DNA of 64,000 nucleotides. Origin: Saccharopolyspora soli. Lineage in GTDB: Bacteria > Actinomycetota > Actinomycetes > Mycobacteriales > Pseudonocardiaceae. Made by a program: the position numbers and the translations under genes. The notes under the pieces are model-generated. The model worked only from the letters and a program-made list of their open reading frames with translations, was not told where the DNA came from and made no database searches. This document shows, in pieces, positions 1 to 64,000 of this stretch (position 1 is the first letter of the stretch; each line of letters starts with the position of its first letter). Location of the stretch: positions 62,001 through 126,000 of the forward strand of contig NZ_JALBWV010000007.1 of NCBI RefSeq assembly GCF_022678645.1, read 5' to 3'.

Positions 1-345
1 CGCGGCCACCAGCCACACCGTGGCAGCGGTGGTCAGGCCGCGCACCGCGTCGCGGCGCACGAAGATCAACCCGCCGCCGATGAACCCGATGCCCGAGACG
101 ATCTGCGCCGCCACCCGCGACGGGTCGAACGAGACCCGGTCGAACACCAGCAGGTCGCCGAAGCCGTACTTGGACACCAGCATGAACAGCGCCGCACCGA
201 CACCCACCAGGGCGTGCGTGCGCAGTCCGGCGCTCTTGGCGCGGATCTCCCGCTCCAGCCCGATCAGGCTGGACAGCAGCAGTGCCGTCCCCAACTCGAC
301 GAGCAGTGGGAACTCGCCGAACCCGGCCACGACCGCATCCGTCAC
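1..345 (-). CDS. MgtC/SapB family membrane protein (3' end outside window)
   Basis: Only the first 115 codons are present; the gene runs off the left edge. The reading starts at a GTG (343-345) and gives hydrophobic segments at residues about 14-30, 44-60 and 82-100. It carries the MgtC/SapB signatures SSLIGLEREIR, GLRTHALVGVGAALF and GIGFIGGGLIF followed by RGLTTAATVWLVAA. MgtC-family proteins are inner-membrane proteins linked to Mg2+ limitation and to inhibition of F-type ATPase in pathogens; the role here is unknown. It lies 37 nt after the methyltransferase on the same strand and may be the last gene of the moxR unit. The start is moderately certain because no strong ribosome binding site is seen. 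Confidence 0.85.
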   Translation of the reverse strand, partial: MTDAVVAGFGEFPLLVELGTALLLSSLIGLEREIRAKSAGLRTHALVGVGAALFMLVSKYGFGDLLVFDRVSFDPSRVAAQIVSGIGFIGGGLIFVRRDAVRGLTTAATVWLVAA

Positions 346-382
346 CTCTGGAACGTAACCCACCGCTTCCGCTGGGTCACGA

Positions 383-970
383 TCAGGCTGCCCGGTGCGG
401 CCGTCGGGCCAGGTAGACCACCGCGGGCGGCAGGTTGCGCCAGACCGTTCGGCTGATCACCGTCTCCTCGAACTCCGCCCGCAGGTCCGCGAGCTGGCGG
501 CGGGCCGGTGGCGCCCAGCGCGTCCAGGTGTAGCCGAACTGCGTGAAAGCTCCCCCAGGCGTCAGCGACTCGGCGATCAGCCGGATCAGCGGCACCCCGT
601 CTACCGGGGCATGCGCCACCCACGGCAGACCGCTGACCACGACATCGGCCCGCAAACCGCGCTGTCGCAACAACTCCGGCAGCTGCCGGGCGTCCGCGCA
701 CACCGATTCCACCGCCGGGAACCGCTGCCCCAATTCCGCGGCCCAGCGCGAGTTGAGCTCCAACGCCAGGTGCTTTCCCCGTCCGCCGAGGCGACGCTGG
801 ATCACCTCGGTGAACGCGCCGGTTCCCGGCCCCAGTTCGACGACCACGGGCTCACCGCGGTTCGGAATGGGCGCCACCATCTGCGCGGCCAACGATCGCG
901 AGCTCGGTCCGACCGCTGCGGTCGTGGTCGGCGATTTGATGAACTCCCACAGGAAATCCGCGGTCCCCAC
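383..970 (-). CDS. SAM-dependent methyltransferase, phospholipid N-methyltransferase-like
   Basis: A 195-residue class I methyltransferase. SAM-binding motif I is VVVELGPGTGAFTE near residue 40. The motif VVSGLPWV and the ending SRTVWRNLPPAVVYLARRP match the PmtA-like/rRNA-dimethylase-like group of small methyltransferases. The GTG start is chosen because GGGAG lies 9 nt upstream and because the longer reading runs into the VWA gene. It lies 37 nt after the VWA gene, so co-transcription with moxR-DUF58-VWA is likely. A second member of the same family is encoded at 25261-25926 with nearly the same C-terminus. The substrate is not known; phosphatidylethanolamine methylation is the family's usual annotation. 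Confidence 0.85.
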   Translation of the reverse strand: MGTADFLWEFIKSPTTTAAVGPSSRSLAAQMVAPIPNRGEPVVVELGPGTGAFTEVIQRRLGGRGKHLALELNSRWAAELGQRFPAVESVCADARQLPELLRQRGLRADVVVSGLPWVAHAPVDGVPLIRLIAESLTPGGAFTQFGYTWTRWAPPARRQLADLRAEFEETVISRTVWRNLPPAVVYLARRPHRAA

Positions 971-1007
971 CGGCGAGCACTCCCGTCGCGAGAAAGATGC
1001 GCGATCA

Positions 1008-1991
1008 CTACGGCAATCGACGACCGGCGAACAGCGAGATCCCGGCCGAGATGATCGCCGCGAGCGTACCGAGCACCAACCACGGTTTACTCGCATCTGT
1101 GTGCTTGGTCTCGTAGCCGATCTGCTCGCCGAGCGTGTCGTAGGCCTCGCGGAGCTGCTCGGCGCTGGCCGCCTTGTGGAACTCCCCGCCGGAGAGCCGG
1201 GCGATCTCCTGCATCGCCTCGTCGTCCACCTCGACCCACTCCTGCTCGCCCTCGATCTCGATGCTGCCGTGCTTGGTGCCGAAGGAGATCGTGGAGATCG
1301 GGATGCCCGCCTGCTTTGCTTCCTTGGCCTTCGTGTAGGCGCCACGCGGCGCGTCCAGCTCGCGCGGGATCGTCTGCCCACCGTCGGCCATCAGCACGAT
1401 CCGCGCCGGTGGCGCCCCGGCCGGACCGCCGACCATCTTGCCGAAGGAGTCGATCGCCTGCATCGCCGCGTTGATCCCGTCGCCGGTGGCCGTGGCCTCC
1501 GCCAGCTTCAGGCTGTCGATGGCCTGCTTGACGCTGGCCCGATCGGTCGTCGGCATCACCAGCACGGTCGCGGTGCCCGCGAACGACACCAGCCCGAGGT
1601 TGATGCCCGGCGTCAGCTTGTCCGCGAACTCCTTCGCGGCGACCTTCGCCGCCTCCAACCGGCTGGGCTCGACATCGGTGGCCTTCATCGACAGCGACAC
1701 GTCGATGGTGAGCATCACGGTCGCCCGATTGCGCGGGATGCGCTGCTCGGCGGTCGGCCCGGTCAGCGCCACGGTCAGCAGGATCAGCGCCACACCGAGC
1801 AGGGCCGGTGGCACGTGCTTCCACCAGCCCTGCCGAGCCGGGACGACCCGCTCCAGCGTCTCCAGGTTGCTGAACCGCAAGCTGTCCCGGCGCCGCCGCC
1901 GCAGCGCCCACAGGTAGCCGCCGACCAGTGCCGCGATCACCAACAGCAGCAGGAACCACCACGGCGCGGTGAATCCCGTCAGGCTCAACAT
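1008..1991 (-). CDS. VWA domain membrane protein (BatA / Rv1481-like)
   Basis: A 327-residue protein with two hydrophobic segments near the N-terminus (about residues 8-28 and 56-75), a von Willebrand A domain and one C-terminal membrane segment (about 303-322). The MIDAS metal site is visible as DVSLS, and the conserved threonine region lies around TTDRASV. In aerotolerance (Bat) and mycobacterial moxR operons such proteins sit in the membrane and are thought to work with the MoxR ATPase on envelope or protein-complex maturation. Its ATG overlaps the DUF58 stop by one base (TGATG) and has GAGGAG upstream, so translation is probably coupled. Confidence 0.92.
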   Translation of the reverse strand: MLSLTGFTAPWWFLLLLVIAALVGGYLWALRRRRRDSLRFSNLETLERVVPARQGWWKHVPPALLGVALILLTVALTGPTAEQRIPRNRATVMLTIDVSLSMKATDVEPSRLEAAKVAAKEFADKLTPGINLGLVSFAGTATVLVMPTTDRASVKQAIDSLKLAEATATGDGINAAMQAIDSFGKMVGGPAGAPPARIVLMADGGQTIPRELDAPRGAYTKAKEAKQAGIPISTISFGTKHGSIEIEGEQEWVEVDDEAMQEIARLSGGEFHKAASAEQLREAYDTLGEQIGYETKHTDASKPWLVLGTLAAIISAGISLFAGRRLP

Positions 1992-2944
1992 CAAGCAGCT
2001 CCTCCGGACCAACCTCGCTTGCGTGCCATGACGAACCGCACGACGTCGGCGATCCAGTCCGAATCGGTTCGCAACACCAGGTGGGCGCAACCGGCACGCC
2101 GCAGCAGGCCCGCGACCTCATCGCGGTGCGCCGCCGCGGCGGCGGCGAATTCCTTGCGCAGCACCGGAGTGGTGTGCACCTCCCGCTGCTTGCCCGTTTC
2201 CGGATCCGACAGCAGGACGGTGCCGACGTCGGGCAGTTCCAGATCGCGCGGATCCAGCACTTCGATCGCCAGCAGCGAATGCCGCGCGCCCAAGCCGCGC
2301 AGCGCGCGTTCCCAATCCGTCGACCCCAGGAAGTCCGAGATCACCACCGCCAGCCCGCGTCGCCGCGGCGGGCGGCGCAGCGACTCCAGCAGCTTGGTGA
2401 GGTCGCCCCGCGTGCCCTCCTCGGCTCGCGGCGTCTCGGCCACCTTCTTCAGCAGCGCCCGCGCGTACGCCGTGCCGCCGCGTGCCGGTAGCCGCACCGT
2501 GCCGGTGCCGTTGTCCACCACGGCGCCGATCCGGTTGCCGCCGCCGCTGGTCAGGAACATCACCGCGGCCAGGGCTGCGACGGCCAGCTCCCGCTTGTCG
2601 CAGGCCGCCGAACCGAAGTCCAGGCTCGGTGAGAGGTCGACGGCCACCCAGGTCTCCAGTTCCCGGTCCGCCACCGTCTGCCGGATGTGCGGTTCGGCGG
2701 TGCGCGCGGTGACCGCCCAGTCCATTCGCCGCACGTCGTCGCCGGGCTGGTAGATCCGCGCCTCACCCGGTTCGGTGCCCGGTCCAGGCACCAAGCCCAG
2801 GTGGTTGCCCTGCAACAGGCCGTCGAGCCGACCGCGCACGTTCAGCTCCAGCGCCCGCAGCGCCGCCGCCATCCGGGCGGTGTCCAGCGCGGGCGGCGCC
2901 CAACTCGGGCGGTCGTCGCGGCCGGAATGGGGTGCTGCCGACAC
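1991..2944 (-). CDS. DUF58 domain protein
   Basis: A 317-residue soluble protein with the DUF58 hallmark GDDVRRMDWAVTART followed by EPHIRQ, and a VWA-like fold (VAVDLSPSLDFGS). DUF58 proteins are nearly always the partner encoded after moxR (Rv1480 in Mycobacterium tuberculosis). The GTG start is preferred because GAGGAG lies about 10 nt upstream and it begins 14 nt after the moxR stop. Longer in-frame readings would overlap moxR and show shadow-like composition. The stop overlaps the VWA gene start. The biochemical function is not established; a substrate adaptor for the MoxR AAA+ ATPase is the common inference. Confidence 0.92.
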   Translation of the reverse strand: MSAAPHSGRDDRPSWAPPALDTARMAAALRALELNVRGRLDGLLQGNHLGLVPGPGTEPGEARIYQPGDDVRRMDWAVTARTAEPHIRQTVADRELETWVAVDLSPSLDFGSAACDKRELAVAALAAVMFLTSGGGNRIGAVVDNGTGTVRLPARGGTAYARALLKKVAETPRAEEGTRGDLTKLLESLRRPPRRRGLAVVISDFLGSTDWERALRGLGARHSLLAIEVLDPRDLELPDVGTVLLSDPETGKQREVHTTPVLRKEFAAAAAAHRDEVAGLLRRAGCAHLVLRTDSDWIADVVRFVMARKRGWSGGAA

Positions 2945-2958
2945 GACTGCGTCGCTCC

Positions 2959-4077
2959 TCACTGGTGCGGGTTGGGCCCGAGCGGCGGCTGGCTGTAACC
3001 GACCGGGCCGACCGGCGCGGGCGGACCCGCCTGCGGCCGGGCCGACACCTGTGGCAGCGGCACGGTCTGCAGCACCCGGTTGACGATGTGCTCCACCGGA
3101 ATCCCGTCGGCCAACGCGTCGTAGGACAGCACCAGTCGGTGCCGCAGCACGTCCGGCACCACGTCGACCACGTCCTGCGGCAGCACGTAGTCCCGGCCGC
3201 GCAGCAGCGCCAGCGCCCGCGCGGCGGCGACGATGCCGAGGCTGGCGCGCGGTGACGCACCGTAGGAGACCCATCCGGCGATGTCGGACAGGCCGTGGTC
3301 GTTGGGCATCCGGGTGGTCACCACCAGCCGCACGACGTAGTCGACCAGGGCGTGGTGCACGAACACGCCGGACGCCACGTTCTGCAGCCGGATCAGCTCG
3401 TCGGGGTTGAGCACCGGGTTGGGCTCCGGCACGGTCACGCCCATCCGGTAGACGATCTCCCGCTCCTCCTCCGCCGAGGGGTACTCCACGGGCAGCTTGA
3501 ACAGGAACCGGTCGCGCTGCGCTTCCGGCAGCGGGTAGACGCCCTCGTTCTCGATTGGGTTCTGGGTGGCCAGCACCAGGAACGGGGCGGGCATCGGGAA
3601 GCTCTGGCCGCCGATGGAGACGTGCCGCTCGGCCATCACCTCCAGCAGCGCCGACTGGACCTTCGCCGGGGCTCGGTTGATCTCGTCGGCGAGCACGAAG
3701 TTGGCCAGCACCGGGCCGAGTTCGACGTCGAAGCGTTCGCTGCCCTGCCGGTAGATGCGGGTGCCGAGGATGTCGGCGGGCACCAGGTCCGGGGTGAACT
3801 GCAGGCGGGCGAACGAACCGCCGACGACCCGCGAGAACGTCTCCACCGCCAGCGTCTTGGCCACGCCGGGCACGCCTTCCAGCAGGATGTGCCCCTTGGC
3901 CAGCAGTCCGGTGAGCATCCGCTCGACGAGCCGGTCCTGGCCGACGATCACCCGCTTGACCTCGAAGACGGTGCGCTCCAGCAACTGGGCGTCGCGTGCC
4001 GGGGTGCTCACCTGATCCGCCGGGCGCGCCGCCGTGGCTCCGGCGCCCCCGCTCTCACCGTTGCCCGCGTCGGTCAC
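2959..4077 (-). CDS. moxR: MoxR family AAA+ ATPase
   Basis: A 372-residue AAA+ ATPase. Walker A is EGVPGVAKT (about residue 70), Walker B is LADEINRAP, and the sensor region contains LATQNPIENEG and the arginine-finger segment PEAQRDRF, all typical of the MoxR proper subfamily (AAA_3 plus AAA lid). MoxR proteins are chaperone-like ATPases acting with VWA partners, encoded here immediately downstream. The GTG start has AGGAGG 9 nt upstream. The first 30 residues are low-complexity Gly/Ala/Glu and the C-terminal 30 residues are Pro-rich; both are outside the conserved core. First gene of the DUF58/VWA/methyltransferase unit. Confidence 0.96.
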   Translation of the reverse strand: MTDAGNGESGGAGATAARPADQVSTPARDAQLLERTVFEVKRVIVGQDRLVERMLTGLLAKGHILLEGVPGVAKTLAVETFSRVVGGSFARLQFTPDLVPADILGTRIYRQGSERFDVELGPVLANFVLADEINRAPAKVQSALLEVMAERHVSIGGQSFPMPAPFLVLATQNPIENEGVYPLPEAQRDRFLFKLPVEYPSAEEEREIVYRMGVTVPEPNPVLNPDELIRLQNVASGVFVHHALVDYVVRLVVTTRMPNDHGLSDIAGWVSYGASPRASLGIVAAARALALLRGRDYVLPQDVVDVVPDVLRHRLVLSYDALADGIPVEHIVNRVLQTVPLPQVSARPQAGPPAPVGPVGYSQPPLGPNPHQ

Positions 4078-4262
4078 TTCTCCCAGCCTCCTGTCGTCGA
4101 TGCGGCCGTTGTCGACCGATCAAGATCCTGACACGCGGCCAGCACGGGCTCGCGCGGGGGCAATGCCCCCACGCACACCCAACCCCACCCCCGGTATGAC
4201 CGCTGTGAAGCCCGCCGGTCCGACTCCTGCCCGCCGAGGTCCGGTGCTGGCTGTCTTGCAGC

Positions 4263-5558
4263 TCAGAGCATGCGGACCGCGTACGGGGCGATGCCGCCGT
4301 AGCGGACCGCGGTTACTCGGACTCGCGAACCCGAGTACGGGGCTTCGACCATCTTGCCGTTGCCGAGGTAGAGGGCCACGTGGTGGATGCGACCGCCGTT
4401 CTGCCAGAACAGCATGTCGCCGCGCCGCATCTCCGACAGCGGCACCCGGCGTCCGGACTGGTACTGGTAGCCGCTGTAGTGGTCGAGGTCGATACCGACA
4501 CCGGCGAAGGCGTAGATCATCAGGCCCGAGCAGTCGAACCCGACCTTGGCGTAGTCGCCGAAGGCGTCGGCCACTCCCCCGTCCCGGATCCCGCGGGAGG
4601 GTCCGCGCGAGGTCCCGCCACCCCAGGCGTACTGCACGCCCAACTGGGACAGCGCCCGCCCGATGACCACCTCGACCGATCGGCCGCCCGGCTGCGGGCC
4701 CACCGCCCCGGCGTTCGCGGCCTGCACCGCCGCCTGTGCCGCGGCCTCCTCCTGCTGCTTCGCCGCCTGCCAGCTCTCGTACCGGCCGCGCTGCGCTTCC
4801 AACCCGGCCACCCGCGAACGCGCCTGCGCGAGCTGAGCTTCGACACCGGCCTTGTCGGCCTCCAGCCGACGAGCTTGCTCGGTCTGGCTGGCCTGCGCCG
4901 TGATGGCCGCCTGCTCCGCGGCCTCCGCCGCGCTTCGCGCCTGGTCGGCGGCCCGGCGCTTGGCTTCGGCGTCCTGCAGCGCCGCTCGGGCCAGCGAATC
5001 CTTGTTGGCCTTCTCGACCCGCGCGCGTTCGAGGTCGTCGAGCACGTCGAGCTGGGATTTGCTGATCACGTCCAGGAACACCGCGCGGTCCAGCACGTCC
5101 TGCGGGTTCTTCGCACCGAAGTACGCGGTGACCGAGCCGACCAGGCTGCCCTGCCGGTAGCTGCTGGCCGCGAACTCGTCGAGCCGGTTGCGCTGCTGTT
5201 CGATCTGCTGGGCCGCGCCGTCGGCCTCGGCACCGGCCGCGTCGGCGGCCTGGCGGGCCTCGTCGTAGGCGTGCTCGGCGCGGCCGAGGTCGACGCGCGC
5301 TTTGTTCGCGTCCTCCATCTTGACCTCGACCTGCGTCTGCAGGCCGACCAGCCGGGATTCGGCCTCGCCCAGCCGGTTGGCCAGCTCCCCGACCGCACCT
5401 GCCATCTGCTGCGCGGTGGCGTGCCCGATGTTCAGTTCGGCGTCGCTGGGATTGGGCGGCGGGGGCGGCGCGGCCAGACCGGTGCCGGACAGCGCCAGGC
5501 CGACGGTGGCGAGCAGCGTGATCGTGGCAGTTCGGCGCATGCCTCGGGATCGCGACAC
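4263..5558 (-). CDS. Secreted NlpC/P60 peptidoglycan hydrolase, RipA-like
   Basis: A 431-residue exported protein. The signal peptide is VSRSRGMRRTATITLLA...GTGLAAP, then comes a long Ala/Glu/Gln-rich coiled coil (about residues 45-300) and a C-terminal NlpC/P60 cysteine peptidase with the nucleophile in GFDCSGLMIYAF and the histidine in IHHVALYLG. This is the RipA/CwlO layout: a coiled-coil regulatory region plus a D,L-endopeptidase that cuts peptidoglycan peptides during division. The GTG at 5558 is chosen over the ATG at 5540 because GGAGG lies 8 nt upstream and it supplies the basic residues of the signal peptide. It precedes moxR by 185 nt, as ripA/ripB precede moxR1 in mycobacteria. Confidence 0.93.
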   Translation of the reverse strand: MSRSRGMRRTATITLLATVGLALSGTGLAAPPPPPNPSDAELNIGHATAQQMAGAVGELANRLGEAESRLVGLQTQVEVKMEDANKARVDLGRAEHAYDEARQAADAAGAEADGAAQQIEQQRNRLDEFAASSYRQGSLVGSVTAYFGAKNPQDVLDRAVFLDVISKSQLDVLDDLERARVEKANKDSLARAALQDAEAKRRAADQARSAAEAAEQAAITAQASQTEQARRLEADKAGVEAQLAQARSRVAGLEAQRGRYESWQAAKQQEEAAAQAAVQAANAGAVGPQPGGRSVEVVIGRALSQLGVQYAWGGGTSRGPSRGIRDGGVADAFGDYAKVGFDCSGLMIYAFAGVGIDLDHYSGYQYQSGRRVPLSEMRRGDMLFWQNGGRIHHVALYLGNGKMVEAPYSGSRVRVTAVRYGGIAPYAVRML

Positions 5559-5741
5559 GACCGTCACCTCCAGCTGGTACGCCCGATCGGCGGTCGTACG
5601 TTGGGCCGAATGGAGTTGCACGACGGTCCAACTTTGCCACTGCCGTCCCGAGCGCACCACTGGACACGATGGCGACATGAGCAGGCATCAACCACTTGAG
5701 TCACAAGAGTGCGCAGCCGATCCCCGAAGACGGAATGCGGA

Positions 5742-6575
5742 TCAGCTCCAGGTGCTGGGGTCTCCCCAGGTGCGCAGCGGGTCCGGCGAGTCGACCACCG
5801 GGACCGCGACCAGCTCCGGCAGCACCTCGACCAGCGGTTCGCGCAGCACCGCGGCCGCCACGTGGTCGTAAGGCGTCGGCTCGGCGTTGCAGATGATCAG
5901 ATCCGCGCCGGCCTTGGCGGCCAGCTCCGCGAACGCCGCCGCCGGGTGCACCGTCAGCGAGGTGCCAGCCGCGACGAACAGATCGCAGTCCAGCGCCGCG
6001 CGCTGGGCACTGCGCAGCACGTCGGCGTCCAGCGACTGTCCGAAGGAGACGGTGGCCGACTTCAGGATGCCGCCGCAGGAGCGGCAGGGCGGGTCCGGCT
6101 CACCGGCGGCCACGCGCTCCAGCGCCGCGCTCATCGGGCCGGTCGCACCGCAGTCCAAGCACACCGTGCGGAACATCGTGCCGTGCAGCTCAAGCACCCG
6201 GTCCGGGGCCAGACCGGCGCGCTGGTGCAACTCGTCGATGTTCTGGGTCAGCAGCGCACCCAACCGCCCGGAGCGGTCCAGGTCGACGAAGGCGCGGTGC
6301 GCCGCATTGGGTTCGGCTTGCCAGGCCGGGTGTTCGGCGCGGTTGCGCCACGCCTGCACGCGCACCTGCGGATCGGCGACGTAGCTGTCGATGTCGCTGA
6401 GCCGCTGGGCAGCCGGGTTCTTCGTCCACACCCCGTTGGGGCCGCGGAAGTCCGGAATGCCGGAGGCGGTGGACACCCCGGCGCCGGTGAGCGCGGTGAT
6501 CCGGCGCGCGCTGCCGAACAGTTCGCGGGCGCGGCGCCACTCCGCACCATCCCGGCCACCCATGCCTCGCGTCAC
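5742..6575 (-). CDS. NAD-dependent protein deacylase, sirtuin (Sir2)
   Basis: A 277-residue sirtuin. NAD-binding and catalytic motifs are LTGAGVSTASGIPDFRG (about 28-44), TQNIDELHQRAG (about 113-124) and the catalytic His in ELHGTMF. Zinc is bound by the CxxC pairs CLDC and CRSC, and the second NAD motif is VAAGTSLTVHPAA. Sirtuins remove acetyl or acyl groups from lysines using NAD+; acetyl-CoA synthetase is a frequent bacterial target. It is transcribed alone, divergently from the nitrate operon. Two starts are possible: GTG 6575 and ATG 6563. Confidence 0.95.
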   Translation of the reverse strand: MTRGMGGRDGAEWRRARELFGSARRITALTGAGVSTASGIPDFRGPNGVWTKNPAAQRLSDIDSYVADPQVRVQAWRNRAEHPAWQAEPNAAHRAFVDLDRSGRLGALLTQNIDELHQRAGLAPDRVLELHGTMFRTVCLDCGATGPMSAALERVAAGEPDPPCRSCGGILKSATVSFGQSLDADVLRSAQRAALDCDLFVAAGTSLTVHPAAAFAELAAKAGADLIICNAEPTPYDHVAAAVLREPLVEVLPELVAVPVVDSPDPLRTWGDPSTWS

Positions 6576-6677
6576 GACTCCACCGTGCCACGAACGCCCT
6601 GGCTGGTGTGGCTTTGGGCACGGTCTCGGTGCTCACACCGCCAGGAACAGGGCATGTGAAGGCTGCTTTGCATCGTG

Positions 6678-6704
6678 GTAACGCTCGGCGAGCGCCTGTG
6701 AAAC
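6678..6704 (+). promoter_or_regulatory. Possible GlnR-like half sites upstream of the nitrate operon
   Basis: GTAAC (6678-6682) and GAAAC (6700-6704) start 22 nt apart, 43 nt before the narK start. Actinomycete GlnR operators, from memory, are built of GTnAC and GAAAC half sites with 11-nt periodicity, so 22 nt is two periods. No clear middle half site is seen. The context (assimilatory nitrate reduction) fits, but the sequence match alone is weak. Confidence 0.3.
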
Positions 6705-6746
6705 TTCCGGTTCCTACCTTCGCAGCAACCGACGAGAGGAGCCGAG

Positions 6747-8147
6747 TTGACCACGAGGGCCTTGGCCAGCAGAGGCCATTGGATCGAGGGTTGGGATCCC
6801 GAGAACGAGGAGTTCTGGGAGTCCACCGGCAAGCACGTGGCGCGGCGGAACCTGCTCTTCTCAATCCTGTCGGAGCACATCGGTTTCTCCATCTGGAGCA
6901 TCTGGTCGGTGCTGGTGCTGTTCATGTCCCCCAGCATCGGCCTGCCGTTCACCGCGGCCGAGAAATTCCTGCTGGTGATCACCCCGAACCTGGTGGGGGC
7001 CGTGCTGCGGCTGCCCTACGCCGCCGCGGTGACCCGCTTCGGCGGCCGCAACTGGACCATCTTCAGCTCGGCGATCCTGCTGGTCCCGACCGTGTTGGCG
7101 TTCTTCGTCGTGCAGCAGCCCGGCACACCGTTGTGGGTTTTCATGCTGATCGGTGCGGCGGCCGGGGTCGGCGGCGGCAACTTCGCCTCGTCGATGACGA
7201 ACATCACGACGTTCTTCCCGCAGCGCCGCCAGGGGTGGGCGCTGGGGCTCAACGCCGGTGGCGGCAACATCGGGGTGGCGGCGATCCAGATCGTCGGCCT
7301 GCTGGTGATCGCCTTCGCGGGCAACACCCACCCGTCCTACGTGGCGGCCATCTACCTTCCGCTGATCGCGCTGGCCACCCTGTGCGCGGCCATGTTCATG
7401 GACAACGTGGACGCGGTGCGGGCCAGGCCGGGCGCGCTGCGCGAAGCGGCCGCGAGCAAGCACACCTGGTGGATCTCCTTCCTCTACATCGGCACGTTCG
7501 GCTCGTTCATCGGTTACAGCTTCGCCTTCGGCCTGGTGTTGCAGACCGAGTTCGACTTCACCCCGCTGCAGGCCGCGAGCTGGACGTTCCTCGGCCCGCT
7601 GATGGGCTCGATCTCGCGTCCGTTCGGCGGCTGGCTCTCCGACCGCCTGGGCGGCGCGCGGGTCACCCTCTGGACCTTCGTCGGCATGGCGGCGGGCACC
7701 GCGGCGCTGCTGTTCGCCTCGTCGCAGGGTTCCTTCGGGCTCTACGTCGCGGCGTTCATCGTGCTGTTCGTGCTGACCGGCGTCGGCAACGGCTCGACCT
7801 ACAAGATGATCCCGGCGATCTTCGCCAAGGAAGCCGAGGACGACGTGACCGACGGCGGCGAAGCCATCGCGGCCTTCGCGCGGGCGCGGCGGCTGTCGGG
7901 CGCGGTGATCGGCATCGCCGGGGCGATCGGCGCGCTCGGCGGGGTGGGCATCAACCTCGCCTTCCGCTCCTCCTACAGCAGCGCAGCCGCCAGCGGTGAC
8001 GCCGCCCTGACTTCGTTCCTCGTGTACTACGTCCTCTGCGTGCTCGTCACGTGGTTGGTCTACCTGCGCGGAGTGCTCAGGAGCGGCGCGGCGCAGTCGG
8101 TCCCGGCCCAGGCACCGTCGTCGAAGGCGGAGGCCAGTCGTGCCTGA
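6747..8147 (+). CDS. narK: Nitrate/nitrite MFS transporter, NarK type
   Basis: A 466-residue major facilitator protein with 12 predicted membrane helices. The nitrate signatures are present: GLNAGGGNIGVAAIQ in helix 5 and GVGNGSTYKMIPAIF in helix 11, plus an arginine in FASSMTNITTFFPQRR. NarK-type carriers import nitrate by proton symport or exchange it for nitrite. A TTG start is used, preceded by GAGAGGA. It is the first gene of a plus-strand run of seven genes with overlaps at almost every junction, so it is probably the uptake step of assimilatory nitrate reduction. The stop lies 8 nt inside the next gene. Confidence 0.95.
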   Translation: MTTRALASRGHWIEGWDPENEEFWESTGKHVARRNLLFSILSEHIGFSIWSIWSVLVLFMSPSIGLPFTAAEKFLLVITPNLVGAVLRLPYAAAVTRFGGRNWTIFSSAILLVPTVLAFFVVQQPGTPLWVFMLIGAAAGVGGGNFASSMTNITTFFPQRRQGWALGLNAGGGNIGVAAIQIVGLLVIAFAGNTHPSYVAAIYLPLIALATLCAAMFMDNVDAVRARPGALREAAASKHTWWISFLYIGTFGSFIGYSFAFGLVLQTEFDFTPLQAASWTFLGPLMGSISRPFGGWLSDRLGGARVTLWTFVGMAAGTAALLFASSQGSFGLYVAAFIVLFVLTGVGNGSTYKMIPAIFAKEAEDDVTDGGEAIAAFARARRLSGAVIGIAGAIGALGGVGINLAFRSSYSSAAASGDAALTSFLVYYVLCVLVTWLVYLRGVLRSGAAQSVPAQAPSSKAEASRA

Positions 8148-10209
8148 CGGGCGGACCGTGGCCACGCACTGCCCCTACTGCGCTTTGCAGTGCGGCACCC
8201 AGCTGACGCGGGAGCGGCGCGGGGTGTCGGTGCGGCCGACGGACTTCCCGGTCAACCGAGGCGGGTTGTGCCAGAAGGGCTGGACCGCGCCCGCGGTGCT
8301 GGACGTCGCCGACCGGATCCGGCACCCGCTGGTGCGCCGCGACGGTCGGCTCACCCCGGTGGACTGGGACACCGCGCTGGACACCGTCGCCACCGGTATC
8401 GACCGGATCCGACGCGAGCACGGCCCGGACGCGGTCGGGGTGTTCGGCGGTGGTGGGTTGACCAACGAAAAGGCTTACCTGCTCGGCAAATTCGCCCGGC
8501 TGGCGCTGAGCACCAGCCAGATCGACTACAACGGCCGGTTCTGCATGTCCTCGGCGGCGGCGGCCGGAACCGCCGCCTTCGGAGTGGACCGGGGGCTGCC
8601 GTTCCCGGTCACCGATCTCGGCGGTGCCGATGTGGTGCTGCTGGCCGGGGCGAACCCGGCCGAGACGATGCCGCCGCTGATGCAGCACCTGCGCGCCGCG
8701 CAGCTGGTGGTCATCGACCCGCGCCGCACGGCGACCGCTGAACAGGGCGCGCTGCACCTGCAACCCGCGCCCGGTACCGATCTGGCGCTGGCGCTCGGGC
8801 TGCTGCACATCGCGGTGGTCGACGGCTGGACCGACACCGACTACATCCGGACCCGCACCACCGGTTTCGACGCCGCTTGGCAGCGCGCGATGACCTGGTG
8901 GCCGGAGCGCGTCGAGCGCGTCACCGGGGTGCCGGTGACCGCGCAGCGGCAGGCGGTGCGGATGCTCGCCGAGGCCGACAGTGCCTACCTGCTCACCGGG
9001 CGCGGCGCCGAGCAGCACAGCAAGGGCGTCGACACCGTGTCCGGGTTCATCAACCTCGCCCTCGCGCTCGGTCTGCCCGGCCGCCCCGGTCGCGGCTACG
9101 GCTGCCTGACCGGGCAGGGCAACGGGCAGGGCGGCCGCGAGCACGGCCAGAAGGCCGACCAGCTGCCCGGCTACCGGATGATCACCGATCCGGCCGCGCG
9201 TGCGCACGTCGCCGAAACCTGGGGCGTGCTGCCCGACGTGCTGCCCGGTCCGGGCCGCAGCGCCTACGAACTGCTCGACGCGCTGGGCACCGCCGAAGGT
9301 CCCCGCGCACTCCTGGTCTTCGGTTCGAACCCGGCGGTTTCCGCGCCCAACGCCGACCACGTCGTGGACCGTCTGTCCACTTTGGAAATGCTGGTGGTCG
9401 CCGACTTCGTGCCCTCGGAAACCGCGCAGCTGGCGGACGTGGTGCTGCCGGTGACGCAGTGGGCCGAGGAAGACGGCACCATGACCAACCTCGAAGGTCG
9501 CATCCTGCGGCGTCGTCGATTGCTGGTGCCGCCCGGTCATGCCCGCAGCGATCTCGAAGTGCTGCACGGGCTCGCGGTCCGGCTCGGCGAGCCCGGCCAC
9601 CGCTACCCCACCGCGCCGCGCGAGGTCTTCGAGGAACTGCGCCGCGCATCGGCCGGTGGCAAGGCCGACTACGCCGGGATCAGCTACGAGCGGCTGGATG
9701 CCGGTGAGGCCCTGCACTGGCCTTGCCCGGATCCGGCGCATCCGGGCACACCGCGGCTGTTCCTGGACGGTTTCGCGCATCCCGACGGGCTCGCCCGGTT
9801 CGCCGTCGTCGAACACCGCGACCCGGCCGAAACACCGCACGGGACGTTCCCGCTGACCGCCACCACCGGCCGGGTGCTCGCCCAGTACCAGTCCGGTGCG
9901 CAGACCCGCCGGGTGGCCGAGCTCAACGAGGCCGTCCCCGAAGCCTTCGTCGAGATCCACCCGGACACCGCCGACCGCGCCGGGCTCGCCGACGGAACCC
10001 TGGCCAAGGTCACCTCGCCGCGCGGCAGCGCGCTGGCGCGGGTGCGGGTGGTCGCCACGATGCGCACCGACACGGTGTTCCTGCCCTTCCACTTCCCCGG
10101 CGCGGCGCGGGCCAACCTGCTCACCAATGACGCGCTGGACCCCCGCAGCCGGATGCCGGAGTTCAAGGTCAGCGCGGTCCGGATCGAACCCGCACGGGAG
10201 GCCGTATGA
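8140..10209 (+). CDS. nasA: Assimilatory nitrate reductase, molybdopterin catalytic subunit
   Basis: A 689-residue molybdopterin oxidoreductase. The N-terminus has a 4Fe-4S motif (HCPYCALQC, then GGLCQKGW), followed by the Mo-bis-MGD core (GVFGGGGLTNEKAYLLGK, NGRFCMSSAAAAG) and a C-terminal molydopterin-binding domain (TTGRVLAQYQSGAQTRR). At about 690 residues and with no BFD domain of its own it resembles the Nas/NarB cytoplasmic enzymes that reduce nitrate to nitrite. The GTG start overlaps the narK stop by 8 nt. Electrons probably come from the FAD/[2Fe-2S] protein encoded next, which overlaps it by ATGA. Confidence 0.95.
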   Translation: MPDGRTVATHCPYCALQCGTQLTRERRGVSVRPTDFPVNRGGLCQKGWTAPAVLDVADRIRHPLVRRDGRLTPVDWDTALDTVATGIDRIRREHGPDAVGVFGGGGLTNEKAYLLGKFARLALSTSQIDYNGRFCMSSAAAAGTAAFGVDRGLPFPVTDLGGADVVLLAGANPAETMPPLMQHLRAAQLVVIDPRRTATAEQGALHLQPAPGTDLALALGLLHIAVVDGWTDTDYIRTRTTGFDAAWQRAMTWWPERVERVTGVPVTAQRQAVRMLAEADSAYLLTGRGAEQHSKGVDTVSGFINLALALGLPGRPGRGYGCLTGQGNGQGGREHGQKADQLPGYRMITDPAARAHVAETWGVLPDVLPGPGRSAYELLDALGTAEGPRALLVFGSNPAVSAPNADHVVDRLSTLEMLVVADFVPSETAQLADVVLPVTQWAEEDGTMTNLEGRILRRRRLLVPPGHARSDLEVLHGLAVRLGEPGHRYPTAPREVFEELRRASAGGKADYAGISYERLDAGEALHWPCPDPAHPGTPRLFLDGFAHPDGLARFAVVEHRDPAETPHGTFPLTATTGRVLAQYQSGAQTRRVAELNEAVPEAFVEIHPDTADRAGLADGTLAKVTSPRGSALARVRVVATMRTDTVFLPFHFPGAARANLLTNDALDPRSRMPEFKVSAVRIEPAREAV

Positions 10210-11603
10210 GCAGCCCGATGACGCGGATCGTGGTCGTCGGCAACGGGCCCGCCGGGCACCGTCTCGTCGAGCGGCTGCGCGCGCACCAGCACACCGGCCC
10301 GATCACGGTGCTGGGGCGCGAAGAACATGCCGCCTACAACCGGGTTCTGCTCTCCGCCGTGCTGGACCGGACGCTCAGTCCCGACACGATCACACTGCCC
10401 ACTGTGGACGCCCACGTGCGGTTGCGGGTCACCGCGACCGGCATCGACCGCACCGGACGCGTCGTGCACACCGACACCGGCGAGGAGCTCCCGTACGACG
10501 TCCTCGTGCTGGCCACCGGTTCGCGGCCGAAGATGCCCGAGGTTCCCGGTTTGCGCGCCGGACACCTCCAACCGTTGCGCACGCTCGCCGACTGCGCGCG
10601 GATCGACGACGTCGCAGGTCCGATCGCGGTGCTGGGCGGTGGGATCCTCGGCGTCGAGGCCGCTCGGGCGCTGCTCGCGCGTGGTCACGACGTGGCACTG
10701 GTGCACCCGAACCCGCATCTGATGGATCGGCAGCTCGACGACACCGGTGGGCGGTTGTTGGCCGAGCGGCTGGGCAAGCTCGGCGTGGAACTCCATCTGG
10801 GGCGCGAGGCGATCGCCTACCGGCCCGGTCGCCTGGTCCTGGACAGCGGCGAGGTGGTGCCCGCGAACCTGGTCGTGGCGTGCATCGGGGTGACTGCTGA
10901 AACGGGCTTGGCGGTGCGGGCTGGGTTGCCGGTGCGGCGCGGCATCGTGGTCGACGACCAGCTGCGCACCAGCGATCCGCGCATCCACGCCATCGGCGAC
11001 TGCGCCGAGCACAACGGCGACACGCCCGGCCTGATCGCCGCGGCGTGGGAGCAGGCCGACACGCTCGCCGCGCTGCTCACCGACGGCGACGCGCGCTACC
11101 ACGGCACCCCGACCGTCACCCGGCTCAAGGCCCGCGGCATCGACCTCGCCTCGATCGGCTCGGTCGAGGGCCTGGGCAGCGCCGAAGCCGAGGTCGTGAC
11201 GCTGTCCGACCCGGCCCGAGGCCGCTACGCGAAGCTGGCGCTGCGGGCGGAGCGGATCACCGGCGCCGTGCTGTTCGGCTTCCCAGAAGCGATCGCCTCG
11301 GTCAGCCAGCTGCACGACCGCGACCTCCCGGTGCCCGCCGACCGGCTGGCGCTGCTGCTGGGCACCCCGGCCGCAACGCCCAGCGCACCCGTCGAGCTGC
11401 CCGACGACGCGGTGATCTGCCGCTGCAACAACGTCACCAAGAAGTCCCTGACCGCCGCCTGGCACGGCGGTGCCCGCTCGGTGCCCGAGTTGGCCAGGAC
11501 AACGCGGGCGACCACCGGCTGCGGCGGCTGCGTCGACGACGTCGGCCGCCTCTGCGACGCACTGGCCAACCGCATCGAACACCAGAAGGAGGGCGCGGCA
11601 TGA
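10206..11603 (+). CDS. nasB: Nitrate reductase electron-transfer subunit, FAD/NAD(P) oxidoreductase with BFD [2Fe-2S] domain
   Basis: A 465-residue pyridine-nucleotide-disulfide-type flavoprotein. The FAD motif is VVVGNGPAGHRLVERL (about 8-23), the NAD motif is IAVLGGGILGVEAA, and the second FAD motif is IHAIGDCAEHNG. The C-terminal 60 residues are a BFD-like [2Fe-2S] domain with CRCNN and GCGGC. This mirrors the N-terminal half of NirB, encoded next, and matches NasB/NasC proteins that pass NAD(P)H electrons to the catalytic subunit. The ATG overlaps the upstream TGA and the stop overlaps the nirB start. The symbol is assigned by analogy. Confidence 0.88.
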   Translation: MSSPMTRIVVVGNGPAGHRLVERLRAHQHTGPITVLGREEHAAYNRVLLSAVLDRTLSPDTITLPTVDAHVRLRVTATGIDRTGRVVHTDTGEELPYDVLVLATGSRPKMPEVPGLRAGHLQPLRTLADCARIDDVAGPIAVLGGGILGVEAARALLARGHDVALVHPNPHLMDRQLDDTGGRLLAERLGKLGVELHLGREAIAYRPGRLVLDSGEVVPANLVVACIGVTAETGLAVRAGLPVRRGIVVDDQLRTSDPRIHAIGDCAEHNGDTPGLIAAAWEQADTLAALLTDGDARYHGTPTVTRLKARGIDLASIGSVEGLGSAEAEVVTLSDPARGRYAKLALRAERITGAVLFGFPEAIASVSQLHDRDLPVPADRLALLLGTPAATPSAPVELPDDAVICRCNNVTKKSLTAAWHGGARSVPELARTTRATTGCGGCVDDVGRLCDALANRIEHQKEGAA

Positions 11604-14113
11604 CCCGCACGCTTGTCGTCGTCGGCCACGGCATGGTCGGACATCGGCTCGTCGAAACGCTCCGGGAGCGCGACGCGACCGACGCCTGGCAGATCGTCGT
11701 CCTCGCCGAGGAGCCCCGCCCCGCCTACGACCGGGTCGCGCTGTCGTCCTACCTGGACGGCAAGAGCGCCGCGGACCTCAGCCTGACCAGCCACGAACTC
11801 CTCGACGATCCGATGGTCGAGCTGCGGTTGAACACCGCCGTCACCGCCATCGACCCGACGGCCCGCCGGGTGTCCACATCGGACGGTTTGGACGTGGCCT
11901 ACGACGCGCTGGTGCTGGCCACCGGTTCGCGGCCGTTCGTGCCGCCGGTGCCCGGTCACGATCTCGACGGCTGCTTCGTCTACCGCACCATCGAGGACCT
12001 CGACGCGATCCGCGCGGCGGCCGTCGAAGGCAGACCCGGCGTCGTCATCGGCGGGGGGCTGCTCGGCCTGGAAGCCGCCAACGCCCTGCGGCTGCTGGGC
12101 ATGCGCGCACACGTCGTGGAGATGGCGCCGCGGCTGATGCCGTTGCAGATCGACGAAGGCGGCGGCCAAGTACTCAGCCGGTTGGTAGGCGACCTCGGCT
12201 TGACGATCCATTGCGGCGCGGCGACGAAATCCGTCGACGGCGACGAGCACGTCCGCAGCATCACGCTGGCCGACGGCACGGTGATCGACACCGACGTGGT
12301 GGTGTTCTCCGCCGGGGTCCGGCCGCGTGACGAACTGGCCGAACTCGCCGGGCTGCGGCGCGCGGAACGTGGCGGGTTCCTCGTCGACGACAACTGCCGC
12401 ACCAGCGCGGAAAACATCTGGGCCATCGGCGAATGCGCCGCCGTGCAGGGCCGCTGCTACGGCCTGGTCGCGCCCGGCTACAGCATGGCCGAGGGCGTCG
12501 CCGAGCAGCTGCTCGAGATCAGCGACGGCACCTTCCCCGGCGCGGATCTGTCCACCAAGCTCAAACTGCTCGGGGTCGACGTCGCCAGCTTCGGCGACGC
12601 GCACGGCCAGACCGAAGGCGCCTTGGAAGTCGTCTACGCCAACAACGCCGCAGGCACCTACGCCAAGCTCGTGCTCAGCGACGACGCGCGGGTGCTGCTC
12701 GGTGGTGTGCTGGTCGGCGACGCCAGCGCCTACGCGGTGCTGCGACCCCTGATCGGTCGTGAACTGCCCGCCCCGCCGGAACAACTGCTGCTGCCCGCCG
12801 GTTCCGGAGTGGACTCCGGCGCGCTGCCCGCGGACGCCGCGGTGTGCTCCTGCAACAACGTGTCCAAAGGGGACATCACCGCGGCGATCAACGAGCAGGG
12901 GCTCACCGACGTGCCCGGTATCAAGGGCTGCACCAAGGCGGGCACCAGCTGCGGTTCGTGCGTTCCGATGCTGAAGAACCTGCTCGCCGAGTGCGGCGTG
13001 CGCACCTCCAAGGCGCTGTGCGAGCACTTCCCGCAGTCCCGCAGCGAGCTGTTCGAGATCATCCGGGCGACCGGGGTCGGCTCGTTCTCCGAGCTGATCG
13101 GCAAGCACGGCAGCGGGCGCGGCTGCGACATCTGCAAGCCCGCGGTCGCCTCCATCCTGGCCAGCCTTGGCAGCGGGCACATCCTCGACGGCGAGCAAGC
13201 CGGGTTGCAGGACACCAACGACCGCTTCCTGGCCAACATGCAGCGCAACGGCACGTACTCGGTGGTGCCGCGGGTACCCGGCGGCGAGATCACCCCGGAG
13301 AAGCTGATCGCGCTGGGCGAGGTGGCCAAGGAGTTCGGCCTCTACACCAAGATCACCGGAGGGCAGCGCATCGACCTGTTCGGGGCGCGGGTGGAACAGC
13401 TGCCGCTGATCTGGCAGCGGCTGGTCGACGCCGGGTTCGAATCCGGCCACGCCTACGGCAAGGCGCTGCGCACGGTGAAGTCCTGCGTCGGCAACGACTG
13501 GTGCCGCTACGGCGTGCAGGACTCGGTGAGCATGGCCATCCGGCTGGAACTGCGCTACCGGGGCCTGCGCGCGCCGCACAAGGTCAAGGCCGGGGTGTCC
13601 GGCTGCGCGAGGGAGTGCGCCGAAGCACGCGGCAAGGACTTCGGCGTGATCGCCACCGACAAGGGCTGGAACCTCTACGTCGGCGGCAACGGCGGATTCA
13701 CCCCGCGCCACGCCGAACTGCTGGCCGCCGATCTCGACGACGACCAGCTGATCCGGCTCGTCGACCGGTTCCTGATGTTCTACGTGCGCACCGCCGACCG
13801 GCTGCAGCGCACCGCGGCGTGGCTGGAAGCGATGGACGGCGGGTTGGACCACTTGCGCGAGGTGATCGTCGAGGACTCCCTCGGCATCGCCGCCGAGCTG
13901 GAAGCGGCGATGCAGCGCCACGTCGACGGTTACACCGACGAGTGGGCCGGGGTGCTGGCCGACCCCGGCAAGCTCGCCCGCTTCGTGTCCTTCGTCAACG
14001 CCCCCGACGCGCCGGATCCGACCATCCGCTTCGTCCAGGAACGCGGTCAGATCCGGCCGGGCCCGGTGGTGCTGCCGATGCCCGTCGTCGCCAACCAGGA
14101 GGTGCGCACGTGA
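11600..14113 (+). CDS. nirB: Assimilatory nitrite reductase large subunit, NAD(P)H type
   Basis: An 837-residue enzyme with an FAD/NAD module (VVVGHGMVGHRLVETL; VVIGGGLLGLEAAN; IWAIGECAAV), one BFD [2Fe-2S] domain (CSCNNVSKGDI ... GTSCGSC), and a C-terminal siroheme/4Fe-4S domain. The four cluster and siroheme cysteines are visible in KSCVGNDWCRYG and VSGCARECAEARGKDFG. It reduces nitrite to ammonium with six electrons. It starts at the ATG overlapping the previous stop (ATGA); longer in-frame readings are shadows of that gene. It ends with a GTGA overlap onto nirD. Its siroheme may be supplied by the chelatase encoded three genes downstream. Confidence 0.97.
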   Translation: MTRTLVVVGHGMVGHRLVETLRERDATDAWQIVVLAEEPRPAYDRVALSSYLDGKSAADLSLTSHELLDDPMVELRLNTAVTAIDPTARRVSTSDGLDVAYDALVLATGSRPFVPPVPGHDLDGCFVYRTIEDLDAIRAAAVEGRPGVVIGGGLLGLEAANALRLLGMRAHVVEMAPRLMPLQIDEGGGQVLSRLVGDLGLTIHCGAATKSVDGDEHVRSITLADGTVIDTDVVVFSAGVRPRDELAELAGLRRAERGGFLVDDNCRTSAENIWAIGECAAVQGRCYGLVAPGYSMAEGVAEQLLEISDGTFPGADLSTKLKLLGVDVASFGDAHGQTEGALEVVYANNAAGTYAKLVLSDDARVLLGGVLVGDASAYAVLRPLIGRELPAPPEQLLLPAGSGVDSGALPADAAVCSCNNVSKGDITAAINEQGLTDVPGIKGCTKAGTSCGSCVPMLKNLLAECGVRTSKALCEHFPQSRSELFEIIRATGVGSFSELIGKHGSGRGCDICKPAVASILASLGSGHILDGEQAGLQDTNDRFLANMQRNGTYSVVPRVPGGEITPEKLIALGEVAKEFGLYTKITGGQRIDLFGARVEQLPLIWQRLVDAGFESGHAYGKALRTVKSCVGNDWCRYGVQDSVSMAIRLELRYRGLRAPHKVKAGVSGCARECAEARGKDFGVIATDKGWNLYVGGNGGFTPRHAELLAADLDDDQLIRLVDRFLMFYVRTADRLQRTAAWLEAMDGGLDHLREVIVEDSLGIAAELEAAMQRHVDGYTDEWAGVLADPGKLARFVSFVNAPDAPDPTIRFVQERGQIRPGPVVLPMPVVANQEVRT

Positions 14114-14433
14114 ACTGGCAACAGATCTGCGGGATAGACCTGCTGCCGCGCGAGTACGGAGTTCCGGTGCTGGTCCAGGACCACCCGGTGGCGCTGTTCC
14201 GCACCCACGACGACCAGCTGTTCGCGGTCGGCAACGTGGATCCGTTCTGCGGGGCCGGGGTGATCAGCCGAGGCATCGTCGGCGACCGCAGCGGGGAACC
14301 CACGGTCGCCTCGCCGATGCTCAAGCAGGTGTTCTCGCTGCGCACCGGGCAATGCCTGGACGATCCGAACGCACGGTTGCCGGTCTACCCGGTGCGCCGC
14401 CGTGCCGACGTGGTGGAGGTCGCCGTCCCTTGA
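14110..14433 (+). CDS. nirD: Nitrite reductase small subunit, Rieske-like NirD
   Basis: A 107-residue NirD protein with the Rieske-fold pattern (VQDHPVALFRTHDDQLFAVGN, SPMLKQVFSLRTGQCLDDP, VYPVRR). The cluster-binding CxH pairs of a true Rieske protein are absent, as expected for NirD. The GTG start overlaps the nirB stop by 4 nt. NirD is the partner of NirB in the cytoplasmic NAD(P)H nitrite reductase. The stop overlaps the TTG start of the next gene (TTGA), continuing the chain of coupled genes. Confidence 0.93.
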   Translation: MNWQQICGIDLLPREYGVPVLVQDHPVALFRTHDDQLFAVGNVDPFCGAGVISRGIVGDRSGEPTVASPMLKQVFSLRTGQCLDDPNARLPVYPVRRRADVVEVAVP

Positions 14434-15572
14434 CCGATGAACTCGCTGGTTACACCGTCGCGGTGACCGCAGCGCGACGGGCCGACGAGCTCGGTTCCCT
14501 GCTGGAGCGCCGTGGCGCGCGGGTCGTGCACGGCCCGGCGCTGCGGATCCTGCCGCTGGCCGACGACACCGAGCTGCGCCGGGCGAGCCAGGAATGCCTC
14601 GCGGATCCACCGGATGCGGTGGTGGCGACCACCGGCATCGGCTTTCGCGGCTGGATCGAGGCCGCCGACGGCTGGGGCATCGGCGCCGAACTGCTCGACG
14701 CGCTGCGCCCCGCGCAACTGCTGGCGCGGGGACCGAAGGCACGCGGCGCGGTGCGGGCCGCCGGTCTGCCCGATCCGTGGTCGCCCGCGTCGGAATCCTC
14801 CGCGGAACTGCTGGAGCACCTGCTCGACCAGCCGTTGGACGGGGTGCGGATCGCGGTGCAGCTGCACGGCCAACCGCTGCCCGACTTCGTCGAGGCGCTG
14901 CACTGCGCGGGCGCGAAGGTCATCGAGGTCCCGGTCTACCGCTGGACCGCACCCGCCGACATCACCGCGCTGGAGAACCTGTTGGCCGCCGTGTGCGCGC
15001 AGGAGGTCGACGCGGTGACGTTCACCAGCGCGCCCGCTGCGGCCAGCCTGCTGTCGCTGGCCGCCGAGCGGCGCTGCCAGGAAGAACTCCTCGACGCGTT
15101 GCGCGGCCCGGTGTTGGCCGCCTGCGTCGGGCCGGTGACGCACGCGCCGCTGGCCGACCACGGAGTGCCCGCGGTCATCCCGCAGCGGTTCCGCATCGGC
15201 GCACTGGTGCGCGCGCTGTGCGACACGCTGCCGGGTCGCGCTCCGACACTGCCGGTGGGCGGCCGGGAACTCCAGGTCCGCGGGCATGCCGCGGTCGTCG
15301 ACGGTGTGGTGAAGCCGCTTTCGCCGCAAGGCAAAACGCTGCTGCGGGCGCTCGCCGAGCGGCCTGGGCGGGTGGTGTCGCGGCGCAGTCTGGCCGATGC
15401 GCTGAACTGCGCGGGCAGCCCGTCCGACGAGCACGCCGTGGAGCAGGCCGTCGCCCGGTTGCGCGCCGCGCTGGGCGCACCCGAGCTGGTGCAGACCGTG
15501 ATCAAGCGCGGATACCGACTTCCGCTGGAACCGATGAGGGACGCCCCGCGATGCGCCGATCCGCAACCCTGA
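14430..15572 (+). CDS. Uroporphyrinogen-III synthase (HemD-like) with C-terminal winged-helix domain
   Basis: A 380-residue two-part protein. Residues 1-265 are HemD-like (YTVAVTAARRADELGSLLERRGA; VVATTGIGFRGWI; VDAVTFTSAPAAASLL). Residues about 285-370 form an OmpR/Trans_reg_C-type winged helix (LSPQGKTLLRALAERPGRVVSRRSLADAL ... VARLRAALG ... VIKRGYRL). HemD cyclises hydroxymethylbilane to uroporphyrinogen III, the siroheme precursor. In actinomycetes such fusions are annotated as bifunctional synthase/regulator; whether the enzyme part is active here is unknown. The TTG start overlaps the nirD stop, and placement in the nitrate operon suggests siroheme supply or local regulation. Confidence 0.88.
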   Translation: MTDELAGYTVAVTAARRADELGSLLERRGARVVHGPALRILPLADDTELRRASQECLADPPDAVVATTGIGFRGWIEAADGWGIGAELLDALRPAQLLARGPKARGAVRAAGLPDPWSPASESSAELLEHLLDQPLDGVRIAVQLHGQPLPDFVEALHCAGAKVIEVPVYRWTAPADITALENLLAAVCAQEVDAVTFTSAPAAASLLSLAAERRCQEELLDALRGPVLAACVGPVTHAPLADHGVPAVIPQRFRIGALVRALCDTLPGRAPTLPVGGRELQVRGHAAVVDGVVKPLSPQGKTLLRALAERPGRVVSRRSLADALNCAGSPSDEHAVEQAVARLRAALGAPELVQTVIKRGYRLPLEPMRDAPRCADPQP

Positions 15573-16237
15573 CTCCGCTGCTGCTGGTCGCCCACGGCAC
15601 CCGAGATCCTGCCGGGCCACGGGTGATCGAACGAATCGCCGACGCGACTGCCGCCCGGCTGCGGGTGCCGGTGCACATCGCGTACGTGGACGTCATCGGC
15701 CCGACCGTCGAGGACGCCCTGCGCGAGATCGACGGGCCGTTGGTCGCCCTGCCCGCGTTCCTGGCCGCTGGTTACCACGTGCGTACCGATCTGCCCGAGC
15801 AGATCGCGGCCAGCGGACGCGACGACGTGGCGGTGTGCGCCCCGCTGGGTCCGGCCCCGGAGATCACCGAGGCGATGCTGCGGCGGTTGATCGCCGCCGG
15901 GTGGCAGCCCGGCGACCGGGTCGTGTTCGCCGCGGCGGGCTCATCCGACGCGCGCGCACTGGCCGACGTGCGCACCGCGGCACGGCTGCTGGGTCGCCGC
16001 TGCGGGCAATGGCTGAATCCGAGCTACGTCACCACCGCCGCGCCAGCGACCGCCGACGTCTGCGGGCCTGGCGACTACCTCGCGCCCTACCTGCTGGCAC
16101 CGGGCTTGTTCCACCGGCGGCTCGCGGAGCTGCCGGTGCGCGGGGTCGCCGAGCCGATCGGCGCGCATCCGAGCGTGATCGAGCTGATCGGCCGCCGCTA
16201 TCGGCTGGTTGTGCGCGACCACGTTTCCGCCGCCTGA
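15551..16237 (+). CDS. Sirohydrochlorin chelatase, CbiX/SirB family
   Basis: A 228-residue chelatase. The N-terminal active-site motif LLLVAHGTRDPAG and the later segments VALPAFLAAGYHVRTDLP and YLAPYLLAPGLFHRRL are typical of two-domain CbiX/SirB proteins. It inserts Fe2+ (or Co2+) into sirohydrochlorin. In the nitrate operon iron insertion to make siroheme for NirB is the natural reading. The start overlaps the HemD-like gene by 22 nt, with GAGGGA upstream. Precorrin-2 dehydrogenase and uroporphyrinogen methyltransferase are not in this window. It is the last gene of the nitrate run. Confidence 0.93.
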   Translation: MRRSATLTPLLLVAHGTRDPAGPRVIERIADATAARLRVPVHIAYVDVIGPTVEDALREIDGPLVALPAFLAAGYHVRTDLPEQIAASGRDDVAVCAPLGPAPEITEAMLRRLIAAGWQPGDRVVFAAAGSSDARALADVRTAARLLGRRCGQWLNPSYVTTAAPATADVCGPGDYLAPYLLAPGLFHRRLAELPVRGVAEPIGAHPSVIELIGRRYRLVVRDHVSAA

Positions 16238-16310
16238 CATCGGGTACCCCGGTTGGATCACCGGCAGGTGGCCGCCGGGTGCGGCCGGTGGAGGGAAGGA
16301 AGCGTTGGAG

Positions 16311-16673
16311 ATGGCTACCGCGACGAGCGCAGCACAACAGACTTCGCACCGGACCCAGCAGAGCCGGTCGACGAGCGCGGCGAGCCCCACCCGCGCGAAG
16401 CAGCAAGCCCCCGCGAGCATGGCGATTCCGCTACCGCGCGTTACGGCGCAGATGCACACGTACCAGATCCCGTTGCCGAACCGCGCGAACATCACCTCTG
16501 CGGCTGAGACGGTGCGCGACCAGTTGCCCTCCCGCGACCAGGCGCTGTTCTACGGCGGGCTGGCCGCTGGTGTCGCCTTCAGCCTGATCGAATGGCCGGT
16601 GGCGCTGGCGATCGGAGTCGGCAACGCGCTGGTCCAACGCTCCGTCCAACAGCGAGGGTCCAAGAAGCGCTGA
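16311..16673 (+). CDS. Small hydrophobic-tailed protein before the P-type ATPase
   Basis: A 120-residue protein of unknown family. The first 60 residues are Ser/Thr/Gln/Ala-rich and look disordered. The middle (ALPRVTAQ-like region through NRANITSAAETVRDQLPSRDQ) is amphipathic. Residues about 85-110 form a hydrophobic segment (ALFYGGLAAGVAFSLIEWPVALAIGVGNAL), ending in a basic tail. The ATG is chosen for GGAGGGAAGGA upstream. Its stop lies 5 nt before the ATPase start, so the two are almost certainly co-translated. A small membrane partner or targeting factor of the ATPase is an inference from position only. Confidence 0.75.
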   Translation: MATATSAAQQTSHRTQQSRSTSAASPTRAKQQAPASMAIPLPRVTAQMHTYQIPLPNRANITSAAETVRDQLPSRDQALFYGGLAAGVAFSLIEWPVALAIGVGNALVQRSVQQRGSKKR

Positions 16674-16678
16674 CCGGG

Positions 16679-19600
16679 ATGCCGCTGGGCTGGTTGCTGG
16701 CGAAGGCCGCCGAGGTCGCGTCCCCGATCCGGCACGCGATGCGGACGGTGGCCGCGGCACCGGCCGGTCGACGGGTGTGGGTCGGGCGGCGGCGCAGCCA
16801 CCTGGAGGTGCGCGGCATGCACCGGCCGGGCACCGAGGCCGCGGCGCGCGATCTCGAACAACGGTTGCTGGCCGTCGACGGGGTGCGCAGCGCCGAGGTC
16901 AACGGCGTGCTTGGGCGGGTGATCATCGGTCACGATCCGGCTGAGCTCGGCGTCGCGGCGCTGGCCCGCGTGATCGCCGAGGTGGAGGCCGAGTACGGAC
17001 TCGCCGATGCCGAGACGGCACCGGCGAGCGCGACGCATCCGGGCAATCCCGACGCGCTGCTGCGCGATGTGGGGGCGTTGGCCGTGAGCCTGTTCGGGCT
17101 CGGCTACGCGACGGTCGGCGCGCTGCTGCCGGTGCGCGGGGTGTCGCCACTGGTTCCGGCCGTGGTGTCCCTTGTGGACTCGGTGCCGTGGCTGCGAACC
17201 GAGTTGACCAGCAAGCTCGGGCGCGCCGCGACCGACACCACGCTGGGCCTCGGCGGAGCGGTCTCGCAAAGCCTGACTGGCAATCCGGTGGCCGTGCTGG
17301 CCGATCTGAGCAGCCGGTTCTGCGCCTCGCGCGAGGCGATCGCCCGCCACCAGGCGTGGCTGCGGTGGGAGGAAGCGGCCACGCACCGCTGTGATCCGGT
17401 GCCCACCGAGCCCCGCCCGTGCCCGTTGCCCCACGGCCCGGTCGAACGGGTCGCGAACACCTCCGGCGGCCTCGCCCTGGCCGGATACGCGACCGTGCTG
17501 GCGGCCACCCGGAATCCGCAACGCGCGCTCGCGACCTTGCTGGCCGGGGTGCCGCGCCCGGCGAAGGCGGGCCGGGAGGGCTTCGCCGCGCAACTGACCA
17601 CCGCGCTGTCGGCGCGGGGCGGGCTCGTACTGGGCCCGGACGCGATGCGGCGGCTGGACCGGGTCGACACCGTCGTGTTCGACGCACCGGTGCTGCTCAC
17701 CGGCCGCCGCGTGCTCGATTCGGTGGTGCCGCTGGACGGATCCGATCCGGCGAGGCTGTTCGCCCACGCCAGTGAACTGGTCGATCTCCGCGATCCCGCG
17801 CAGCCGCGCACCCGCGGTGCGTGGTCGATCGGACCGCCGGGGGAAAGCACGCGCCGACTGGTCGGTGCGGAAGTCCAGCGGGGTGCGACGGTGCTCATGC
17901 TCAGCTACCAGGCGAACCCGGTGGCATTGGTCACGGTCGTCGACGAGCTCGAACCGCTGGCGGAGGCCCTGATCGAGGCGGCGAGCACGGCCGGGACCGT
18001 CGCGGTCGGCGGAGTCGGCAAGCACCTGGAGGACCGGCTGCCGGTGGACAAGGTCATCCCGGGCGGAAACCGCCTCGCCCAGTCCGTCCGGCGGCTGCAA
18101 GAGGATGGCGCAGTGGTGGCCGTGGTGTCCAAGAGCGCACACGCTGCTCTGATCGCGGCGGACGTCGGAGTCGGTCTGTCCGAACAGGACATCGATCCGT
18201 GGGGCGCAGACCTGTTGTGCCCCAACGCTGATCTGGTCCACCTGCTGCTGGCGGCGGTGGGCAACGCGCGCATCGCCAGCCGTCACGCCGTCCTGCTGTC
18301 GGTCGCCGGGTCGTGCCTCGGCGCGGTGTTCGCGGCGCTCGGCCCGACTCGCGCCGCACCGCTGCGGGCCTCGCTGCCGGTGCACACCGCGACGGTGTCC
18401 GCGCTGATCGCTGGCACTTGGGCGGCGATGCGGGCCGCCAACCGCGCTCCGCCGGTGCCCCAGGAACGCACTCCCTGGCACGCCATGGCCCCGTCCGCCG
18501 TACTCGCCGCGTTCGGCAGCACCGAGCGCGGCCCGAGCATGCCGGTGGCCAGGCAGCGACCGCACGACGCCGGGCGGGCGCCGCTGAGCGTGGCCGGTGC
18601 GACGCTGGAAGGCCTGGTCAACCCGATCACACCGGTGCTCGGGGCCGGTGCGGTCGTGTCCGCGGGTTTGGGATCGGTGCTCGACGCGGTGCTGATCGGC
18701 GGTGTGCTGGTGGCCAGCGCGCTCGTCGACGGTGTGCAGCGGGTGGCCACCGACCGGGAGCTGCGGCGCCTGCTGGACGCCGGACAGCTGCCCGCCCGGC
18801 GGCGTCGCGACGGCACCACAGAAGTGGTGCCCGCCGACCGCTTGGTGCCCGGCGACGTCATCGAAGTCCGTTCCGGGGACGGGATTCCGGCCGACTGCCG
18901 AGTGCTGGAGGTCGACGGCCTGGAGGTGGACGAATCCGGCCTGACCGGCGAATCCCAGCCGATCGCGAAAGAAATCACCGCTACGACGGCACCGATGGTC
19001 GGCGACCGGACCTGCATGCTGTACCAGGGAACCTGCGTGGCGAGCGGTTCCGGCACCGCCATCGTGGTGGCCACCGGGGCGCAAACCGAGCTCGGCCGCA
19101 CCACGCAGAGCACGACGGCCCCCAGTGCGACCGGCGGTGTCGAGGCGCGGTTGAGCGAGCTGACCAAGCAGGTGCTCCCGCTGTCCGTCGGTGCCGGAGG
19201 TGTGCTGATGGTGGTCGACCTGCTGCGGGGGCTGCCATTCGGGCAGACCGTGGCCCGCTCGGTCGGCCTGGCGGTCGCGGCCGTTCCGGAGGGCCTGCCG
19301 TTCGTCGCGACACTGGCCGAACTTGCCGCCGCGCGGCGGCTTTCGCAGCGCGGTGTGCTGGTGCGCGCCCCGGCGACCATCGAAGCGCTGGGCCGCGTGG
19401 ACGCGCTGTGCTTCGACAAGACCGGCACCCTGACCCAGGGCCGGATCATCCTGCGGCAGGTCTCCGACGGCACGGTCGCGCAGTCCACTTCGGAGCTCGA
19501 TACCGCCCATCGGGAGATCGTCGCCGCCGCGCTGCGCGCCAGCCCCCGCCCCGACGGCCAACCGCTGCCACATCCCACCGACCAGGCCGTGCTCGACGGT

Positions 19601-20929
19601 GCCACCGCGCTGGACGTCGGTCCGGCCCCGGCCGCACTCGCCGAACTGCCCTTCGAGCCGTCGCGGGGCTTCCACGCGGCGCACACCGCCGGGCTGCTTT
19701 CGGTCAAAGGCGCACCCGAGGTCGTCCTCGATCGCTGCGCGTTCCCGCATCCGGAAACCCGTGCCGAGCTGGACGCGGAGATCGAACGGCTGGCGCTGCG
19801 CGGCTACCGGCTGCTCGCGGTGGCTGAGCGACCGGCACCACCCGGCTTCGCGCTCATCGAGTCCGATGTGGACGATCTGGAGTTCGTCGGGCTGCTCGGC
19901 CTGGCCGACCCGGTGCACCCCACTGCCGCCGACGCGGTCGCCCGGCTGCGCCGCTCCGGCGTGGACGCCATCATGATCACCGGTGACCACCCCAGCACCG
20001 CCGAGGCCATCGCCGCCGAGCTGGACATGCTCGGCGACAAGCGGGTGCTCACCGGTGCCGAACTGGACGCGCTCGACGACGAGCAGCTGGCCGGTGAGCT
20101 GCCGAAGGTCTCGGTGTTCGCGCGGGTCAGCCCGGCGCAGAAGGCGCGCATCGTGCAACAGCTGCGGGCCGGTGGCCGGGTGGTCGCGATGACCGGCGAC
20201 GGCGCCAACGACGTGCCCGCGATCGGCTTGGCGCACGTCGGCATCGCCTTCGGCTCCCGCGCCACACCTGCCGCGCGGGAAGCAGCCGACCTGGTCGTCT
20301 CCGACGACCGGATCGAAACCCTCACCGACGGCGTGGTGGAAGGCCGCGGCATGTGGATGTCGGTGCGCGACGCGCTGTCGATCCTGCTGGGCGGCAACCT
20401 CGGCGAGATCGGCTACGCACTGGGCACCGGCCTGCTCAGCCCCGCCGCCGGGCTCAACGCGCGGCAGCTGCTGATGGTCAACCTGCTCACCGACGTGCTT
20501 CCGGCCATCGCGATCGCGGTGCGCCCGCCGCCGCACGCGACACCGGAGAAGCTGCTCGCAGAGGGGCCGGAAGCCTCGCTGGGCGCGGCGCTGGCGCGCG
20601 ACGTCTATGTCCGCGCGACCGCCACCGCTGGCGCCGCCGGGTTGGCCTGGATGCTGGCCCGGCCGCTGTCCACTGCGGCGCAGGCCCGCACCACCGGGCT
20701 GGTCGCGCTGGTGTCCGCCCAGCTGGCGCAGACCGTCGCGGTGCGCGGGCGGACCCCGCTGGTGCTCGTCGCGGGTACCGGCTCGATGCTGATCCTGGCC
20801 GCGCTGGTGCAGGTTCCAGGTGTCAGCCAGTTCTTCGGAAGCAGCCCGCTGCTACCGCACCACTGGGGCATCGCGCTGGGCACCGCTGTCGCCGCAGCAC
20901 TGGTCGTGCTGCTCTGGCCGAACCACTGA
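16679..20929 (+). CDS. Large cation-transporting P-type ATPase, CtpI-like
   Basis: A 1416-residue P-type ATPase, much longer than the usual 700-900. The catalytic half is complete: actuator GLTGESQPI, membrane motif AAVPEGLPF, phosphorylation site [11 protein letters not shown], nucleotide domain KGAPEVVL, and hinge [10 protein letters not shown]. The PEGLP motif groups it with P2-like (Ca2+/Mn2+-type) pumps rather than CPx metal pumps. The N-terminal 650 residues hold a heavy-metal-associated-like fold (residues about 35-90, no CxxC) and a degenerate second half-ATPase-like region ([11 protein letters not shown] at the position of a phosphorylation loop). This resembles mycobacterial CtpI. 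The transported ion is unknown. It starts 5 nt after the small upstream gene. Confidence 0.93.
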
Positions 20930-21041
20930 CCTGCAGTGTTCCGACCCGCTTCACCTTCCGGACACCTGGCGCGCACCGACTCCTAACTGGATCAGCGCAC
21001 CGTCAGGGCGTACCCGAAGCCACTCGCAGAAAGACCCCGAG

Positions 21042-21140
21042 ATGCCCCAGTTCCTCAGCACTGTCCTGGCCGCCGTGGCCGTCGCCCTGGTGGAGACCCT
21101 GGTGGTCCACCTGGTCAGGTCCGCCCTGCGCGTGGCCTGA
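21042..21140 (+). CDS. 32-residue membrane micropeptide after the ATPase
   Basis: A very short reading frame starting at ATG and ending at TGA. The peptide is [20 protein letters not shown] followed by [12 protein letters not shown]: one hydrophobic helix with an amphipathic basic tail. Thirty of 31 sense third positions are G or C, which supports coding over chance. No strong ribosome binding site is seen (only AGAAAGA about 10 nt upstream). It lies 112 nt after the P-type ATPase on the same strand. Single-helix peptides regulate several P-type ATPases (KdpF, sarcolipin, phospholamban), so an accessory role is possible but unproven. Confidence 0.45.
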
Positions 21141-21177
21141 CGCTCGCCCGCACACGAGAAGAGTCCCCGAACCCGAT

Positions 21178-22110
21178 CTATACCCCTGCCAGCTCCGATG
21201 CTTGCGTGCGCTCCGGTGCCGCGCGCTGCGCGACGTAGGCACCGGCGAGGATCAGCGCCCCGCCGAGCAACTGCATCGGCCCGAGTTCCTCGGCGAGCAG
21301 CAACCAGGCGAGCACCGTGGCCACCACCGGCTCCAGGAACGCGACCGCACCGGCGACCTGCGGCGACAGCTTGCGCACCGCGACGATCCCGGTCAGGTAG
21401 GCCAGCACGGTGCTGAGCACGACGATCCAGGCGACCGCCACCAGCGCGGGCCACTGCTGCCCGGCCAACTCGACCTGGCCGACCAGCAGCGTCCAATCCA
21501 GCTGCCACGGCTGCGCGAGCAGCGTGACCACCGCGGCGCCGAGCAGCAGCCCGAAGCCCGCCAGGGCGAACGGATTGACCTCCGGTCCGCTGTCGGAGAG
21601 CAGGAAGTAGGTGGCCTGGCAGCCCGCCGCGCCCAGCGCGAGCAGCAGTCCGATCGGATCGAAGCTCAGCCCCGCCCACAGCTCCACCACGCAGGCCAGG
21701 CCGACGACCGCGATCACCACGCCGATGGCCGCCGAGCGGGCCACCGGCTGGCGGCGGACGAATCGGATCCAGCCCAGCACCAGCACCGGGCCGAGGAATT
21801 CGATCAGCAGCGCCACCCCGACCGGCACGGTGGCGATCGCGGCGAAGTAGCACACCTGCACCCCGGCGATGGCGAACAACCCGTACCCGGCGAGCAGCTT
21901 CGGCACCCGGCGCACGGCTGGCGCGTGCCGGAAGACGAATGGCAACATCAGCAGCGCGCCCCCGGCCAACCGCAGCCAGGCCACCTGCAACGGGGTGAAC
22001 CCCGCGGTGATCAGCGGCTTCGCGAACGGTCCGGAACCGCCGAAGCAGAACGCGGAAACGATCGCGAACGCCACCCCGGCCGACTTGGCGTTGTTGGTCA
22101 GGTTGCGCAC
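21178..22110 (-). CDS. EamA/RhaT family (DMT superfamily) permease
   Basis: A 310-residue protein with ten predicted membrane helices in two EamA repeats, beginning with [23 protein letters not shown] and showing the repeat-2 hallmark [40 protein letters not shown]. This family includes exporters of amino acids and metabolites, such as RhtA-like threonine/homoserine exporters; the substrate cannot be read from sequence. The GTG at 22110 gives the full first helix; no good ribosome binding site is visible upstream. It is transcribed divergently from aconitase and converges on the ATPase unit. Confidence 0.9.
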
Positions 22111-22256
22111 CCGCTAATCGAAACACGCCACCCCGCCGCCCCAGAAGCGGGTTTCGGTACCACCGTCCCAATCCCTGGGATGCCGGAAATTCCGCCGTTT
22201 TGCACGAGGTGGCACAGCCGATCGAGAGTTTGCCAACCCTCAGTTGAGGGTAAATA

Positions 22257-22272
22257 CAGGACAAGCGTACTG
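22257..22272 (+). promoter_or_regulatory. AcnR-like operator overlapping the aconitase promoter
   Basis: The sequence CAGGACAAGCGTACTG fits the AcnR motif CAGNACnnncGTACTG known from corynebacterial and mycobacterial acn promoters (recalled from literature) at every defined position. A plausible promoter overlaps it: TTGAGG at 22244-22249 and TACTGT at 22268-22273, 18 nt apart. An extra inverted repeat ACCCTCA-GT-TGAGGGT covers the -35. AcnR is a TetR-type repressor that responds to citrate/isocitrate. No acnR gene follows acn here, so the regulator would be encoded elsewhere. Confidence 0.72.
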
Positions 22273-22371
22273 TTAGCGGTGAAGAGCGCGGGTCCCCGCG
22301 CACGCCCCGCTGACGTGCGCGAGACTCGCAATCGTTCCCGAACTTGCGTCCGTCGCGAGATGGAGTTGAAC

Positions 22372-25179
<2,808 letters not shown>

Positions 25180-25207
25180 TCTCCTGCCGAACCGGCAGGT
25201 AGCCAAC

Positions 25208-25244
25208 GAACGGGCCGGTGCGCCACAAGCGCACCGGCCCGTTC
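25208..25244 (+). terminator. Strong hairpin terminator after aconitase
   Basis: A perfect 16-bp inverted repeat (arms 25208-25223 and 25229-25244, arms starting GAACGGGCCGG) with a 5-nt loop CACAA. A smaller 7-bp hairpin (CCTGCCG-AAC-CGGCAGG, 25183-25199) precedes it, right after the acn stop. It lies between the convergent acn and methyltransferase genes and can act in both directions. No U-tract, as is common in actinomycetes. Confidence 0.85.
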
Positions 25245-25260
25245 TCTTCGCGGAACGCGG

Positions 25261-25926
25261 TCAGTCTTGGAGAGGGCGGCGGCAGACGTAGATCCGGGCC
25301 GGGGGGACGTTGCGCCAGACCGTGCGCGAGGTGAGCACCTCGTCGAAGGCCAGGTCCAGGCGGCGGCGGAACTGCCGGGCGCCGGACATGCCGAGCGCGT
25401 GCACGTAGGCGAACGTGGTGAACGCGCCGCCCGGTGCCAGCACCGCGCCGACCTGTTGCAGGATGGCCTGCTGCAACTTGGCCGGGAAGATCGACCACGG
25501 CAGGCCGCTGATCACCGCGTCCACCCGGTCGATACCGGCCTCGCCCAGCAGTTCCCCGAGTCGCGCCGCATCGCCCTGGATGACTTCCAGCCACGGCAGT
25601 TCGGCGCGCAGGTACTCGACCATGCCGGAATCCAGCTCGATCGCCACCTGCCGACCACCAGCGGGCAGCCGCTCGGAGATCGCGCCGCTGAGCGCCCCGG
25701 TGCCAGGCCCGAGTTCCACCACCACCGGACGGCCGGAGGTGGGCACCACGGCGGCCATTTCGCGGGCCAGGTTCGGCGAGCTGGGCGCGACCGCGCCGAC
25801 CAGGTTCGGCTTGCGCACCGCGCGCTCGATGAACGTCCGGTAGTTGGCCAGCACCGATCCGCTGCTCGACCGGGGCAGCACCGGAACGCCTGGCTGTGGA
25901 CCACGGGACTGTTCGGCTGGAGTCAC
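25261..25926 (-). CDS. SAM-dependent methyltransferase, phospholipid N-methyltransferase-like (second copy)
   Basis: A 221-residue class I methyltransferase and a paralogue of the protein encoded at 383-970. They share VVVELGPGTGA, a VISGLPWS/VVSGLPWV motif, GGAFT.F.Y in the same position, and the ending SRTVWRNVPPARIYVCRRP. The family is annotated as PmtA-like, methylating phosphatidylethanolamine, but the real substrate is not known. It also has an N-terminal block (NYRTFIERAVRKPNLVGAVAPSSPNLAREMA) typical of these proteins. The GTG start has GGGAAGGG upstream. It is transcribed alone, convergent with acn. Confidence 0.9.
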   Translation of the reverse strand: MTPAEQSRGPQPGVPVLPRSSSGSVLANYRTFIERAVRKPNLVGAVAPSSPNLAREMAAVVPTSGRPVVVELGPGTGALSGAISERLPAGGRQVAIELDSGMVEYLRAELPWLEVIQGDAARLGELLGEAGIDRVDAVISGLPWSIFPAKLQQAILQQVGAVLAPGGAFTTFAYVHALGMSGARQFRRRLDLAFDEVLTSRTVWRNVPPARIYVCRRPLQD

Positions 25927-26228
25927 GGATGCCCTTCCCGATCGGTGGTTCGGCCGTTGTTCGGCTCACCCTATCGGTCCAGCCCCGCGCAGCGACGAAC
26001 CCATGCGGCAGGTGCCGATCAGCACACCGCCGACCGGCACTGCTCTCTTTCGGGAATAACCGAGTCAGCAAAGGGCCGAATCGGTGTGACGCAACTAATC
26101 GGGAAAGCCCCGAGAATTGGATAACGAAAACCGGCGGGCCGACGATCGAATGCGTCGCGGAAAAACCGGTTCGGGGTCCACGGGCTTGTTCCCGGCAGGG
26201 CAACAAGCCCGTTCGCGCGTGTCCTCGC

Positions 26229-26378
26229 TCAGGCGATGCGCTCGGCCGCCGGGCCGATCGGCTCGATCACCTGGTCCGGGGTGCCCGGCTGCCGCCGCTG
26301 CGCCCACTTCGTCAACGCTCCCGCCACCGCCAGCAGCACAACCGCCTCAGCCGCCAGGGCCACCCACACCGTTGTCAC
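26229..26378 (-). CDS. 49-residue single-helix membrane protein
   Basis: A small protein read from a GTG with an excellent ribosome binding site (GGGAGG, 9 nt upstream). Residues about 3-22 (VWVALAAEAVVLLAVAGALT) form one membrane helix, followed by a soluble Gln/Arg/Pro-rich tail (KWAQRRQPGTPDQVIEPIGP). No family is recognised. It stands alone between the methyltransferase and a divergent flavoprotein. The clear Shine-Dalgarno and GC3-rich codons make it a likely real gene that automated tools could miss. Confidence 0.6.
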   Translation of the reverse strand: MTTVWVALAAEAVVLLAVAGALTKWAQRRQPGTPDQVIEPIGPAAERIA

Positions 26379-26634
26379 TTCTTGCCTCCCTTCTGCGAAC
26401 CTCCCCGTCTTCCGCGCGCGCGAGGCAGGCCCACGCAAAGGGCAAGGCGAACGGAAGAAGGTTTGGGGAACCACTGCTTACGACAACAATCGTAGGGTAT
26501 TGTTTCGGCGACATTAAAGGCGCCCGGCTGGTGTCTTGCGTCGCACTCGCCCGGCCTATCCGGAAAAGCTCGAAAAGTGGCACAGACCACTGCTGCGGTG
26601 GGAAGAATCCGGCTCGGCGGCTGTTCTGCTGGAT

Positions 26635-27696
26635 GTGCGGCACAGCGATGTGGTGGTGATCGGAGCCGGTCAGGCCGGGTTGACCAGCTCTTACCACCTG
26701 CGGCGGACCGGCGTCGACCACGTGGTGCTGGACCGGAGTGACGGACCGGGCGGCGCTTGGCGGCATCGCTGGCCGTCGTTGCGGTTGGGTGGCGTGCACG
26801 GCATTCATGACCTGCCGGATAGCCCGTTGCGGGAGACCGATGGTGCTCGTCCGGCCGCCGAGGTCGTTTCGGAGTACTTCGAGCGGTACGAGTCCGAGAT
26901 GCGACTCCCGGTGCTGCGGCCGGTGAAGGTGCACGCGGTCCGCGATGGTGGCGCACGACTGCTGGTCGAGAGCTCGGCCGGAACCTGGGCGGCGCGGGCG
27001 GTCATCAACGCCACCGGCACTTGGGAGAATCCGTTCTGGCCGCACTACCCCGGCCAACGGCGCTTCACCGGTCGCCAACTGCACACCGCCGACTACCGCG
27101 GGCCCGCGGAGTTCCGGGGGCAGCACGTGATCGTGGTCGGCGGTGGCATCTCGGCGGTGGAACACCTCTTGGAGATCTCTGAAGTCGCCGGGACCACCTG
27201 GGTGACCCGGCGGCCACCTCCGTTCACCGATACCCCGGTGGACGGGCGCGCGGCGGTCGCCGAGGTGGAGCGCCGGGTTCGCGCCGGTCTGCCGCCCGGC
27301 AGCGTCGTCAGCGCGACCGGACTGCCGAACACCGGCGCGGTGCGCGCGGCATGGGAGCGGGGCGTGCTGACCCGGCTGCCGATGTTCGAGCGGATCACCG
27401 CCGACGGCGTCGAATGGGCCGACGGACGCACCCAGCGGGCCGACGTGATCCTGTGGGCCACCGGGTTCCGACCGGCGCTCGCCCACCTGGCGCCGCTGCA
27501 CCTGCGCGAACCGGGTGGGGGTATCCGCGTGGCGGGTACCCGGGCGGTCGCCGAACCCCGCCTGCACCTCGTCGGATACGGGCCATCCGCCAGCACCATC
27601 GGCGCCAATCGTGCTGGTCGCGCCGCTGTCCACGAGATCCACGCACTGCTGCGGGAACCTGAACGCAGCCTTAAGGGGACCTGTCCAGGGACCTAA
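26635..27696 (+). CDS. FAD-dependent monooxygenase-like oxidoreductase (FMO/CzcO type)
   Basis: About 353 residues. The FAD motif VVVIGAGQAGL lies near the N-terminus, a WPSLRLGG...GIHDLP segment follows, and the second Rossmann motif is HVIVVGGGISAVEHLLE. The C-terminal DVILWATGFRP is the usual flavin-monooxygenase hallmark. Such proteins oxidise sulfur- or nitrogen-containing small molecules or act as uncharacterised NAD(P)H oxidoreductases. GTG 26635 is chosen because it starts just before the FAD motif; a TTG at 26536 would add 33 residues that do not look conserved. An AT-rich dyad (TACGA-CAACAA-TCGTA, 26479-26494) lies upstream. Confidence 0.85.
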   Translation: MRHSDVVVIGAGQAGLTSSYHLRRTGVDHVVLDRSDGPGGAWRHRWPSLRLGGVHGIHDLPDSPLRETDGARPAAEVVSEYFERYESEMRLPVLRPVKVHAVRDGGARLLVESSAGTWAARAVINATGTWENPFWPHYPGQRRFTGRQLHTADYRGPAEFRGQHVIVVGGGISAVEHLLEISEVAGTTWVTRRPPPFTDTPVDGRAAVAEVERRVRAGLPPGSVVSATGLPNTGAVRAAWERGVLTRLPMFERITADGVEWADGRTQRADVILWATGFRPALAHLAPLHLREPGGGIRVAGTRAVAEPRLHLVGYGPSASTIGANRAGRAAVHEIHALLREPERSLKGTCPGT

Positions 27697-27731
27697 TGCC
27701 CTGTGGGCCACCAGTGGCACCGGCCAAGCTG

Positions 27732-27793
27732 CGCTTGGCGGCTCAACCGCGCCAAGCGGCGCCATCTCCAGGAGAGGGGGAGGTGGCGCCGCT
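27732..27793. terminator. Overlapping hairpins between convergent genes
   Basis: Two inverted repeats share bases. Hairpin A has 9-bp arms CGCTTGGCG (27732-27740) and CGCCAAGCG (27750-27758). Hairpin B has 15-nt arms (27755-27769 and 27779-27793, core GGCGCCATCTCC / GGAGGTGGCGCC) with one G-U pair and a 9-nt loop. They lie between the convergent flavoprotein gene (ends 27696) and ferredoxin gene (ends 27938), so a bidirectional terminator is the simplest reading. Confidence 0.7.
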
Positions 27794-27937
27794 TCTATAT
27801 CCAGCCGAACCCCACGTCTGGTCGGCTATCGGGCGCAGGTAGAAACCGCCGATGCGCTCGCCGTAGAGCGTGGCTTGTACCACGACACCGGATGAGCAGG
27901 CCGTCCGCACCCTCCAGCGGCTACCGCGCGTTACGGT

Positions 27938-28138
27938 TCACTGATCGGCGACCAGCGAAAGCGCACCCGAGGGGCACACCTGCACCGCTTCCTGAGCCGC
28001 CTCGGCGGCTCTTCCGTCCACTTCGGTCACCAGCACCACCACCCGACCGTCGTCCTCGTTCTGGTCGAACAGCGCTGGCTCGGTGAGCACGCACTGGCCC
28101 GCTCCGACGCAGCGGTCCAGATCGGCCATGATTCGCAT
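27938..28138 (-). CDS. [3Fe-4S] ferredoxin, P450 partner
   Basis: A 66-residue ferredoxin with the cysteine pattern RCVGAGQC ... VCPSGAL (Cx5C then CP), typical of the 3Fe-4S ferredoxins that accompany actinomycete P450s, such as SuaB. It passes electrons from a ferredoxin reductase to the P450 encoded 11 nt upstream. The ATG at 28138 has AGGAG 5 nt upstream; GTG 28144 is possible. No reductase is encoded nearby. Confidence 0.93.
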   Translation of the reverse strand: MRIMADLDRCVGAGQCVLTEPALFDQNEDDGRVVVLVTEVDGRAAEAAQEAVQVCPSGALSLVADQ

Positions 28139-28149
28139 CGTCACTCCTC

Positions 28150-29358
28150 TCACCAGGTCACGGGCATTTCGTAGATTCCGTAGACGTTGGCGTCGGATTT
28201 GAACGGTAGGTCGTCGACCTCGACCGCCAACCGCAGTTCGGGCATCCGCCGGAACAACGTGTCGAAGACGGTTTGCAGCTCCATCCGCGCCAGGTTCTGC
28301 CCCAGGCACTGGTGCGGGCCGAAGCCGAAGGCCACGTGGCGCCGGGCGTTGCGGTTGATGTCGAGGTCGTCGGGCCGGTCGAACGCCTCGGGGTCGCGGT
28401 TGGCCGCAGTGCCCAGCGCCACCACGCCCTCGCCCGCCTTGATCAGCACACCGCCGATCTCGACGTCCTCCACCGCGGTGCGCGAGGTCGCGGCCTCGAC
28501 GATGGTGAAGTAGCGCAGCAACTCCTCGACCGCTGGCAAGGTCTTCGCCGGGTCGGCGACGATCTCCGCCAACTGCTCGGGGTTCTCCAGCAGCGCCAGG
28601 GTGCCCAGCGAGATCATGTTCGCGGTCGTCTCGTGCCCCGCGATCAGCAGCAGGAACGCCAGGCTGACCAGCGCCTCGTGGTCGACCTCGCCGGATTCGC
28701 GCTGCTTGCTGATCTGCCGACCGATCAGGTCGTCGGTGACCTCGCGCTCCTTGTTCGACACCAGCTCGTCCAGATAGGTCCGGATGTCCTCGACCGCCGC
28801 CATCCGCTGCTCGGCCGTGGTCGACCTGCGCACCACCAAGCTGGTCCGCTGCTGGAAGAAGTCGTGGTCGGCGTACGGCACGCCGAGCAGTTCGCAGATC
28901 ACCAGCGACGGCACCGGCAGGGACAGCGCGCGCACCAGGTCGGCCGGGCCGGACTCGGCGAGCATCGCGTCGATGCACTCATCGACGATCTGCTGGACCC
29001 GCGGCCGCAGCTCCTCGATCCGCCGCACGGTGAACTCGCCGAGCACGGCGCGGCGGGCCGTGGCGTGCTCGGTGCCGTCCATCCCGATCAACGACGGGGT
29101 GAAGTTGCTGACGGCCTGCTGGTTCGGCGTGAACTTGGGGAAGCCGGGGTGGCGCCGGTCGGAGCTCATCCGCGGATCGCCGAGCACCCGGCGGACGTCT
29201 TCGTGGCGGGTGACCAGCCAGGCCGTGCCGCCGCCGAGCATCGGCACCTTGGTGATCGGCGCCTCCGCTCGCAACTGGGTGTATTCCGGTGCGGGCTCGA
29301 ACGGGCAGGTTCGGACCTTGGGATAGGCGGCTGTTGCGTCGACGCCTGCGTCGGACAT
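28150..29358 (-). CDS. Cytochrome P450 (CYP105-like)
   Basis: A 402-residue soluble P450. The I-helix motif is LLIAGHETTANM, the K-helix ExxR is EELLRY, and the heme loop is FGFGPHQCLGQNLAR with the cysteine ligand. Length and sequence style fit the actinomycete CYP105/107 group that oxidises diverse small molecules and drugs. The ATG has AGGGAG upstream. It is co-transcribed with the ferredoxin gene and divergent from a TetR gene; a 26-bp inverted repeat lies 40 nt before its start. The substrate is unknown. Confidence 0.95.
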   Translation of the reverse strand: MSDAGVDATAAYPKVRTCPFEPAPEYTQLRAEAPITKVPMLGGGTAWLVTRHEDVRRVLGDPRMSSDRRHPGFPKFTPNQQAVSNFTPSLIGMDGTEHATARRAVLGEFTVRRIEELRPRVQQIVDECIDAMLAESGPADLVRALSLPVPSLVICELLGVPYADHDFFQQRTSLVVRRSTTAEQRMAAVEDIRTYLDELVSNKEREVTDDLIGRQISKQRESGEVDHEALVSLAFLLLIAGHETTANMISLGTLALLENPEQLAEIVADPAKTLPAVEELLRYFTIVEAATSRTAVEDVEIGGVLIKAGEGVVALGTAANRDPEAFDRPDDLDINRNARRHVAFGFGPHQCLGQNLARMELQTVFDTLFRRMPELRLAVEVDDLPFKSDANVYGIYEMPVTW

Positions 29359-29397
29359 CGTGACTCCCTGATCACCGAGCGAACAACTGGATGAATC

Positions 29398-29423
29398 CCT
29401 TCCGGTTATATCGAACCGGAAGG
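29398..29423. promoter_or_regulatory. TetR-type operator candidate (10-bp inverted repeat)
   Basis: A perfect inverted repeat CCTTCCGGTT-ATATCG-AACCGGAAGG in the 141-nt gap between the P450 and the divergent TetR gene. A second palindrome GTTCCGGAAC (29443-29452) with the same TTCCGG core lies 20 nt further, next to a -10-like TATAGT (29436-29441). Size and placement fit autoregulation by the adjacent TetR protein and control of the P450-ferredoxin pair. Confidence 0.75.
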
Positions 29424-29499
29424 ATTTCGTCCACCTATAGTCGTTCCGGAACATGCGACAATCCGCCCAACCCAGCCCCACCCTCGACGAGCGAGGACC

Positions 29500-30156
29500 A
29501 TGACGACCGACGCCACGCCAAGACTGCGGGCCGACGCCCGCCGCAACCGCGACCGGATCATCTCGGCAGCGCGCACCGTCTTCACCGAGCGCGGTACCGA
29601 AGTTCCGATGGAGGAGATCGCCCGCGCCGCCGGGGTCGGGATCGGCACGCTCTACCGGCGCTTCCCGGATCGCGACTCGCTGATCACCGCCATCGGCCGG
29701 GACGCGTTCGAGCGGGTGCTCGACGAAGCCCGCACGATCGGCGAGCGCGAGCCCGACCCGTGGCGGGCGCTGACCAGCTTCCTGCTGCGCGCGGCGGATC
29801 TGCGCACCGTGGTCCGGTTTTCCATGCTGTCCCAACGGGCCAGGGCGATCCTGGCCGCGGACCCGGCCGTCGCGCAGACCCGCGACGAACTGCTGGAGGT
29901 CCTGGACGGACTGGTGCGCGCCGCGCAGCGCAACGGTTCGATCCGGCCGGACGTCAGCAGCGGTGACATCGGGGTGATCCTGTCCATCGTGCTGCAAGGC
30001 GTGCACATCGTCCCGGAGGACGTCCGCCGCGACGCCCCGGCCCGGTACCTGACGCTGATGCTCGACGGCCTGCAGGCCAAGCCCGGAACACCACTGCCGG
30101 GCCGGCCGGTCACCAACGACGACCTGGCGACCGTGCACCGCGTCGTGGAGAACTGA
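29500..30156 (+). CDS. TetR family transcriptional regulator
   Basis: A 218-residue TetR protein. The N-terminal helix-turn-helix is RIISAARTVFTERGTEVPMEEIARAAGVGIGTLYRRFPDRDSLI. The C-terminal ligand-binding domain (WRALTSFLLRAADLRTVVRF...) is of the type common in actinomycetes. It is divergent from the P450 gene, with two TTCCGG-based palindromes between them, so it probably represses itself and the P450-ferredoxin operon until a ligand, perhaps the P450 substrate, binds. Confidence 0.93.
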   Translation: MTTDATPRLRADARRNRDRIISAARTVFTERGTEVPMEEIARAAGVGIGTLYRRFPDRDSLITAIGRDAFERVLDEARTIGEREPDPWRALTSFLLRAADLRTVVRFSMLSQRARAILAADPAVAQTRDELLEVLDGLVRAAQRNGSIRPDVSSGDIGVILSIVLQGVHIVPEDVRRDAPARYLTLMLDGLQAKPGTPLPGRPVTNDDLATVHRVVEN

Positions 30157-30196
30157 GCACCCCGGCAACCAGTGGGTGCGGCCGTTTCGAGCCCGC

Positions 30197-30577
30197 TCAG
30201 CGCGCCATGTCATCGGCTTCGAACATGCCGAAGATGTTGCCCTCGGTGTCGCGGCAGTAGGCCACCCAGCCCATGCCGGTCAACGCCGTCTTCGGCATCG
30301 CCACCCGGCCGCCCGCCGACTCCACGATCGACAGCATCGCCTCGACGTCGGCCACCTCGACGGTCGTGGCGAATGCCGCGATCGGCGTTTCGTCGGTGGG
30401 GTCCGAACCCTTGCGGGGCAGCAGACCGCCGTCGATGCCCGGCCCGTCGCCGGTGAAGACCAGCCAGTAGGGATTGTCCTCCCACTGCTGGAAGTGCCAC
30501 CCGAACACGGTGGAGTAGAACTCGCGGGCGCGATCCACGTCGGTGGCGTGGATCTCGAAGTGCACGGGACGCAGCAT
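30197..30577 (-). CDS. VOC (glyoxalase/bleomycin resistance) family protein
   Basis: A 126-residue one-domain VOC protein with two beta-alpha-beta-beta-beta repeats: VHFEIHATDVDRAREFYSTVFGW and TVEVADVEAMLSIVESAGGRV ... GWVAYCRDTEGNIFGMF. Members bind metals and catalyse isomerisation, dioxygenation or drug sequestration; nothing narrows the role here. The ATG has GAGGAGG upstream. It lies 68 nt after the permease gene on the same strand. Confidence 0.9.
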   Translation of the reverse strand: MLRPVHFEIHATDVDRAREFYSTVFGWHFQQWEDNPYWLVFTGDGPGIDGGLLPRKGSDPTDETPIAAFATTVEVADVEAMLSIVESAGGRVAMPKTALTGMGWVAYCRDTEGNIFGMFEADDMAR

Positions 30578-30645
30578 GGCGGCCTCCTCGACGCCAACCC
30601 CTCGCCTGCGAACGTAAGCCCTGCCCGCCGCACCCGCACTGACGA

Positions 30646-31986
30646 TCAGCGCCGCTTCGCCACCAGCACCCGCAGCAGGTGGTAGCCCAGCAGCGCCACC
30701 AGGGTGCCCAGCGCGATGCCGCTGAGGCTGAACCGCGGGGTGATATCCAGCGACACGCCGCCGATTCCGACCACCAGCCCGGCGGCCAGCGGCAGCAGGT
30801 TGATCGGATCGCCGAAGTCGACCCGGTTCGCCACCCAGATCTTCGCGCCCAGCAGGCCGATCATGCCGTAGAGGACGACGGTGATGCCGCCGAGCACGCC
30901 GCCCGGCGTCGCCGCGATCACCGCCCCGAACTTCGGGCACAGTCCGAACAGGATCGCCACGATCGCGGCCACACAGTACGCCGCCGTGGAGTACACGCGG
31001 GTGGCGGCCATGACGCCGATGTTCTCCGCGTAGGTGGTGGTCGGCGGGCCACCGACGGCGCTGGAGAGGGCGCTGGCGAAGCCGTCGGCGAAGATCGCCC
31101 GGCCGAGGCCGTCGTCCAGCTTCGTGCGGGTCATCTCCTCGACGGCCTTGACGTGCCCGGTGTTCTCCGCGATCAGCGCGATCACCGCGGGCAGCACCAC
31201 GATCACCGCCGCCGCGTCGAACGACGGCGCCAGCAGGTCCGGCATGCCGAACCAACTCGCGTCCGCGACGCCGCTGAGGTCGAGCCGGAAGTGCGTGCTG
31301 ACAACCCCGTCGGCGTCCGGCGCGGTGATCGGTCCGAAGCCCCGGTCGAACAGCCACGACAAGCCGTAACCGACGACCAGCCCGAGGAACACCGCGATGC
31401 GGGCGAAGAAACCGCGCAGCAGCACGGTGCAACCGAGCACCACGAGCATCGTGATCAGCGCGATCCACTGGTCCTGCGGCCAGTACGTTTCCGCGACCAC
31501 CGGGGCGAGGTTAAAGCCGATCAGCATCACCACCGCACCGGAGACCGCGGGCGGTAACAGGCGGTGCACCACCTGCGCGCCGACGAAGTGGATGATCAAC
31601 CCGACGGCGGCCAGCACCACGGCGCACACCAGGATCGCGCCGGTGACCGTCGAGGTGTCCCCACCGCCAGCCCGGATCACCGTCACCGCACCTACGAAGG
31701 ATGCGCTGCTGCCCAGGTAGCTGGGAATTTTGCCCTGCACGATCAGCAGGAACAGGATCGTCGCCGCGCCGGAGACCATGATGGCCAGGTTCGGGTCCAG
31801 CCCCATCAGCACCGGGAAGACGAAGGTGGCACCGAACATGGCCACCACGTGCTGCGCACCGAGCCCCGCGGTGCGGCCCCAGGACAGCCGTTCGTCCGGG
31901 GCCACCGCCTCGCCGGGTCGCGGGGTGCTGCCGTCCCCGTGCAACGTCCAGCCGATGCCGAGCTTCGCCGCGAGTCCCCGCCGCAT
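30646..31986 (-). CDS. Uracil-xanthine permease, NCS2 family (UraA-like)
   Basis: A 446-residue NCS2 carrier with about 14 membrane segments. The start AGLGAQHVVAMFGATFVFPVLMGLDP, the motif AENTGHVKAVEEMT (substrate-binding helix 8) and GGPPTTTYAENIGVMAATRVYS match the uracil branch (UraA/PyrP/RutG) of NCS2. It imports pyrimidine bases by proton symport. The ATG has AGGAAGG upstream. It follows the reductive pyrimidine catabolism genes on the same strand, separated by a strong hairpin, so it probably has its own promoter while serving the same pathway. Confidence 0.93.
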   Translation of the reverse strand: MRRGLAAKLGIGWTLHGDGSTPRPGEAVAPDERLSWGRTAGLGAQHVVAMFGATFVFPVLMGLDPNLAIMVSGAATILFLLIVQGKIPSYLGSSASFVGAVTVIRAGGGDTSTVTGAILVCAVVLAAVGLIIHFVGAQVVHRLLPPAVSGAVVMLIGFNLAPVVAETYWPQDQWIALITMLVVLGCTVLLRGFFARIAVFLGLVVGYGLSWLFDRGFGPITAPDADGVVSTHFRLDLSGVADASWFGMPDLLAPSFDAAAVIVVLPAVIALIAENTGHVKAVEEMTRTKLDDGLGRAIFADGFASALSSAVGGPPTTTYAENIGVMAATRVYSTAAYCVAAIVAILFGLCPKFGAVIAATPGGVLGGITVVLYGMIGLLGAKIWVANRVDFGDPINLLPLAAGLVVGIGGVSLDITPRFSLSGIALGTLVALLGYHLLRVLVAKRR

Positions 31987-32131
31987 GGCGCCCCTTCCTC
32001 CTGCGCCCCGCCGCGCGGGACTGCCGCGTTTCGCGGAACTCTACAAAGCGAATCCCGCGTGACGGCGCCGCACAGCCCCGCCAAGCCACATTTCACGAGA
32101 AGTTGACCACGCACCACCTATCGGGTGAGCA

Positions 32132-32178
32132 GTGAAGGGCACCTCTTACCCGCTTACTTGGTAGGAGGTGCCCTTCAC
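32132..32178. terminator. 19-bp hairpin after the LLM oxidoreductase gene (repeat family)
   Basis: Arms 32132-32150 (GTGAAGGGCACCTCTTACC) and 32160-32178 pair over 19 positions with one G-U; the loop is CGCTTACTT. It lies just after the stop of the LLM oxidoreductase gene and before the permease gene. It shares the core GTGAAGGG-GCACC and a CTTACTT-type loop with the hairpin at 48617-48673, so both look like members of a repeated intergenic terminator element. Confidence 0.8.
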
Positions 32179-32186
32179 CTCGAAGA

Positions 32187-33185
32187 TCACCGCAGGGCGG
32201 GGATGACGGTCGCGCCGTAGGCGTCCACTGTGGAGTCCAGCGCGTCGTGCATGGCGTAGACCGCGAACTGGTCGACCCCGGCTTCGCGGAGTTCGCGCAG
32301 CTTGGCCACATGCGCCTCGGCCGGGCCGAGCACGCAGAAGCGGTCCACGATCTCGTCTGGCACGAATTCCGTGCTGGGGTTGTCGGCGCGGCCGTGGTGC
32401 GAGTAGTCGTAGCCCTCCCGGCCCTTGATGTAGTCGGTGAGCGCGGCGGGCACCGCCTCGGCCGCCTCGCCGTAGCGCGCCACGAGATCGGCGACGTGGT
32501 TGCCGACCATACCGCCGAACCAGCGGCACTGCTCGCGGGCGTGGTCGAGGTCGGCCCCGACGTAAGCCGGAGCCGCCACGCACACCGTGATCGACGCCGG
32601 GTCGCGGCCAGCATCCACGGCGGCCTGCCGGACGTGGTCGACCATCCACCGCGTCAGGTACGGATCCGCGAGTTGCAGGATGAAGCCGTCGGCCTGCCGA
32701 CCGACGAGTTCCAACGCCTTGGGTCCGTAGGCGCCCATCCAGACCGGCAGCCGACCACCACGGACCCACGGCAGCCGCACCGCTGTCCCGTGCCGCTGCA
32801 CCTCCCGGCCCTCGGCGAGTTCCCTGATCACGTGCATGGCCTGTTCGAGCGTGGCGAGCGTGGCCGGTCGGCCGCCGGTCACCCGCACCGCCGAGTCGCC
32901 GCGACCGATGCCGCACACCGTGCGCGGTCCGAACATGTCGTTGAGGGTGGCGAAGGTCGAGGCGGTGACCGTCCAGTCGCGGGTGGTCGGGTTGGTCACC
33001 ATCGGGCCGACGATCAGCCGCTCGGTGCGGGCCAGGATCTGGCTGTGGATGACGAACGGCTCCTGCCACAGCACGCAGGAGTCGAAGGTCCAGCCGTGGC
33101 TGAAGCCCAACTGCTCGGCTCGGCGCATCCGGTCCACCACCGACCAGGCCGGTGGATCGGTCTGCAGTACCAGCCCGAAGTCCAT
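32187..33185 (-). CDS. F420-type luciferase-like (LLM) oxidoreductase of the hydantoinase-associated (TIGR03842-like) group
   Basis: A 332-residue LLM-fold protein (MDFGLVLQTDPPAWSVVDRM at the start; TFDSCVLWQEPF; GPMVTNPTTRDW; GIGRGDSAVRVTGG; VWMGAYGPKALEL). These signatures fit the F420-dependent subfamily that is repeatedly found beside dihydropyrimidinase genes. LLM enzymes use F420 or FMN; RutA, which attacks uracil, has the same fold. Here it follows dihydropyrimidinase by 75 nt in an operon lacking dihydropyrimidine dehydrogenase, so it is a candidate for the first step, uracil to dihydrouracil. That role is inference. GGAGGT precedes the ATG. Confidence 0.9.
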   Translation of the reverse strand: MDFGLVLQTDPPAWSVVDRMRRAEQLGFSHGWTFDSCVLWQEPFVIHSQILARTERLIVGPMVTNPTTRDWTVTASTFATLNDMFGPRTVCGIGRGDSAVRVTGGRPATLATLEQAMHVIRELAEGREVQRHGTAVRLPWVRGGRLPVWMGAYGPKALELVGRQADGFILQLADPYLTRWMVDHVRQAAVDAGRDPASITVCVAAPAYVGADLDHAREQCRWFGGMVGNHVADLVARYGEAAEAVPAALTDYIKGREGYDYSHHGRADNPSTEFVPDEIVDRFCVLGPAEAHVAKLRELREAGVDQFAVYAMHDALDSTVDAYGATVIPALR

Positions 33186-33260
33186 CGTGGACCTCCGTTC
33201 TCCTCAAGAAGTCGGTTGATTCGCGTAGCCCGCTCGGTCCCGAATGCCCCGACGAGGCGT

Positions 33261-34661
33261 TCAGATCAGGTATTGGCAGGTGTCGCGGGGCAGGAAGCGG
33301 CCGTATCCGGCCCGCCCGGTGAAGGTGCCGTCGGCTACGACGACCCCGCCGCGGGAGAGCACGGTGCGGACCCGGCCGGTGACCCGCTTGCCTTCGTAGG
33401 CGTTGTAGTCGACGTTCATGTGGTGCGTCTCGGCCGAGAGCACGTGTTCGGCGTGCGGGTCGTAGATCACGATGTCGGCGTCGCAGCCGGGCGCGATGGT
33501 GCCCTTGCGGGGGTGCAGGCCGAACATGCGCGCCGGGGTGGTGCAGGCCAGCTCGATCCACCGGCGGCGGCTGATGTGCCCCTCCACCACTGCTTGGTGC
33601 AGCAGGTCCATCCGGTTCTCCACGCCCGGGATGCCGTTGGGGATCTTCGAGAAGTCGCCGCGGCCGAGTTCCTTCTGGTCCTTGAAGCAGAACGGGCAAT
33701 GGTCGGTGGAGACCACCGACAGGTCGTTGGTGCGCAACGCCCGCCACAGGTCAGTCTGGTGCTCGACCGGGCGCAGCGGTGTCGAGCACACGTACTTGGC
33801 GCCCTCGAAACCAGGTTTCGCCAACTCGTCCAGGGTGAGGAACAGGTACTGCGGGCAGGTCTCGCCGAAGACGTTGAGGCCGTTGTCGCGGGCCTGGGTG
33901 ATCTCCGCGACCGCCTCGGCGGCCGAGACGTGCACGACGTACAGCGGCGCACCGGCCACTCTGGACAGTTGGATCGCCCGGTGCGTCGCCTCGGCCTCCA
34001 GCAGCGGATGCCGGACCTGCCCGTGGTGCTTCGGGTCGGTGCGACCAGCCGCCAGCGCCTGCTGCACGAGCACGTCGATCGCGATGCCGTTCTCGGCGTG
34101 CATCATGGTCAGCGCGCCGTTGTCGGCGGCCTGCTGCATGGCGCGCAGGATCCGCCCGTCGTCGCTGTAGAACACGCCGGGATAGGCCATGAACATCTTG
34201 AAGCTGGTGACGCCTTCCGCGACCAGCGCGTCCATCTCCTTCAGCGCTTCGTCGCCGACGTCGGAGAGGATCATGTGGAAGCCGTAGTCGATGGCGCACT
34301 GCCCGTCGGCCTTGGCGTGCCAGGCGTCCAGACCTTCGCGCAGGAAACCGCCGACCGGCTGGATCGCGAAGTCGACGATCGTGGTCGTGCCGCCCCAGGC
34401 CGCGGCGCGGGTGCCGGTTTCGAAGGTGTCCGAGGCGAACGTCCCCCCGAAGGGCATCTGCATGTGCGTGTGCCCGTCCACGCCGCCGGGGATCACGTAG
34501 TGCCCGCTGGCGTCGATCACCGCGTCCGCACTGGACGCCCACTGCTCAGCGGCTGCGGGTGCGGCGATCCCCACCACCTGCTCGCCATCGACGAGCACGT
34601 CCGCACGGGTCTCTTCGGTCGCGGTGATCACCAGGCCACCGCGGATGATCGTCCTGCTCAT
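33261..34661 (-). CDS. hydA: Dihydropyrimidinase / D-hydantoinase
   Basis: A 466-residue cyclic amidohydrolase. Metal ligands are visible as DGHTHMQMPFGG, the carboxylated lysine in VTSFKMFMAYPG, HAENG, VVHVSAAEA, and the aspartate in VVSTDHCPF. It opens dihydrouracil or dihydrothymine to N-carbamoyl-beta-amino acids, the second step of reductive pyrimidine breakdown; hydantoins are alternative substrates. The ATG overlaps the aminotransferase stop by 4 nt (ATGA). The first 50 residues lie in a well-conserved start; longer in-frame readings belong to the preceding gene. Confidence 0.96.
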   Translation of the reverse strand: MSRTIIRGGLVITATEETRADVLVDGEQVVGIAAPAAAEQWASSADAVIDASGHYVIPGGVDGHTHMQMPFGGTFASDTFETGTRAAAWGGTTTIVDFAIQPVGGFLREGLDAWHAKADGQCAIDYGFHMILSDVGDEALKEMDALVAEGVTSFKMFMAYPGVFYSDDGRILRAMQQAADNGALTMMHAENGIAIDVLVQQALAAGRTDPKHHGQVRHPLLEAEATHRAIQLSRVAGAPLYVVHVSAAEAVAEITQARDNGLNVFGETCPQYLFLTLDELAKPGFEGAKYVCSTPLRPVEHQTDLWRALRTNDLSVVSTDHCPFCFKDQKELGRGDFSKIPNGIPGVENRMDLLHQAVVEGHISRRRWIELACTTPARMFGLHPRKGTIAPGCDADIVIYDPHAEHVLSAETHHMNVDYNAYEGKRVTGRVRTVLSRGGVVVADGTFTGRAGYGRFLPRDTCQYLI

Positions 34662-35956
34662 CGTCGCCCCACCTCCTCCAGCGCAGCCAGCAGGATCCGG
34701 CCGCCGTCGCGTGCCTCCGACTCGGTGAGGCTCAGCGGTGGGGCGATCCGCAGGACGTTGCCGTCCAAGCCGCCCTTGCCGATGAGCACCCCGCGCCGCC
34801 GGGATCCTTCGAGCACTTCGCTGGCGATCTCCGGGGCGGGACTGCCGTCGGCGTGCGCCAGTTCGACGCCGATCATCAGGCCCTTGCCGCGCACCTCGAC
34901 GACCGCCGGGACCCGGCCCAGCGCGCTGTCGAGCTGTTCGTGCAGGATCGCGCCGACGCGGGCGGCATTGCCCTGCAGGTCGTTGGCGATGAGGTAGTCG
35001 AGGTTGGCCAGCGCCCCGGCTGCGGTGACCGGGCTGCCGCCGAAGGTGGAGATCGAGTTCGCCCGGACGCTGTTCATGACATCGGCGCGGGCGATGACAC
35101 CACCGATCGACAGGCCGTTGCCGATGCCCTTGGCGAAGGTGACGATCTCCGGCGCGCCGCGCGCGTCGTGCGCCTGCCAGCCCCAGAAGTGCTCGCCGGT
35201 CCTCCCCCACCCGGTCTGCACCTCGTCGCTGATCCACAGGATGCCGTGCCGGTCGAGGACCTCCTTGAAGCGGGCGAACAACCCGTCCGGCGGGGTGGTG
35301 AACCCGCCGACGCCCTGGATCGGCTCGGCGATCAGGCAGGCGACGTTGCCGTGCAACTGTCCGAGCACGTCTTCGAGGTCGGCCACGCAGGCCGCGGTGA
35401 GCTCCTCGTCCGACAGGTGCGCCAACGGCGTACCGCGCCGACGGCTGCCGTGCACGTATGCCGTCTGCACCGGGGACAGGCTGGTCGGCGACCAGCTGCG
35501 GTTGCCGGTCACCGCCAGCGACGAGAACGACCGGCCGTGGTAGCTGTTGCGCAGCGCGAGCACCTGGTTCGAGCCGCGGTATGCGGTGGCCAGCAGCAGC
35601 GCGGTGTCGTTGGCCTCGGTGCCGCTGGTCGTGAAGAACACCCTCGGGTCCTCGATGGCGGCCAGCTCCGCGACCCGCTCGGCCAGCTCGATCATCGGGC
35701 GGTTGAGGTACAGCGTCGAGGTGTGCAGGACCTTGCCCGCCTGCTCGGTGACCGCCGCGGTCACCTCGGGCAGCGCGTGCGCGGTCATGGTGGTGAGGAT
35801 GCCGCCGAAGAAGTCCAGGTACCGGTTGCCCTCGGCGTCCCAGACGTGCCGCCCCTCGCCGCGCTCGATGTCGATCGGCTCGTCGTAGTACAGCGCGAGC
35901 CAGTCCGGCAGCACCGCGCGGTGCCGCTTGGTCAGGTCGGTGTGCGTGCTCGTCAT
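34658..35956 (-). CDS. Class III aminotransferase (beta-alanine / omega-amino acid type)
   Basis: A 432-residue PLP enzyme of fold type I, class III. Motifs: FFTTSGTEANDTALLLA, NSYHGRSFSSLAVTG, ISDEVQTGWGRTGEHFWG and the PLP lysine in VTFAKGIGNGLSIGG. It probably transfers the amino group of beta-alanine (or 3-aminoisobutyrate) to pyruvate or glyoxylate, giving malonate semialdehyde, the last step encoded here. AGXT2- or GABA-transaminase-like activity cannot be excluded. It starts 11 nt after the beta-ureidopropionase stop and overlaps dihydropyrimidinase. Confidence 0.93.
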   Translation of the reverse strand: MTSTHTDLTKRHRAVLPDWLALYYDEPIDIERGEGRHVWDAEGNRYLDFFGGILTTMTAHALPEVTAAVTEQAGKVLHTSTLYLNRPMIELAERVAELAAIEDPRVFFTTSGTEANDTALLLATAYRGSNQVLALRNSYHGRSFSSLAVTGNRSWSPTSLSPVQTAYVHGSRRRGTPLAHLSDEELTAACVADLEDVLGQLHGNVACLIAEPIQGVGGFTTPPDGLFARFKEVLDRHGILWISDEVQTGWGRTGEHFWGWQAHDARGAPEIVTFAKGIGNGLSIGGVIARADVMNSVRANSISTFGGSPVTAAGALANLDYLIANDLQGNAARVGAILHEQLDSALGRVPAVVEVRGKGLMIGVELAHADGSPAPEIASEVLEGSRRRGVLIGKGGLDGNVLRIAPPLSLTESEARDGGRILLAALEEVGRR

Positions 35957-35967
35957 CGTCGCTCCGT

Positions 35968-36810
35968 TCACGGCTCGGTCAGCGGCTGGTAGGCGTCCGG
36001 GCGCCGATCGCGGTAGAAGGCCCACTTCCGGCGGACCTCGTCGATCAGGTCGAAGTCGAGGTCGCGCACCACGAGTTCCTCGTCGCTGTCGCTGGCGGGT
36101 TCGCCGACGAACTGCCCGTACGGGTCGACGAAGTAGCTGGTGCCGTAGAAGTCGTTGTCGCCGTACTCCTCGATGCCGACCCGGTTGATCGCCGCGATGA
36201 AGTACTCGTTGGCCACCGCCGCCGCGGGCTGTTCGAGCTTCCACAGGTACGACGACAGGCCGCGACTGGTCGCCGAGGGGTTGTAGACCAGTTGCGCGCC
36301 AGCCAGCCCGAGCGCCCGCCACCCCTCCGGGAAGTGCCGGTCGTAGCAGATGTAGACACCGACCCGCCCGACCGCGGTGTCGAACACCGGCCAGCCGAGG
36401 TTGCCGGGCCGGAAGTAGTACTTCTCCCAGAACCCCGGCAGGTGCGGCAGGTGGTGCTTGCGGTACTTGCCGAGGTAGCTGCCGTCCGCGTCGATCACGG
36501 CGGCGGTGTTGTAGTAGAAACCCGGACCGTCGATCTCGTAGACCGGCACGACGATGACCATGCCGAGTTCCCGCGCCAGCGCGCACATCCGCTGTGTGGT
36601 CGGCCCGTCCGGCACCGGCTCGGCCCAGCGGTGGTGCTCCGCTTCCTGCACCTGGCAGAAGTACGGCGCGTTGAAGACCTCCTGGAAGCCGATGATCCCG
36701 GCCCCCTGGTCGGCCGCCGCGCGGGCGCGCTTCTCGTGCTCGTCGACCATCGAGGAGGTATCGCCGGTCCACTTCGCCTGGACCAGTGCGGCGCGAACGA
36801 TGTTTGGCAT
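35968..36810 (-). CDS. Beta-ureidopropionase (N-carbamoyl-beta-alanine amidohydrolase), nitrilase superfamily
   Basis: A 280-residue nitrilase-superfamily enzyme with the Glu-Lys-Cys triad: FQEVFNAPYF, KYRKHHLPHLPGFWEKYYF and VYICYDRHFPEGWRALG. These segments match beta-ureidopropionase, which cuts N-carbamoyl-beta-alanine to beta-alanine, CO2 and NH3 (third step). N-carbamoylputrescine amidase is a close relative but the gene context favours pyrimidine breakdown. The ATG at 36810 is chosen over an upstream start because family members begin close to IVRAALVQ. It is the first gene of the operon. Confidence 0.93.
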   Translation of the reverse strand: MPNIVRAALVQAKWTGDTSSMVDEHEKRARAAADQGAGIIGFQEVFNAPYFCQVQEAEHHRWAEPVPDGPTTQRMCALARELGMVIVVPVYEIDGPGFYYNTAAVIDADGSYLGKYRKHHLPHLPGFWEKYYFRPGNLGWPVFDTAVGRVGVYICYDRHFPEGWRALGLAGAQLVYNPSATSRGLSSYLWKLEQPAAAVANEYFIAAINRVGIEEYGDNDFYGTSYFVDPYGQFVGEPASDSDEELVVRDLDFDLIDEVRRKWAFYRDRRPDAYQPLTEP

Positions 36811-37148
36811 GGATCTGCTGCACCCCTTCGGTCGGTGATGCCCGGACAGACGATGTTCGCCAGGGCAACATGACGAGCCGCTCGGCCCGTCCATCGAAGG
36901 TATGACCAGCGATGACCACGTGCAATGACCCTCTGATTACGCAGTGTTCGCAATTCGGCCCCGGCAAGCTCCCGGCGAGGGTCAACGCCCGCTGCGCGGA
37001 CCGCCGCAGGGATCCGAATTCCCCCGAGCAGGCGAAGCTCCGGTGTGTCGTGCTGCCCGGCTTCGCCGCACGCCTCCTACCACTTGCGGCCCTGGTGGAC
37101 GGCTGGCCGTGGGGGTAGAACAAATGTGAAGGGGTCGGTCTGACGTCG
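36811..37148. other. 338-nt divergent intergenic region
   Basis: This is the longest stretch without a gene. It separates the minus-strand pyrimidine operon from the plus-strand GH15 gene. Apart from the ATGACC repeats nothing clear is seen: no tRNA, no strong hairpin, and no reading frame with convincing codon use. Promoters of both units should lie here. Confidence 0.6.
36902..36930. promoter_or_regulatory. Triple ATGACC direct repeat upstream of the pyrimidine operon
   Basis: ATGACC occurs at 36902, 36912 and 36925, about 92-120 nt before the beta-ureidopropionase start (in the operon's direction the repeat reads GGTCAT). On the minus strand a weak TTGCAC/TACCTT promoter pair with 17-nt spacing overlaps the repeats. 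They could bind an activator or repressor of the pathway; no regulator gene is adjacent. Confidence 0.35.
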
Positions 37149-39035
37149 ATGCGTCCAGCGCAGCTCAAGCGCACGGCGTGGGGCCGCTTGGAGCCGGGGG
37201 GTCCTGTGGCGTCGGATCAGCGGTCTTCGGCAAGTGCCTCCCGATACTTGCCGATCGCCGACCACGGATTGATCGGTGACCTGCGCAGCGTGGCGCTGGT
37301 GGGCACCAACGGCACGATCGACTGGTACTGCTGTTCGCGCTTCGACGGCCCGAGCGTGTTCGCGTCGATCCTCGACGCCGACCGGGGTGGGGCCTTCGAA
37401 CTCGCCGCCGACGTGCCCGCGCGGACCAAGCAGTTCTACTTCCCGGACACCAACGTGCTGATCACCCGGTTCTTCGCCGAGGACGGGGTCGGCGAGATCC
37501 AGGACTTCATGCCGATCGTGGACGACTCGCGCGAGGCCGATCGGCACCGGCTGATCCGCCGGGTGGTGTGCGTGCGGGGATCGCTGCCGTTCCGAGCGCG
37601 GGTGGCGCCGCGGTTCGACTACGCGTCGCAACCGCACACGCTGCACATGGAGGACAGCCACGCCATCTTCGAATCGGCGTCGCTGTCGCTGGCGCTGACC
37701 GCCAGTGTGCCGATCGAGCGCGACGGCTCCGACGTGTGGTCGGTGTTCAAGCTCCACGAGGGTGAGATAGCCGTGTTCGCCCTCGACCGGGTCGGCGACA
37801 GCGTCGTGCCCCGGTCGTGTCCGCTGGCCGAAGCCGAGCGGGAATTCACCGCTACGGTGCGGTTCTGGCGGAAGTGGTTGTCCGCGTCCCGCTACCGGGG
37901 CCGGTGGCGGGAGATGGTGCACCGCTCCGCGTTGACGCTGAAGCTGCTCACCTACGCGCCGACCGGCGCGATCGTGGCGGCGCCGACGACGAGCCTGCCC
38001 GAGCACATCGGCGGCGGGCGCAACTGGGACTACCGCTACGTGTGGATCCGGGACGCCGCGTTCTGCGTGTACGCCCTGCTGCGGCTGGGGTTCACTGACG
38101 AGGCCGAAGCGTTCATGAGCTTCCTGTCCAACCACGTCGACCTCCGCCACTGCAACGACTCGGGCCCGCTGCAGATCATGTACGGCATCGACGGGCGCAG
38201 CGAACTGCCCGAGCGCGAACTGCACCACCTGGAGGGCTACCAGGGCTCCGCCCCGGTGCGGATCGGAAACGCGGCCGTCGACCAGTTCCAGCTGGACATC
38301 TACGGTGCGCTGATCGATTCGATCTACCTCTACGACAAGTGGGGGAAGTCGATTTCCAGCCAGTCCTGGGACAGCATCGTCGCCGTGGTCGACTGGGTCT
38401 GCGACAACTGGGACCGGCCCGACGAGGGGGTTTGGGAAACCCGCGGCGGCCGCAAGAACTTCCTGTACTCCCGGCTGATGTGCTGGGTGGCCATCGAACG
38501 AGCGATGCGGATGGCCAACCGGCGCGGGCTGCCCGCCGACATCGCCCGGTGGCGGCGGGCCCGCGACACGATCTACCGGCGGATCATGCAACGCGGCTGG
38601 TCGGACAAGCGGGCTGCCTTCGTCCAGCACGAGGGCGACGACGTGTTGGACGCCGCGCTGCTCATGATGCCGCTGACCAAGTTCATCGCCCCGACCGATC
38701 CGAAGTGGTTGGCCACGCTCGACGCGCTGGGCGAGCAGCTGGTGTCCGACTCGCTGGTCTACCGCTACGACCCCCAGGCCAGCCCGGACGGCCTGCAGGG
38801 CGCCGAGGGCACCTTCTCGATCTGCTCCTTCTGGTACGTCGAGGCCCTGACCCGCGCCGGACGCCTCGAAGAGGCCAGGTTGGCGTTCGAGAAGATGCTC
38901 ACCTACGCCAACCACCTCGGCCTCTACGCCGAGGAGATCGGGCACACCGGCGAGCAACTCGGCAACTTCCCACAGGCGTTCACCCACCTGTCGTTGATCA
39001 GCGCGGCGTTCAACCTCGACCGACACCTCGGCTGA
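37149..39035 (+). CDS. Glycoside hydrolase family 15 (trehalase/glucoamylase-like)
   Basis: A 628-residue cytosolic GH15 protein. Residues about 30-270 form the N-terminal beta domain (YLPIADHGLIGDL; GTNGTIDWYCCSRFDGPS). Residues 280-620 form the alpha6/alpha6 catalytic domain with GGRNWDYRYVWIRDAAF, HHLEGYQGSAPVRIGNAA and a C-terminal EEIGHTGEQLGNFPQAF, where the two catalytic glutamates are expected. Mycobacterial relatives act as trehalases; others are glucoamylases. The ATG at 37149 has no clear ribosome binding site; GTG 37206, with a GGGGGG tract just upstream, would remove 19 residues and is an equally good start. Confidence 0.93.
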   Translation: MRPAQLKRTAWGRLEPGGPVASDQRSSASASRYLPIADHGLIGDLRSVALVGTNGTIDWYCCSRFDGPSVFASILDADRGGAFELAADVPARTKQFYFPDTNVLITRFFAEDGVGEIQDFMPIVDDSREADRHRLIRRVVCVRGSLPFRARVAPRFDYASQPHTLHMEDSHAIFESASLSLALTASVPIERDGSDVWSVFKLHEGEIAVFALDRVGDSVVPRSCPLAEAEREFTATVRFWRKWLSASRYRGRWREMVHRSALTLKLLTYAPTGAIVAAPTTSLPEHIGGGRNWDYRYVWIRDAAFCVYALLRLGFTDEAEAFMSFLSNHVDLRHCNDSGPLQIMYGIDGRSELPERELHHLEGYQGSAPVRIGNAAVDQFQLDIYGALIDSIYLYDKWGKSISSQSWDSIVAVVDWVCDNWDRPDEGVWETRGGRKNFLYSRLMCWVAIERAMRMANRRGLPADIARWRRARDTIYRRIMQRGWSDKRAAFVQHEGDDVLDAALLMMPLTKFIAPTDPKWLATLDALGEQLVSDSLVYRYDPQASPDGLQGAEGTFSICSFWYVEALTRAGRLEEARLAFEKMLTYANHLGLYAEEIGHTGEQLGNFPQAFTHLSLISAAFNLDRHLG

Positions 39036-39181
39036 AGCCCAGCACCAGGCGAGTCGTTTTGCGCGGGAAATCCGATATCGACACCGTTGTCGGACCCGAA
39101 GAGGACACAGCGTTGAGCAATAGATGAACAGCAGGCAAACTCACTCGATGTGATCATGTAGGCACATGCAGCATCCATTAG

Positions 39182-42100
39182 GTGGAATATCCACAGACTG
39201 CCGTGCACGCTGCGTTTCAGCCGCTGGTGAACATTCGGCTCGGCGGGATCGTGGCCGTTGAGGTCGTCGCCCGCTGGAACGAACATGCCCAGCGCGACGG
39301 CGCGGTGAGCCTGCCGTCCGACTCGCTCACCCGGGACCTGCGGCTGACCGTGGCCGCCGTCCGGGCCTCGGCCGAGTGCCGGGTCCGACTACCGCTGCAC
39401 CTCACCGTGCTGGCCAGCACGGTCGTCCGCGATTCCCGCGCCCTAATGGACGTGCGGCGGGCGCTGTGGGCCACCGGCCGTCACGAGCACGAGGTCATCC
39501 TCGAAATCCGCCCGCCGTTGAGCCAGCTCGACCCGGACCAATTGCACGCCCGTATCGAAGAGCTGCGCAACTGCGGATTCCGCATCGCGGTCGGCGGTGT
39601 GGGCGAAGGCCACGTCCCGCCGACTCTGGTCACCGACCTGCGACCGGACTTCCTCAAGCTCGCGCCAGCCGTGTTGCGCGGATTCCCGGAAACGCGCGGC
39701 CGACTCGCCATCGTCGAATCGTTCCAGCACATGGCCGAGGCCATCGGCTCGAACCTGGTGGTCGACGGCATCGACGACCAGCAACAGCTCGCGGCCGTGC
39801 GCCGCCTGGGCATCCGGCTCGTGCAGGGCAACCTGCTGGCACCCTCCTCCGACCAGCCGCCGTCGAGCACCCAGGTCTCCATCCCAGCGCGGGAGATCTC
39901 CGGGCGGCTCGACCGGGAGGAAACCAGTGCCGCCGCAGGACCACTGGTCACCGAATTCATGTCGCCCGCCACCTCGCTCCCGGACGACGCCTTGGCGGAC
40001 GAGGCGCGCCAGACCTTCGCCGAGCACCCCGAGATCAGCGGCATCGTCCTGGTCGACGAAGAACAGCGGCCCCGGCGGACGATCGACCGCAACCGGTTCC
40101 TGCTCGCCGTCACCGGCCCGTACGGCCACGCGCTGCACGCCAAGAAGCCCGCTTCCCGGCTGGCCGACAAACCCCGGATCGTCACGACCTCCACCACGGC
40201 CACCGAGACCCTGCGGCTGGTCACCTCTTCGGATCGCAACCGCGTCTACGACGACGCCGTGGTGGTCGACGAGGCGGGTCGATGCCTGGGGGTGGTCCGC
40301 GCGAGCGACCTGGTCCGCGGTGTCACCGACCAGAAGGTCGAGGAAGCCGCCGCGCTCAACCCGCTGACCCGGTTGCCGGGCAGCGGCAGCATCGCCCGCG
40401 AGATCTGCCGACGCCTGGACCAGGGTGACGAGTTCACCGTGGGATGGCTGGACGTCGACTCCTTCAAAACGCTCAACGACCACGCCGGAATAGCCGCTTG
40501 CGACGATCTGATCCGCGCGATCGGTCGCAGCCTCACCGATGTGGCCACCTCGATGGGTTCGGTGCAGATCGCGCACGTCGGCGGCGACGACTTCCTCATC
40601 GCCTGCGCACCGGCCGACCTGGAGGCGCTGGCCTCGGCGGTCCTGGATCCGCCGCGCACGGTCGGCGGCACACCGGTCAGCTTGTCGCTGGCCACGCTGG
40701 CGATCGACCCCTGCGGCGCGGCGGGCTACGACGAGATCGCGCAGCGCCTGGCACCCCTGAAACGGTTCGCGAAGGCGCTGCACGGCTCGAGCTGGGTGAT
40801 GTCGCGGCCCGGCACCGAGCACATCGAAGTCCTGCGCGGTCGGGAGGAAAGCCGCGCCGAGCACGGCCTGTGCCTCGCCGATGACCAGCCGGAACAGGAC
40901 GCGGCGCCGTCGAGTGAGCCCGATGTCGCCCTGACCCGGCTGCGGCGGTCCAGCCAGCGCTTCACCGACCTCCTCGCCGTCGCCCCGGTCGGCATCGGCC
41001 TGTTCGACCAGTCCGAACGGCTGGTGGACGCCAACGACGCGCTGTGCCGACTCCTCGGATACCGCCTGGACCAGCTGCGCGGGTGCACCGCCGACGATCT
41101 CAGCCACCCGCAGGACCAGGCCGGATCGCTGCGACCGGCCAAGGGCAAGTTGAGCCCGGACGGCGCGAACCCGAGCGTTCTGCAACGGCTGTTGTTGCGG
41201 GCCGACGGCCAACCGGTGTCCTGCGAGCTGCACACCTCCCTGTCGGTGCAGGACGACGGGTCGCAGTTCTGGTTGGTGGTGTTCCAGGACATCACCGAAC
41301 GCCACCGGCAGGCCGAAATCCTGCACCACCGGGCCACCCACGACGATCTGACCGGCCTGCCCAACCGAGCCGCGGTCAAGGAACTGCTCGGCGCCTACCT
41401 CAACGGCCCGGAGCGCACCCGCACCGCCGTGCTGTTCTGCGACATCGACAAGTTCAAGCGGATCAACGACTCGCTCGGCCACGACGCGGGTGACGAACTG
41501 CTCGTGGCGCTGGCCAGGATCCTGGAAAACGGCGTGCCGCCCGAGTGCACCGTGGTGCGGCTCTCCGGCGACGAGTTCGTGATCGTCTGCTCGGACATCA
41601 ACGCGGTCGGTGGCCTGGACGCGCTTGCCACCCGCGTTTCCGCGCTGCTGCGCACCGCCATTCCGGTGCAGGGCCAGCTGATCCGCGTGTCGGCCTCGAT
41701 CGGCGCCGCGATGCCGTCCCAGGGCAACAACACGGCGGACGACCTGCTGAGATTCGCCGACGTGGCGATGTTCGAAGCCAAGCGCAGCGGCCTCGGCAAG
41801 GTCTCGCTGGCCAGCCCCACGCTCATCGCCTCGGCCGACGGGCAACTGCACATGGAGGGCGAGCTGCGCGCGGCGCTGGCGCGCGACGAACTGGAGCTGC
41901 ACTACCAGCCGGTGGTCGCCTCCGACGGCTCGATCGTGGGAGCTGAAGCGCTCGTGCGCTGGCCGCACCCCGAGCGCGGACTGCTCACCCCCGGAGACTT
42001 CCTCCCCATCGCCGAACAAGGCGACCTGCTCGGCAAGCTGGACCGCTGGGTGCTGCGCGCCGCCCTGCACGACGCCGTGCAGTGGCCGATGGCCAACGGC

Positions 42101-42628
42101 CAGGAGATCCGAATCGCGGTCAACCTGGCCGGACTCGTGCCCGGCGATCCCAAGTTCATCCCCACCATCTCAGACACCCTCAACGAAACCGGCATCGACC
42201 CGGCGCGGGTCGTCCTGGAACTCGTCGAAACCGCTCTCGTCGACCTGCCCACCCAAGCCCGTTCGGCGATGCACGCCCTCGCTGAACGGGGCGTCAGCTT
42301 CGCCGTCGACGACTTCGGCACCGGCTACTCGTCACTGGCGCGGCTCAAGGAGCTGCCCGCCCAGATCATCAAGGCCGACCGCCGGTTCATCTCCGGTATC
42401 GGCGGCGATCCCGCCGACTTCGCCGTCACCCGAGCCGTGGTCGACATGGCCCGCGCCATGGGACGCCGCTGCATCGCGGAAGGCGTGGAAACCGCCATCC
42501 AGTTCCACGTCCTCAAGGGGCTGGGCGTGGACGCCTACCAGGGTTGGCTGTTCTCCCATGCGATCCCGCACCACGACCTGCGCGACCTGCTGCGCAAGGG
42601 CACCCTGCTCACTCCCGACGCGCAGTAG
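39182..42628 (+). CDS. Double GGDEF/EAL cyclic-di-GMP signalling protein with CBS and PAS domains
   Basis: An 1148-residue soluble protein. Order: a degenerate EAL (residues 1-225: EVVARW kept, but VGGVGEG replaces DDFGTG), a CBS pair (about 255-390), GGDEF-1 with GGDDF at the active site (about 395-545), PAS (about 590-705: FTDLLAVAPVGIGLFDQSERLVDANDALCRLLGY), GGDEF-2 with SGDEF (about 715-870), and a complete EAL (about 885-1140: EALVRW, VLELVETAL, VDDFGTGYSS, KADRRF, IAEGVET). The C-terminal phosphodiesterase looks active; SGDEF can be active; the N-terminal EAL is probably a sensor. A GTG start is used without a clear ribosome binding site. Transcribed alone. Confidence 0.93.
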   Translation: MEYPQTAVHAAFQPLVNIRLGGIVAVEVVARWNEHAQRDGAVSLPSDSLTRDLRLTVAAVRASAECRVRLPLHLTVLASTVVRDSRALMDVRRALWATGRHEHEVILEIRPPLSQLDPDQLHARIEELRNCGFRIAVGGVGEGHVPPTLVTDLRPDFLKLAPAVLRGFPETRGRLAIVESFQHMAEAIGSNLVVDGIDDQQQLAAVRRLGIRLVQGNLLAPSSDQPPSSTQVSIPAREISGRLDREETSAAAGPLVTEFMSPATSLPDDALADEARQTFAEHPEISGIVLVDEEQRPRRTIDRNRFLLAVTGPYGHALHAKKPASRLADKPRIVTTSTTATETLRLVTSSDRNRVYDDAVVVDEAGRCLGVVRASDLVRGVTDQKVEEAAALNPLTRLPGSGSIAREICRRLDQGDEFTVGWLDVDSFKTLNDHAGIAACDDLIRAIGRSLTDVATSMGSVQIAHVGGDDFLIACAPADLEALASAVLDPPRTVGGTPVSLSLATLAIDPCGAAGYDEIAQRLAPLKRFAKALHGSSWVMSRPGTEHIEVLRGREESRAEHGLCLADDQPEQDAAPSSEPDVALTRLRRSSQRFTDLLAVAPVGIGLFDQSERLVDANDALCRLLGYRLDQLRGCTADDLSHPQDQAGSLRPAKGKLSPDGANPSVLQRLLLRADGQPVSCELHTSLSVQDDGSQFWLVVFQDITERHRQAEILHHRATHDDLTGLPNRAAVKELLGAYLNGPERTRTAVLFCDIDKFKRINDSLGHDAGDELLVALARILENGVPPECTVVRLSGDEFVIVCSDINAVGGLDALATRVSALLRTAIPVQGQLIRVSASIGAAMPSQGNNTADDLLRFADVAMFEAKRSGLGKVSLASPTLIASADGQLHMEGELRAALARDELELHYQPVVASDGSIVGAEALVRWPHPERGLLTPGDFLPIAEQGDLLGKLDRWVLRAALHDAVQWPMANGQEIRIAVNLAGLVPGDPKFIPTISDTLNETGIDPARVVLELVETALVDLPTQARSAMHALAERGVSFAVDDFGTGYSSLARLKELPAQIIKADRRFISGIGGDPADFAVTRAVVDMARAMGRRCIAEGVETAIQFHVLKGLGVDAYQGWLFSHAIPHHDLRDLLRKGTLLTPDAQ

Positions 42629-42634
42629 CACCGA

Positions 42635-44026
42635 TCAGCTGCCCAGACCGATGCGGTGGCGGTCGAGGAAGCGCAGCCACCGGCCGCGCCGACCCCCGTC
42701 GGCATCGGCGTGCGCGAGGGACCTGCGGGTGAACTGGACCAGTGGCCAGCGCAGCGGCTCCGGGGGGAACGGCAGCGGCTTCTCGCGCACCATGCTCAGC
42801 CGGGTTCGCTCGGTGTCCTGCTGCCACAACAGGTCCAGCGCGGTCTGCGCGCCGAACCGGGCGGCCGCGACGCCCAATCCGGTGAAGCCGACCGCGTAGG
42901 CGACGCCTCGGGTGCAGCCGAAGATCGGGGTGGATCGGGTCGTGGAGTCGATCGGACCGCCCCAGCGGTGCGTGAAGCGCACACCGTCCAACTGGGGAAA
43001 CGTGTGGAAGAAGTTCCGGGCCAAGTTGCGGTGCGCGGCGTCGTGCCGGGCCAGCCGCGCATCGGTGCGCCCGCCGAAGTAGTACACCGCGTCATAACCG
43101 CCCCACAGGATCCGACCGTCGGGCGTCGGGCGGTAGTAGTGGAACCGGTTGGCGCTGTCGGTGATGCCCTGCCGATCCCGCCACCCCAGCGACTCCCACT
43201 GCTGGGCCGACAGCGGCTCGGTGACCAGCACGTAGTCCCAGATCGGCAGCACGTACCGGCGGATCGACCGCAGCGGGGTCGGGAAAGCGTTGGTCGCCAG
43301 CACCACCCCGCCGGCCCGCACCGTCCCTTGTGGAACCTTCAGCCGGACCCCGGCGCCGTGGCGGCGCAACCCGCGAACCGGGGTGCCCTCGTGGCCGCGC
43401 ACGCCGAGCCGCTGCGCGGCCTCGGCAAGCCCCCATACCAGCCTCGCCGGATCGACCAGACCACCGGCGTCCGGCAGGCGCAGACCCGCCCGATACGTCG
43501 GCGAGGCCACGTCCGCGCGAACACCGCCCGCGCCCAGGAAGCGCGCCGCCATCCCGTGTTCGCGGTACAGCTCGGCTTCGTCGCTGAGCTCCCCCACCTC
43601 GTGCGGCGCGGTGGCGACGCTGGTCTTGCCGCACAGCCGGAGGTCCGCCTCGATGCCCTCTTGGCGGACGAACTTCTCGATCTCCTGCAGGTTCTCCCGC
43701 CCCAACGTCACCAACCTGCTGATCTCCGCTGGCCACAGCCAAGCGCCGTGCGCGAGCCCGTGCGTCAGGGATTCCGATACGAACCCACCGCTGCGACCGC
43801 TGCCGCCGTGCCCGATCCAGTGCGCTTCCAGCAGCAGCACGTCGAGGTCCGGGCGTTGCTGTTTGGCCAGGATAGCCGCCCACAGCCCGGTGAATCCGCC
43901 CCCGACCACCACGAGATCGGCGCGATCGTCCCCGGCCAACGGTTCCCGAGGCGTTGGCCGGTCGCCGCGATCCGTCCAGTACGCGGCGATTTCGGCATCG
44001 GCCAGCGCCGCGTCGAGCTGATCCAT
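42635..44026 (-). CDS. FAD-dependent amine oxidoreductase (DAO / gamma-glutamylputrescine oxidase-like)
   Basis: A 463-residue DAO-family flavoprotein with the FAD motif DLVVVGGGFTGLWAAILA (about 38-55), LLEAHWIGHGGSGRSGGF, a substrate domain (YYRPTPDGRILWGGYDA), and a C-terminal GVAYAVGFTGLGVAAARFGA. The layout matches PuuB/OrdL-like oxidases of N-substituted amines. No polyamine or glycine-betaine pathway gene is adjacent, so the substrate is open. It starts 6 nt after the DUF5313 gene, in the same operon, and converges on the c-di-GMP gene with a 6-nt gap. Confidence 0.9.
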   Translation of the reverse strand: MDQLDAALADAEIAAYWTDRGDRPTPREPLAGDDRADLVVVGGGFTGLWAAILAKQQRPDLDVLLLEAHWIGHGGSGRSGGFVSESLTHGLAHGAWLWPAEISRLVTLGRENLQEIEKFVRQEGIEADLRLCGKTSVATAPHEVGELSDEAELYREHGMAARFLGAGGVRADVASPTYRAGLRLPDAGGLVDPARLVWGLAEAAQRLGVRGHEGTPVRGLRRHGAGVRLKVPQGTVRAGGVVLATNAFPTPLRSIRRYVLPIWDYVLVTEPLSAQQWESLGWRDRQGITDSANRFHYYRPTPDGRILWGGYDAVYYFGGRTDARLARHDAAHRNLARNFFHTFPQLDGVRFTHRWGGPIDSTTRSTPIFGCTRGVAYAVGFTGLGVAAARFGAQTALDLLWQQDTERTRLSMVREKPLPFPPEPLRWPLVQFTRRSLAHADADGGRRGRWLRFLDRHRIGLGS

Positions 44027-44032
44027 CCCCTG

Positions 44033-44416
44033 CTACTCCCACCACGGCCGGTAGCCGACGCCGTACCTGTCGGCCCGGCGGACGTCGCGGCGCAGTTCTC
44101 GGGTGTCCCTCGCGACACCAGGTGGGAAGCCGTGCTTGATCGCGCGGTGCTCGGCCGTCTCGCCCGCGTAGCACAGCGAGTAGAACAACCCGACCAGCAA
44201 ACCGAGCAGGATCGAGGTCAACCGGATCCACAGCGGGCCGGGCAGCAGCACGAGCAGGCAGAACGGCGCCAGCTGGGTCAGCGCGCGAGCCACGTGGCGC
44301 AGCACCCAGGTGGGGCAGGTGACGTCGTGCAACACCCACTCGGCGCACCGGTCCGGCAGCTTGCCACCGAAGGCGTACCAGACCCATTGCGCCGGATTGG
44401 GCCGATTGGTCGCCAT
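44033..44416 (-). CDS. DUF5313 family membrane protein
   Basis: A 127-residue actinobacterial protein: NRPNPAQWVWYAFGGKLP, WVLHDVTCPTWVLRHVARAL, then two adjacent hydrophobic helices (about 50-85) and a basic tail with AEHRAIKHGFPPG and RADRYG ending in YRPWWE. This matches the family I know as DUF5313, restricted to actinobacteria and of unknown function. The Shine-Dalgarno-like GGAGGG abuts the ATG, an unusually short spacing. It precedes the amine oxidoreductase gene by 6 nt. Confidence 0.85.
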   Translation of the reverse strand: MATNRPNPAQWVWYAFGGKLPDRCAEWVLHDVTCPTWVLRHVARALTQLAPFCLLVLLPGPLWIRLTSILLGLLVGLFYSLCYAGETAEHRAIKHGFPPGVARDTRELRRDVRRADRYGVGYRPWWE

Positions 44417-44616
44417 CCCTCCAGGTTAGTCTTCGGCGGTTTCGACCGAGCCGTCCATTCGGCCGGACCTCGTTGGCTGCGCGATCACCGGCAGCTGCGA
44501 TCCGCCCGAGCGCCCCATGCGTCGGCGCCTGCAACGCGCGTCACTCGAACCATTTCGTCGTCGCCGGTAACGAATGCCGCGCTTGATCGATGTGCACAGC
44601 AGAAGGGGTGAGTTAC

Positions 44617-44772
44617 GTGTTCGTCGTTGTTGTGGCCTTGCTGTTGGTGTTGATCCTGGGTGCCGTCATGTTCACCGATGTGCTCGACGACAAGGGATCG
44701 TTGAGCCGCCGCAGTCTCAAGAACGCGGTGGCGCAGTTGCGGCGGGACATCCGCCTGCTCGGCCACCGCTGA
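44617..44772 (+). CDS. 51-residue membrane protein with basic tail
   Basis: A small protein: an N-terminal membrane helix (VFVVVVALLLVLILGAVMF) followed by a charged amphipathic tail (DVLDDKGSLSRRSLKNAVAQ...RRDIRLLGHR). GTG 44617 has AAGGGG 8 nt upstream; GTG 44608 would add three residues. Codon third positions are mostly G/C. No family is recognised. It is followed at once by a 12-bp hairpin, so it forms a complete small transcription unit. Confidence 0.6.
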   Translation: MFVVVVALLLVLILGAVMFTDVLDDKGSLSRRSLKNAVAQLRRDIRLLGHR

Positions 44773-44789
44773 CCGTCCAGAGTGGATTA

Positions 44790-44817
44790 TCGGCCCCCGC
44801 CGAGCGGCGGGGGCCGA
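44790..44817. terminator. 12-bp hairpin terminator between convergent genes
   Basis: Perfect inverted repeat TCGGCCCCCGCC-GAGC-GGCGGGGGCCGA, 18 nt after the small membrane gene and 6 nt before the end of the FAH-family gene. It probably terminates both. Confidence 0.8.
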
Positions 44818-44822
44818 CGCCG

Positions 44823-45998
44823 CTACCCGGCCAGCAGGCCACGGGTGGTGAGGTTGGCCAGCAGGGCTCGCACGCCGAACGTCCACTCCGGACATTGCTC
44901 GGAGTGCGCGACCCGGTTGACCAGGGTGCCCAGCTTCGGGGTGGAGATCCGGACGACGTCTCCGAGGTGGTGGGTGAACCCCTTGCCCGGTGCGCCGCGG
45001 TCCTCGGTGGGCGCGAACAGCGTCCCGGTGTAGAGGATCAGGCCGTCCGGGTACTGGTGGTGGCGGCCCACCGCGGCGCGGGCGAGGTCCTGCGGATCGC
45101 GGCTGATCTCCCGCATCGAGCTCAGCCCGTCGAGCACGAACCCGTCCTCGCCGACGACCTCCAGCCGCAGGTCCAGCGTGCGCACATCATCGACGCCGAA
45201 GCCGTCGTCGAACAGCCGCAGGAACGGTCCCAGCGACGCGGAGGCGTTGTTGTCCTTGGCCTTGGGCAACAGCAGCGCGCTGCGGCCCTCGACGTCGCGG
45301 AGGTTGACGTCGTTGCCGAGGGTCGCGCCGACGATCCGGCCGTCGGAGCGGATCGCCAGAGCCACCTCGGGTTCGGGGTTGTTCCACTCCGAACCCGCCG
45401 CGATGCCCACGTCGGCGCCGACGCCGACGGCGGCGAGCAGCGGTGCCTTGGTGAAGATCTCCGGGTCCGGACCGAGCCCGACCTCCAGGTACTGCGACCA
45501 GAGCCCATCGCGGACCAGCACTTCCTTGACCGACTGCGCCTCCGCCGAGCCGGGCACCACGGTTGCCAGGGTGCCGCCGATCGCGGCCTCCACCTGAGTG
45601 CGGATCTCCGCGGAGCGCCGCACGTCGCCGCCCGCGCGCTCCTCGATCACCCGCTCCAGCATGCTCTTGACGAAGGTGACCCCGGCGGCCTTGAGGACCT
45701 GCAGGTCAGCGGGCGCCAGCAGGTGCGGTCCCGCGGCGCCGGTCAGCGAATTCTCCAGCACCCGCGCCAGCGGCCAGCTCTTGCGCCCGGTCGCGGTGCG
45801 GGCGAGTTCGGCCGGGTCTGGGTGTTCCAACAGGTCGGTCAGCGTCGGGGTGACGCCGCTGAGGTCCACCAGTTCTTCGCCGCGAACCGCCACGACGGCG
45901 GGCCCGGCCTCGTCGGGGTCGTACAACCGGCCGACCAGCGTCGCCGCGGCCCGGTCGGTGGGCAGGACATCGAAGGCATCATCGAGCAACTTCACCAC
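44823..45998 (-). CDS. Fumarylacetoacetate hydrolase family protein
   Basis: A 391-residue FAH-fold protein. Metal ligands are expected in VTFVKSMLERVIEERAGGDVRR, GSEWNNPEPEVALAI and GATLGNDVNLRDVEGRSALLLPKAK. The length and the ending GFTHHLGDVVRISTPKLGTLVN resemble the 2-keto-3-deoxy-sugar-acid dehydratase branch rather than tyrosine-pathway FAH. The exact reaction cannot be set. GTG 45998 is preferred (GAGG 7 nt upstream) over GTG 46004. It is transcribed alone toward a hairpin terminator. Confidence 0.88.
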   Translation of the reverse strand: MVKLLDDAFDVLPTDRAAATLVGRLYDPDEAGPAVVAVRGEELVDLSGVTPTLTDLLEHPDPAELARTATGRKSWPLARVLENSLTGAAGPHLLAPADLQVLKAAGVTFVKSMLERVIEERAGGDVRRSAEIRTQVEAAIGGTLATVVPGSAEAQSVKEVLVRDGLWSQYLEVGLGPDPEIFTKAPLLAAVGVGADVGIAAGSEWNNPEPEVALAIRSDGRIVGATLGNDVNLRDVEGRSALLLPKAKDNNASASLGPFLRLFDDGFGVDDVRTLDLRLEVVGEDGFVLDGLSSMREISRDPQDLARAAVGRHHQYPDGLILYTGTLFAPTEDRGAPGKGFTHHLGDVVRISTPKLGTLVNRVAHSEQCPEWTFGVRALLANLTTRGLLAG

Positions 45999-46299
45999 AA
46001 GCACACCTCGCGATCAGCGTTGATCGACAAGATACCCGTCGAAGCGGACGCACGGGTTCGGCCGACAGGCCGCACCATTGCTGCGCAGTGCGGGCCGCGA
46101 AGCGTCGGCGTTCCGGGCGGCACGACATCACGCGGCCGCCGACCGCACCGCCGCTGACCAGTGGTGATCATGCGATTCGGCAGTCCGGGGGGCTGGCGAG
46201 GCGAATCGGCCGTGGCGTAGGGTGCGACCGGTTGTCATCACTCGTTCGGGTGACGCCGTAGAGACCTTCCGGCCGACAGGTGAGGTGACAGAGGTGCGC

Positions 46300-46902
46300 A
46301 TGTCGTCGTTGCCACGGGCCCGCACGCGGGGTCGCCACCGGCGGGTGGAATCCAAGTCTTGGCAGCGGGGCACTCCCCCGCGCGTGATCGGCTACGCGGT
46401 CGCGGTGTTCCTCACCGTGATCGCGGTCAGCAGTGCGCACTACGGCACGGAGGAACCGCAAGGGGCCGCTCCGCAGGCCGCCGCGGCCCAGCCCGCCGCC
46501 CAGTTGCTGGCACCGGCGGTCATCGCGACCGCGCCGGATCTGGACGTCCCGGCGCCAGCGCCGCAAACGGTCGACAGCGAAGCCCCAGCACCCGCACCGA
46601 CGACGGCGGCCCAGGCCACCCGCACCCGCACGAAGCAGTCCGCGGAAGCGGTGACCCCGAAGACCACGGCGAAGTCCACGACCACCCCGACCTCGGCTCC
46701 CGAGGAGCCCGCACAACCCAAACCGCCCGAGGCGACGCAGCCGCCGGACGAGCCGAGCGAATCAACTCCGCCGCCGTCGCAGCCCGAGCCGACGCCGACC
46801 CCGCCCAGCGAACCGGCGCCCGAGCAGCCGGGGCTGCTGCCCGCGCTCGGCGGCGTTCTCGACGGCCTCACCGGCCCGCTGCTGGACCCCCACCACCGCT
46901 AA
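46300..46902 (+). CDS. Membrane-anchored proline-rich protein
   Basis: About 200 residues. A basic cytosolic N-terminus (RARTRGRHRRVESKSWQRG), one membrane helix (RVIGYAVAVFLTVIAVSSAH, about residues 28-47), then a long outward Ala/Pro/Thr/Glu-rich region and a short hydrophobic end GLLPALGGVLDGLTGPLLDP. No enzyme domain is seen. The low-complexity region looks like a cell-wall-spanning linker. The ATG is chosen for AGAGGT just upstream; GTG 46294 or 46222 are alternatives. A hairpin follows the stop. Confidence 0.65.
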   Translation: MSSLPRARTRGRHRRVESKSWQRGTPPRVIGYAVAVFLTVIAVSSAHYGTEEPQGAAPQAAAAQPAAQLLAPAVIATAPDLDVPAPAPQTVDSEAPAPAPTTAAQATRTRTKQSAEAVTPKTTAKSTTTPTSAPEEPAQPKPPEATQPPDEPSESTPPPSQPEPTPTPPSEPAPEQPGLLPALGGVLDGLTGPLLDPHHR

Positions 46903-46913
46903 CCTCGCGGCTC

Positions 46914-46949
46914 CGGCACCCCGGTGGGACAGTTGATCCGGGGGTGCCG
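46914..46949 (+). terminator. Hairpin between the proline-rich gene and the SDR gene
   Basis: Arms CGGCACCCCGG (46914-46924) and CCGGGGGTGCCG (46938-46949) pair with one bulged G; the loop is 13 nt. It starts 12 nt after one stop and ends 2 nt before the next ATG. Because the only ribosome-binding candidate of the SDR gene (GGGGGTG) is in the 3' arm, it could also limit translation. Confidence 0.55.
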
Positions 46950-46951
46950 AC

Positions 46952-47752
46952 ATGGACACAGTCGCGATCACCGGGGGGACCGGACACCTGGGACGCGAAC
47001 TGGTGCGGCTGCTCAAGCCCACGCACCAGGTGCGGATCCTGACCCGCCGCCCCGGCACCGACCCGGAGCTGGAGTGGGTGCAGGGTGACCTGACCACCGG
47101 CCAGGGCGTGCCCGAAACGGTCGCCGGTGCCCACACCCTGGTGCACGCGGCCACCTTCTCACCGGTCGCGCAGCGCGGTTTCATGCATCCGGTCGACTTC
47201 TGGCGCAGCCCGCCCGATGTCGACGTCGACGGCACCAGCCGGTTGCTCGAAGCCGCTGCCGCGGCCGAGGTCCGGCACTTCCTGTACGTCTCCATCGTCG
47301 GGGTGGACCGACCGGCCATGCCCTACCTGCGGCTGAAGCACACCGCCGAAGAACTCGTCAGCGTCGCCGACGTGCCTTGGTCGATCGTGCGCGCCACCCT
47401 GTTCCACTGGCTGCTGGACCGGATGCTCAACCGTGCGACGCGGCTGCCGGTGCTGCCGCTGCCCGGTGCGCTGCCCGTCCAGCCGGTCGACACGCGCGAC
47501 TTCGCCGAATACCTTGCCGAATGCATCCGCAACGGCGCTGTCGGTCGGCGCGAGGACTACGGGGGCCCGGAGGTGCTCACCCTGCGCGAAGCGCTGCGGG
47601 CCTGGCAACGCGCTCGCGGACGGGATCGGCGGGTGTTCAACGTTCCCGCGCCGAAGCGGCTGCGCCGGATCGCCACCGACATGACCTGCCCAGGCGGCCG
47701 TCGCGGCAAGATCACCTGGGACGATTGGCTGCACTCCCACCCCGCCGAGTGA
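46952..47752 (+). CDS. NAD(P)-binding NmrA-like / atypical SDR protein
   Basis: A 266-residue atypical short-chain dehydrogenase. The dinucleotide motif is VAITGGTGHLGRELVRLL at the N-terminus, followed by VRILTRRPG, GDLTTGQGV and HFLYVSIVGVDR. No YxxxK pair is kept at the usual place (YLRLKHTAEEL is the nearest), as in NmrA and TMR-type proteins. Such proteins sense redox state or reduce quinone-like substrates. The role is unknown. The start lies directly after a hairpin that can hide the ribosome binding site. Confidence 0.9.
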   Translation: MDTVAITGGTGHLGRELVRLLKPTHQVRILTRRPGTDPELEWVQGDLTTGQGVPETVAGAHTLVHAATFSPVAQRGFMHPVDFWRSPPDVDVDGTSRLLEAAAAAEVRHFLYVSIVGVDRPAMPYLRLKHTAEELVSVADVPWSIVRATLFHWLLDRMLNRATRLPVLPLPGALPVQPVDTRDFAEYLAECIRNGAVGRREDYGGPEVLTLREALRAWQRARGRDRRVFNVPAPKRLRRIATDMTCPGGRRGKITWDDWLHSHPAE

Positions 47753-47848
47753 CCACCAGCCACTTCGGCACCGGTTGCCGAACTCGCGGACCGGCGCGTC
47801 AGCTCGCCCTCCTACGATCTAGGCGTACGGAGTACGGAGGCGGGTGTG

Positions 47849-48625
47849 ATGGCGACCGAGTACAGCGGCGGCGGTGATCCGGCGCGCAGCCTGGCGTTGT
47901 TGTGGCGGACCCAGGACGGGCCGAGCAGCGGCCGCCGAGGACGATCCGACCTCGGGGTGGACCGCATCGTGCGAGCGGGGATCGACATCGCAGACGCCGA
48001 CGGGCTAGCCGCGCTGTCCATGCGGCGGGTCGCCGACCACCTCGGCGTCGGCACCATGTCGCTGTACACCTACGTGCCGGGCAAGGCCGAGTTGATCGAC
48101 GTCATGCTCGACACCGTCTACGGCGAGACCGCCCGCGCCGTGGACGACGACGCCGATTGGCGGAGCAGGCTGACGCGGATCGCGCGGGAGAACTGGGCGC
48201 TGTACCACCGGCATCCGTGGATGTTGCAGGTCGCGGCCGGGCGCGCGGTCCTGGGGCCGAACGCGATCGCCAAGTACGACCACGAACTGGGCGCGGTCGC
48301 GGACCTGGGGCTCACCGAGATCGAGATGGACTCGCTGCTGAGCCTGGTGCTCGGGCATGCCGAAGCGGCGGCCCGGCGCGCGGTGGAGATGGCGCAGGTC
48401 GAGCAGCGCAGCGGGATGACCGACGAGCAGTGGTGGCGCGCGCACGCCCCGCTGCTCGGCCAGTTCCTCGACCCGCAGCGCTACCCGACCGCCGCCCGCG
48501 TCGGCTCGGCCGCGGGCCAAGCGCACGGCTCGGCGCACAATCCCGCGCACACCTTCGAGTTCGGCCTGCAACGGATCCTCGACGGCATCGAAGCCTTCGT
48601 CGCAACCCGTTCGACTGATGGGTGA
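47849..48625 (+). CDS. TetR family regulator with TetR_C-type ligand domain
   Basis: A 258-residue TetR protein. The HTH is RIVRAGIDIADADGLAALSMRRVADHLGVGTMSLYTYVPGKAELI, of the TetR class that has a C-terminal TetR_C_1 domain (WALYHRHPWML, LGLTEIEMDSLLSLVLGH). The ATG has GGAGG 8 nt upstream. A tandem GTACGGAGTACGGAG precedes the start. The last codons (GAT GGG TGA) form part of the 26-bp hairpin that follows. No clear target gene is adjacent. Confidence 0.92.
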   Translation: MATEYSGGGDPARSLALLWRTQDGPSSGRRGRSDLGVDRIVRAGIDIADADGLAALSMRRVADHLGVGTMSLYTYVPGKAELIDVMLDTVYGETARAVDDDADWRSRLTRIARENWALYHRHPWMLQVAAGRAVLGPNAIAKYDHELGAVADLGLTEIEMDSLLSLVLGHAEAAARRAVEMAQVEQRSGMTDEQWWRAHAPLLGQFLDPQRYPTAARVGSAAGQAHGSAHNPAHTFEFGLQRILDGIEAFVATRSTDG

Positions 48626-48673
48626 GGGGCACCCTTCACCAAGTAAGTTGGTGAAGGGTGCCCCTCACCCATC
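48617..48673. terminator. 26-bp perfect hairpin between convergent genes (repeat family)
   Basis: Arms 48617-48642 and 48648-48673 are perfectly complementary over 26 bp (core GGTGAGGGGCACCCTTCACC) with loop GTAAG. It includes the stop codon of the TetR gene and ends 12 nt before the MDR gene's stop. It shares the GTGAAGGG/GCACC core and the AAGTAAGTT loop area with the hairpin at 32132-32178, read in the other direction. Confidence 0.85.
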
Positions 48674-48685
48674 ACCCGTTGGGGG

Positions 48686-49690
48686 TTAGGCGAGCTTTAC
48701 GAGCATTTTGCCGGTGTTCTCGCCGCGTAGGAGGCCGAGGAATGCCTCCGGGGCGTTGCGCAGGCCCTCGACCACCGTCTCCCGGTAGCTGATCTTGCCC
48801 TCGCGCAGCCAGCCGCCGACCTCGGCGACGAACTCGTCCTGGCGGTGCAGGCGGTCGGTGACGATGAAGCCTTCCAGCTTCAGGCGCTTGCTGACCAGCA
48901 TGAACATGTTGTTCGGGCCGGGTTGCGGCGTGGCCTTGTTGTACTGCGAGATCATGCCGCACTCGGCGACTCGGCCGAAGTCGTTGAGCGCGTAGATGGC
49001 CGCCTCCAGGTGCTCGCCGCCGACGTTGTCGAAGTAGACGTCGATGCCCTCCGGTGCGGCGGCCTTGAGCTGCTCGACGACCGGGCCGTCGTGGTAGTTG
49101 AACGCGGCGTCGAAGCCGACTTCGTCGAGGAGGTAGCGGACCTTCGCCGCGGATCCGGCGCTGCCGATCACTCGGGACGCACCGCGCAGCTTGGCGATCT
49201 GCCCAGCCAACGAGCCGACTGCGCCCGCCGCGCCGGAGACGAACACCACGTCGCCTTCCTTCTGCTCGGCGATGTCGACCAGACCGAGGTAGGCGGTCAA
49301 ACCAGGCATGCCGAGCACGTACAGGTAGGCGCCCAATGGCGCGACCTGCGGGTCGACTTTGGCGACGCGCTTGGCGTCGACCACCGCGTAGTCGCGCCAG
49401 CCCAGGTTGTGCAGCACGACGTCGCCGGGCTTGAACCCCTCGGCATTGGCGGTGACGACCTCGCCCACCGCCCCGCCGTCCATCGCCTTCCCCACTTGGA
49501 ATGGCGGTGTGTAGGACTTGCCCGCGTTCATCCGGCCCCGCATGTACGGGTCGACGCTCATCACGAGGTTCCGCACCAGCAGTTGGCCGTCGCCGGGCTG
49601 CGGTGTCTCGACCTCGACGATGTCGAAGTTCTCCAGCGTCGGCCAGCCCTTCGGGCGGGACGCGAGGCGGACCTCCAGGCCATTGCTCAT
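48686..49690 (-). CDS. Zinc-independent MDR NADP-dependent oxidoreductase (PTGR/CurA-like)
   Basis: A 334-residue medium-chain reductase of the leukotriene-B4 12-hydroxydehydrogenase group: MSVDPYMRGRM, DVVLHNLGWRDYAVVD, GMPGLTAYLGL, the NADP motif VFVSGAAGAVGSLAGQIAKL, VYFDNVGGEHLEAAI and GMISQYN. Such enzymes reduce alpha,beta-unsaturated ketones or aldehydes with NADPH. The ATG has AAGGAG upstream. It is divergent from a TetR gene only 112 nt away, which probably controls it. Confidence 0.93.
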   Translation of the reverse strand: MSNGLEVRLASRPKGWPTLENFDIVEVETPQPGDGQLLVRNLVMSVDPYMRGRMNAGKSYTPPFQVGKAMDGGAVGEVVTANAEGFKPGDVVLHNLGWRDYAVVDAKRVAKVDPQVAPLGAYLYVLGMPGLTAYLGLVDIAEQKEGDVVFVSGAAGAVGSLAGQIAKLRGASRVIGSAGSAAKVRYLLDEVGFDAAFNYHDGPVVEQLKAAAPEGIDVYFDNVGGEHLEAAIYALNDFGRVAECGMISQYNKATPQPGPNNMFMLVSKRLKLEGFIVTDRLHRQDEFVAEVGGWLREGKISYRETVVEGLRNAPEAFLGLLRGENTGKMLVKLA

Positions 49691-49802
49691 CTGTGCTCCT
49701 TCGCGGCTGCGGTTGCCACCGACCATACCGAAAGTGTCATTGACTGCCAATTGTCGTGCCATGACTTATGTCTCGGTCTGTCGTGCTGGCACAATGGTTG
49801 TT

Positions 49803-50447
49803 ATGAGTGCTCCGAGCGAACAGGGTGGCCTGCGCGCCCGCAAGAAGCAGCGCACTCGGACCGCTTTGATCAACGCGGGCCTGGACCTGTTCCTGACGAG
49901 GGGCTACGACCCCACGACCATCGACGAGATCACCGCCGAGGTGGAGGTCTCGTCGCGCACGTTCTTCCGCTACTTCGCGAGCAAGGAGGACGTCGCGCTG
50001 GCCAAGGGCGCCGAGTTCGACGAGCTGCTGCTCAACGCGCTCACCGCCCGGCCCGCGGACGAACCGCCACTGGTCGCGCTGCGGCACGCGGTGCTGGACA
50101 TGGTGCGCGAATCGGCCTCCAGCGACGGCGTCCGGCGGTTCCTCCAGGTCCAACACCTGATCACCAACACCCCATCGCTGCTGGCGGGCAACCTGCGCCG
50201 CCTGGCGGGCAACGAGGAGCGGCTGACCGTCGAGATCGCCGCCCGCCAGGGCGTCGACCCGGCGGCGGACCTGCGCCCGCGGGTGCTCGTCGGGATGGTC
50301 TGCGCCGCGCTGCGCATCGGCTTGCAGACGATGTGCGCTGACCCGCGCCGCGACCTGGCGCGAATGGTGGAGCTCGTCGAAGAGTCCATCGACCTCGCCA
50401 CCGCCGGGATTCCGCAGCGCTGGGGCGATGACCCGCACACCTGGTGA
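49803..50447 (+). CDS. TetR family regulator
   Basis: A 214-residue TetR protein with the HTH TRTALINAGLDLFLTRGYDPTTIDEITAEVEVSSRTFFRYFASKEDV, of the class with a MftR-like C-terminus (LITNTPSLLAGNLRRLAGNEERLT). It is divergent from the MDR reductase gene; the 112-nt gap holds two TGTCGTGC direct copies (49752 and 49779 area). No ribosome binding site is seen before the ATG, so a leaderless transcript is possible. The likely target is the reductase gene and itself. Confidence 0.92.
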   Translation: MSAPSEQGGLRARKKQRTRTALINAGLDLFLTRGYDPTTIDEITAEVEVSSRTFFRYFASKEDVALAKGAEFDELLLNALTARPADEPPLVALRHAVLDMVRESASSDGVRRFLQVQHLITNTPSLLAGNLRRLAGNEERLTVEIAARQGVDPAADLRPRVLVGMVCAALRIGLQTMCADPRRDLARMVELVEESIDLATAGIPQRWGDDPHTW

Positions 50448-50542
50448 TCAGTCCACTGCGGACAGTGGACTGGACGGCACTGCCATCGGCGGATTCCGGG
50501 CCATATCATCGGGTGTCTGAAGTCGACCGGAAGGGGCGCCGA

Positions 50543-51502
50543 GTGAGCGAGATCGTGACTGTGGACGACGTGCGGGACGCGGCGAAACGCCTGGACGGCG
50601 TCGCGCACCGCACCCCGGTGGTCACCTCCAGCACGCTGGACGAGCTCGTCGGCGCCGAGGTCTTCCTCAAGTGCGAGAACTTCCAGCGGATGGGCGCGTT
50701 CAAGTTCCGCGGCGCTTACAACGCGATCTCCCGGCTCAGCCAGGAACAGCTGAGTCGCGGCGTGGCCGCGTACTCCTCCGGAAACCACGCGCAAGCCGTC
50801 GCGCTGGCCTGCCGGTTGCTCGGCGGCACCGCTGTGATCCTCAAGCCAGCGGACGCACCGGCGGCGAAGCTGGACGCGACGCGCGGCTACGGCGCCGAGA
50901 TCGTCACCTACGACCGGTACAGCGAGAACCGCGAGGTCCTCGGCCAGCGGCTCGCCTCCGAACGCGGCCTCACGCTGATCCCGCCTTATGAACACCCGCA
51001 CGTGATGGCCGGGCAGGGCACGACGGCGCTGGAACTGCTGGAGGAGGCCGGTCCGCTGGACGCGCTGGTCGCCCCGATCGGCGGTGGCGGACTGATGGCC
51101 GGGTGTTCGACGGCGGCCAAGGCGCTCAACCCGGCCATCCGCGTCGTCGGCGTCGAGCCCGAATCCGCGGATGACACCAAACGATCGCTGGCCGCTGGCG
51201 AGCGGGTGGCGATCCCGGTCGCCCGCACCATCGCCGACGGCCTTGCCGCCGACACCCCCGGTGAGCTCACCTTCTCCGTCAACCGGCGGCTGGTCGACGA
51301 GATCGTGCTGGTCAGCGACGAGGAGATCCGGTCGGCGATGCGGCTGGCCTTCGAGCGGCTGAAGCTGGTGATCGAGCCCAGCGGCGCGGTCGGCATCGCG
51401 GCGCTGCTGGCCGGACGGATCACCCCGCCGCCGCGCGTCGGCGTGGTGATCTCCGGCGGCAACATCGGGCTCCAGCGCTTCGTCGACCTCCTCGGCGGCT
51501 GA
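50543..51502 (+). CDS. Threonine/serine dehydratase-type PLP enzyme
   Basis: A 319-residue fold-type II PLP enzyme. The PLP lysine is in FQRMGAFKFRGAYNA, the substrate loop is YSSGNHAQAVALA, and the phosphate loop is GGGGLMAGC. There is no C-terminal ACT regulatory domain, so it is a short catabolic or racemase-type member (threonine dehydratase, serine racemase or threo-3-hydroxyaspartate dehydratase). The GTG at 50543 has GGAAGGGG upstream; the longer in-frame reading from 50444 overlaps the TetR gene and is not conserved-looking. Confidence 0.92.
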   Translation: MSEIVTVDDVRDAAKRLDGVAHRTPVVTSSTLDELVGAEVFLKCENFQRMGAFKFRGAYNAISRLSQEQLSRGVAAYSSGNHAQAVALACRLLGGTAVILKPADAPAAKLDATRGYGAEIVTYDRYSENREVLGQRLASERGLTLIPPYEHPHVMAGQGTTALELLEEAGPLDALVAPIGGGGLMAGCSTAAKALNPAIRVVGVEPESADDTKRSLAAGERVAIPVARTIADGLAADTPGELTFSVNRRLVDEIVLVSDEEIRSAMRLAFERLKLVIEPSGAVGIAALLAGRITPPPRVGVVISGGNIGLQRFVDLLGG

Positions 51503-51585
51503 ACGATTTCGCGCGACCGGCGTGGAGTGGGTGCGACGCTGGGACCCCCGCGACGCCCGTCGATCTCGACGAGCACTACTTCAGC

Positions 51586-51780
51586 GTGGCCTTCGGAGCG
51601 ATACTCGTGCTGATCCTGGGCGCAGGCTCGCTAGCCAGTGCCGTGATGCTGTCCGTTGGTCTGGTCATGACAACCGGAAACGCGCTCGTCGCAAGACCCG
51701 CAGCTCCGCACGCTGATGGCGGACGACCAACAGGTCACACGGTTGGCCACGGGCGTTGTGCGGGGCGGAGTTGTTCGTAG
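51586..51780 (+). CDS. Doubtful small membrane reading frame
   Basis: A weak candidate. In one frame the 232-nt gap between the dehydratase and amidase genes reads DLDEHYFSVAFGAILVLILG followed by AGSLASAVMLSVGLVM, a convincing membrane segment with an acidic lead. No ribosome binding site precedes the GTG, and the 3' part overlaps the end of the amidase gene. It may be a fragment of a decayed membrane gene rather than a functional one. Confidence 0.22.
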   Translation: MAFGAILVLILGAGSLASAVMLSVGLVMTTGNALVARPAAPHADGGRPTGHTVGHGRCAGRSCS

Positions 51781-53120
51781 GCGCGGGCCAGGCTGAGCAC
51801 GCCGACGTCGTCGAAGCGCTTGCCCGCGATCTGCAGTCCGATCGGTAGGCCCTCCGGGGTCCAGCCGCAGTTGACCGACACCGCCGGTTGCCCGGACATG
51901 TTGTAGGGCAGCGTGAACGCGATGTGCTCCAACGGACGCATCGGGTCGTTGGTCGGATACGCCTGCTCCGCCGGGAATGGCGGAATCGCCGCCACCGGGG
52001 ACAGCACGTAGTCGAAGTCGCGCACCACCCGGTTCGCCGCCACCGAGATCGCATCCATCTGGCTGAAGCCGTGGAAGACATCGGCGGCGGAGACGTCCTT
52101 GGCACTCGTCGCCCACTGCGCGATGTCCGGCAGCACCTTGGCGCGGCGCTCGGCGGGTAGCGCCGAGATGTCGGTCCAGGCCCGGAAGCGCCAGAACAGG
52201 TCCATACCGTCGAGCATTTCGCGGGACAGGAACGGGTCGATCGGTTCCACCGCCGCCCCGGCGGACTCGAAGAGCTGCGCAGCGGCGGTCACGGCGGCCT
52301 TGATCGCGGGCTCGACCGCCAAGCCCACCCGGTGGTCCAGCAGCAGGGCGATGCGCAGGCCGCGAACATCGCCGTCCAGCCGCATCCAGTCCAGGACCGC
52401 GGGCGGCAGCGAAGTGTGGTCGCGGGCGTCCGGCGCGGACAGCACCGAGCTCAGCAGCGCCGCGTCGGCGACCGTGCGGGTCAGCGGACCGATGGTCCGA
52501 CCGGGGTATGGCGGGTCCACCGGAATCCGGCCGAAGCTGGGCTTGAGGCCGACCACCCCGCACCACCCGGCGGGCAACCGCACCGAACCGCCGATGTCCG
52601 TGCCGACGTGCAGCGGGCCGTATCCGACTGCGGCGGCTGCGCCCGCACCGGCACTGGAACCGCCCGGCGTGCGGGTCATCTCCCACGGGTTTCGGGCCAG
52701 CTTGTGGAAGCTCGACGCACCAGAGGTGAGCATGCCGTAGTCCGGCATGGTGGTCTTGGCGAAGATCACCGCGCCGCTTTCCCGCAGTCGCGCGGCGGCA
52801 GGGGCGTCTTCCCTGGCCGGAACCAGCTCGGTGGCCGCCGTGCCCAACGGCACGGGTGTGCCTTTGGTGGCGATGTTCTCCTTGACGGTCACCGGCACTC
52901 CGTCGATCGGCCCGGCCGGTGCGCCGCTTCTCCAGCGCTGCTCGGCGGCCCGCGCTGCCGTGCGCGCTGCGTCGGGATCCAGCGCGTAGGTGGCGCACAA
53001 CTTGGATTCGCAGGAATCGACGCGCGCCAGCACCGAATCGACGACCTCGACCGGCGATGTCTCGCCCGCCCGGTACGCCGCCACCAGATCCACCGCCGAG
53101 AGATCAGCCAGCTCAGCCAT
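51735..53120 (-). CDS. Amidase signature family enzyme
   Basis: A 461-residue amidase with the Ser-cisSer-Lys triad: GVPVTVKENIA (Lys), TPGGSSAGAGAAAAVG (Ser) and GTDIGGSVRLPAG (nucleophile Ser). It hydrolyses an amide to acid plus ammonia; the family includes GatA, AtzF and aryl-amidases and the substrate is not readable. The ATG 53120 is chosen for GAGGAG 9 nt upstream. It lies 156 nt after the siderophore locus on the same strand, with no visible terminator, but is probably unrelated to it. Confidence 0.93.
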   Translation of the reverse strand: MAELADLSAVDLVAAYRAGETSPVEVVDSVLARVDSCESKLCATYALDPDAARTAARAAEQRWRSGAPAGPIDGVPVTVKENIATKGTPVPLGTAATELVPAREDAPAAARLRESGAVIFAKTTMPDYGMLTSGASSFHKLARNPWEMTRTPGGSSAGAGAAAAVGYGPLHVGTDIGGSVRLPAGWCGVVGLKPSFGRIPVDPPYPGRTIGPLTRTVADAALLSSVLSAPDARDHTSLPPAVLDWMRLDGDVRGLRIALLLDHRVGLAVEPAIKAAVTAAAQLFESAGAAVEPIDPFLSREMLDGMDLFWRFRAWTDISALPAERRAKVLPDIAQWATSAKDVSAADVFHGFSQMDAISVAANRVVRDFDYVLSPVAAIPPFPAEQAYPTNDPMRPLEHIAFTLPYNMSGQPAVSVNCGWTPEGLPIGLQIAGKRFDDVGVLSLARAYEQLRPAQRPWPTV

Positions 53121-53276
53121 GCCACGTTCTCCTCGCTTGCGATCCAAACCCCGAGTCTCGACCAGACCGGACCGCGAGGAAAGTTGGCAACATGTCCGCG
53201 GCGCACGACGAAACCGCGCACACCGTCCGTTGACTTCCCCGCCCGCCAGCCGCCGCGAAAGGCGTACGACGGATTT

Positions 53277-54482
53277 CTAAGCGCTGTCGCCGTAGAAGAG
53301 GCGTTCTGGGTGTGGGTGGCTGAGGAAGTCGTGGTGCGAGATCTCCCAGCCGTAGGCCCCGGTGTGGCTGAACACCAGCACGTCACCGGGCCGCACTCGC
53401 GCCACCGGTGCGTCTCGGGCGAGGACGTCCTTGGGTGAGCACAACTCGCCTGCCACGGTGACCCGCGCGTCACGCAGTTCCGGGCGCGGCGCGCTCGACG
53501 ACCACTGGTCCACCGGCACCACGGTGAACGGGTGGCTGTGCTGCCAGGACACCGGGAGCCGGAAGTGGTGGGTGCCGCCGCGCACCAGCACGTAGTCCAC
53601 GCCGTGGTTGCGCTTCACGTCCATCACTTCGACCGCGTACTGGCCGCATTCGGCGACCAGGTACCGGCCGCACTCGAAGTCGATTTCCGCCCAGTGGTCC
53701 GGGAACTCGTCGATCACGGCGGGCAGTTCGCGGGCGAAGCGCGTCCAGTCGAACTGCTCGGCCAGATCCGCGTAGTTCACCCCGATGCCGCCGCCGACGT
53801 TGAGCACCTCGCAGCGGATTCCGAACTCCTGCTCCCAACCCGACACGGTGTGGCGGTAGTGGTCGAGCAGGTCCAGGTGCGCGGGCGCGGAGAGGTTGTT
53901 GGACAGCGAATGCAGGTGGAATCCGGCCAACCGGACTCCGGGCAGTGCTTGCGCGGCAGCGACCGCATCGGGCAGCACTGCTTCGGAGATGCCGAACTGG
54001 GTGGGACGCCCGGCCATCGCCAAGGTCGCAATGGGGAATGGGCCGGCGAGGTTGACCCGGAGCAACACGTCCGCGGTGCGCCCGAGCCGGGTGGCGACTT
54101 CGGAGATCCGGTGCAGTTCCAACACGCTTTCCACGTGCAGCCGCCGGACGTCCTGCACCAACGCCTGCTCTATCTCCGCCGCGGTCTTGGCCGGGCCGCC
54201 GAAGATCACCGGCGTCGTCGCGCTGACCGCCCGCGCCTTGGCGAGTTCGCCGCCGGAGGCGACTTCGAACCCGGCGACCAGCGGCGCGATCGTCCGCAGC
54301 AATCGATCAGCGCTGTTGGCCTTCATCGCGTAGAACATCCGGCACCGCGGCGGCAGCGATGCCACGACGCCGCGGACGTGTTCGGTGAGCCGGTCCAAGT
54401 CGTAGGCGAACAGGCAGACCGGTTCGCCGCCCGCTCTGTCCTGCACGATTTTCGTCAGCTGATCACGCAACGTGGTCCCCAA
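53277..54482 (-). CDS. sbnH: PLP-dependent decarboxylase, SbnH-like (siderophore locus)
   Basis: A 401-residue type III (ornithine/diaminopimelate) decarboxylase. PLP lysine in FYAMKANS; GFEVASGGELAKA; phosphate loop NVGGGIGVNY; active-site cysteine in AGELCSPKDVLARD; C-terminal FSHTGAYGWEISHHDFLSHP. In staphyloferrin B synthesis SbnH decarboxylates the citryl-diaminopropionate intermediate; placement right after three NIS synthetases fits the same role. The TTG at 54482 overlaps the preceding gene by 20 nt and lacks a ribosome binding site; TTG 54470 is an alternative. Last gene of the locus. Confidence 0.88.
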   Translation of the reverse strand: MGTTLRDQLTKIVQDRAGGEPVCLFAYDLDRLTEHVRGVVASLPPRCRMFYAMKANSADRLLRTIAPLVAGFEVASGGELAKARAVSATTPVIFGGPAKTAAEIEQALVQDVRRLHVESVLELHRISEVATRLGRTADVLLRVNLAGPFPIATLAMAGRPTQFGISEAVLPDAVAAAQALPGVRLAGFHLHSLSNNLSAPAHLDLLDHYRHTVSGWEQEFGIRCEVLNVGGGIGVNYADLAEQFDWTRFARELPAVIDEFPDHWAEIDFECGRYLVAECGQYAVEVMDVKRNHGVDYVLVRGGTHHFRLPVSWQHSHPFTVVPVDQWSSSAPRPELRDARVTVAGELCSPKDVLARDAPVARVRPGDVLVFSHTGAYGWEISHHDFLSHPHPERLFYGDSA

Positions 54483-56253
54483 GCGGTCGTCGGGATCGGT
54501 CCACCTCGGCGAGCGGGTTCGGCACGGTGTGCAGCCGGAGTTCGGTGTCCGGCAGCAGGCGGCGGGTGGTCAACTTCTCCACTTCGATGGTAGGGGTGAA
54601 CACGTCGAACAGCGCGAACCGATCGGCCAGTTCCGGAAACCGCTGCTGGTAGGCGCGGATCTCGTCGCGCACCACCCGCCAGAACGACCGTTCGCCGAAT
54701 TCGTAGTGGTCGGCCAGGAACATCGCGAACTCGCCCAGGTTGACGAAGCAGAACGCGTCCAGCAGGAAGTCGGTGACCAGGGCGAGATCGTCGGCCTCGA
54801 CGAACGAGTTGCGGTTCTGGTGGTGCGCGGGCGTCCCGGCCAACTCCGGGCACAACTCCGGTGCGGCCAGGTGCTCGCGGGCGAAGCGCACGCCGTCGTG
54901 GAAGTCCTTGAGCGCCACCCTCGTCGGGGCACCGTTGTCGTGCACCAGCACCATGTTCTGCGCGTGCGCTTCCAGTGCGATGCCGTGTCGGCACAACAGG
55001 TGCACCAGCGGCAGGACGCTGGCACGCACCATTCGCCGCACCCACTCCAGGATGCCCATTTCCCGCACCCACGGGTCGATCAGCGGTGCGCCGTCGACCT
55101 CGCACGCGGTCAACCCGGTGAACGGCACGGCCTGTTCACCGGGAGCGAGGTGACGATGCAGGCTTTCGCGCCATATGCAGGCCAGCGCACCATAGGTGTC
55201 CATTCGCAACAGCCCGGCGTCCGGATTCACCGCGGTGCCGAGCACTTCGCCGAGCAGGATCGGCCGCAGCTCGTCGCGCAGGAACTCGTCGCCGGTGACC
55301 ACCTCGCGCAGCCAGTCGCTGATTCGCGGTGCGTTGCGCACGGTGTGCGCGGCGAGACCCCGGCTGGTCGAAGTGTTCACAATGGACATCGACAGTTTCA
55401 GGTAGGGCCGTTGCGGATCGTCTCGGCAGGCCAGGGTGCGGATCGACTGCTGTGCGACGAACTCGTGCGGGTCTTCGCCGAGCAGGATCAACGCGCCGGT
55501 GCTGAGCTGGTCGGCGAACGCGCGCGCGATCCGCTCCTGCCACTGCCACGGGTGCACCGGCACCAGCGCGTAGTCCTGCGGGTCGCCACCGGTTTCCGAG
55601 ATGCGCCGCTGGAAGGCCGTTGCCGATGCATCCAACTGGGCGGGAACGTAGTGCTCATCGATCGTCTGGGATGCGGATACCTCGGTGATGCTGCGATGGG
55701 CGGCGAGCCAGAGCGGGCGCAGCGGGCGCGCGAACTCCGGGCCGTAGGCGATGTTGTCGGCGGCATCGAAGCCCAGCCGGGATTTGTACGTGGGGTGGTA
55801 TCGGTGCCCGTCGGTGATAGCCGATTCCAGGGTGTCGTAGTCCGCCGTGCGCAGGTCGGTCCGCCGCTGGGTGCGGACGTGTTCCGACAGCGCGTCCTTG
55901 AACACGGTTTCCTCCAGTTCCCGCGCGAAACCGGTGAGGCGATCCGGGTCGGCGTCCAGCGAACCGAGCACCTCTGCGAGGAAACCGCTGAGCGACTCCG
56001 CTTCCCGGTCGCCGCGTCGGACCTCCGAGGTGAGCTGGACCCGGTCGAAGCCGAACCGGCGCACCGCGTGGAACGAGTAGCGGATCTCCTGACCGGCCGG
56101 GTCCACGCCTTCGACGACGTGCTCGTCCCCGTTCTGCCGGGTCCGCAGCGCGCCTTCGTACACCAGCGACGACACGAGCTGGCGGAACACCCGGCGCCGC
56201 ACCCTCCGGAAGCTCGGCGCGGTCAGCGCGGCCTGCACCAGTTCGGCGGTCAC
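54463..56253 (-). CDS. IucA/IucC NIS siderophore synthetase (third of three)
   Basis: A 596-residue NRPS-independent siderophore synthetase with C-terminal FhuF-like domain. Motifs: GHRYHPTYKSRLGF, VPVHPWQWQERI, AQQSIRTLAC, LKLSMSIVNTSTSRGL, EAHAQNMVLVHDNG (ATP/Mg site) and the ending HTVPNPLAEV. It activates a carboxylate with ATP and couples it to an amine. SbnE/SbnF-like function is likely but the exact step cannot be assigned. GTG 56253 has GGAGAGG upstream and is preferred over ATG 56271. A 133-nt gap separates it from the previous synthetase. Confidence 0.92.
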   Translation of the reverse strand: MTAELVQAALTAPSFRRVRRRVFRQLVSSLVYEGALRTRQNGDEHVVEGVDPAGQEIRYSFHAVRRFGFDRVQLTSEVRRGDREAESLSGFLAEVLGSLDADPDRLTGFARELEETVFKDALSEHVRTQRRTDLRTADYDTLESAITDGHRYHPTYKSRLGFDAADNIAYGPEFARPLRPLWLAAHRSITEVSASQTIDEHYVPAQLDASATAFQRRISETGGDPQDYALVPVHPWQWQERIARAFADQLSTGALILLGEDPHEFVAQQSIRTLACRDDPQRPYLKLSMSIVNTSTSRGLAAHTVRNAPRISDWLREVVTGDEFLRDELRPILLGEVLGTAVNPDAGLLRMDTYGALACIWRESLHRHLAPGEQAVPFTGLTACEVDGAPLIDPWVREMGILEWVRRMVRASVLPLVHLLCRHGIALEAHAQNMVLVHDNGAPTRVALKDFHDGVRFAREHLAAPELCPELAGTPAHHQNRNSFVEADDLALVTDFLLDAFCFVNLGEFAMFLADHYEFGERSFWRVVRDEIRAYQQRFPELADRFALFDVFTPTIEVEKLTTRRLLPDTELRLHTVPNPLAEVDRSRRPLGDHVA

Positions 56254-56386
56254 TGGTCGGCCTCTCCGCATTTCACAGTTGTGGTCACGCCAAGCCCGAT
56301 CTCCCGTTTCATGGTTTCTTGTGGCTGGCTTGCGTCACGTTCCCCTGAGGTGCGGCTCGGGAGGACTGAGGTTGACACACAGGGTG

Positions 56387-58024
56387 TCATCGGTTGACCT
56401 CGCAGATCGGGTTGCGGACTTCGACGTACAGCGGGCGTTCGCCGCGCTCGGCGAAGCGGCTGAGCAGGTTCGCCTTCGCGGGCAGGACCGGCGACTCCAG
56501 CAGTTCGGCGGCATATCGGCCAGGACATTCCCGGACGAAATCCCGGACCAGCGCCCACAACCGACGCTCACCGGCCGGTGTGTGGCGACCGAGCACGTGC
56601 ACCAGGTGTCCGAGGTGGTTGGTGATGAAGTGGTAACGCAGCCGCATCCACGCCTCCGCGTCGTCGTAGCTCGCCGGACTGTCCGGCGGCAGGTCGTCGA
56701 GGCGAACGCGATCGCGGCTCACGCTGGTTCCTTCCATGTCTCGGACGAAGAAACGCCGCGGCCACCCGTTCTCCGTGTGCAGCAGAGAGTTCTGCACATG
56801 GGCCTCGAAGCTGATGCCGTCGTCGGTGAACACCGCCAGCAGCGGCGCCAGGGAGATCCGCAGGTACTCGCGCAGCCACTCGGCTACGTGGTCGGCGGAC
56901 AGCGGCCCCGCCTGCGCCACGAGATCCACCAGCGCCGGTGCGCTGCCGTCGAGCCGGTCTTCCAGGAGCCCGGCCAGCACCTGCGGGGCCAGTTCCGACC
57001 CGACGAACGGAAAGCAGCGGAACAGCACCGCGAAATCCCCGGTCAGCTCCCCGACCACCCGCGGATCGACCGTTCGGTACCCGGTCTCCAACAGCACTTC
57101 GAACCCGTCGTGCGGCCAGTCGCGGGCCGCTGCGGCGATCAGCCGACTGGCGTCGGCGGCGCGGCGCAGGTGTTCCACCGGGTTGTTGCGGATGAAGTTG
57201 GTGACGCGGACGTGCAACGGCAGCTTCCACACCGTCCCGAAGCCGGGATCGCACACAGTGCGCACCGATGACGTCGCGTACACCGTTGCACCGAGCGGAC
57301 CCAGCGGCACCAGCTTCCCCGCGTCGATCAGCGCCCGGACAGCAGGTTGCCCACCGAGGTGTGCTGCCTGCCAGGGGTGCACCGGCAGCAGCGCGTAGTC
57401 GGCTTGGTCAGCGCGCAGAGCCGTGCGGGCCTTCTCCTCGACGTCCGTCGGAATCCACGGTCCCTCGGTGACGCGCTCCTCGACCACCAACTCGGCGGCC
57501 ACCGCCAGGTAGTGCAGCTGGAAGGACGCACCGAGTTCTGGCGCGTAGCAGTCCAGTTCGTCATCGTTGAAGCCCTCCGCGCTCTTCGGCGTCGGGTGGA
57601 ACGGATGCCCCAACAGCACCGACTGCTCCGCCAATCGCGTAATGCCAGCTGGATCGGTCGGCCGACAACCGGGATCGCAGGCCAAATACCGGGCCGATCG
57701 GGCGACGCTGTTGGCCACTTGGCTGACGAACGCCGCCTTGGCACCGATTCCGCCGTTGCGTGCGGCGAGCTCGTCCGCCACGAGCGCCACGAGTTCGTCG
57801 TGACCGACTGGAACGCGGTCACCTCCGGGGTGTTCCCGGAACAGGTCGTCGCAGTAAGCGTGGTGACCGAACTCGGAGCGGTACCGCAACGCCGCGACCA
57901 GCGCACCAGGTGCGGTGCGCAGCGGAATGCGCACTTGATCGTCGCCTGCTTCCGCACCGGTCTCCCGCGCCAGCGCGTTCAGCAGGCGTTGTCGCGCAGC
58001 CGCCCGAGCACGAATCTCGTTCAC
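56387..58024 (-). CDS. IucA/IucC NIS siderophore synthetase (second of three)
   Basis: A 545-residue NIS synthetase. Motifs: GHPFHPTPKSAEGF, LPVHPWQAAHL, ATSSVRTVCD, WKLPLHVRVTNFIRNNP, FEAHVQNSLLH, RDMEGTSVSRDRV and the ending YVEVRNPICEV. KLxLxVRxTNxIRNN is the pattern of synthetases that use citrate or a citrate half-product. The GTG start overlaps the stop of the previous gene by 4 nt (GTGA). The assignment to SbnE or SbnF needs a phylogeny. Confidence 0.92.
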   Translation of the reverse strand: MNEIRARAAARQRLLNALARETGAEAGDDQVRIPLRTAPGALVAALRYRSEFGHHAYCDDLFREHPGGDRVPVGHDELVALVADELAARNGGIGAKAAFVSQVANSVARSARYLACDPGCRPTDPAGITRLAEQSVLLGHPFHPTPKSAEGFNDDELDCYAPELGASFQLHYLAVAAELVVEERVTEGPWIPTDVEEKARTALRADQADYALLPVHPWQAAHLGGQPAVRALIDAGKLVPLGPLGATVYATSSVRTVCDPGFGTVWKLPLHVRVTNFIRNNPVEHLRRAADASRLIAAAARDWPHDGFEVLLETGYRTVDPRVVGELTGDFAVLFRCFPFVGSELAPQVLAGLLEDRLDGSAPALVDLVAQAGPLSADHVAEWLREYLRISLAPLLAVFTDDGISFEAHVQNSLLHTENGWPRRFFVRDMEGTSVSRDRVRLDDLPPDSPASYDDAEAWMRLRYHFITNHLGHLVHVLGRHTPAGERRLWALVRDFVRECPGRYAAELLESPVLPAKANLLSRFAERGERPLYVEVRNPICEVNR

Positions 58025-59766
58025 CGCAACACCTTCTCGGAAAGCGGATTCGGCACGGACCCGGTACCAGCGGGCATGCTCACTCCGCCAGCGCGTCCCT
58101 GCCTCAACAGTGGACCGAGCACCGACCTGCTCGGCCACGTCGGGGCGTGCAGCAGCTGGGCGCGCAACACGTTTGCGACGGCCTTCGGCAGCGGTGGTAA
58201 GCAATCGAGCACCGCTGCTCGCAGTTCGGACCACAGCACGCGTTCGTCCAGGCCGAAATGTCGGCACAGCGCGTCGGCGATGCCGTACAGGTTGACCTGG
58301 CAGCCCAACGTCTGGAAATAGCCGACCAACGCCTCCGCGCAGTCCAAGTGCAACGACTGCGGCGCACCGGGTTTGATCGCGTACCGCGGATCCCTCGTTC
58401 CGGCCGCCTTCATCCACTGCGGATACAGCCGCAACGTGTCGTGATCGCGGAGCACGAACCGATCCACCGTCCCACCGCGCAGCGTGACCACCACGTTCTG
58501 CCCGTGCAGTTCGGGCAGCACGCCATTGCGCAGAAAACCGAACCCGAGCTCGCAGAATGCCCCCGCCAGCTCTCGGAAGAAACGAACCGCGTCGAACCGC
58601 TCCGACAACACCGGTGCCAGCACGTCCCACTCGTGGGCGGCCAAGGCGGCCATCGGCAGCGCCAACCCGTCCAGCTCGGGATACACCCGCACCTGCGCGG
58701 CGAGCTGGCCGGGCCGGTTGCCGAACTCGTCGGCGGGATCGTGCCAACCGCACCAGATCCGCTCGTCGCAGAGCGCGACACGACGGCTCAGCACCGCATC
58801 CCGGTCGATCAGTTCGCGCATGCTCTGCTGGGCTCGTTCGGCGTTGGCGAGGTAGCGCGGCGGCAACAACCGCGTCGCCCCCAGCGTGGCCACGGCGAGC
58901 GGAAGTTTGACCTGTCGGGGCGTTTCCGGTGCGGTGGTCAGGGTGCGGATCGAGGCCGTGGGGTGAAACCGGCCGAGCCCGCGCACCAGCGGAACCACCG
59001 CGCCATCGGCCAGTTCCGCGGCGAACTGGGTCGGCAGCACGTGATCGAACTGCCACGGATGCACCGGCATCGGCAGGAATTCGTCGGTGTGCGCCACCAG
59101 ATCACCGAGCATCCGCTGCGCCGCCGGGTCGAGGATCAGCTCGGGAATCCGCTGCGAGTCGGCCCCCTGACCGAAGCGCAGTCGGTCACGTCGCACTGCC
59201 ACCCAGTCCAAGCCGAGCGGTTCAGCGCGCATCGGGCCGTACCGGGTCAGCTCCGCCGTGGACCAGCCCGATGCGGCGCGCGCAGTCGGGTGGAACGGGC
59301 GGTTGCGGGTCGCGGCCAACCGCTCCCCCACCAGCAACTCCCCTGCCTTGGGGAGCAGGTCGAGCCCGTCCCGCTGGCCGAGCAGCACCGCAGTGTGCGA
59401 CACGGCCGCTCGCACGTCCTCGGCCACGTCGTCGGCGGCCGGGAACTCACCGCACGCCAGCAACAGCAGTTCCTCCGGCGAAATCGGACGCGGCTGCGCA
59501 CCGTCCCCCGCATACCAGACCGGGCCGCTGGCGTACCGGTAGCGCTGGAGCGCGCCGCCGGGACGAACCCGGCAGCTCACCCAGCCGGTCGGCACCTTCA
59601 TCCGACACCAGTACGCACCGGCGAACTCGACCAGGTCCTCCTGCAGCAGCGCGTCGATCAGATCACGCATCACCAGCTCGGCCGGTTCGGCGCGCATCGG
59701 TCCAACTCCAGCCAAGCGCCGATGCCCGGGTTCGTCGCCCGCACCGAGGAAGACTTCCGCGGACAC
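58021..59766 (-). CDS. IucA/IucC NIS siderophore synthetase (first of three)
   Basis: A 581-residue NIS synthetase and the most divergent of the three. Motifs: NRPFHPTARAASGWS (in place of GHPxHPxxKxRxGF), MPVHPWQFDHVLP, HPTASIRTLTT, VKLPLAVATLGATR, LHGQNVVVTL and VPNPLSE near the end. The altered lysine/arginine loop and the LHGQN form resemble the SbnC-type branch, which in staphyloferrin B adds alpha-ketoglutarate; this is inference. The GTG has GAGGAG upstream and lies 15 nt after the SbnA-like gene. Confidence 0.9.
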   Translation of the reverse strand: MSAEVFLGAGDEPGHRRLAGVGPMRAEPAELVMRDLIDALLQEDLVEFAGAYWCRMKVPTGWVSCRVRPGGALQRYRYASGPVWYAGDGAQPRPISPEELLLLACGEFPAADDVAEDVRAAVSHTAVLLGQRDGLDLLPKAGELLVGERLAATRNRPFHPTARAASGWSTAELTRYGPMRAEPLGLDWVAVRRDRLRFGQGADSQRIPELILDPAAQRMLGDLVAHTDEFLPMPVHPWQFDHVLPTQFAAELADGAVVPLVRGLGRFHPTASIRTLTTAPETPRQVKLPLAVATLGATRLLPPRYLANAERAQQSMRELIDRDAVLSRRVALCDERIWCGWHDPADEFGNRPGQLAAQVRVYPELDGLALPMAALAAHEWDVLAPVLSERFDAVRFFRELAGAFCELGFGFLRNGVLPELHGQNVVVTLRGGTVDRFVLRDHDTLRLYPQWMKAAGTRDPRYAIKPGAPQSLHLDCAEALVGYFQTLGCQVNLYGIADALCRHFGLDERVLWSELRAAVLDCLPPLPKAVANVLRAQLLHAPTWPSRSVLGPLLRQGRAGGVSMPAGTGSVPNPLSEKVLR

Positions 59767-59781
59767 CAGGTCTCCTCGTCG

Positions 59782-60765
59782 TCAGTTGGCGCAGCGCTGT
59801 CGGGCGGCGGCGAGCCACTCGTCGTCGTAAACCAGATCCAGGTAGCGGTCACCGCGGTCCGGGAACACCGCGACCACCCGGCAGGGACGCGGCAGCTCCG
59901 GCAGCACGCGGCGGATGGCCGCGACCACCGCCCCGGTGGATCCACCGGCGAAGATTCCTTCGGCGGCGAGTAGATCCCGACAGCCCATCGCCGCGTCGAA
60001 GTCGTTGACGTGCACCACGTCGTCGATCTCGGCCGGGGACAACAGCTCGGGCACCCGGCTGGCGCCGATGCCGGGCACCTCGCGCGGCCCAGCCGGTGCG
60101 CCGAAGATCACCGAGCCGACCGCATCGACCGCCACCACTCGCAGCGCCGGGAAGTTCTCCCGCAGCCGTCGGGCGCAGCCGAGGATGCTGCCGGTCGTGC
60201 TCACCGCGCCGAACAGGTACGACGGCGCGCGGACCAACTGCGCGGCGAGCTCAGCGCCGGTGCCGTAGTAGTGCGCCTGCCAGTTCCGGTCGTTGGCGTA
60301 CTGGTTGATCCAGATCGCGCCAGGTGAGCTGGCGAGGATCTGCCGCACTCGACGGATGCGGGTGTGCAGGTAGCCGCCCAGGCCGTCCGGCTCGGTCACC
60401 ACGTCCACCTCGGTGCCCAGGTGCCGCAGGATCGCCACGTTGGACGAGGCTGCCTTGGGGTCCAGCACGCAGGTGAACCGCAGGCCGTGGACGCGGGCGG
60501 CGATCGCCAGCGCGATCCCGAAATTTCCGGAGCTGCTCTCCACCAGGTGGCTGCCGGGGCGGATCGATCCCTCCCGCAGTCCGCATTCGACGATGTGCCG
60601 GGCGGCGCGGTCCTTCATGCTGCCGCCGGGATTCATCAGCTCCAGTTTGGCCAGCACCTCGACATCGGGTGCGGGGAACAACCGGTTCAGCGCGACCACG
60701 GGCGTGTTGCCCACGCACTCGAAAACCGACTCGGCAACGGATTCGGTCAGGGTGTCGACAGCCAC
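59782..60765 (-). CDS. sbnA: SbnA-like PLP synthase for 2,3-diaminopropionate (cysteine-synthase fold)
   Basis: A 327-residue fold-type II PLP enzyme. PLP lysine in NPGGSMKDRAARHI, substrate loop VESSSGNFGIALA, phosphate loop VSTTGSILG, and FAGGSTGAVVAA. The changes from cysteine synthase (SSGNFG for TSGNTG; a fifth-position shift in the phosphate loop) match SbnA, which joins O-phosphoserine and glutamate to make ACEGA, the precursor of L-2,3-diaminopropionate. The partner dehydrogenase SbnB is not encoded in the window. The GTG has GAGGAG upstream, and an iron box lies 55 nt before the start. Confidence 0.9.
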   Translation of the reverse strand: MAVDTLTESVAESVFECVGNTPVVALNRLFPAPDVEVLAKLELMNPGGSMKDRAARHIVECGLREGSIRPGSHLVESSSGNFGIALAIAARVHGLRFTCVLDPKAASSNVAILRHLGTEVDVVTEPDGLGGYLHTRIRRVRQILASSPGAIWINQYANDRNWQAHYYGTGAELAAQLVRAPSYLFGAVSTTGSILGCARRLRENFPALRVVAVDAVGSVIFGAPAGPREVPGIGASRVPELLSPAEIDDVVHVNDFDAAMGCRDLLAAEGIFAGGSTGAVVAAIRRVLPELPRPCRVVAVFPDRGDRYLDLVYDDEWLAAARQRCAN

Positions 60766-60819
60766 GTGTCTCCTCAGCTCGGCGACCGGAAGGGGCAGAG
60801 CGACGGCCGGAACGTTAGC

Positions 60820-60838
60820 AAAGGTTAGCCTAACTTAA
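60820..60838. promoter_or_regulatory. Iron box (IdeR/DmdR/DtxR-type operator)
   Basis: The 19-mer on the plus strand is AAAGGTTAGCCTAACTTAA (minus: TTAAGTTAGGCTAACCTTT). It matches the remembered consensus TTAGGTTAGGCTAACCTAA at 16 of 19 positions on the minus strand, including the central dyad GTTAGGCTAAC. It lies 55 nt upstream of the SbnA-like start, in the only promoter-sized gap of the five-gene locus, so iron-loaded IdeR/DmdR should repress the whole siderophore operon. Confidence 0.85.
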
Positions 60839-61061
60839 TAGATCGAGAGCGCGAGGTCATGATCACACCAAAGCAGCGAAGTTGACCCGAACAGGGCAGC
60901 CGACCAGTGGCGTGACGCCGTAGATGTCGGAATCAGTTCGCGCGGGCGACCACCAAGAAATGTCCAGCCAACACAACAGTTCACAGTGGACACGAATGGA
61001 ATCCGCCGGTGAGCGGATCACGTGCACCGGCACGAGATCCACAATGGACGCAGCGACTCGA
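60839..61061. other. Intergenic region between siderophore locus and pirin gene
   Basis: These 223 nt separate the siderophore promoter from the end of the pirin gene. No hairpin, RNA gene or convincing reading frame is seen. Confidence 0.5.
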
Positions 61062-62060
61062 TCAGGTCGACCGGCGGGCTCGGCCGCGGGCCCGCAGCTC
61101 GACGTTCGGCAGCTCCGGCGCGGGCAGTGCCGGACCGGTGTAGCCGCGCACGGTACCGAAACGACCATCCGGGTCGGCCGCGGTGCGACCGTGCTCCCAG
61201 TCCGCACGGGCCTGGACGATCTCCTCGTGGGAGCGGCCGACCAGGTTCCACCACATGACCAGCTGCTCCTCGAACGGGATGCCACCCAGCAGCAGCGCAC
61301 GCGCCGGGCGGTCGGCGCGCACCAGCACGTCCCGGCGCCCAGGTCCGAGGTAGAGCATGCTGCCGTTGGCCAGCGGCTGGTCGTCGACGGAAATCCCGTC
61401 CGACATCGCCAGCACCGCGTGCTCGAACTCGGCTTGCACCGGGAGCCGCAACGCCCGGTCCGCGTTGACCGACAGCTCCGCGCCCAGCAACGGCGTGTAG
61501 GTCCGCGCCGGTGACTCGGCCTCGGCGAGCTCGCCCATCAGCACCGTCACGTCGCCGTCCGCCGTGGACAGCACCGGAAGCGCACCGTGGTGCTCGAAGT
61601 GCGGTGCGACATCGCGCTGGTCACCGGGCAGCGCCACCCACAGCTGCACGCCGTGCAGCACCGGGCCGTGCCCGCTCGGCGACTCCTCCGAATGCGAGAT
61701 GCCGAAACCAGCGGTCATCAGGTTCAGCTCACCCGGCCGCACCAACTGCTCGTTGCCCAGGCTGTCGCGGTGCAGCACCTCGCCGCCGAGCAGCCAGCTC
61801 ACCGTCTGCAGCCCGGTGTGCGGATGGGGCGGCACCTGCATGCCCGACTGGCCGGTGATGTCCGTCGGGCCGTAGAAGTCGGCGAAGCACCAGGCGCCCA
61901 CCATGCGCCGGTCGCGGTTCGGCAGCGTGCGGCTGACCAGCATCGCCCGCGGACCGCCCAGCGGCACGGTGCGCGGTTCGAGAAGTTCGTGCTCCGGTTC
62001 GGCCGCGGTCGCCACGCCGCCGCACTGCACTTCGGCCGGATCACGTTCCACGTTGCTCAC
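61062..62060 (-). CDS. Pirin family protein
   Basis: A 332-residue bicupin. Pirin motifs: VGAWCFADFYGP, PPHPHTGLQTVSWLLGGEVLHRDSLGN, ELNLMTAGFGISHSEES and LHGVQLWVALP. The Fe ligands are the histidines of PHPHTG and the His/Glu pair of SHSEES. Pirins act as quercetinases, redox sensors or cofactors of transcription and metabolic enzymes. The GTG 62060 has GGGGAGG 10 nt upstream; the longer reading upstream overlaps the divergent GNAT gene and is a shadow. Confidence 0.94.
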   Translation of the reverse strand: MSNVERDPAEVQCGGVATAAEPEHELLEPRTVPLGGPRAMLVSRTLPNRDRRMVGAWCFADFYGPTDITGQSGMQVPPHPHTGLQTVSWLLGGEVLHRDSLGNEQLVRPGELNLMTAGFGISHSEESPSGHGPVLHGVQLWVALPGDQRDVAPHFEHHGALPVLSTADGDVTVLMGELAEAESPARTYTPLLGAELSVNADRALRLPVQAEFEHAVLAMSDGISVDDQPLANGSMLYLGPGRRDVLVRADRPARALLLGGIPFEEQLVMWWNLVGRSHEEIVQARADWEHGRTAADPDGRFGTVRGYTGPALPAPELPNVELRARGRARRST

Positions 62061-62228
62061 CGCGCCAGCCTCCCCTACCCACGCCACCGTGCACAATCGA
62101 TGGCACTGTCCCTGAGCCGGATCGCACACCTGGTCACCGAGCCGAACCGCAGTACGGTGACCCTGCGTGGCGAACCAGCCACCGCGAAGATCCATTAGAC
62201 CCGCCACGGACCCGTCTGGAGGCCAAAC

Positions 62229-62546
62229 GTGAGCAGCTCCACCCAGAAGGAGATCGCCGACAACCCCGATGCCAGCCGCTTCGAAATCCACGCCGACGGC
62301 GAGTTGGCCGGATTCACCGAGTACAAGCTGCACCCGAAGTCGATCGCATTCATGCACACGGAGATCGACTCCCGCTTCGAAGGGCGGGGACTGGGCAGCG
62401 CACTCGCGCGCGCGGCGCTGGACGCCGCCCGGCAACGGGGTCTGGCGGTTCTGCCGTACTGCCCGTTCATCCGCGGCTGGATCAGCAAGCACCCGGACTA
62501 CCTGGATCTCGTTCCCGCCGACAAGCGGGCGAATTTCGAGCTCTGA
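62229..62546 (+). CDS. Small GNAT-fold N-acetyltransferase (YjdJ type)
   Basis: A 105-residue single-domain GNAT protein: SRFEIHADGELAGFTEYKL, IAFMHTEIDSRFEGRGLGSALARAALDAA (acetyl-CoA loop RFEGRGLGS) and VLPYCPFIRGWISKHPDY. This is the short GCN5-related class of YjdJ proteins, with unknown acceptor. The GTG has GGAGG upstream. It is divergent from the pirin gene. Confidence 0.93.
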   Translation: MSSSTQKEIADNPDASRFEIHADGELAGFTEYKLHPKSIAFMHTEIDSRFEGRGLGSALARAALDAARQRGLAVLPYCPFIRGWISKHPDYLDLVPADKRANFEL

Positions 62547-62643
62547 CCGTCCTTTGTGGTCGGTCCAGATGGTGAACCGGGCGGTCCGGGAGTACTAGGC
62601 TGGTGGCAGACCGCCTGCCAACCACAGTGATCGGAGTCCGCAA

Positions 62644-63636
62644 GTGTCTCAAGTCACTCCGCCCCTGGCCCGTCGTCAGCTGGGTTCCAACGGCCCGAAG
62701 GTCAGCGCCATCGGTTACGGCGCGATGGGCCTGTCCGGGGTGTACGGCGCCGCCGACGACGCGGAGTCGGCCCGGCTGCTGAACGAACTGCTCGACCTCG
62801 GGGTGAACTTCCTGGACACCGCCGACGCCTACGGCGAGGGGCACAACGAAGAACTGATCAGCGGCCTGCTCGCGAAGCGTCGCGACGAGGTCGTGCTGGC
62901 CACCAAGTTCGGCGCCAACAAGGACACCGGGGGCGGCCGACCCGAGTACGTGCGCCAGGCGGCGGACGCCAGCCTGGCCCGGCTGGGCACCGACCACATC
63001 GACCTCTACTACCTGCACCGCCTCGATCCGACGACGCCGATCGAGGAGACCGTCGGCGCGCTGGCCGAACTCGTGCAGGCGGGCAAGGTCCGGCACCTGG
63101 GCCTGTCCGAGATCAGCGCCAGCACCCTGCGCCGCGCCCACTCGGTGCACCCGATCGCCGCGGTGCAGCAGGAGTACTCGCTGTTCACCCGCGACCCGGA
63201 GGAGCAGTTGCTGCCCGCACTGCGGGAACTCGGCGTCGCGCTCGTCGCGTACTCACCGCTCGGCCGCGGTGTGCTGACCGGTGCCTTCAGCGACGTTTCG
63301 GACGTGGAGAACCTGGAGGTGCGTTCGAAGCGCTATCCGCGCTTCGAAGAGGAGAGCCTGCGCCGCAACATCGAACTGACCCGGCCACTGCGCGAGCGGG
63401 CCGAGGCGCTCGGGCTCACCGCCGCGCAACTCGCGCTGGCCTGGCTGCTCGCGCGGGGCGACGACGTGGTGCCGATTCCCGGCAGCCGCCGCATCGAGCG
63501 CGTGAAGGACAACATCGCCGCGGCCACGGCGCAGCTGGATCCGGCGGTCGTGGCGGAATTGTCCGAGCAGTTCCCGCCCGGTGCCGCCGCCGGTGAGCGC
63601 TACACGCCCGCCGGGATGGCCCGGCTGGACCGGTGA
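62644..63636 (+). CDS. Aldo/keto reductase
   Basis: A 330-residue AKR with the catalytic tetrad: Asp and Tyr in [16 protein letters not shown], Lys in [10 protein letters not shown], and His in [15 protein letters not shown]-binding [10 protein letters not shown] is in the C-terminal part. It resembles the YajO/AKR13 group that reduces aldehydes and ketones. The GTG has GGAG upstream. It is convergent with the VIT-like gene, with a 4-nt gap. Confidence 0.95.
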
Positions 63637-63640
63637 TCAC

Positions 63641-64000
63641 TCACCCGGCGACCGCGCCGAAGACCAATCCCAGCAGGTAGGTCGCCGCTGCTGCGCCCGC
63701 GCCGATGGCGAGTTGCCGCACGGCGCGGGGCAGCGGTGCCGCGCCGGAGAGCACGCCGACCGCGGCACCGGTGAGCATCAGCGCGAGGCCCACCAGCACG
63801 ACCGCGACCAGCACCGCCAGGCCGCCGGTGAGGCCGATCAGGAACGGCAGCACCGGAATCAGCGCGCCAGAGGCGAAGAAGACGAAGCTGGACGTCGCGG
63901 CTTTGATGCCGGTGCCGACGACTTCGTGCTCGTCGACGGGTGCTTCGGCGGGTGGCACGGGCGGTTTGGGATTGCGCAGCAGGGCATCCGCGCGGCGCTG
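63641..64000 (-). CDS. VIT1/CCC1 family membrane protein (5' end outside window)
   Basis: The C-terminal 119 codons of a gene that begins beyond the right edge; the frame stays open to base 64000 (QRRADALLRNPKPPVPPAEA...). The sequence TGIKAATSSFVFFASGALIPVLPFLI followed by two further helix pairs matches the C-terminal half of VIT1/CCC1 proteins, which move Fe2+ or Mn2+ across membranes. The ending LAIGAGAAAATYLLGLVFG is also typical. Because the N-terminal half is missing, an attached ferritin-like domain, frequent in this family, cannot be judged. Confidence 0.85.
   Translation of the reverse strand, partial: QRRADALLRNPKPPVPPAEAPVDEHEVVGTGIKAATSSFVFFASGALIPVLPFLIGLTGGLAVLVAVVLVGLALMLTGAAVGVLSGAAPLPRAVRQLAIGAGAAAATYLLGLVFGAVAG

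Follow-up and report, generated by a model that had tools for sequence, protein, structure and literature searches.

We identified an operon in Saccharopolyspora soli whose LLM oxidoreductase, a luciferase-fold protein of family TIGR03842, is very probably an F420H2-dependent uracil/thymine 5,6-reductase and would represent a new enzyme for step 1 of the reductive pyrimidine pathway. The case is built on gene content, operon layout, the lack of PreA in the assembly, the presence of F420 genes, recurrent clustering, the exchange of LLM for PreA in related clusters, and the predicted fold. A sequence-only reading of this DNA had suggested that the protein may reduce uracil or thymine with F420H2, and comparative genomics, the PreA swaps, the linkage to cof-npdG operons and the fold argue for this activity. 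A full-text search of the literature found no description of such an F420-LLM uracil reductase.

The pyrimidine operon of Saccharopolyspora soli

The operon lies within the window, the whole stretch of 64,000 nucleotides that was analysed, and its genes and the permease gene behind them are all ORFs of the minus strand. It includes a PydC-type beta-ureidopropionase of the nitrilase superfamily (CN_hydrolase) for step 3 (36810-35968; PF00795, 228 bits), whose best NCBIfam match is N-carbamoylputrescine amidase at 248 bits, under the cut-off of 410. An 11-nt gap separates this gene from that of a class III aminotransferase (35956-34658; PF00202, 280 bits), presumed to be the beta-alanine/beta-aminoisobutyrate aminotransferase of step 4, which shares an ATGA overlap with the gene for the step-2 dihydropyrimidinase (PydB/HydA; 34661-33261; TIGR02033, 566 bits, cut-off 393). 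The LLM gene, proposed for step 1, follows after 75 nt (33185-32187), and its product belongs to TIGR03842 with a full-length match (600 bits, cut-off 295; profile positions 1-329 of 329). The gene calls confirm the four-gene operon and the spacing described earlier, as well as the NCS2 nucleobase:cation symporter placed after it, which begins 200 nt further on (31986-30646). This permease scores exactly at the TIGR00801 cut-off (291.8 bits) and reaches 377 bits with the RutG model and 289 bits with the uracil permease model, both under their cut-offs; uracil uptake is its presumed role, and homologues of 85-88% identity are found in four Saccharopolyspora loci (L105-L108). A VOC/glyoxalase gene (30197-30640) was rejected as a part of the system, having no match at E<=1e-15 in these four loci.

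The window contains a Pyd cluster, with dihydropyrimidinase, beta-ureidopropionase and aminotransferase genes side by side, and the sole above-cut-off TIGR03842 gene of the genome adjoins its sole TIGR02033 match at E<=1e-100, 75 nt away. Since these single copies lie together and LLM-carrying genomes are taxonomically spread, the pairing of LLM and dihydropyrimidinase is not a product of chance.

PreA, RutA and F420 genes in the host genome

The earlier observation that no PreA homologue is encoded holds over the host assembly, which is 9.35 Mb and 97.9% complete and may therefore lack some 2% of the sequence. A DHO_dh Pfam search of the whole assembly found two proteins above the cut-off, one of which exceeds the class-1B PyrD cut-offs; they scored 104 and 62 bits against the PreA model (cut-off 335), and both lack the PreA GCPHGM motif and the C-terminal ferredoxin cysteines. 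A search for PreA at E<=1e-60 gave no match in the host genome. The genome search for a dihydropyrimidine dehydrogenase proposed with the sequence-only reading has thus returned two PyrD-like proteins and no PyrD-family dihydropyrimidine dehydrogenase (PreA/PydA) anywhere in the assembly, and a hidden DPD was rejected on these grounds.

A RutA-family protein is encoded elsewhere in the host genome (626 bits, above the cut-off), and for this reason the operon may not be the host's only pyrimidine-attacking gene set. No RutB above the cut-off was found in the genome, and no rut genes were recognised among the neighbours scanned around the RutA-family gene. Among the genes searched for the synthesis and reduction of F420, both CofD (395 bits) and the NADPH:F420 reductase NpdG (239 bits; encoded apart from the operon) are present above their cut-offs.

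Fold and family of the LLM protein

The AF2 model of the LLM protein (pLDDT 87.5, pTM 0.89) has the F420-type TIM-barrel fold of the F420-dependent LLM hydride transferases (LLHT). Its nearest structure is F420-bound Mer (TM 0.79), structural ranks 1-17 are all F420-dependent enzymes, and the closest solved sequences are again those of Mer (8qpl and 1z69, E about 1e-51). The protein is not a member of the Mer family, scoring 112 bits with TIGR03555 (cut-off 349), and Glu6 of Mer, which is mutated in the E6Q structure, aligns with Val, so that catalysis cannot copy that of Mer. Eleven TIGR03842 members share the invariant residues W40, R95, W140, Q171, W222-F223, N229-H230, Y259-D260-Y261 and H264, which differ from, or are gapped against, M. 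jannaschii Mer in the alignment. RutA had been offered as a precedent for the LLM protein; the common superfamily stands, but by fold and sequence the protein is kin to Mer, with no particular closeness to RutA.

Distribution and gene neighbourhoods in Actinomycetota

Among 296 Actinomycetota genomes from 199 genera, TIGR03842 was found in 62, which represent 38 of the 199 genera and bear 17 different family labels. The dihydropyrimidinase family is present in 87 of the 296 genomes and in 59 of the 62 with LLM, while CofD is present in 164 and 58, respectively; the four LLM-positive genomes in which CofD gave no hit at E<=1e-30 are draft assemblies. These co-occurrences have Fisher p values of 1e-36 (dihydropyrimidinase family) and 4e-13 (CofD), uncorrected for shared ancestry. 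PreA was found in two of the 296 genomes and in none of the 62, an absence which by itself is not significant because PreA is so rare in the phylum. With these counts, the survey of TIGR03842-like genes and dihydropyrimidinase that had been suggested earlier was carried out for this phylum.

Dihydropyrimidinase-family genes are also present in 28 LLM-negative genomes, at 29 loci; at 26 of these the gene stands without any further core Pyd gene, so that the majority probably do not represent pyrimidine clusters. One locus in this set (L205) has PreT-like, PreA and M20 genes near the dihydropyrimidinase-family gene. Others have an aminotransferase at a contig end (L208), a CN hydrolase of 32% identity (L235), a nearby LLM of only 29-30% identity (L229 and L232) or an NCS2-type permease of 27-28% identity (L215 and L218).

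We then compared 60 LLM loci in Actinomycetota, with gene family names taken from exemplars. At least one core Pyd gene lies in 53 loci and at least two in 50; dihydropyrimidinase occurs in 44 and an aminotransferase of at least 45% identity in 32. The step-3 enzyme near the LLM is of the nitrilase type in 33 loci and of the M20 type in 20, never both, so that two unrelated enzymes alternate at this step while the LLM stays. The transporter varies as well, with NCS2 in the window and NCS1 (26 of the 60 loci) or an NMT1/THI5-type ABC system elsewhere. No core Pyd gene was seen in seven of the 60 loci, of which six are stretches of 3.4-11.2 kb truncated where their contigs stop (L080 among them is a second copy) and the seventh, L088, is a full stretch of 19 kb. 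Among the best 80 of 590 relatives, which are close actinobacterial sequences only and not an independent sample, 76 have a dihydropyrimidinase of at least 60% identity and four do not, and the gene is adjacent and co-directional with a gap <=200 in 71.

Plasmid clusters and the exchange of LLM and PreA

Leisingera plasmids carry the arrangement cofGHDCE-npdG-LLM-TetR(PF08362) beside pntAB-aminotransferase-Zn hydrolase-hydA-NCS1, in which the TetR regulator is of the RutR type. The LLM gene directly follows cofG-cofH-cofD-cofC-cofE-npdG in Leisingera and Paracoccus, in three alphaproteobacterial species altogether, and the linkage of cof-npdG, LLM and Pyd genes on the Leisingera plasmids, together with the PreA found instead in the orthologous cluster of the related Qingshengfaniella, is the strongest evidence for our reading. 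Since the LLM lies directly behind cof-npdG operons and its fold is nearest to F420 enzymes, F420 is its probable cofactor; binding and turnover of F420 by the protein are putative.

The LLM gene was found on 13 plasmid records, two of them actinobacterial and without annotation. The 11 alphaproteobacterial records (one from Paracoccus and ten from two species of Leisingera, two of the latter viewed) amount to about three independent cases. Of the 39 plasmid records on which CofD was matched, 11 carry the LLM module. A TIGR03842-named gene is absent from six other plasmid F420 operons viewed (in S. meliloti, Agrobacterium rubi, Croceicoccus, Variovorax, Aromatoleum and Paraburkholderia); an F420 operon by itself is thus no sign of the LLM module.

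The same type of cluster is found with PreA instead of LLM in two separate examples, one in Rhodobacterales and one in the distantly related Actinomycetota. The orthologous cluster of Qingshengfaniella reads NAD(P)-dependent oxidoreductase-preA-TetR-Zn hydrolase-hydA, with PreA in the place of LLM; in this comparison hydA is 73.6% identical and the Zn-hydrolase gene adjoins. On 19 plasmid records, hydA shares 71% identity or more with that of Leisingera; LLM is on ten of them, PreA on nine and both on none. The next three records, at 69-70% hydA identity, carry no LLM and list no PreA, and in one of them, from Sulfitobacter, hydA lies within a D-carbamoylase/hydantoinase cluster. In the actinobacterial example (G208), PreT-like, PreA, M20 and HYD genes stand in a row, and the M20 shares 55% identity with its counterpart in an LLM cluster. 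Because PreA occurs in none of the 62 LLM genomes, the other steps are encoded nearby and two clusters of this type have PreA in its stead, the LLM protein is likely to fill the slot of step 1.

Alternative roles of the LLM protein

It is improbable that the LLM protein acts at the end of the pathway, oxidising or reducing (methyl)malonate semialdehyde with F420, with step 1 left to an unrecognised enzyme elsewhere. The structural neighbours Adf and FGD do oxidise alcohols and sugars with F420; however, a methylmalonate-semialdehyde dehydrogenase homologue stands beside the LLM in 11 of the 60 loci, where that step is already filled, the LLM is the missing part in the PreA clusters viewed, and the DHO_dh proteins of the PreA-free host assembly are PyrD-like only.

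Dihydropyrimidinases and M20 carbamoylases are not strict in their choice of substrate, the transporters of the clusters differ in type, and the host already has a RutA-like gene of a pyrimidine-attacking family, all of which would suit a cluster that degrades another cyclic ureide, such as hydantoin or a modified or N-substituted pyrimidine, with the LLM reducing that compound. We give this reading a similarly small chance, as the nucleobase-type transporters, the class III aminotransferase, the (methyl)malonate-semialdehyde dehydrogenase homologues and the RutR-type regulator jointly indicate uracil/thymine.

RutA attacks uracil, and the product of a RutA-type attack is ureidoacrylate. An FMN- or O2-dependent, RutA-like oxidative role, to which membership of one superfamily might point, is very unlikely and was rejected, given that RutA (TIGR03612, cut-off 498 bits) is absent from the 21 families matching the LLM at E<=0.001, F420 enzymes occupy structural ranks 1-17, the dihydropyrimidinase encoded 75 nt away does not have ureidoacrylate as a known substrate, and F420 biosynthesis genes directly precede the LLM in three alphaproteobacterial species.

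Proposed pathway and its significance

In the proposed pathway, the pyrimidine base would enter through the NCS2 permease, and the separately encoded NpdG would regenerate F420H2 from NADPH. F420H2 would bind the TIM-barrel LLM protein, and for this protein we infer the substrate, the use of F420, the direction of the reaction and C6 as the hydride acceptor: hydride would pass to C6 of uracil or thymine and C5 would be protonated, giving dihydrouracil or dihydrothymine. The dihydropyrimidinase would then open the ring of the dihydropyrimidine, the nitrilase-type amidohydrolase would release CO2 and NH3 to leave beta-alanine (or beta-aminoisobutyrate), and the aminotransferase would yield (methyl)malonate semialdehyde.

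This proposal provides a testable function for TIGR03842, still a hypothetical equivalog in NCBIfam. If true, it fills the missing first step of uracil/thymine degradation in Saccharopolyspora, Streptomyces and other actinobacterial carriers of the cluster, and uracil dearomatisation, a central catabolic step, would be performed by an unrelated fold with another electron carrier and no iron-sulfur clusters. A 2021 review of F420 describes the reason why Proteobacteria make this cofactor as unanswered (PMC8498797), and the LLM module may be one concrete answer.

Comparison with known systems

The LLM clusters have steps 2-4 and the types of transporter and regulator in common with the PreT-PreA/PydA pathway. 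They differ at step 1, where a PyrD-family enzyme with FMN, FAD and Fe-S is replaced by the LLM/F420 protein, and in the electron donor, which is NAD(P)H or ferredoxin in the known pathway and would be F420H2 for the LLM. Mer is the F420-dependent methylene-tetrahydromethanopterin reductase and transfers hydride from F420H2; it shares the GPxVTNP loop and the fold (TM 0.79) with the LLM protein, whereas sequence identity is about 27%, the score is far under the Mer model cut-offs and Glu6 is replaced by Val. The ferredoxin variant of dihydropyrimidine dehydrogenase has been described (PMC7332683).

A Chloroflexota 'yanthine reductase', predicted from its gene neighbourhood to be a putative F420-dependent luciferase-family enzyme (PMC12507026), is similar in that, in the passages describing it, an F420-LLM protein would replace a flavin/Fe-S reductase and reductively dearomatise an oxo-N-heterocycle before a cyclic amidohydrolase acts; it belongs to a purine pathway, and those passages mention neither TIGR03842 nor uracil. 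In mureidomycin, SSGG-03002/NpsU, annotated as an F420/FMN-dependent oxidoreductase, is genetically required for the C5=C6 bond of the uracil ring to be reduced, and the recombinant protein gave no product in vitro, possibly for lack of a coenzyme (PMC10714638). As described there, it serves the biosynthesis of a uridyl-peptide antibiotic, with a nucleoside peptide or precursor as its substrate, whereas the LLM protein would be catabolic; by analogy, it is a chemical precedent for the C5=C6 reduction proposed here. On balance we favour, as one joint and less certain claim, that TIGR03842 proteins are F420-dependent dihydropyrimidine dehydrogenases which evolved separately from PreA/PydA and serve as the principal enzyme of step 1 in Actinomycetota, a phylum with hardly any PreA; that some marine Alphaproteobacteria carry a portable plasmid module of F420 synthesis, F420 reduction, transhydrogenase, LLM and Pyd genes and make F420 chiefly for pyrimidine degradation; and that, together with the yanthine and mureidomycin cases, F420-dependent dearomatisation of oxo-N-heterocycles is a general chemistry.

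The operon and its host genome

The operon is on the minus strand of the window. Transcribed first is the gene for a nitrilase-type beta-ureidopropionase (36810-35968), and after it come those for class III aminotransferase (35956-34658), dihydropyrimidinase (34661-33261), a TIGR03842 LLM oxidoreductase (33185-32187; hereafter the LLM) and an NCS2 nucleobase symporter (31986-30646). The first two genes are 11 nt apart, the second and third overlap by ATGA, and the next two gaps measure 75 and 200 nt; the layout is as the sequence-only reading had described it, from the gene identities to the permease that follows. The nearest named relatives are from Saccharopolyspora, with the S. indica LLM 86% identical among the matches listed. 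One Saccharopolyspora locus (L105) has the identical gene set and order, with products 86-93% identical, and three others (L106-L108) have the same set except that no aminotransferase was matched. The stretch 27938-30156, just downstream of the operon, encodes a cytochrome P450 (PF00067), an ORF that by eye resembles a ferredoxin, and a TetR protein with an SbtR-like C-terminal domain; by context these genes are unrelated to the operon.

That reading had also claimed that no PydA or PreA homologue is encoded, and a search of the whole host assembly (G000; 9.35 Mb, 97.9% complete) found none. Two proteins exceeded the DHO_dh cut-off, both of them PyrD class-1-like: L009 (C102:38409-39242), which is above the class-1B PyrD cut-offs, and L010 (C66:139106-139867), which is below them. 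Their PreA scores of 104 and 62 bits are far under the cut-off of 335, the GCPHGM stretch and ferredoxin cysteines of PreA are missing from both, and no host protein matched PreA at E<=1e-60. No quinone-type PyrD was seen in the assembly. The ORFs adjoining L009 resemble MmgE/PrpD and MFS proteins by eye.

The host does encode a RutA-family protein (626 bits, above the curated cut-off) at G000:C145:20301-21362 (L200; minus strand of L203, 8281-9441), and this counts against a simple reading. Its neighbours are RibBA-like, an HsaB-like flavin reductase, a biotin-carboxylase C-terminal fragment, an SDR and an MFS transporter, with no rut genes recognised around it, and the best RutB score in the host genome is 66 bits against a cut-off of 378. 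This neighbourhood and the sub-threshold RutB score make a functioning Rut pathway unlikely, and the homologue possibly has some other flavin- or pyrimidine-related function. CofD and the NADPH:F420 reductase NpdG are both encoded, on contigs other than that of the window, the arrangement expected when F420 serves as a general cofactor.

Distribution and gene neighbourhoods

Among 296 Actinomycetota genomes, we identified TIGR03842 (E<=1e-60) in 62, the dihydropyrimidinase family (E<=1e-100) in 87, CofD (E<=1e-30) in 164 and PreA (E<=1e-60) in two. The co-occurrence that the earlier reading had suggested surveying, of LLM and dihydropyrimidinase without PreA, is common: 59/62 LLM-positive genomes have the dihydropyrimidinase family, against 28/234 LLM-negative ones (Fisher p 1e-36, ignoring shared ancestry), and 0/62 have PreA. 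CofD is present in 58/62 and 106/234, respectively (Fisher p 4e-13, again ignoring shared ancestry), and the four LLM-positive genomes lacking a CofD match are draft assemblies of 81-96% completeness. No genome of the 296 carries both PreA and LLM, which alone proves nothing because PreA genomes number only two; more telling is that PreA is nearly missing from the phylum while pyrimidine-type clusters are plentiful. A dihydropyrimidinase shares the contig of the LLM at 50 of 65 LLM places (within 500 bp at 17, 3 kb at 30 and 10 kb at 47).

In 60 fetched LLM loci, with family names assigned from exemplars, we found a dihydropyrimidinase in 44, an aminotransferase in 32, an NCS1 transporter in 26, a methylmalonate-semialdehyde dehydrogenase homologue in 11 and PreA in none. 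Step 3 is represented by a nitrilase-type beta-ureidopropionase (33/60) or an M20 carbamoylase (20/60), never together, and an NMT1/THI5-type ABC transporter is recurrent (clusters c5, c7 and c8). From these counts, the LLM is the constant part, while step 3 alternates between two unrelated enzymes and the transporters differ. At least one core pyrimidine-degradation gene occurs in 53/60 loci and at least two in 50/60. Six of the seven loci without any (L052, L053, L058, L061, L064 and L080, the last a second TIGR03842 copy of genome G130) are 3.4-11.2 kb stretches ended by contig ends; the seventh, L088 (genome G045), is full-length, with a methylmalonate-semialdehyde dehydrogenase homologue nearby and a dihydropyrimidinase ~50 kb off.

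Exchange of LLM and PreA

In the actinobacterial genome G208, PreT-like, PreA, M20 and dihydropyrimidinase genes are consecutive (L205); this M20 is 55% identical to the LLM-adjacent M20 of locus L060, and G208 has no TIGR03842 match at E<=1e-60. A second swap is seen in Rhodobacterales, on plasmids. Leisingera caerulea NZ_CP081074 carries cofG-cofH-cofD-cofC-cofE-npdG-LLM-TetR, diverging from pntA-pntB-aminotransferase-Zn hydrolase-hydA-NCS1-DUF1330, and in L. aquaemixtae NZ_CP041156 the cof-npdG-LLM genes and pntAB are arranged likewise. A YcdC-type C-terminal domain (PF08362) is present in the TetR protein of L. caerulea, YcdC being another name of the uracil-sensing regulator RutR. The counterpart cluster of Qingshengfaniella alkalisoli, whose hydA is 73.6% identical to that of Leisingera, reads NAD(P)-dependent oxidoreductase (in the PreT position)-preA-TetR-Zn hydrolase-hydA-ABC transporter.

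Among 19 plasmid records with hydA at least 71% identical to that of Leisingera (rows H53-H71), ten have LLM, all Leisingera of two species, and nine have PreA, in six genera (Sinorhizobium 4/9); none has both or neither, with 60 of 62 PreA records listed and no Leisingera among them. The next three hydA records, at 69-70% (Aminobacter, Sulfitobacter and Rhizobium oryzihabitans), have neither among the matches listed, and the Sulfitobacter hydA adjoins N-carbamoyl-D-amino-acid hydrolase and hydantoinase genes. In Paracoccus alcaliphilus, an ABC transporter comes after cofG-H-D-C-E-npdG-LLM, and the stretches viewed contain no annotated hydA. Leisingera and Paracoccus each also encode a small DUF1330 protein (PF07045) close to the LLM/F420 module (L189:7287-7580 and L185:4026-4316).

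Cofactor and structure

In the cof operons of the Alphaproteobacteria Leisingera and Paracoccus, the LLM gene immediately follows npdG (24-31 bp), and thus F420 is far more likely than FMN as its cofactor. With the transhydrogenase and NpdG that are likewise encoded in the Leisingera module, the proposed electron path would be complete, running from NADH to NADPH, F420H2 and the pyrimidine. Other plasmid-borne F420 operons, in S. meliloti pSymA (L192), Agrobacterium rubi (L193), Croceicoccus marinus (L194) and Variovorax (L195), accompany LLM oxidoreductases of other kinds (those of L192 and L194 are of TIGR03619 type) together with aminotransferases, CN hydrolase, and GTP-binding or deacylase genes. 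L192 additionally has a transhydrogenase subunit. These operons look like further F420-dependent catabolic modules.

An AlphaFold2 model of the LLM from 46 sequences (pLDDT 87.5, pTM 0.89) retrieved F420 enzymes at all Foldseek ranks 1-17, led by F420-bound Mer (8qpl; TM 0.79, 27% identity) and followed by other Mer, Adf, FGD and FGD2 entries, with luciferase at rank 18. The sequence search concurs (E about 1e-51 to Mer). Mer and the LLM share the GPxVTNP loop; the LLM has Val in place of Glu6 of Mer, the residue replaced by Gln in mutant 8qq8. Residues W40, R95, W140, Q171, W222-F223, N229-H230, Y259-D260-Y261 and H264 are invariant in 11/11 actinobacterial and alphaproteobacterial TIGR03842 members and different or missing in Mer, and are candidates for pyrimidine recognition.

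Comparison with known pathways

Gene context, the absence of PreA from the assembly, linkage to the cofactor operon and two like-for-like swaps all favour the earlier suggestion that an F420-type LLM takes the place of dihydropyrimidine dehydrogenase at step 1, and the proposed activity is, at the level of genomic evidence, well supported. Among the open-access matches listed, with subscription papers mostly outside the scope, neither the TIGR03842 family nor F420 was paired with uracil degradation, and the names TIGR03842 and CPS_4043 were absent. Reduction of the uracil C5=C6 bond in mureidomycin requires an oxidoreductase annotated as F420/FMN-dependent, with no activity in vitro (PMC10714638), a ferredoxin-dependent PydA variant is described (PMC7332683), and the reason for F420 production by Proteobacteria is termed unanswered (PMC8498797). 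The pathway itself is known, and the window operon is a variant of it rather than a separate kind of system.
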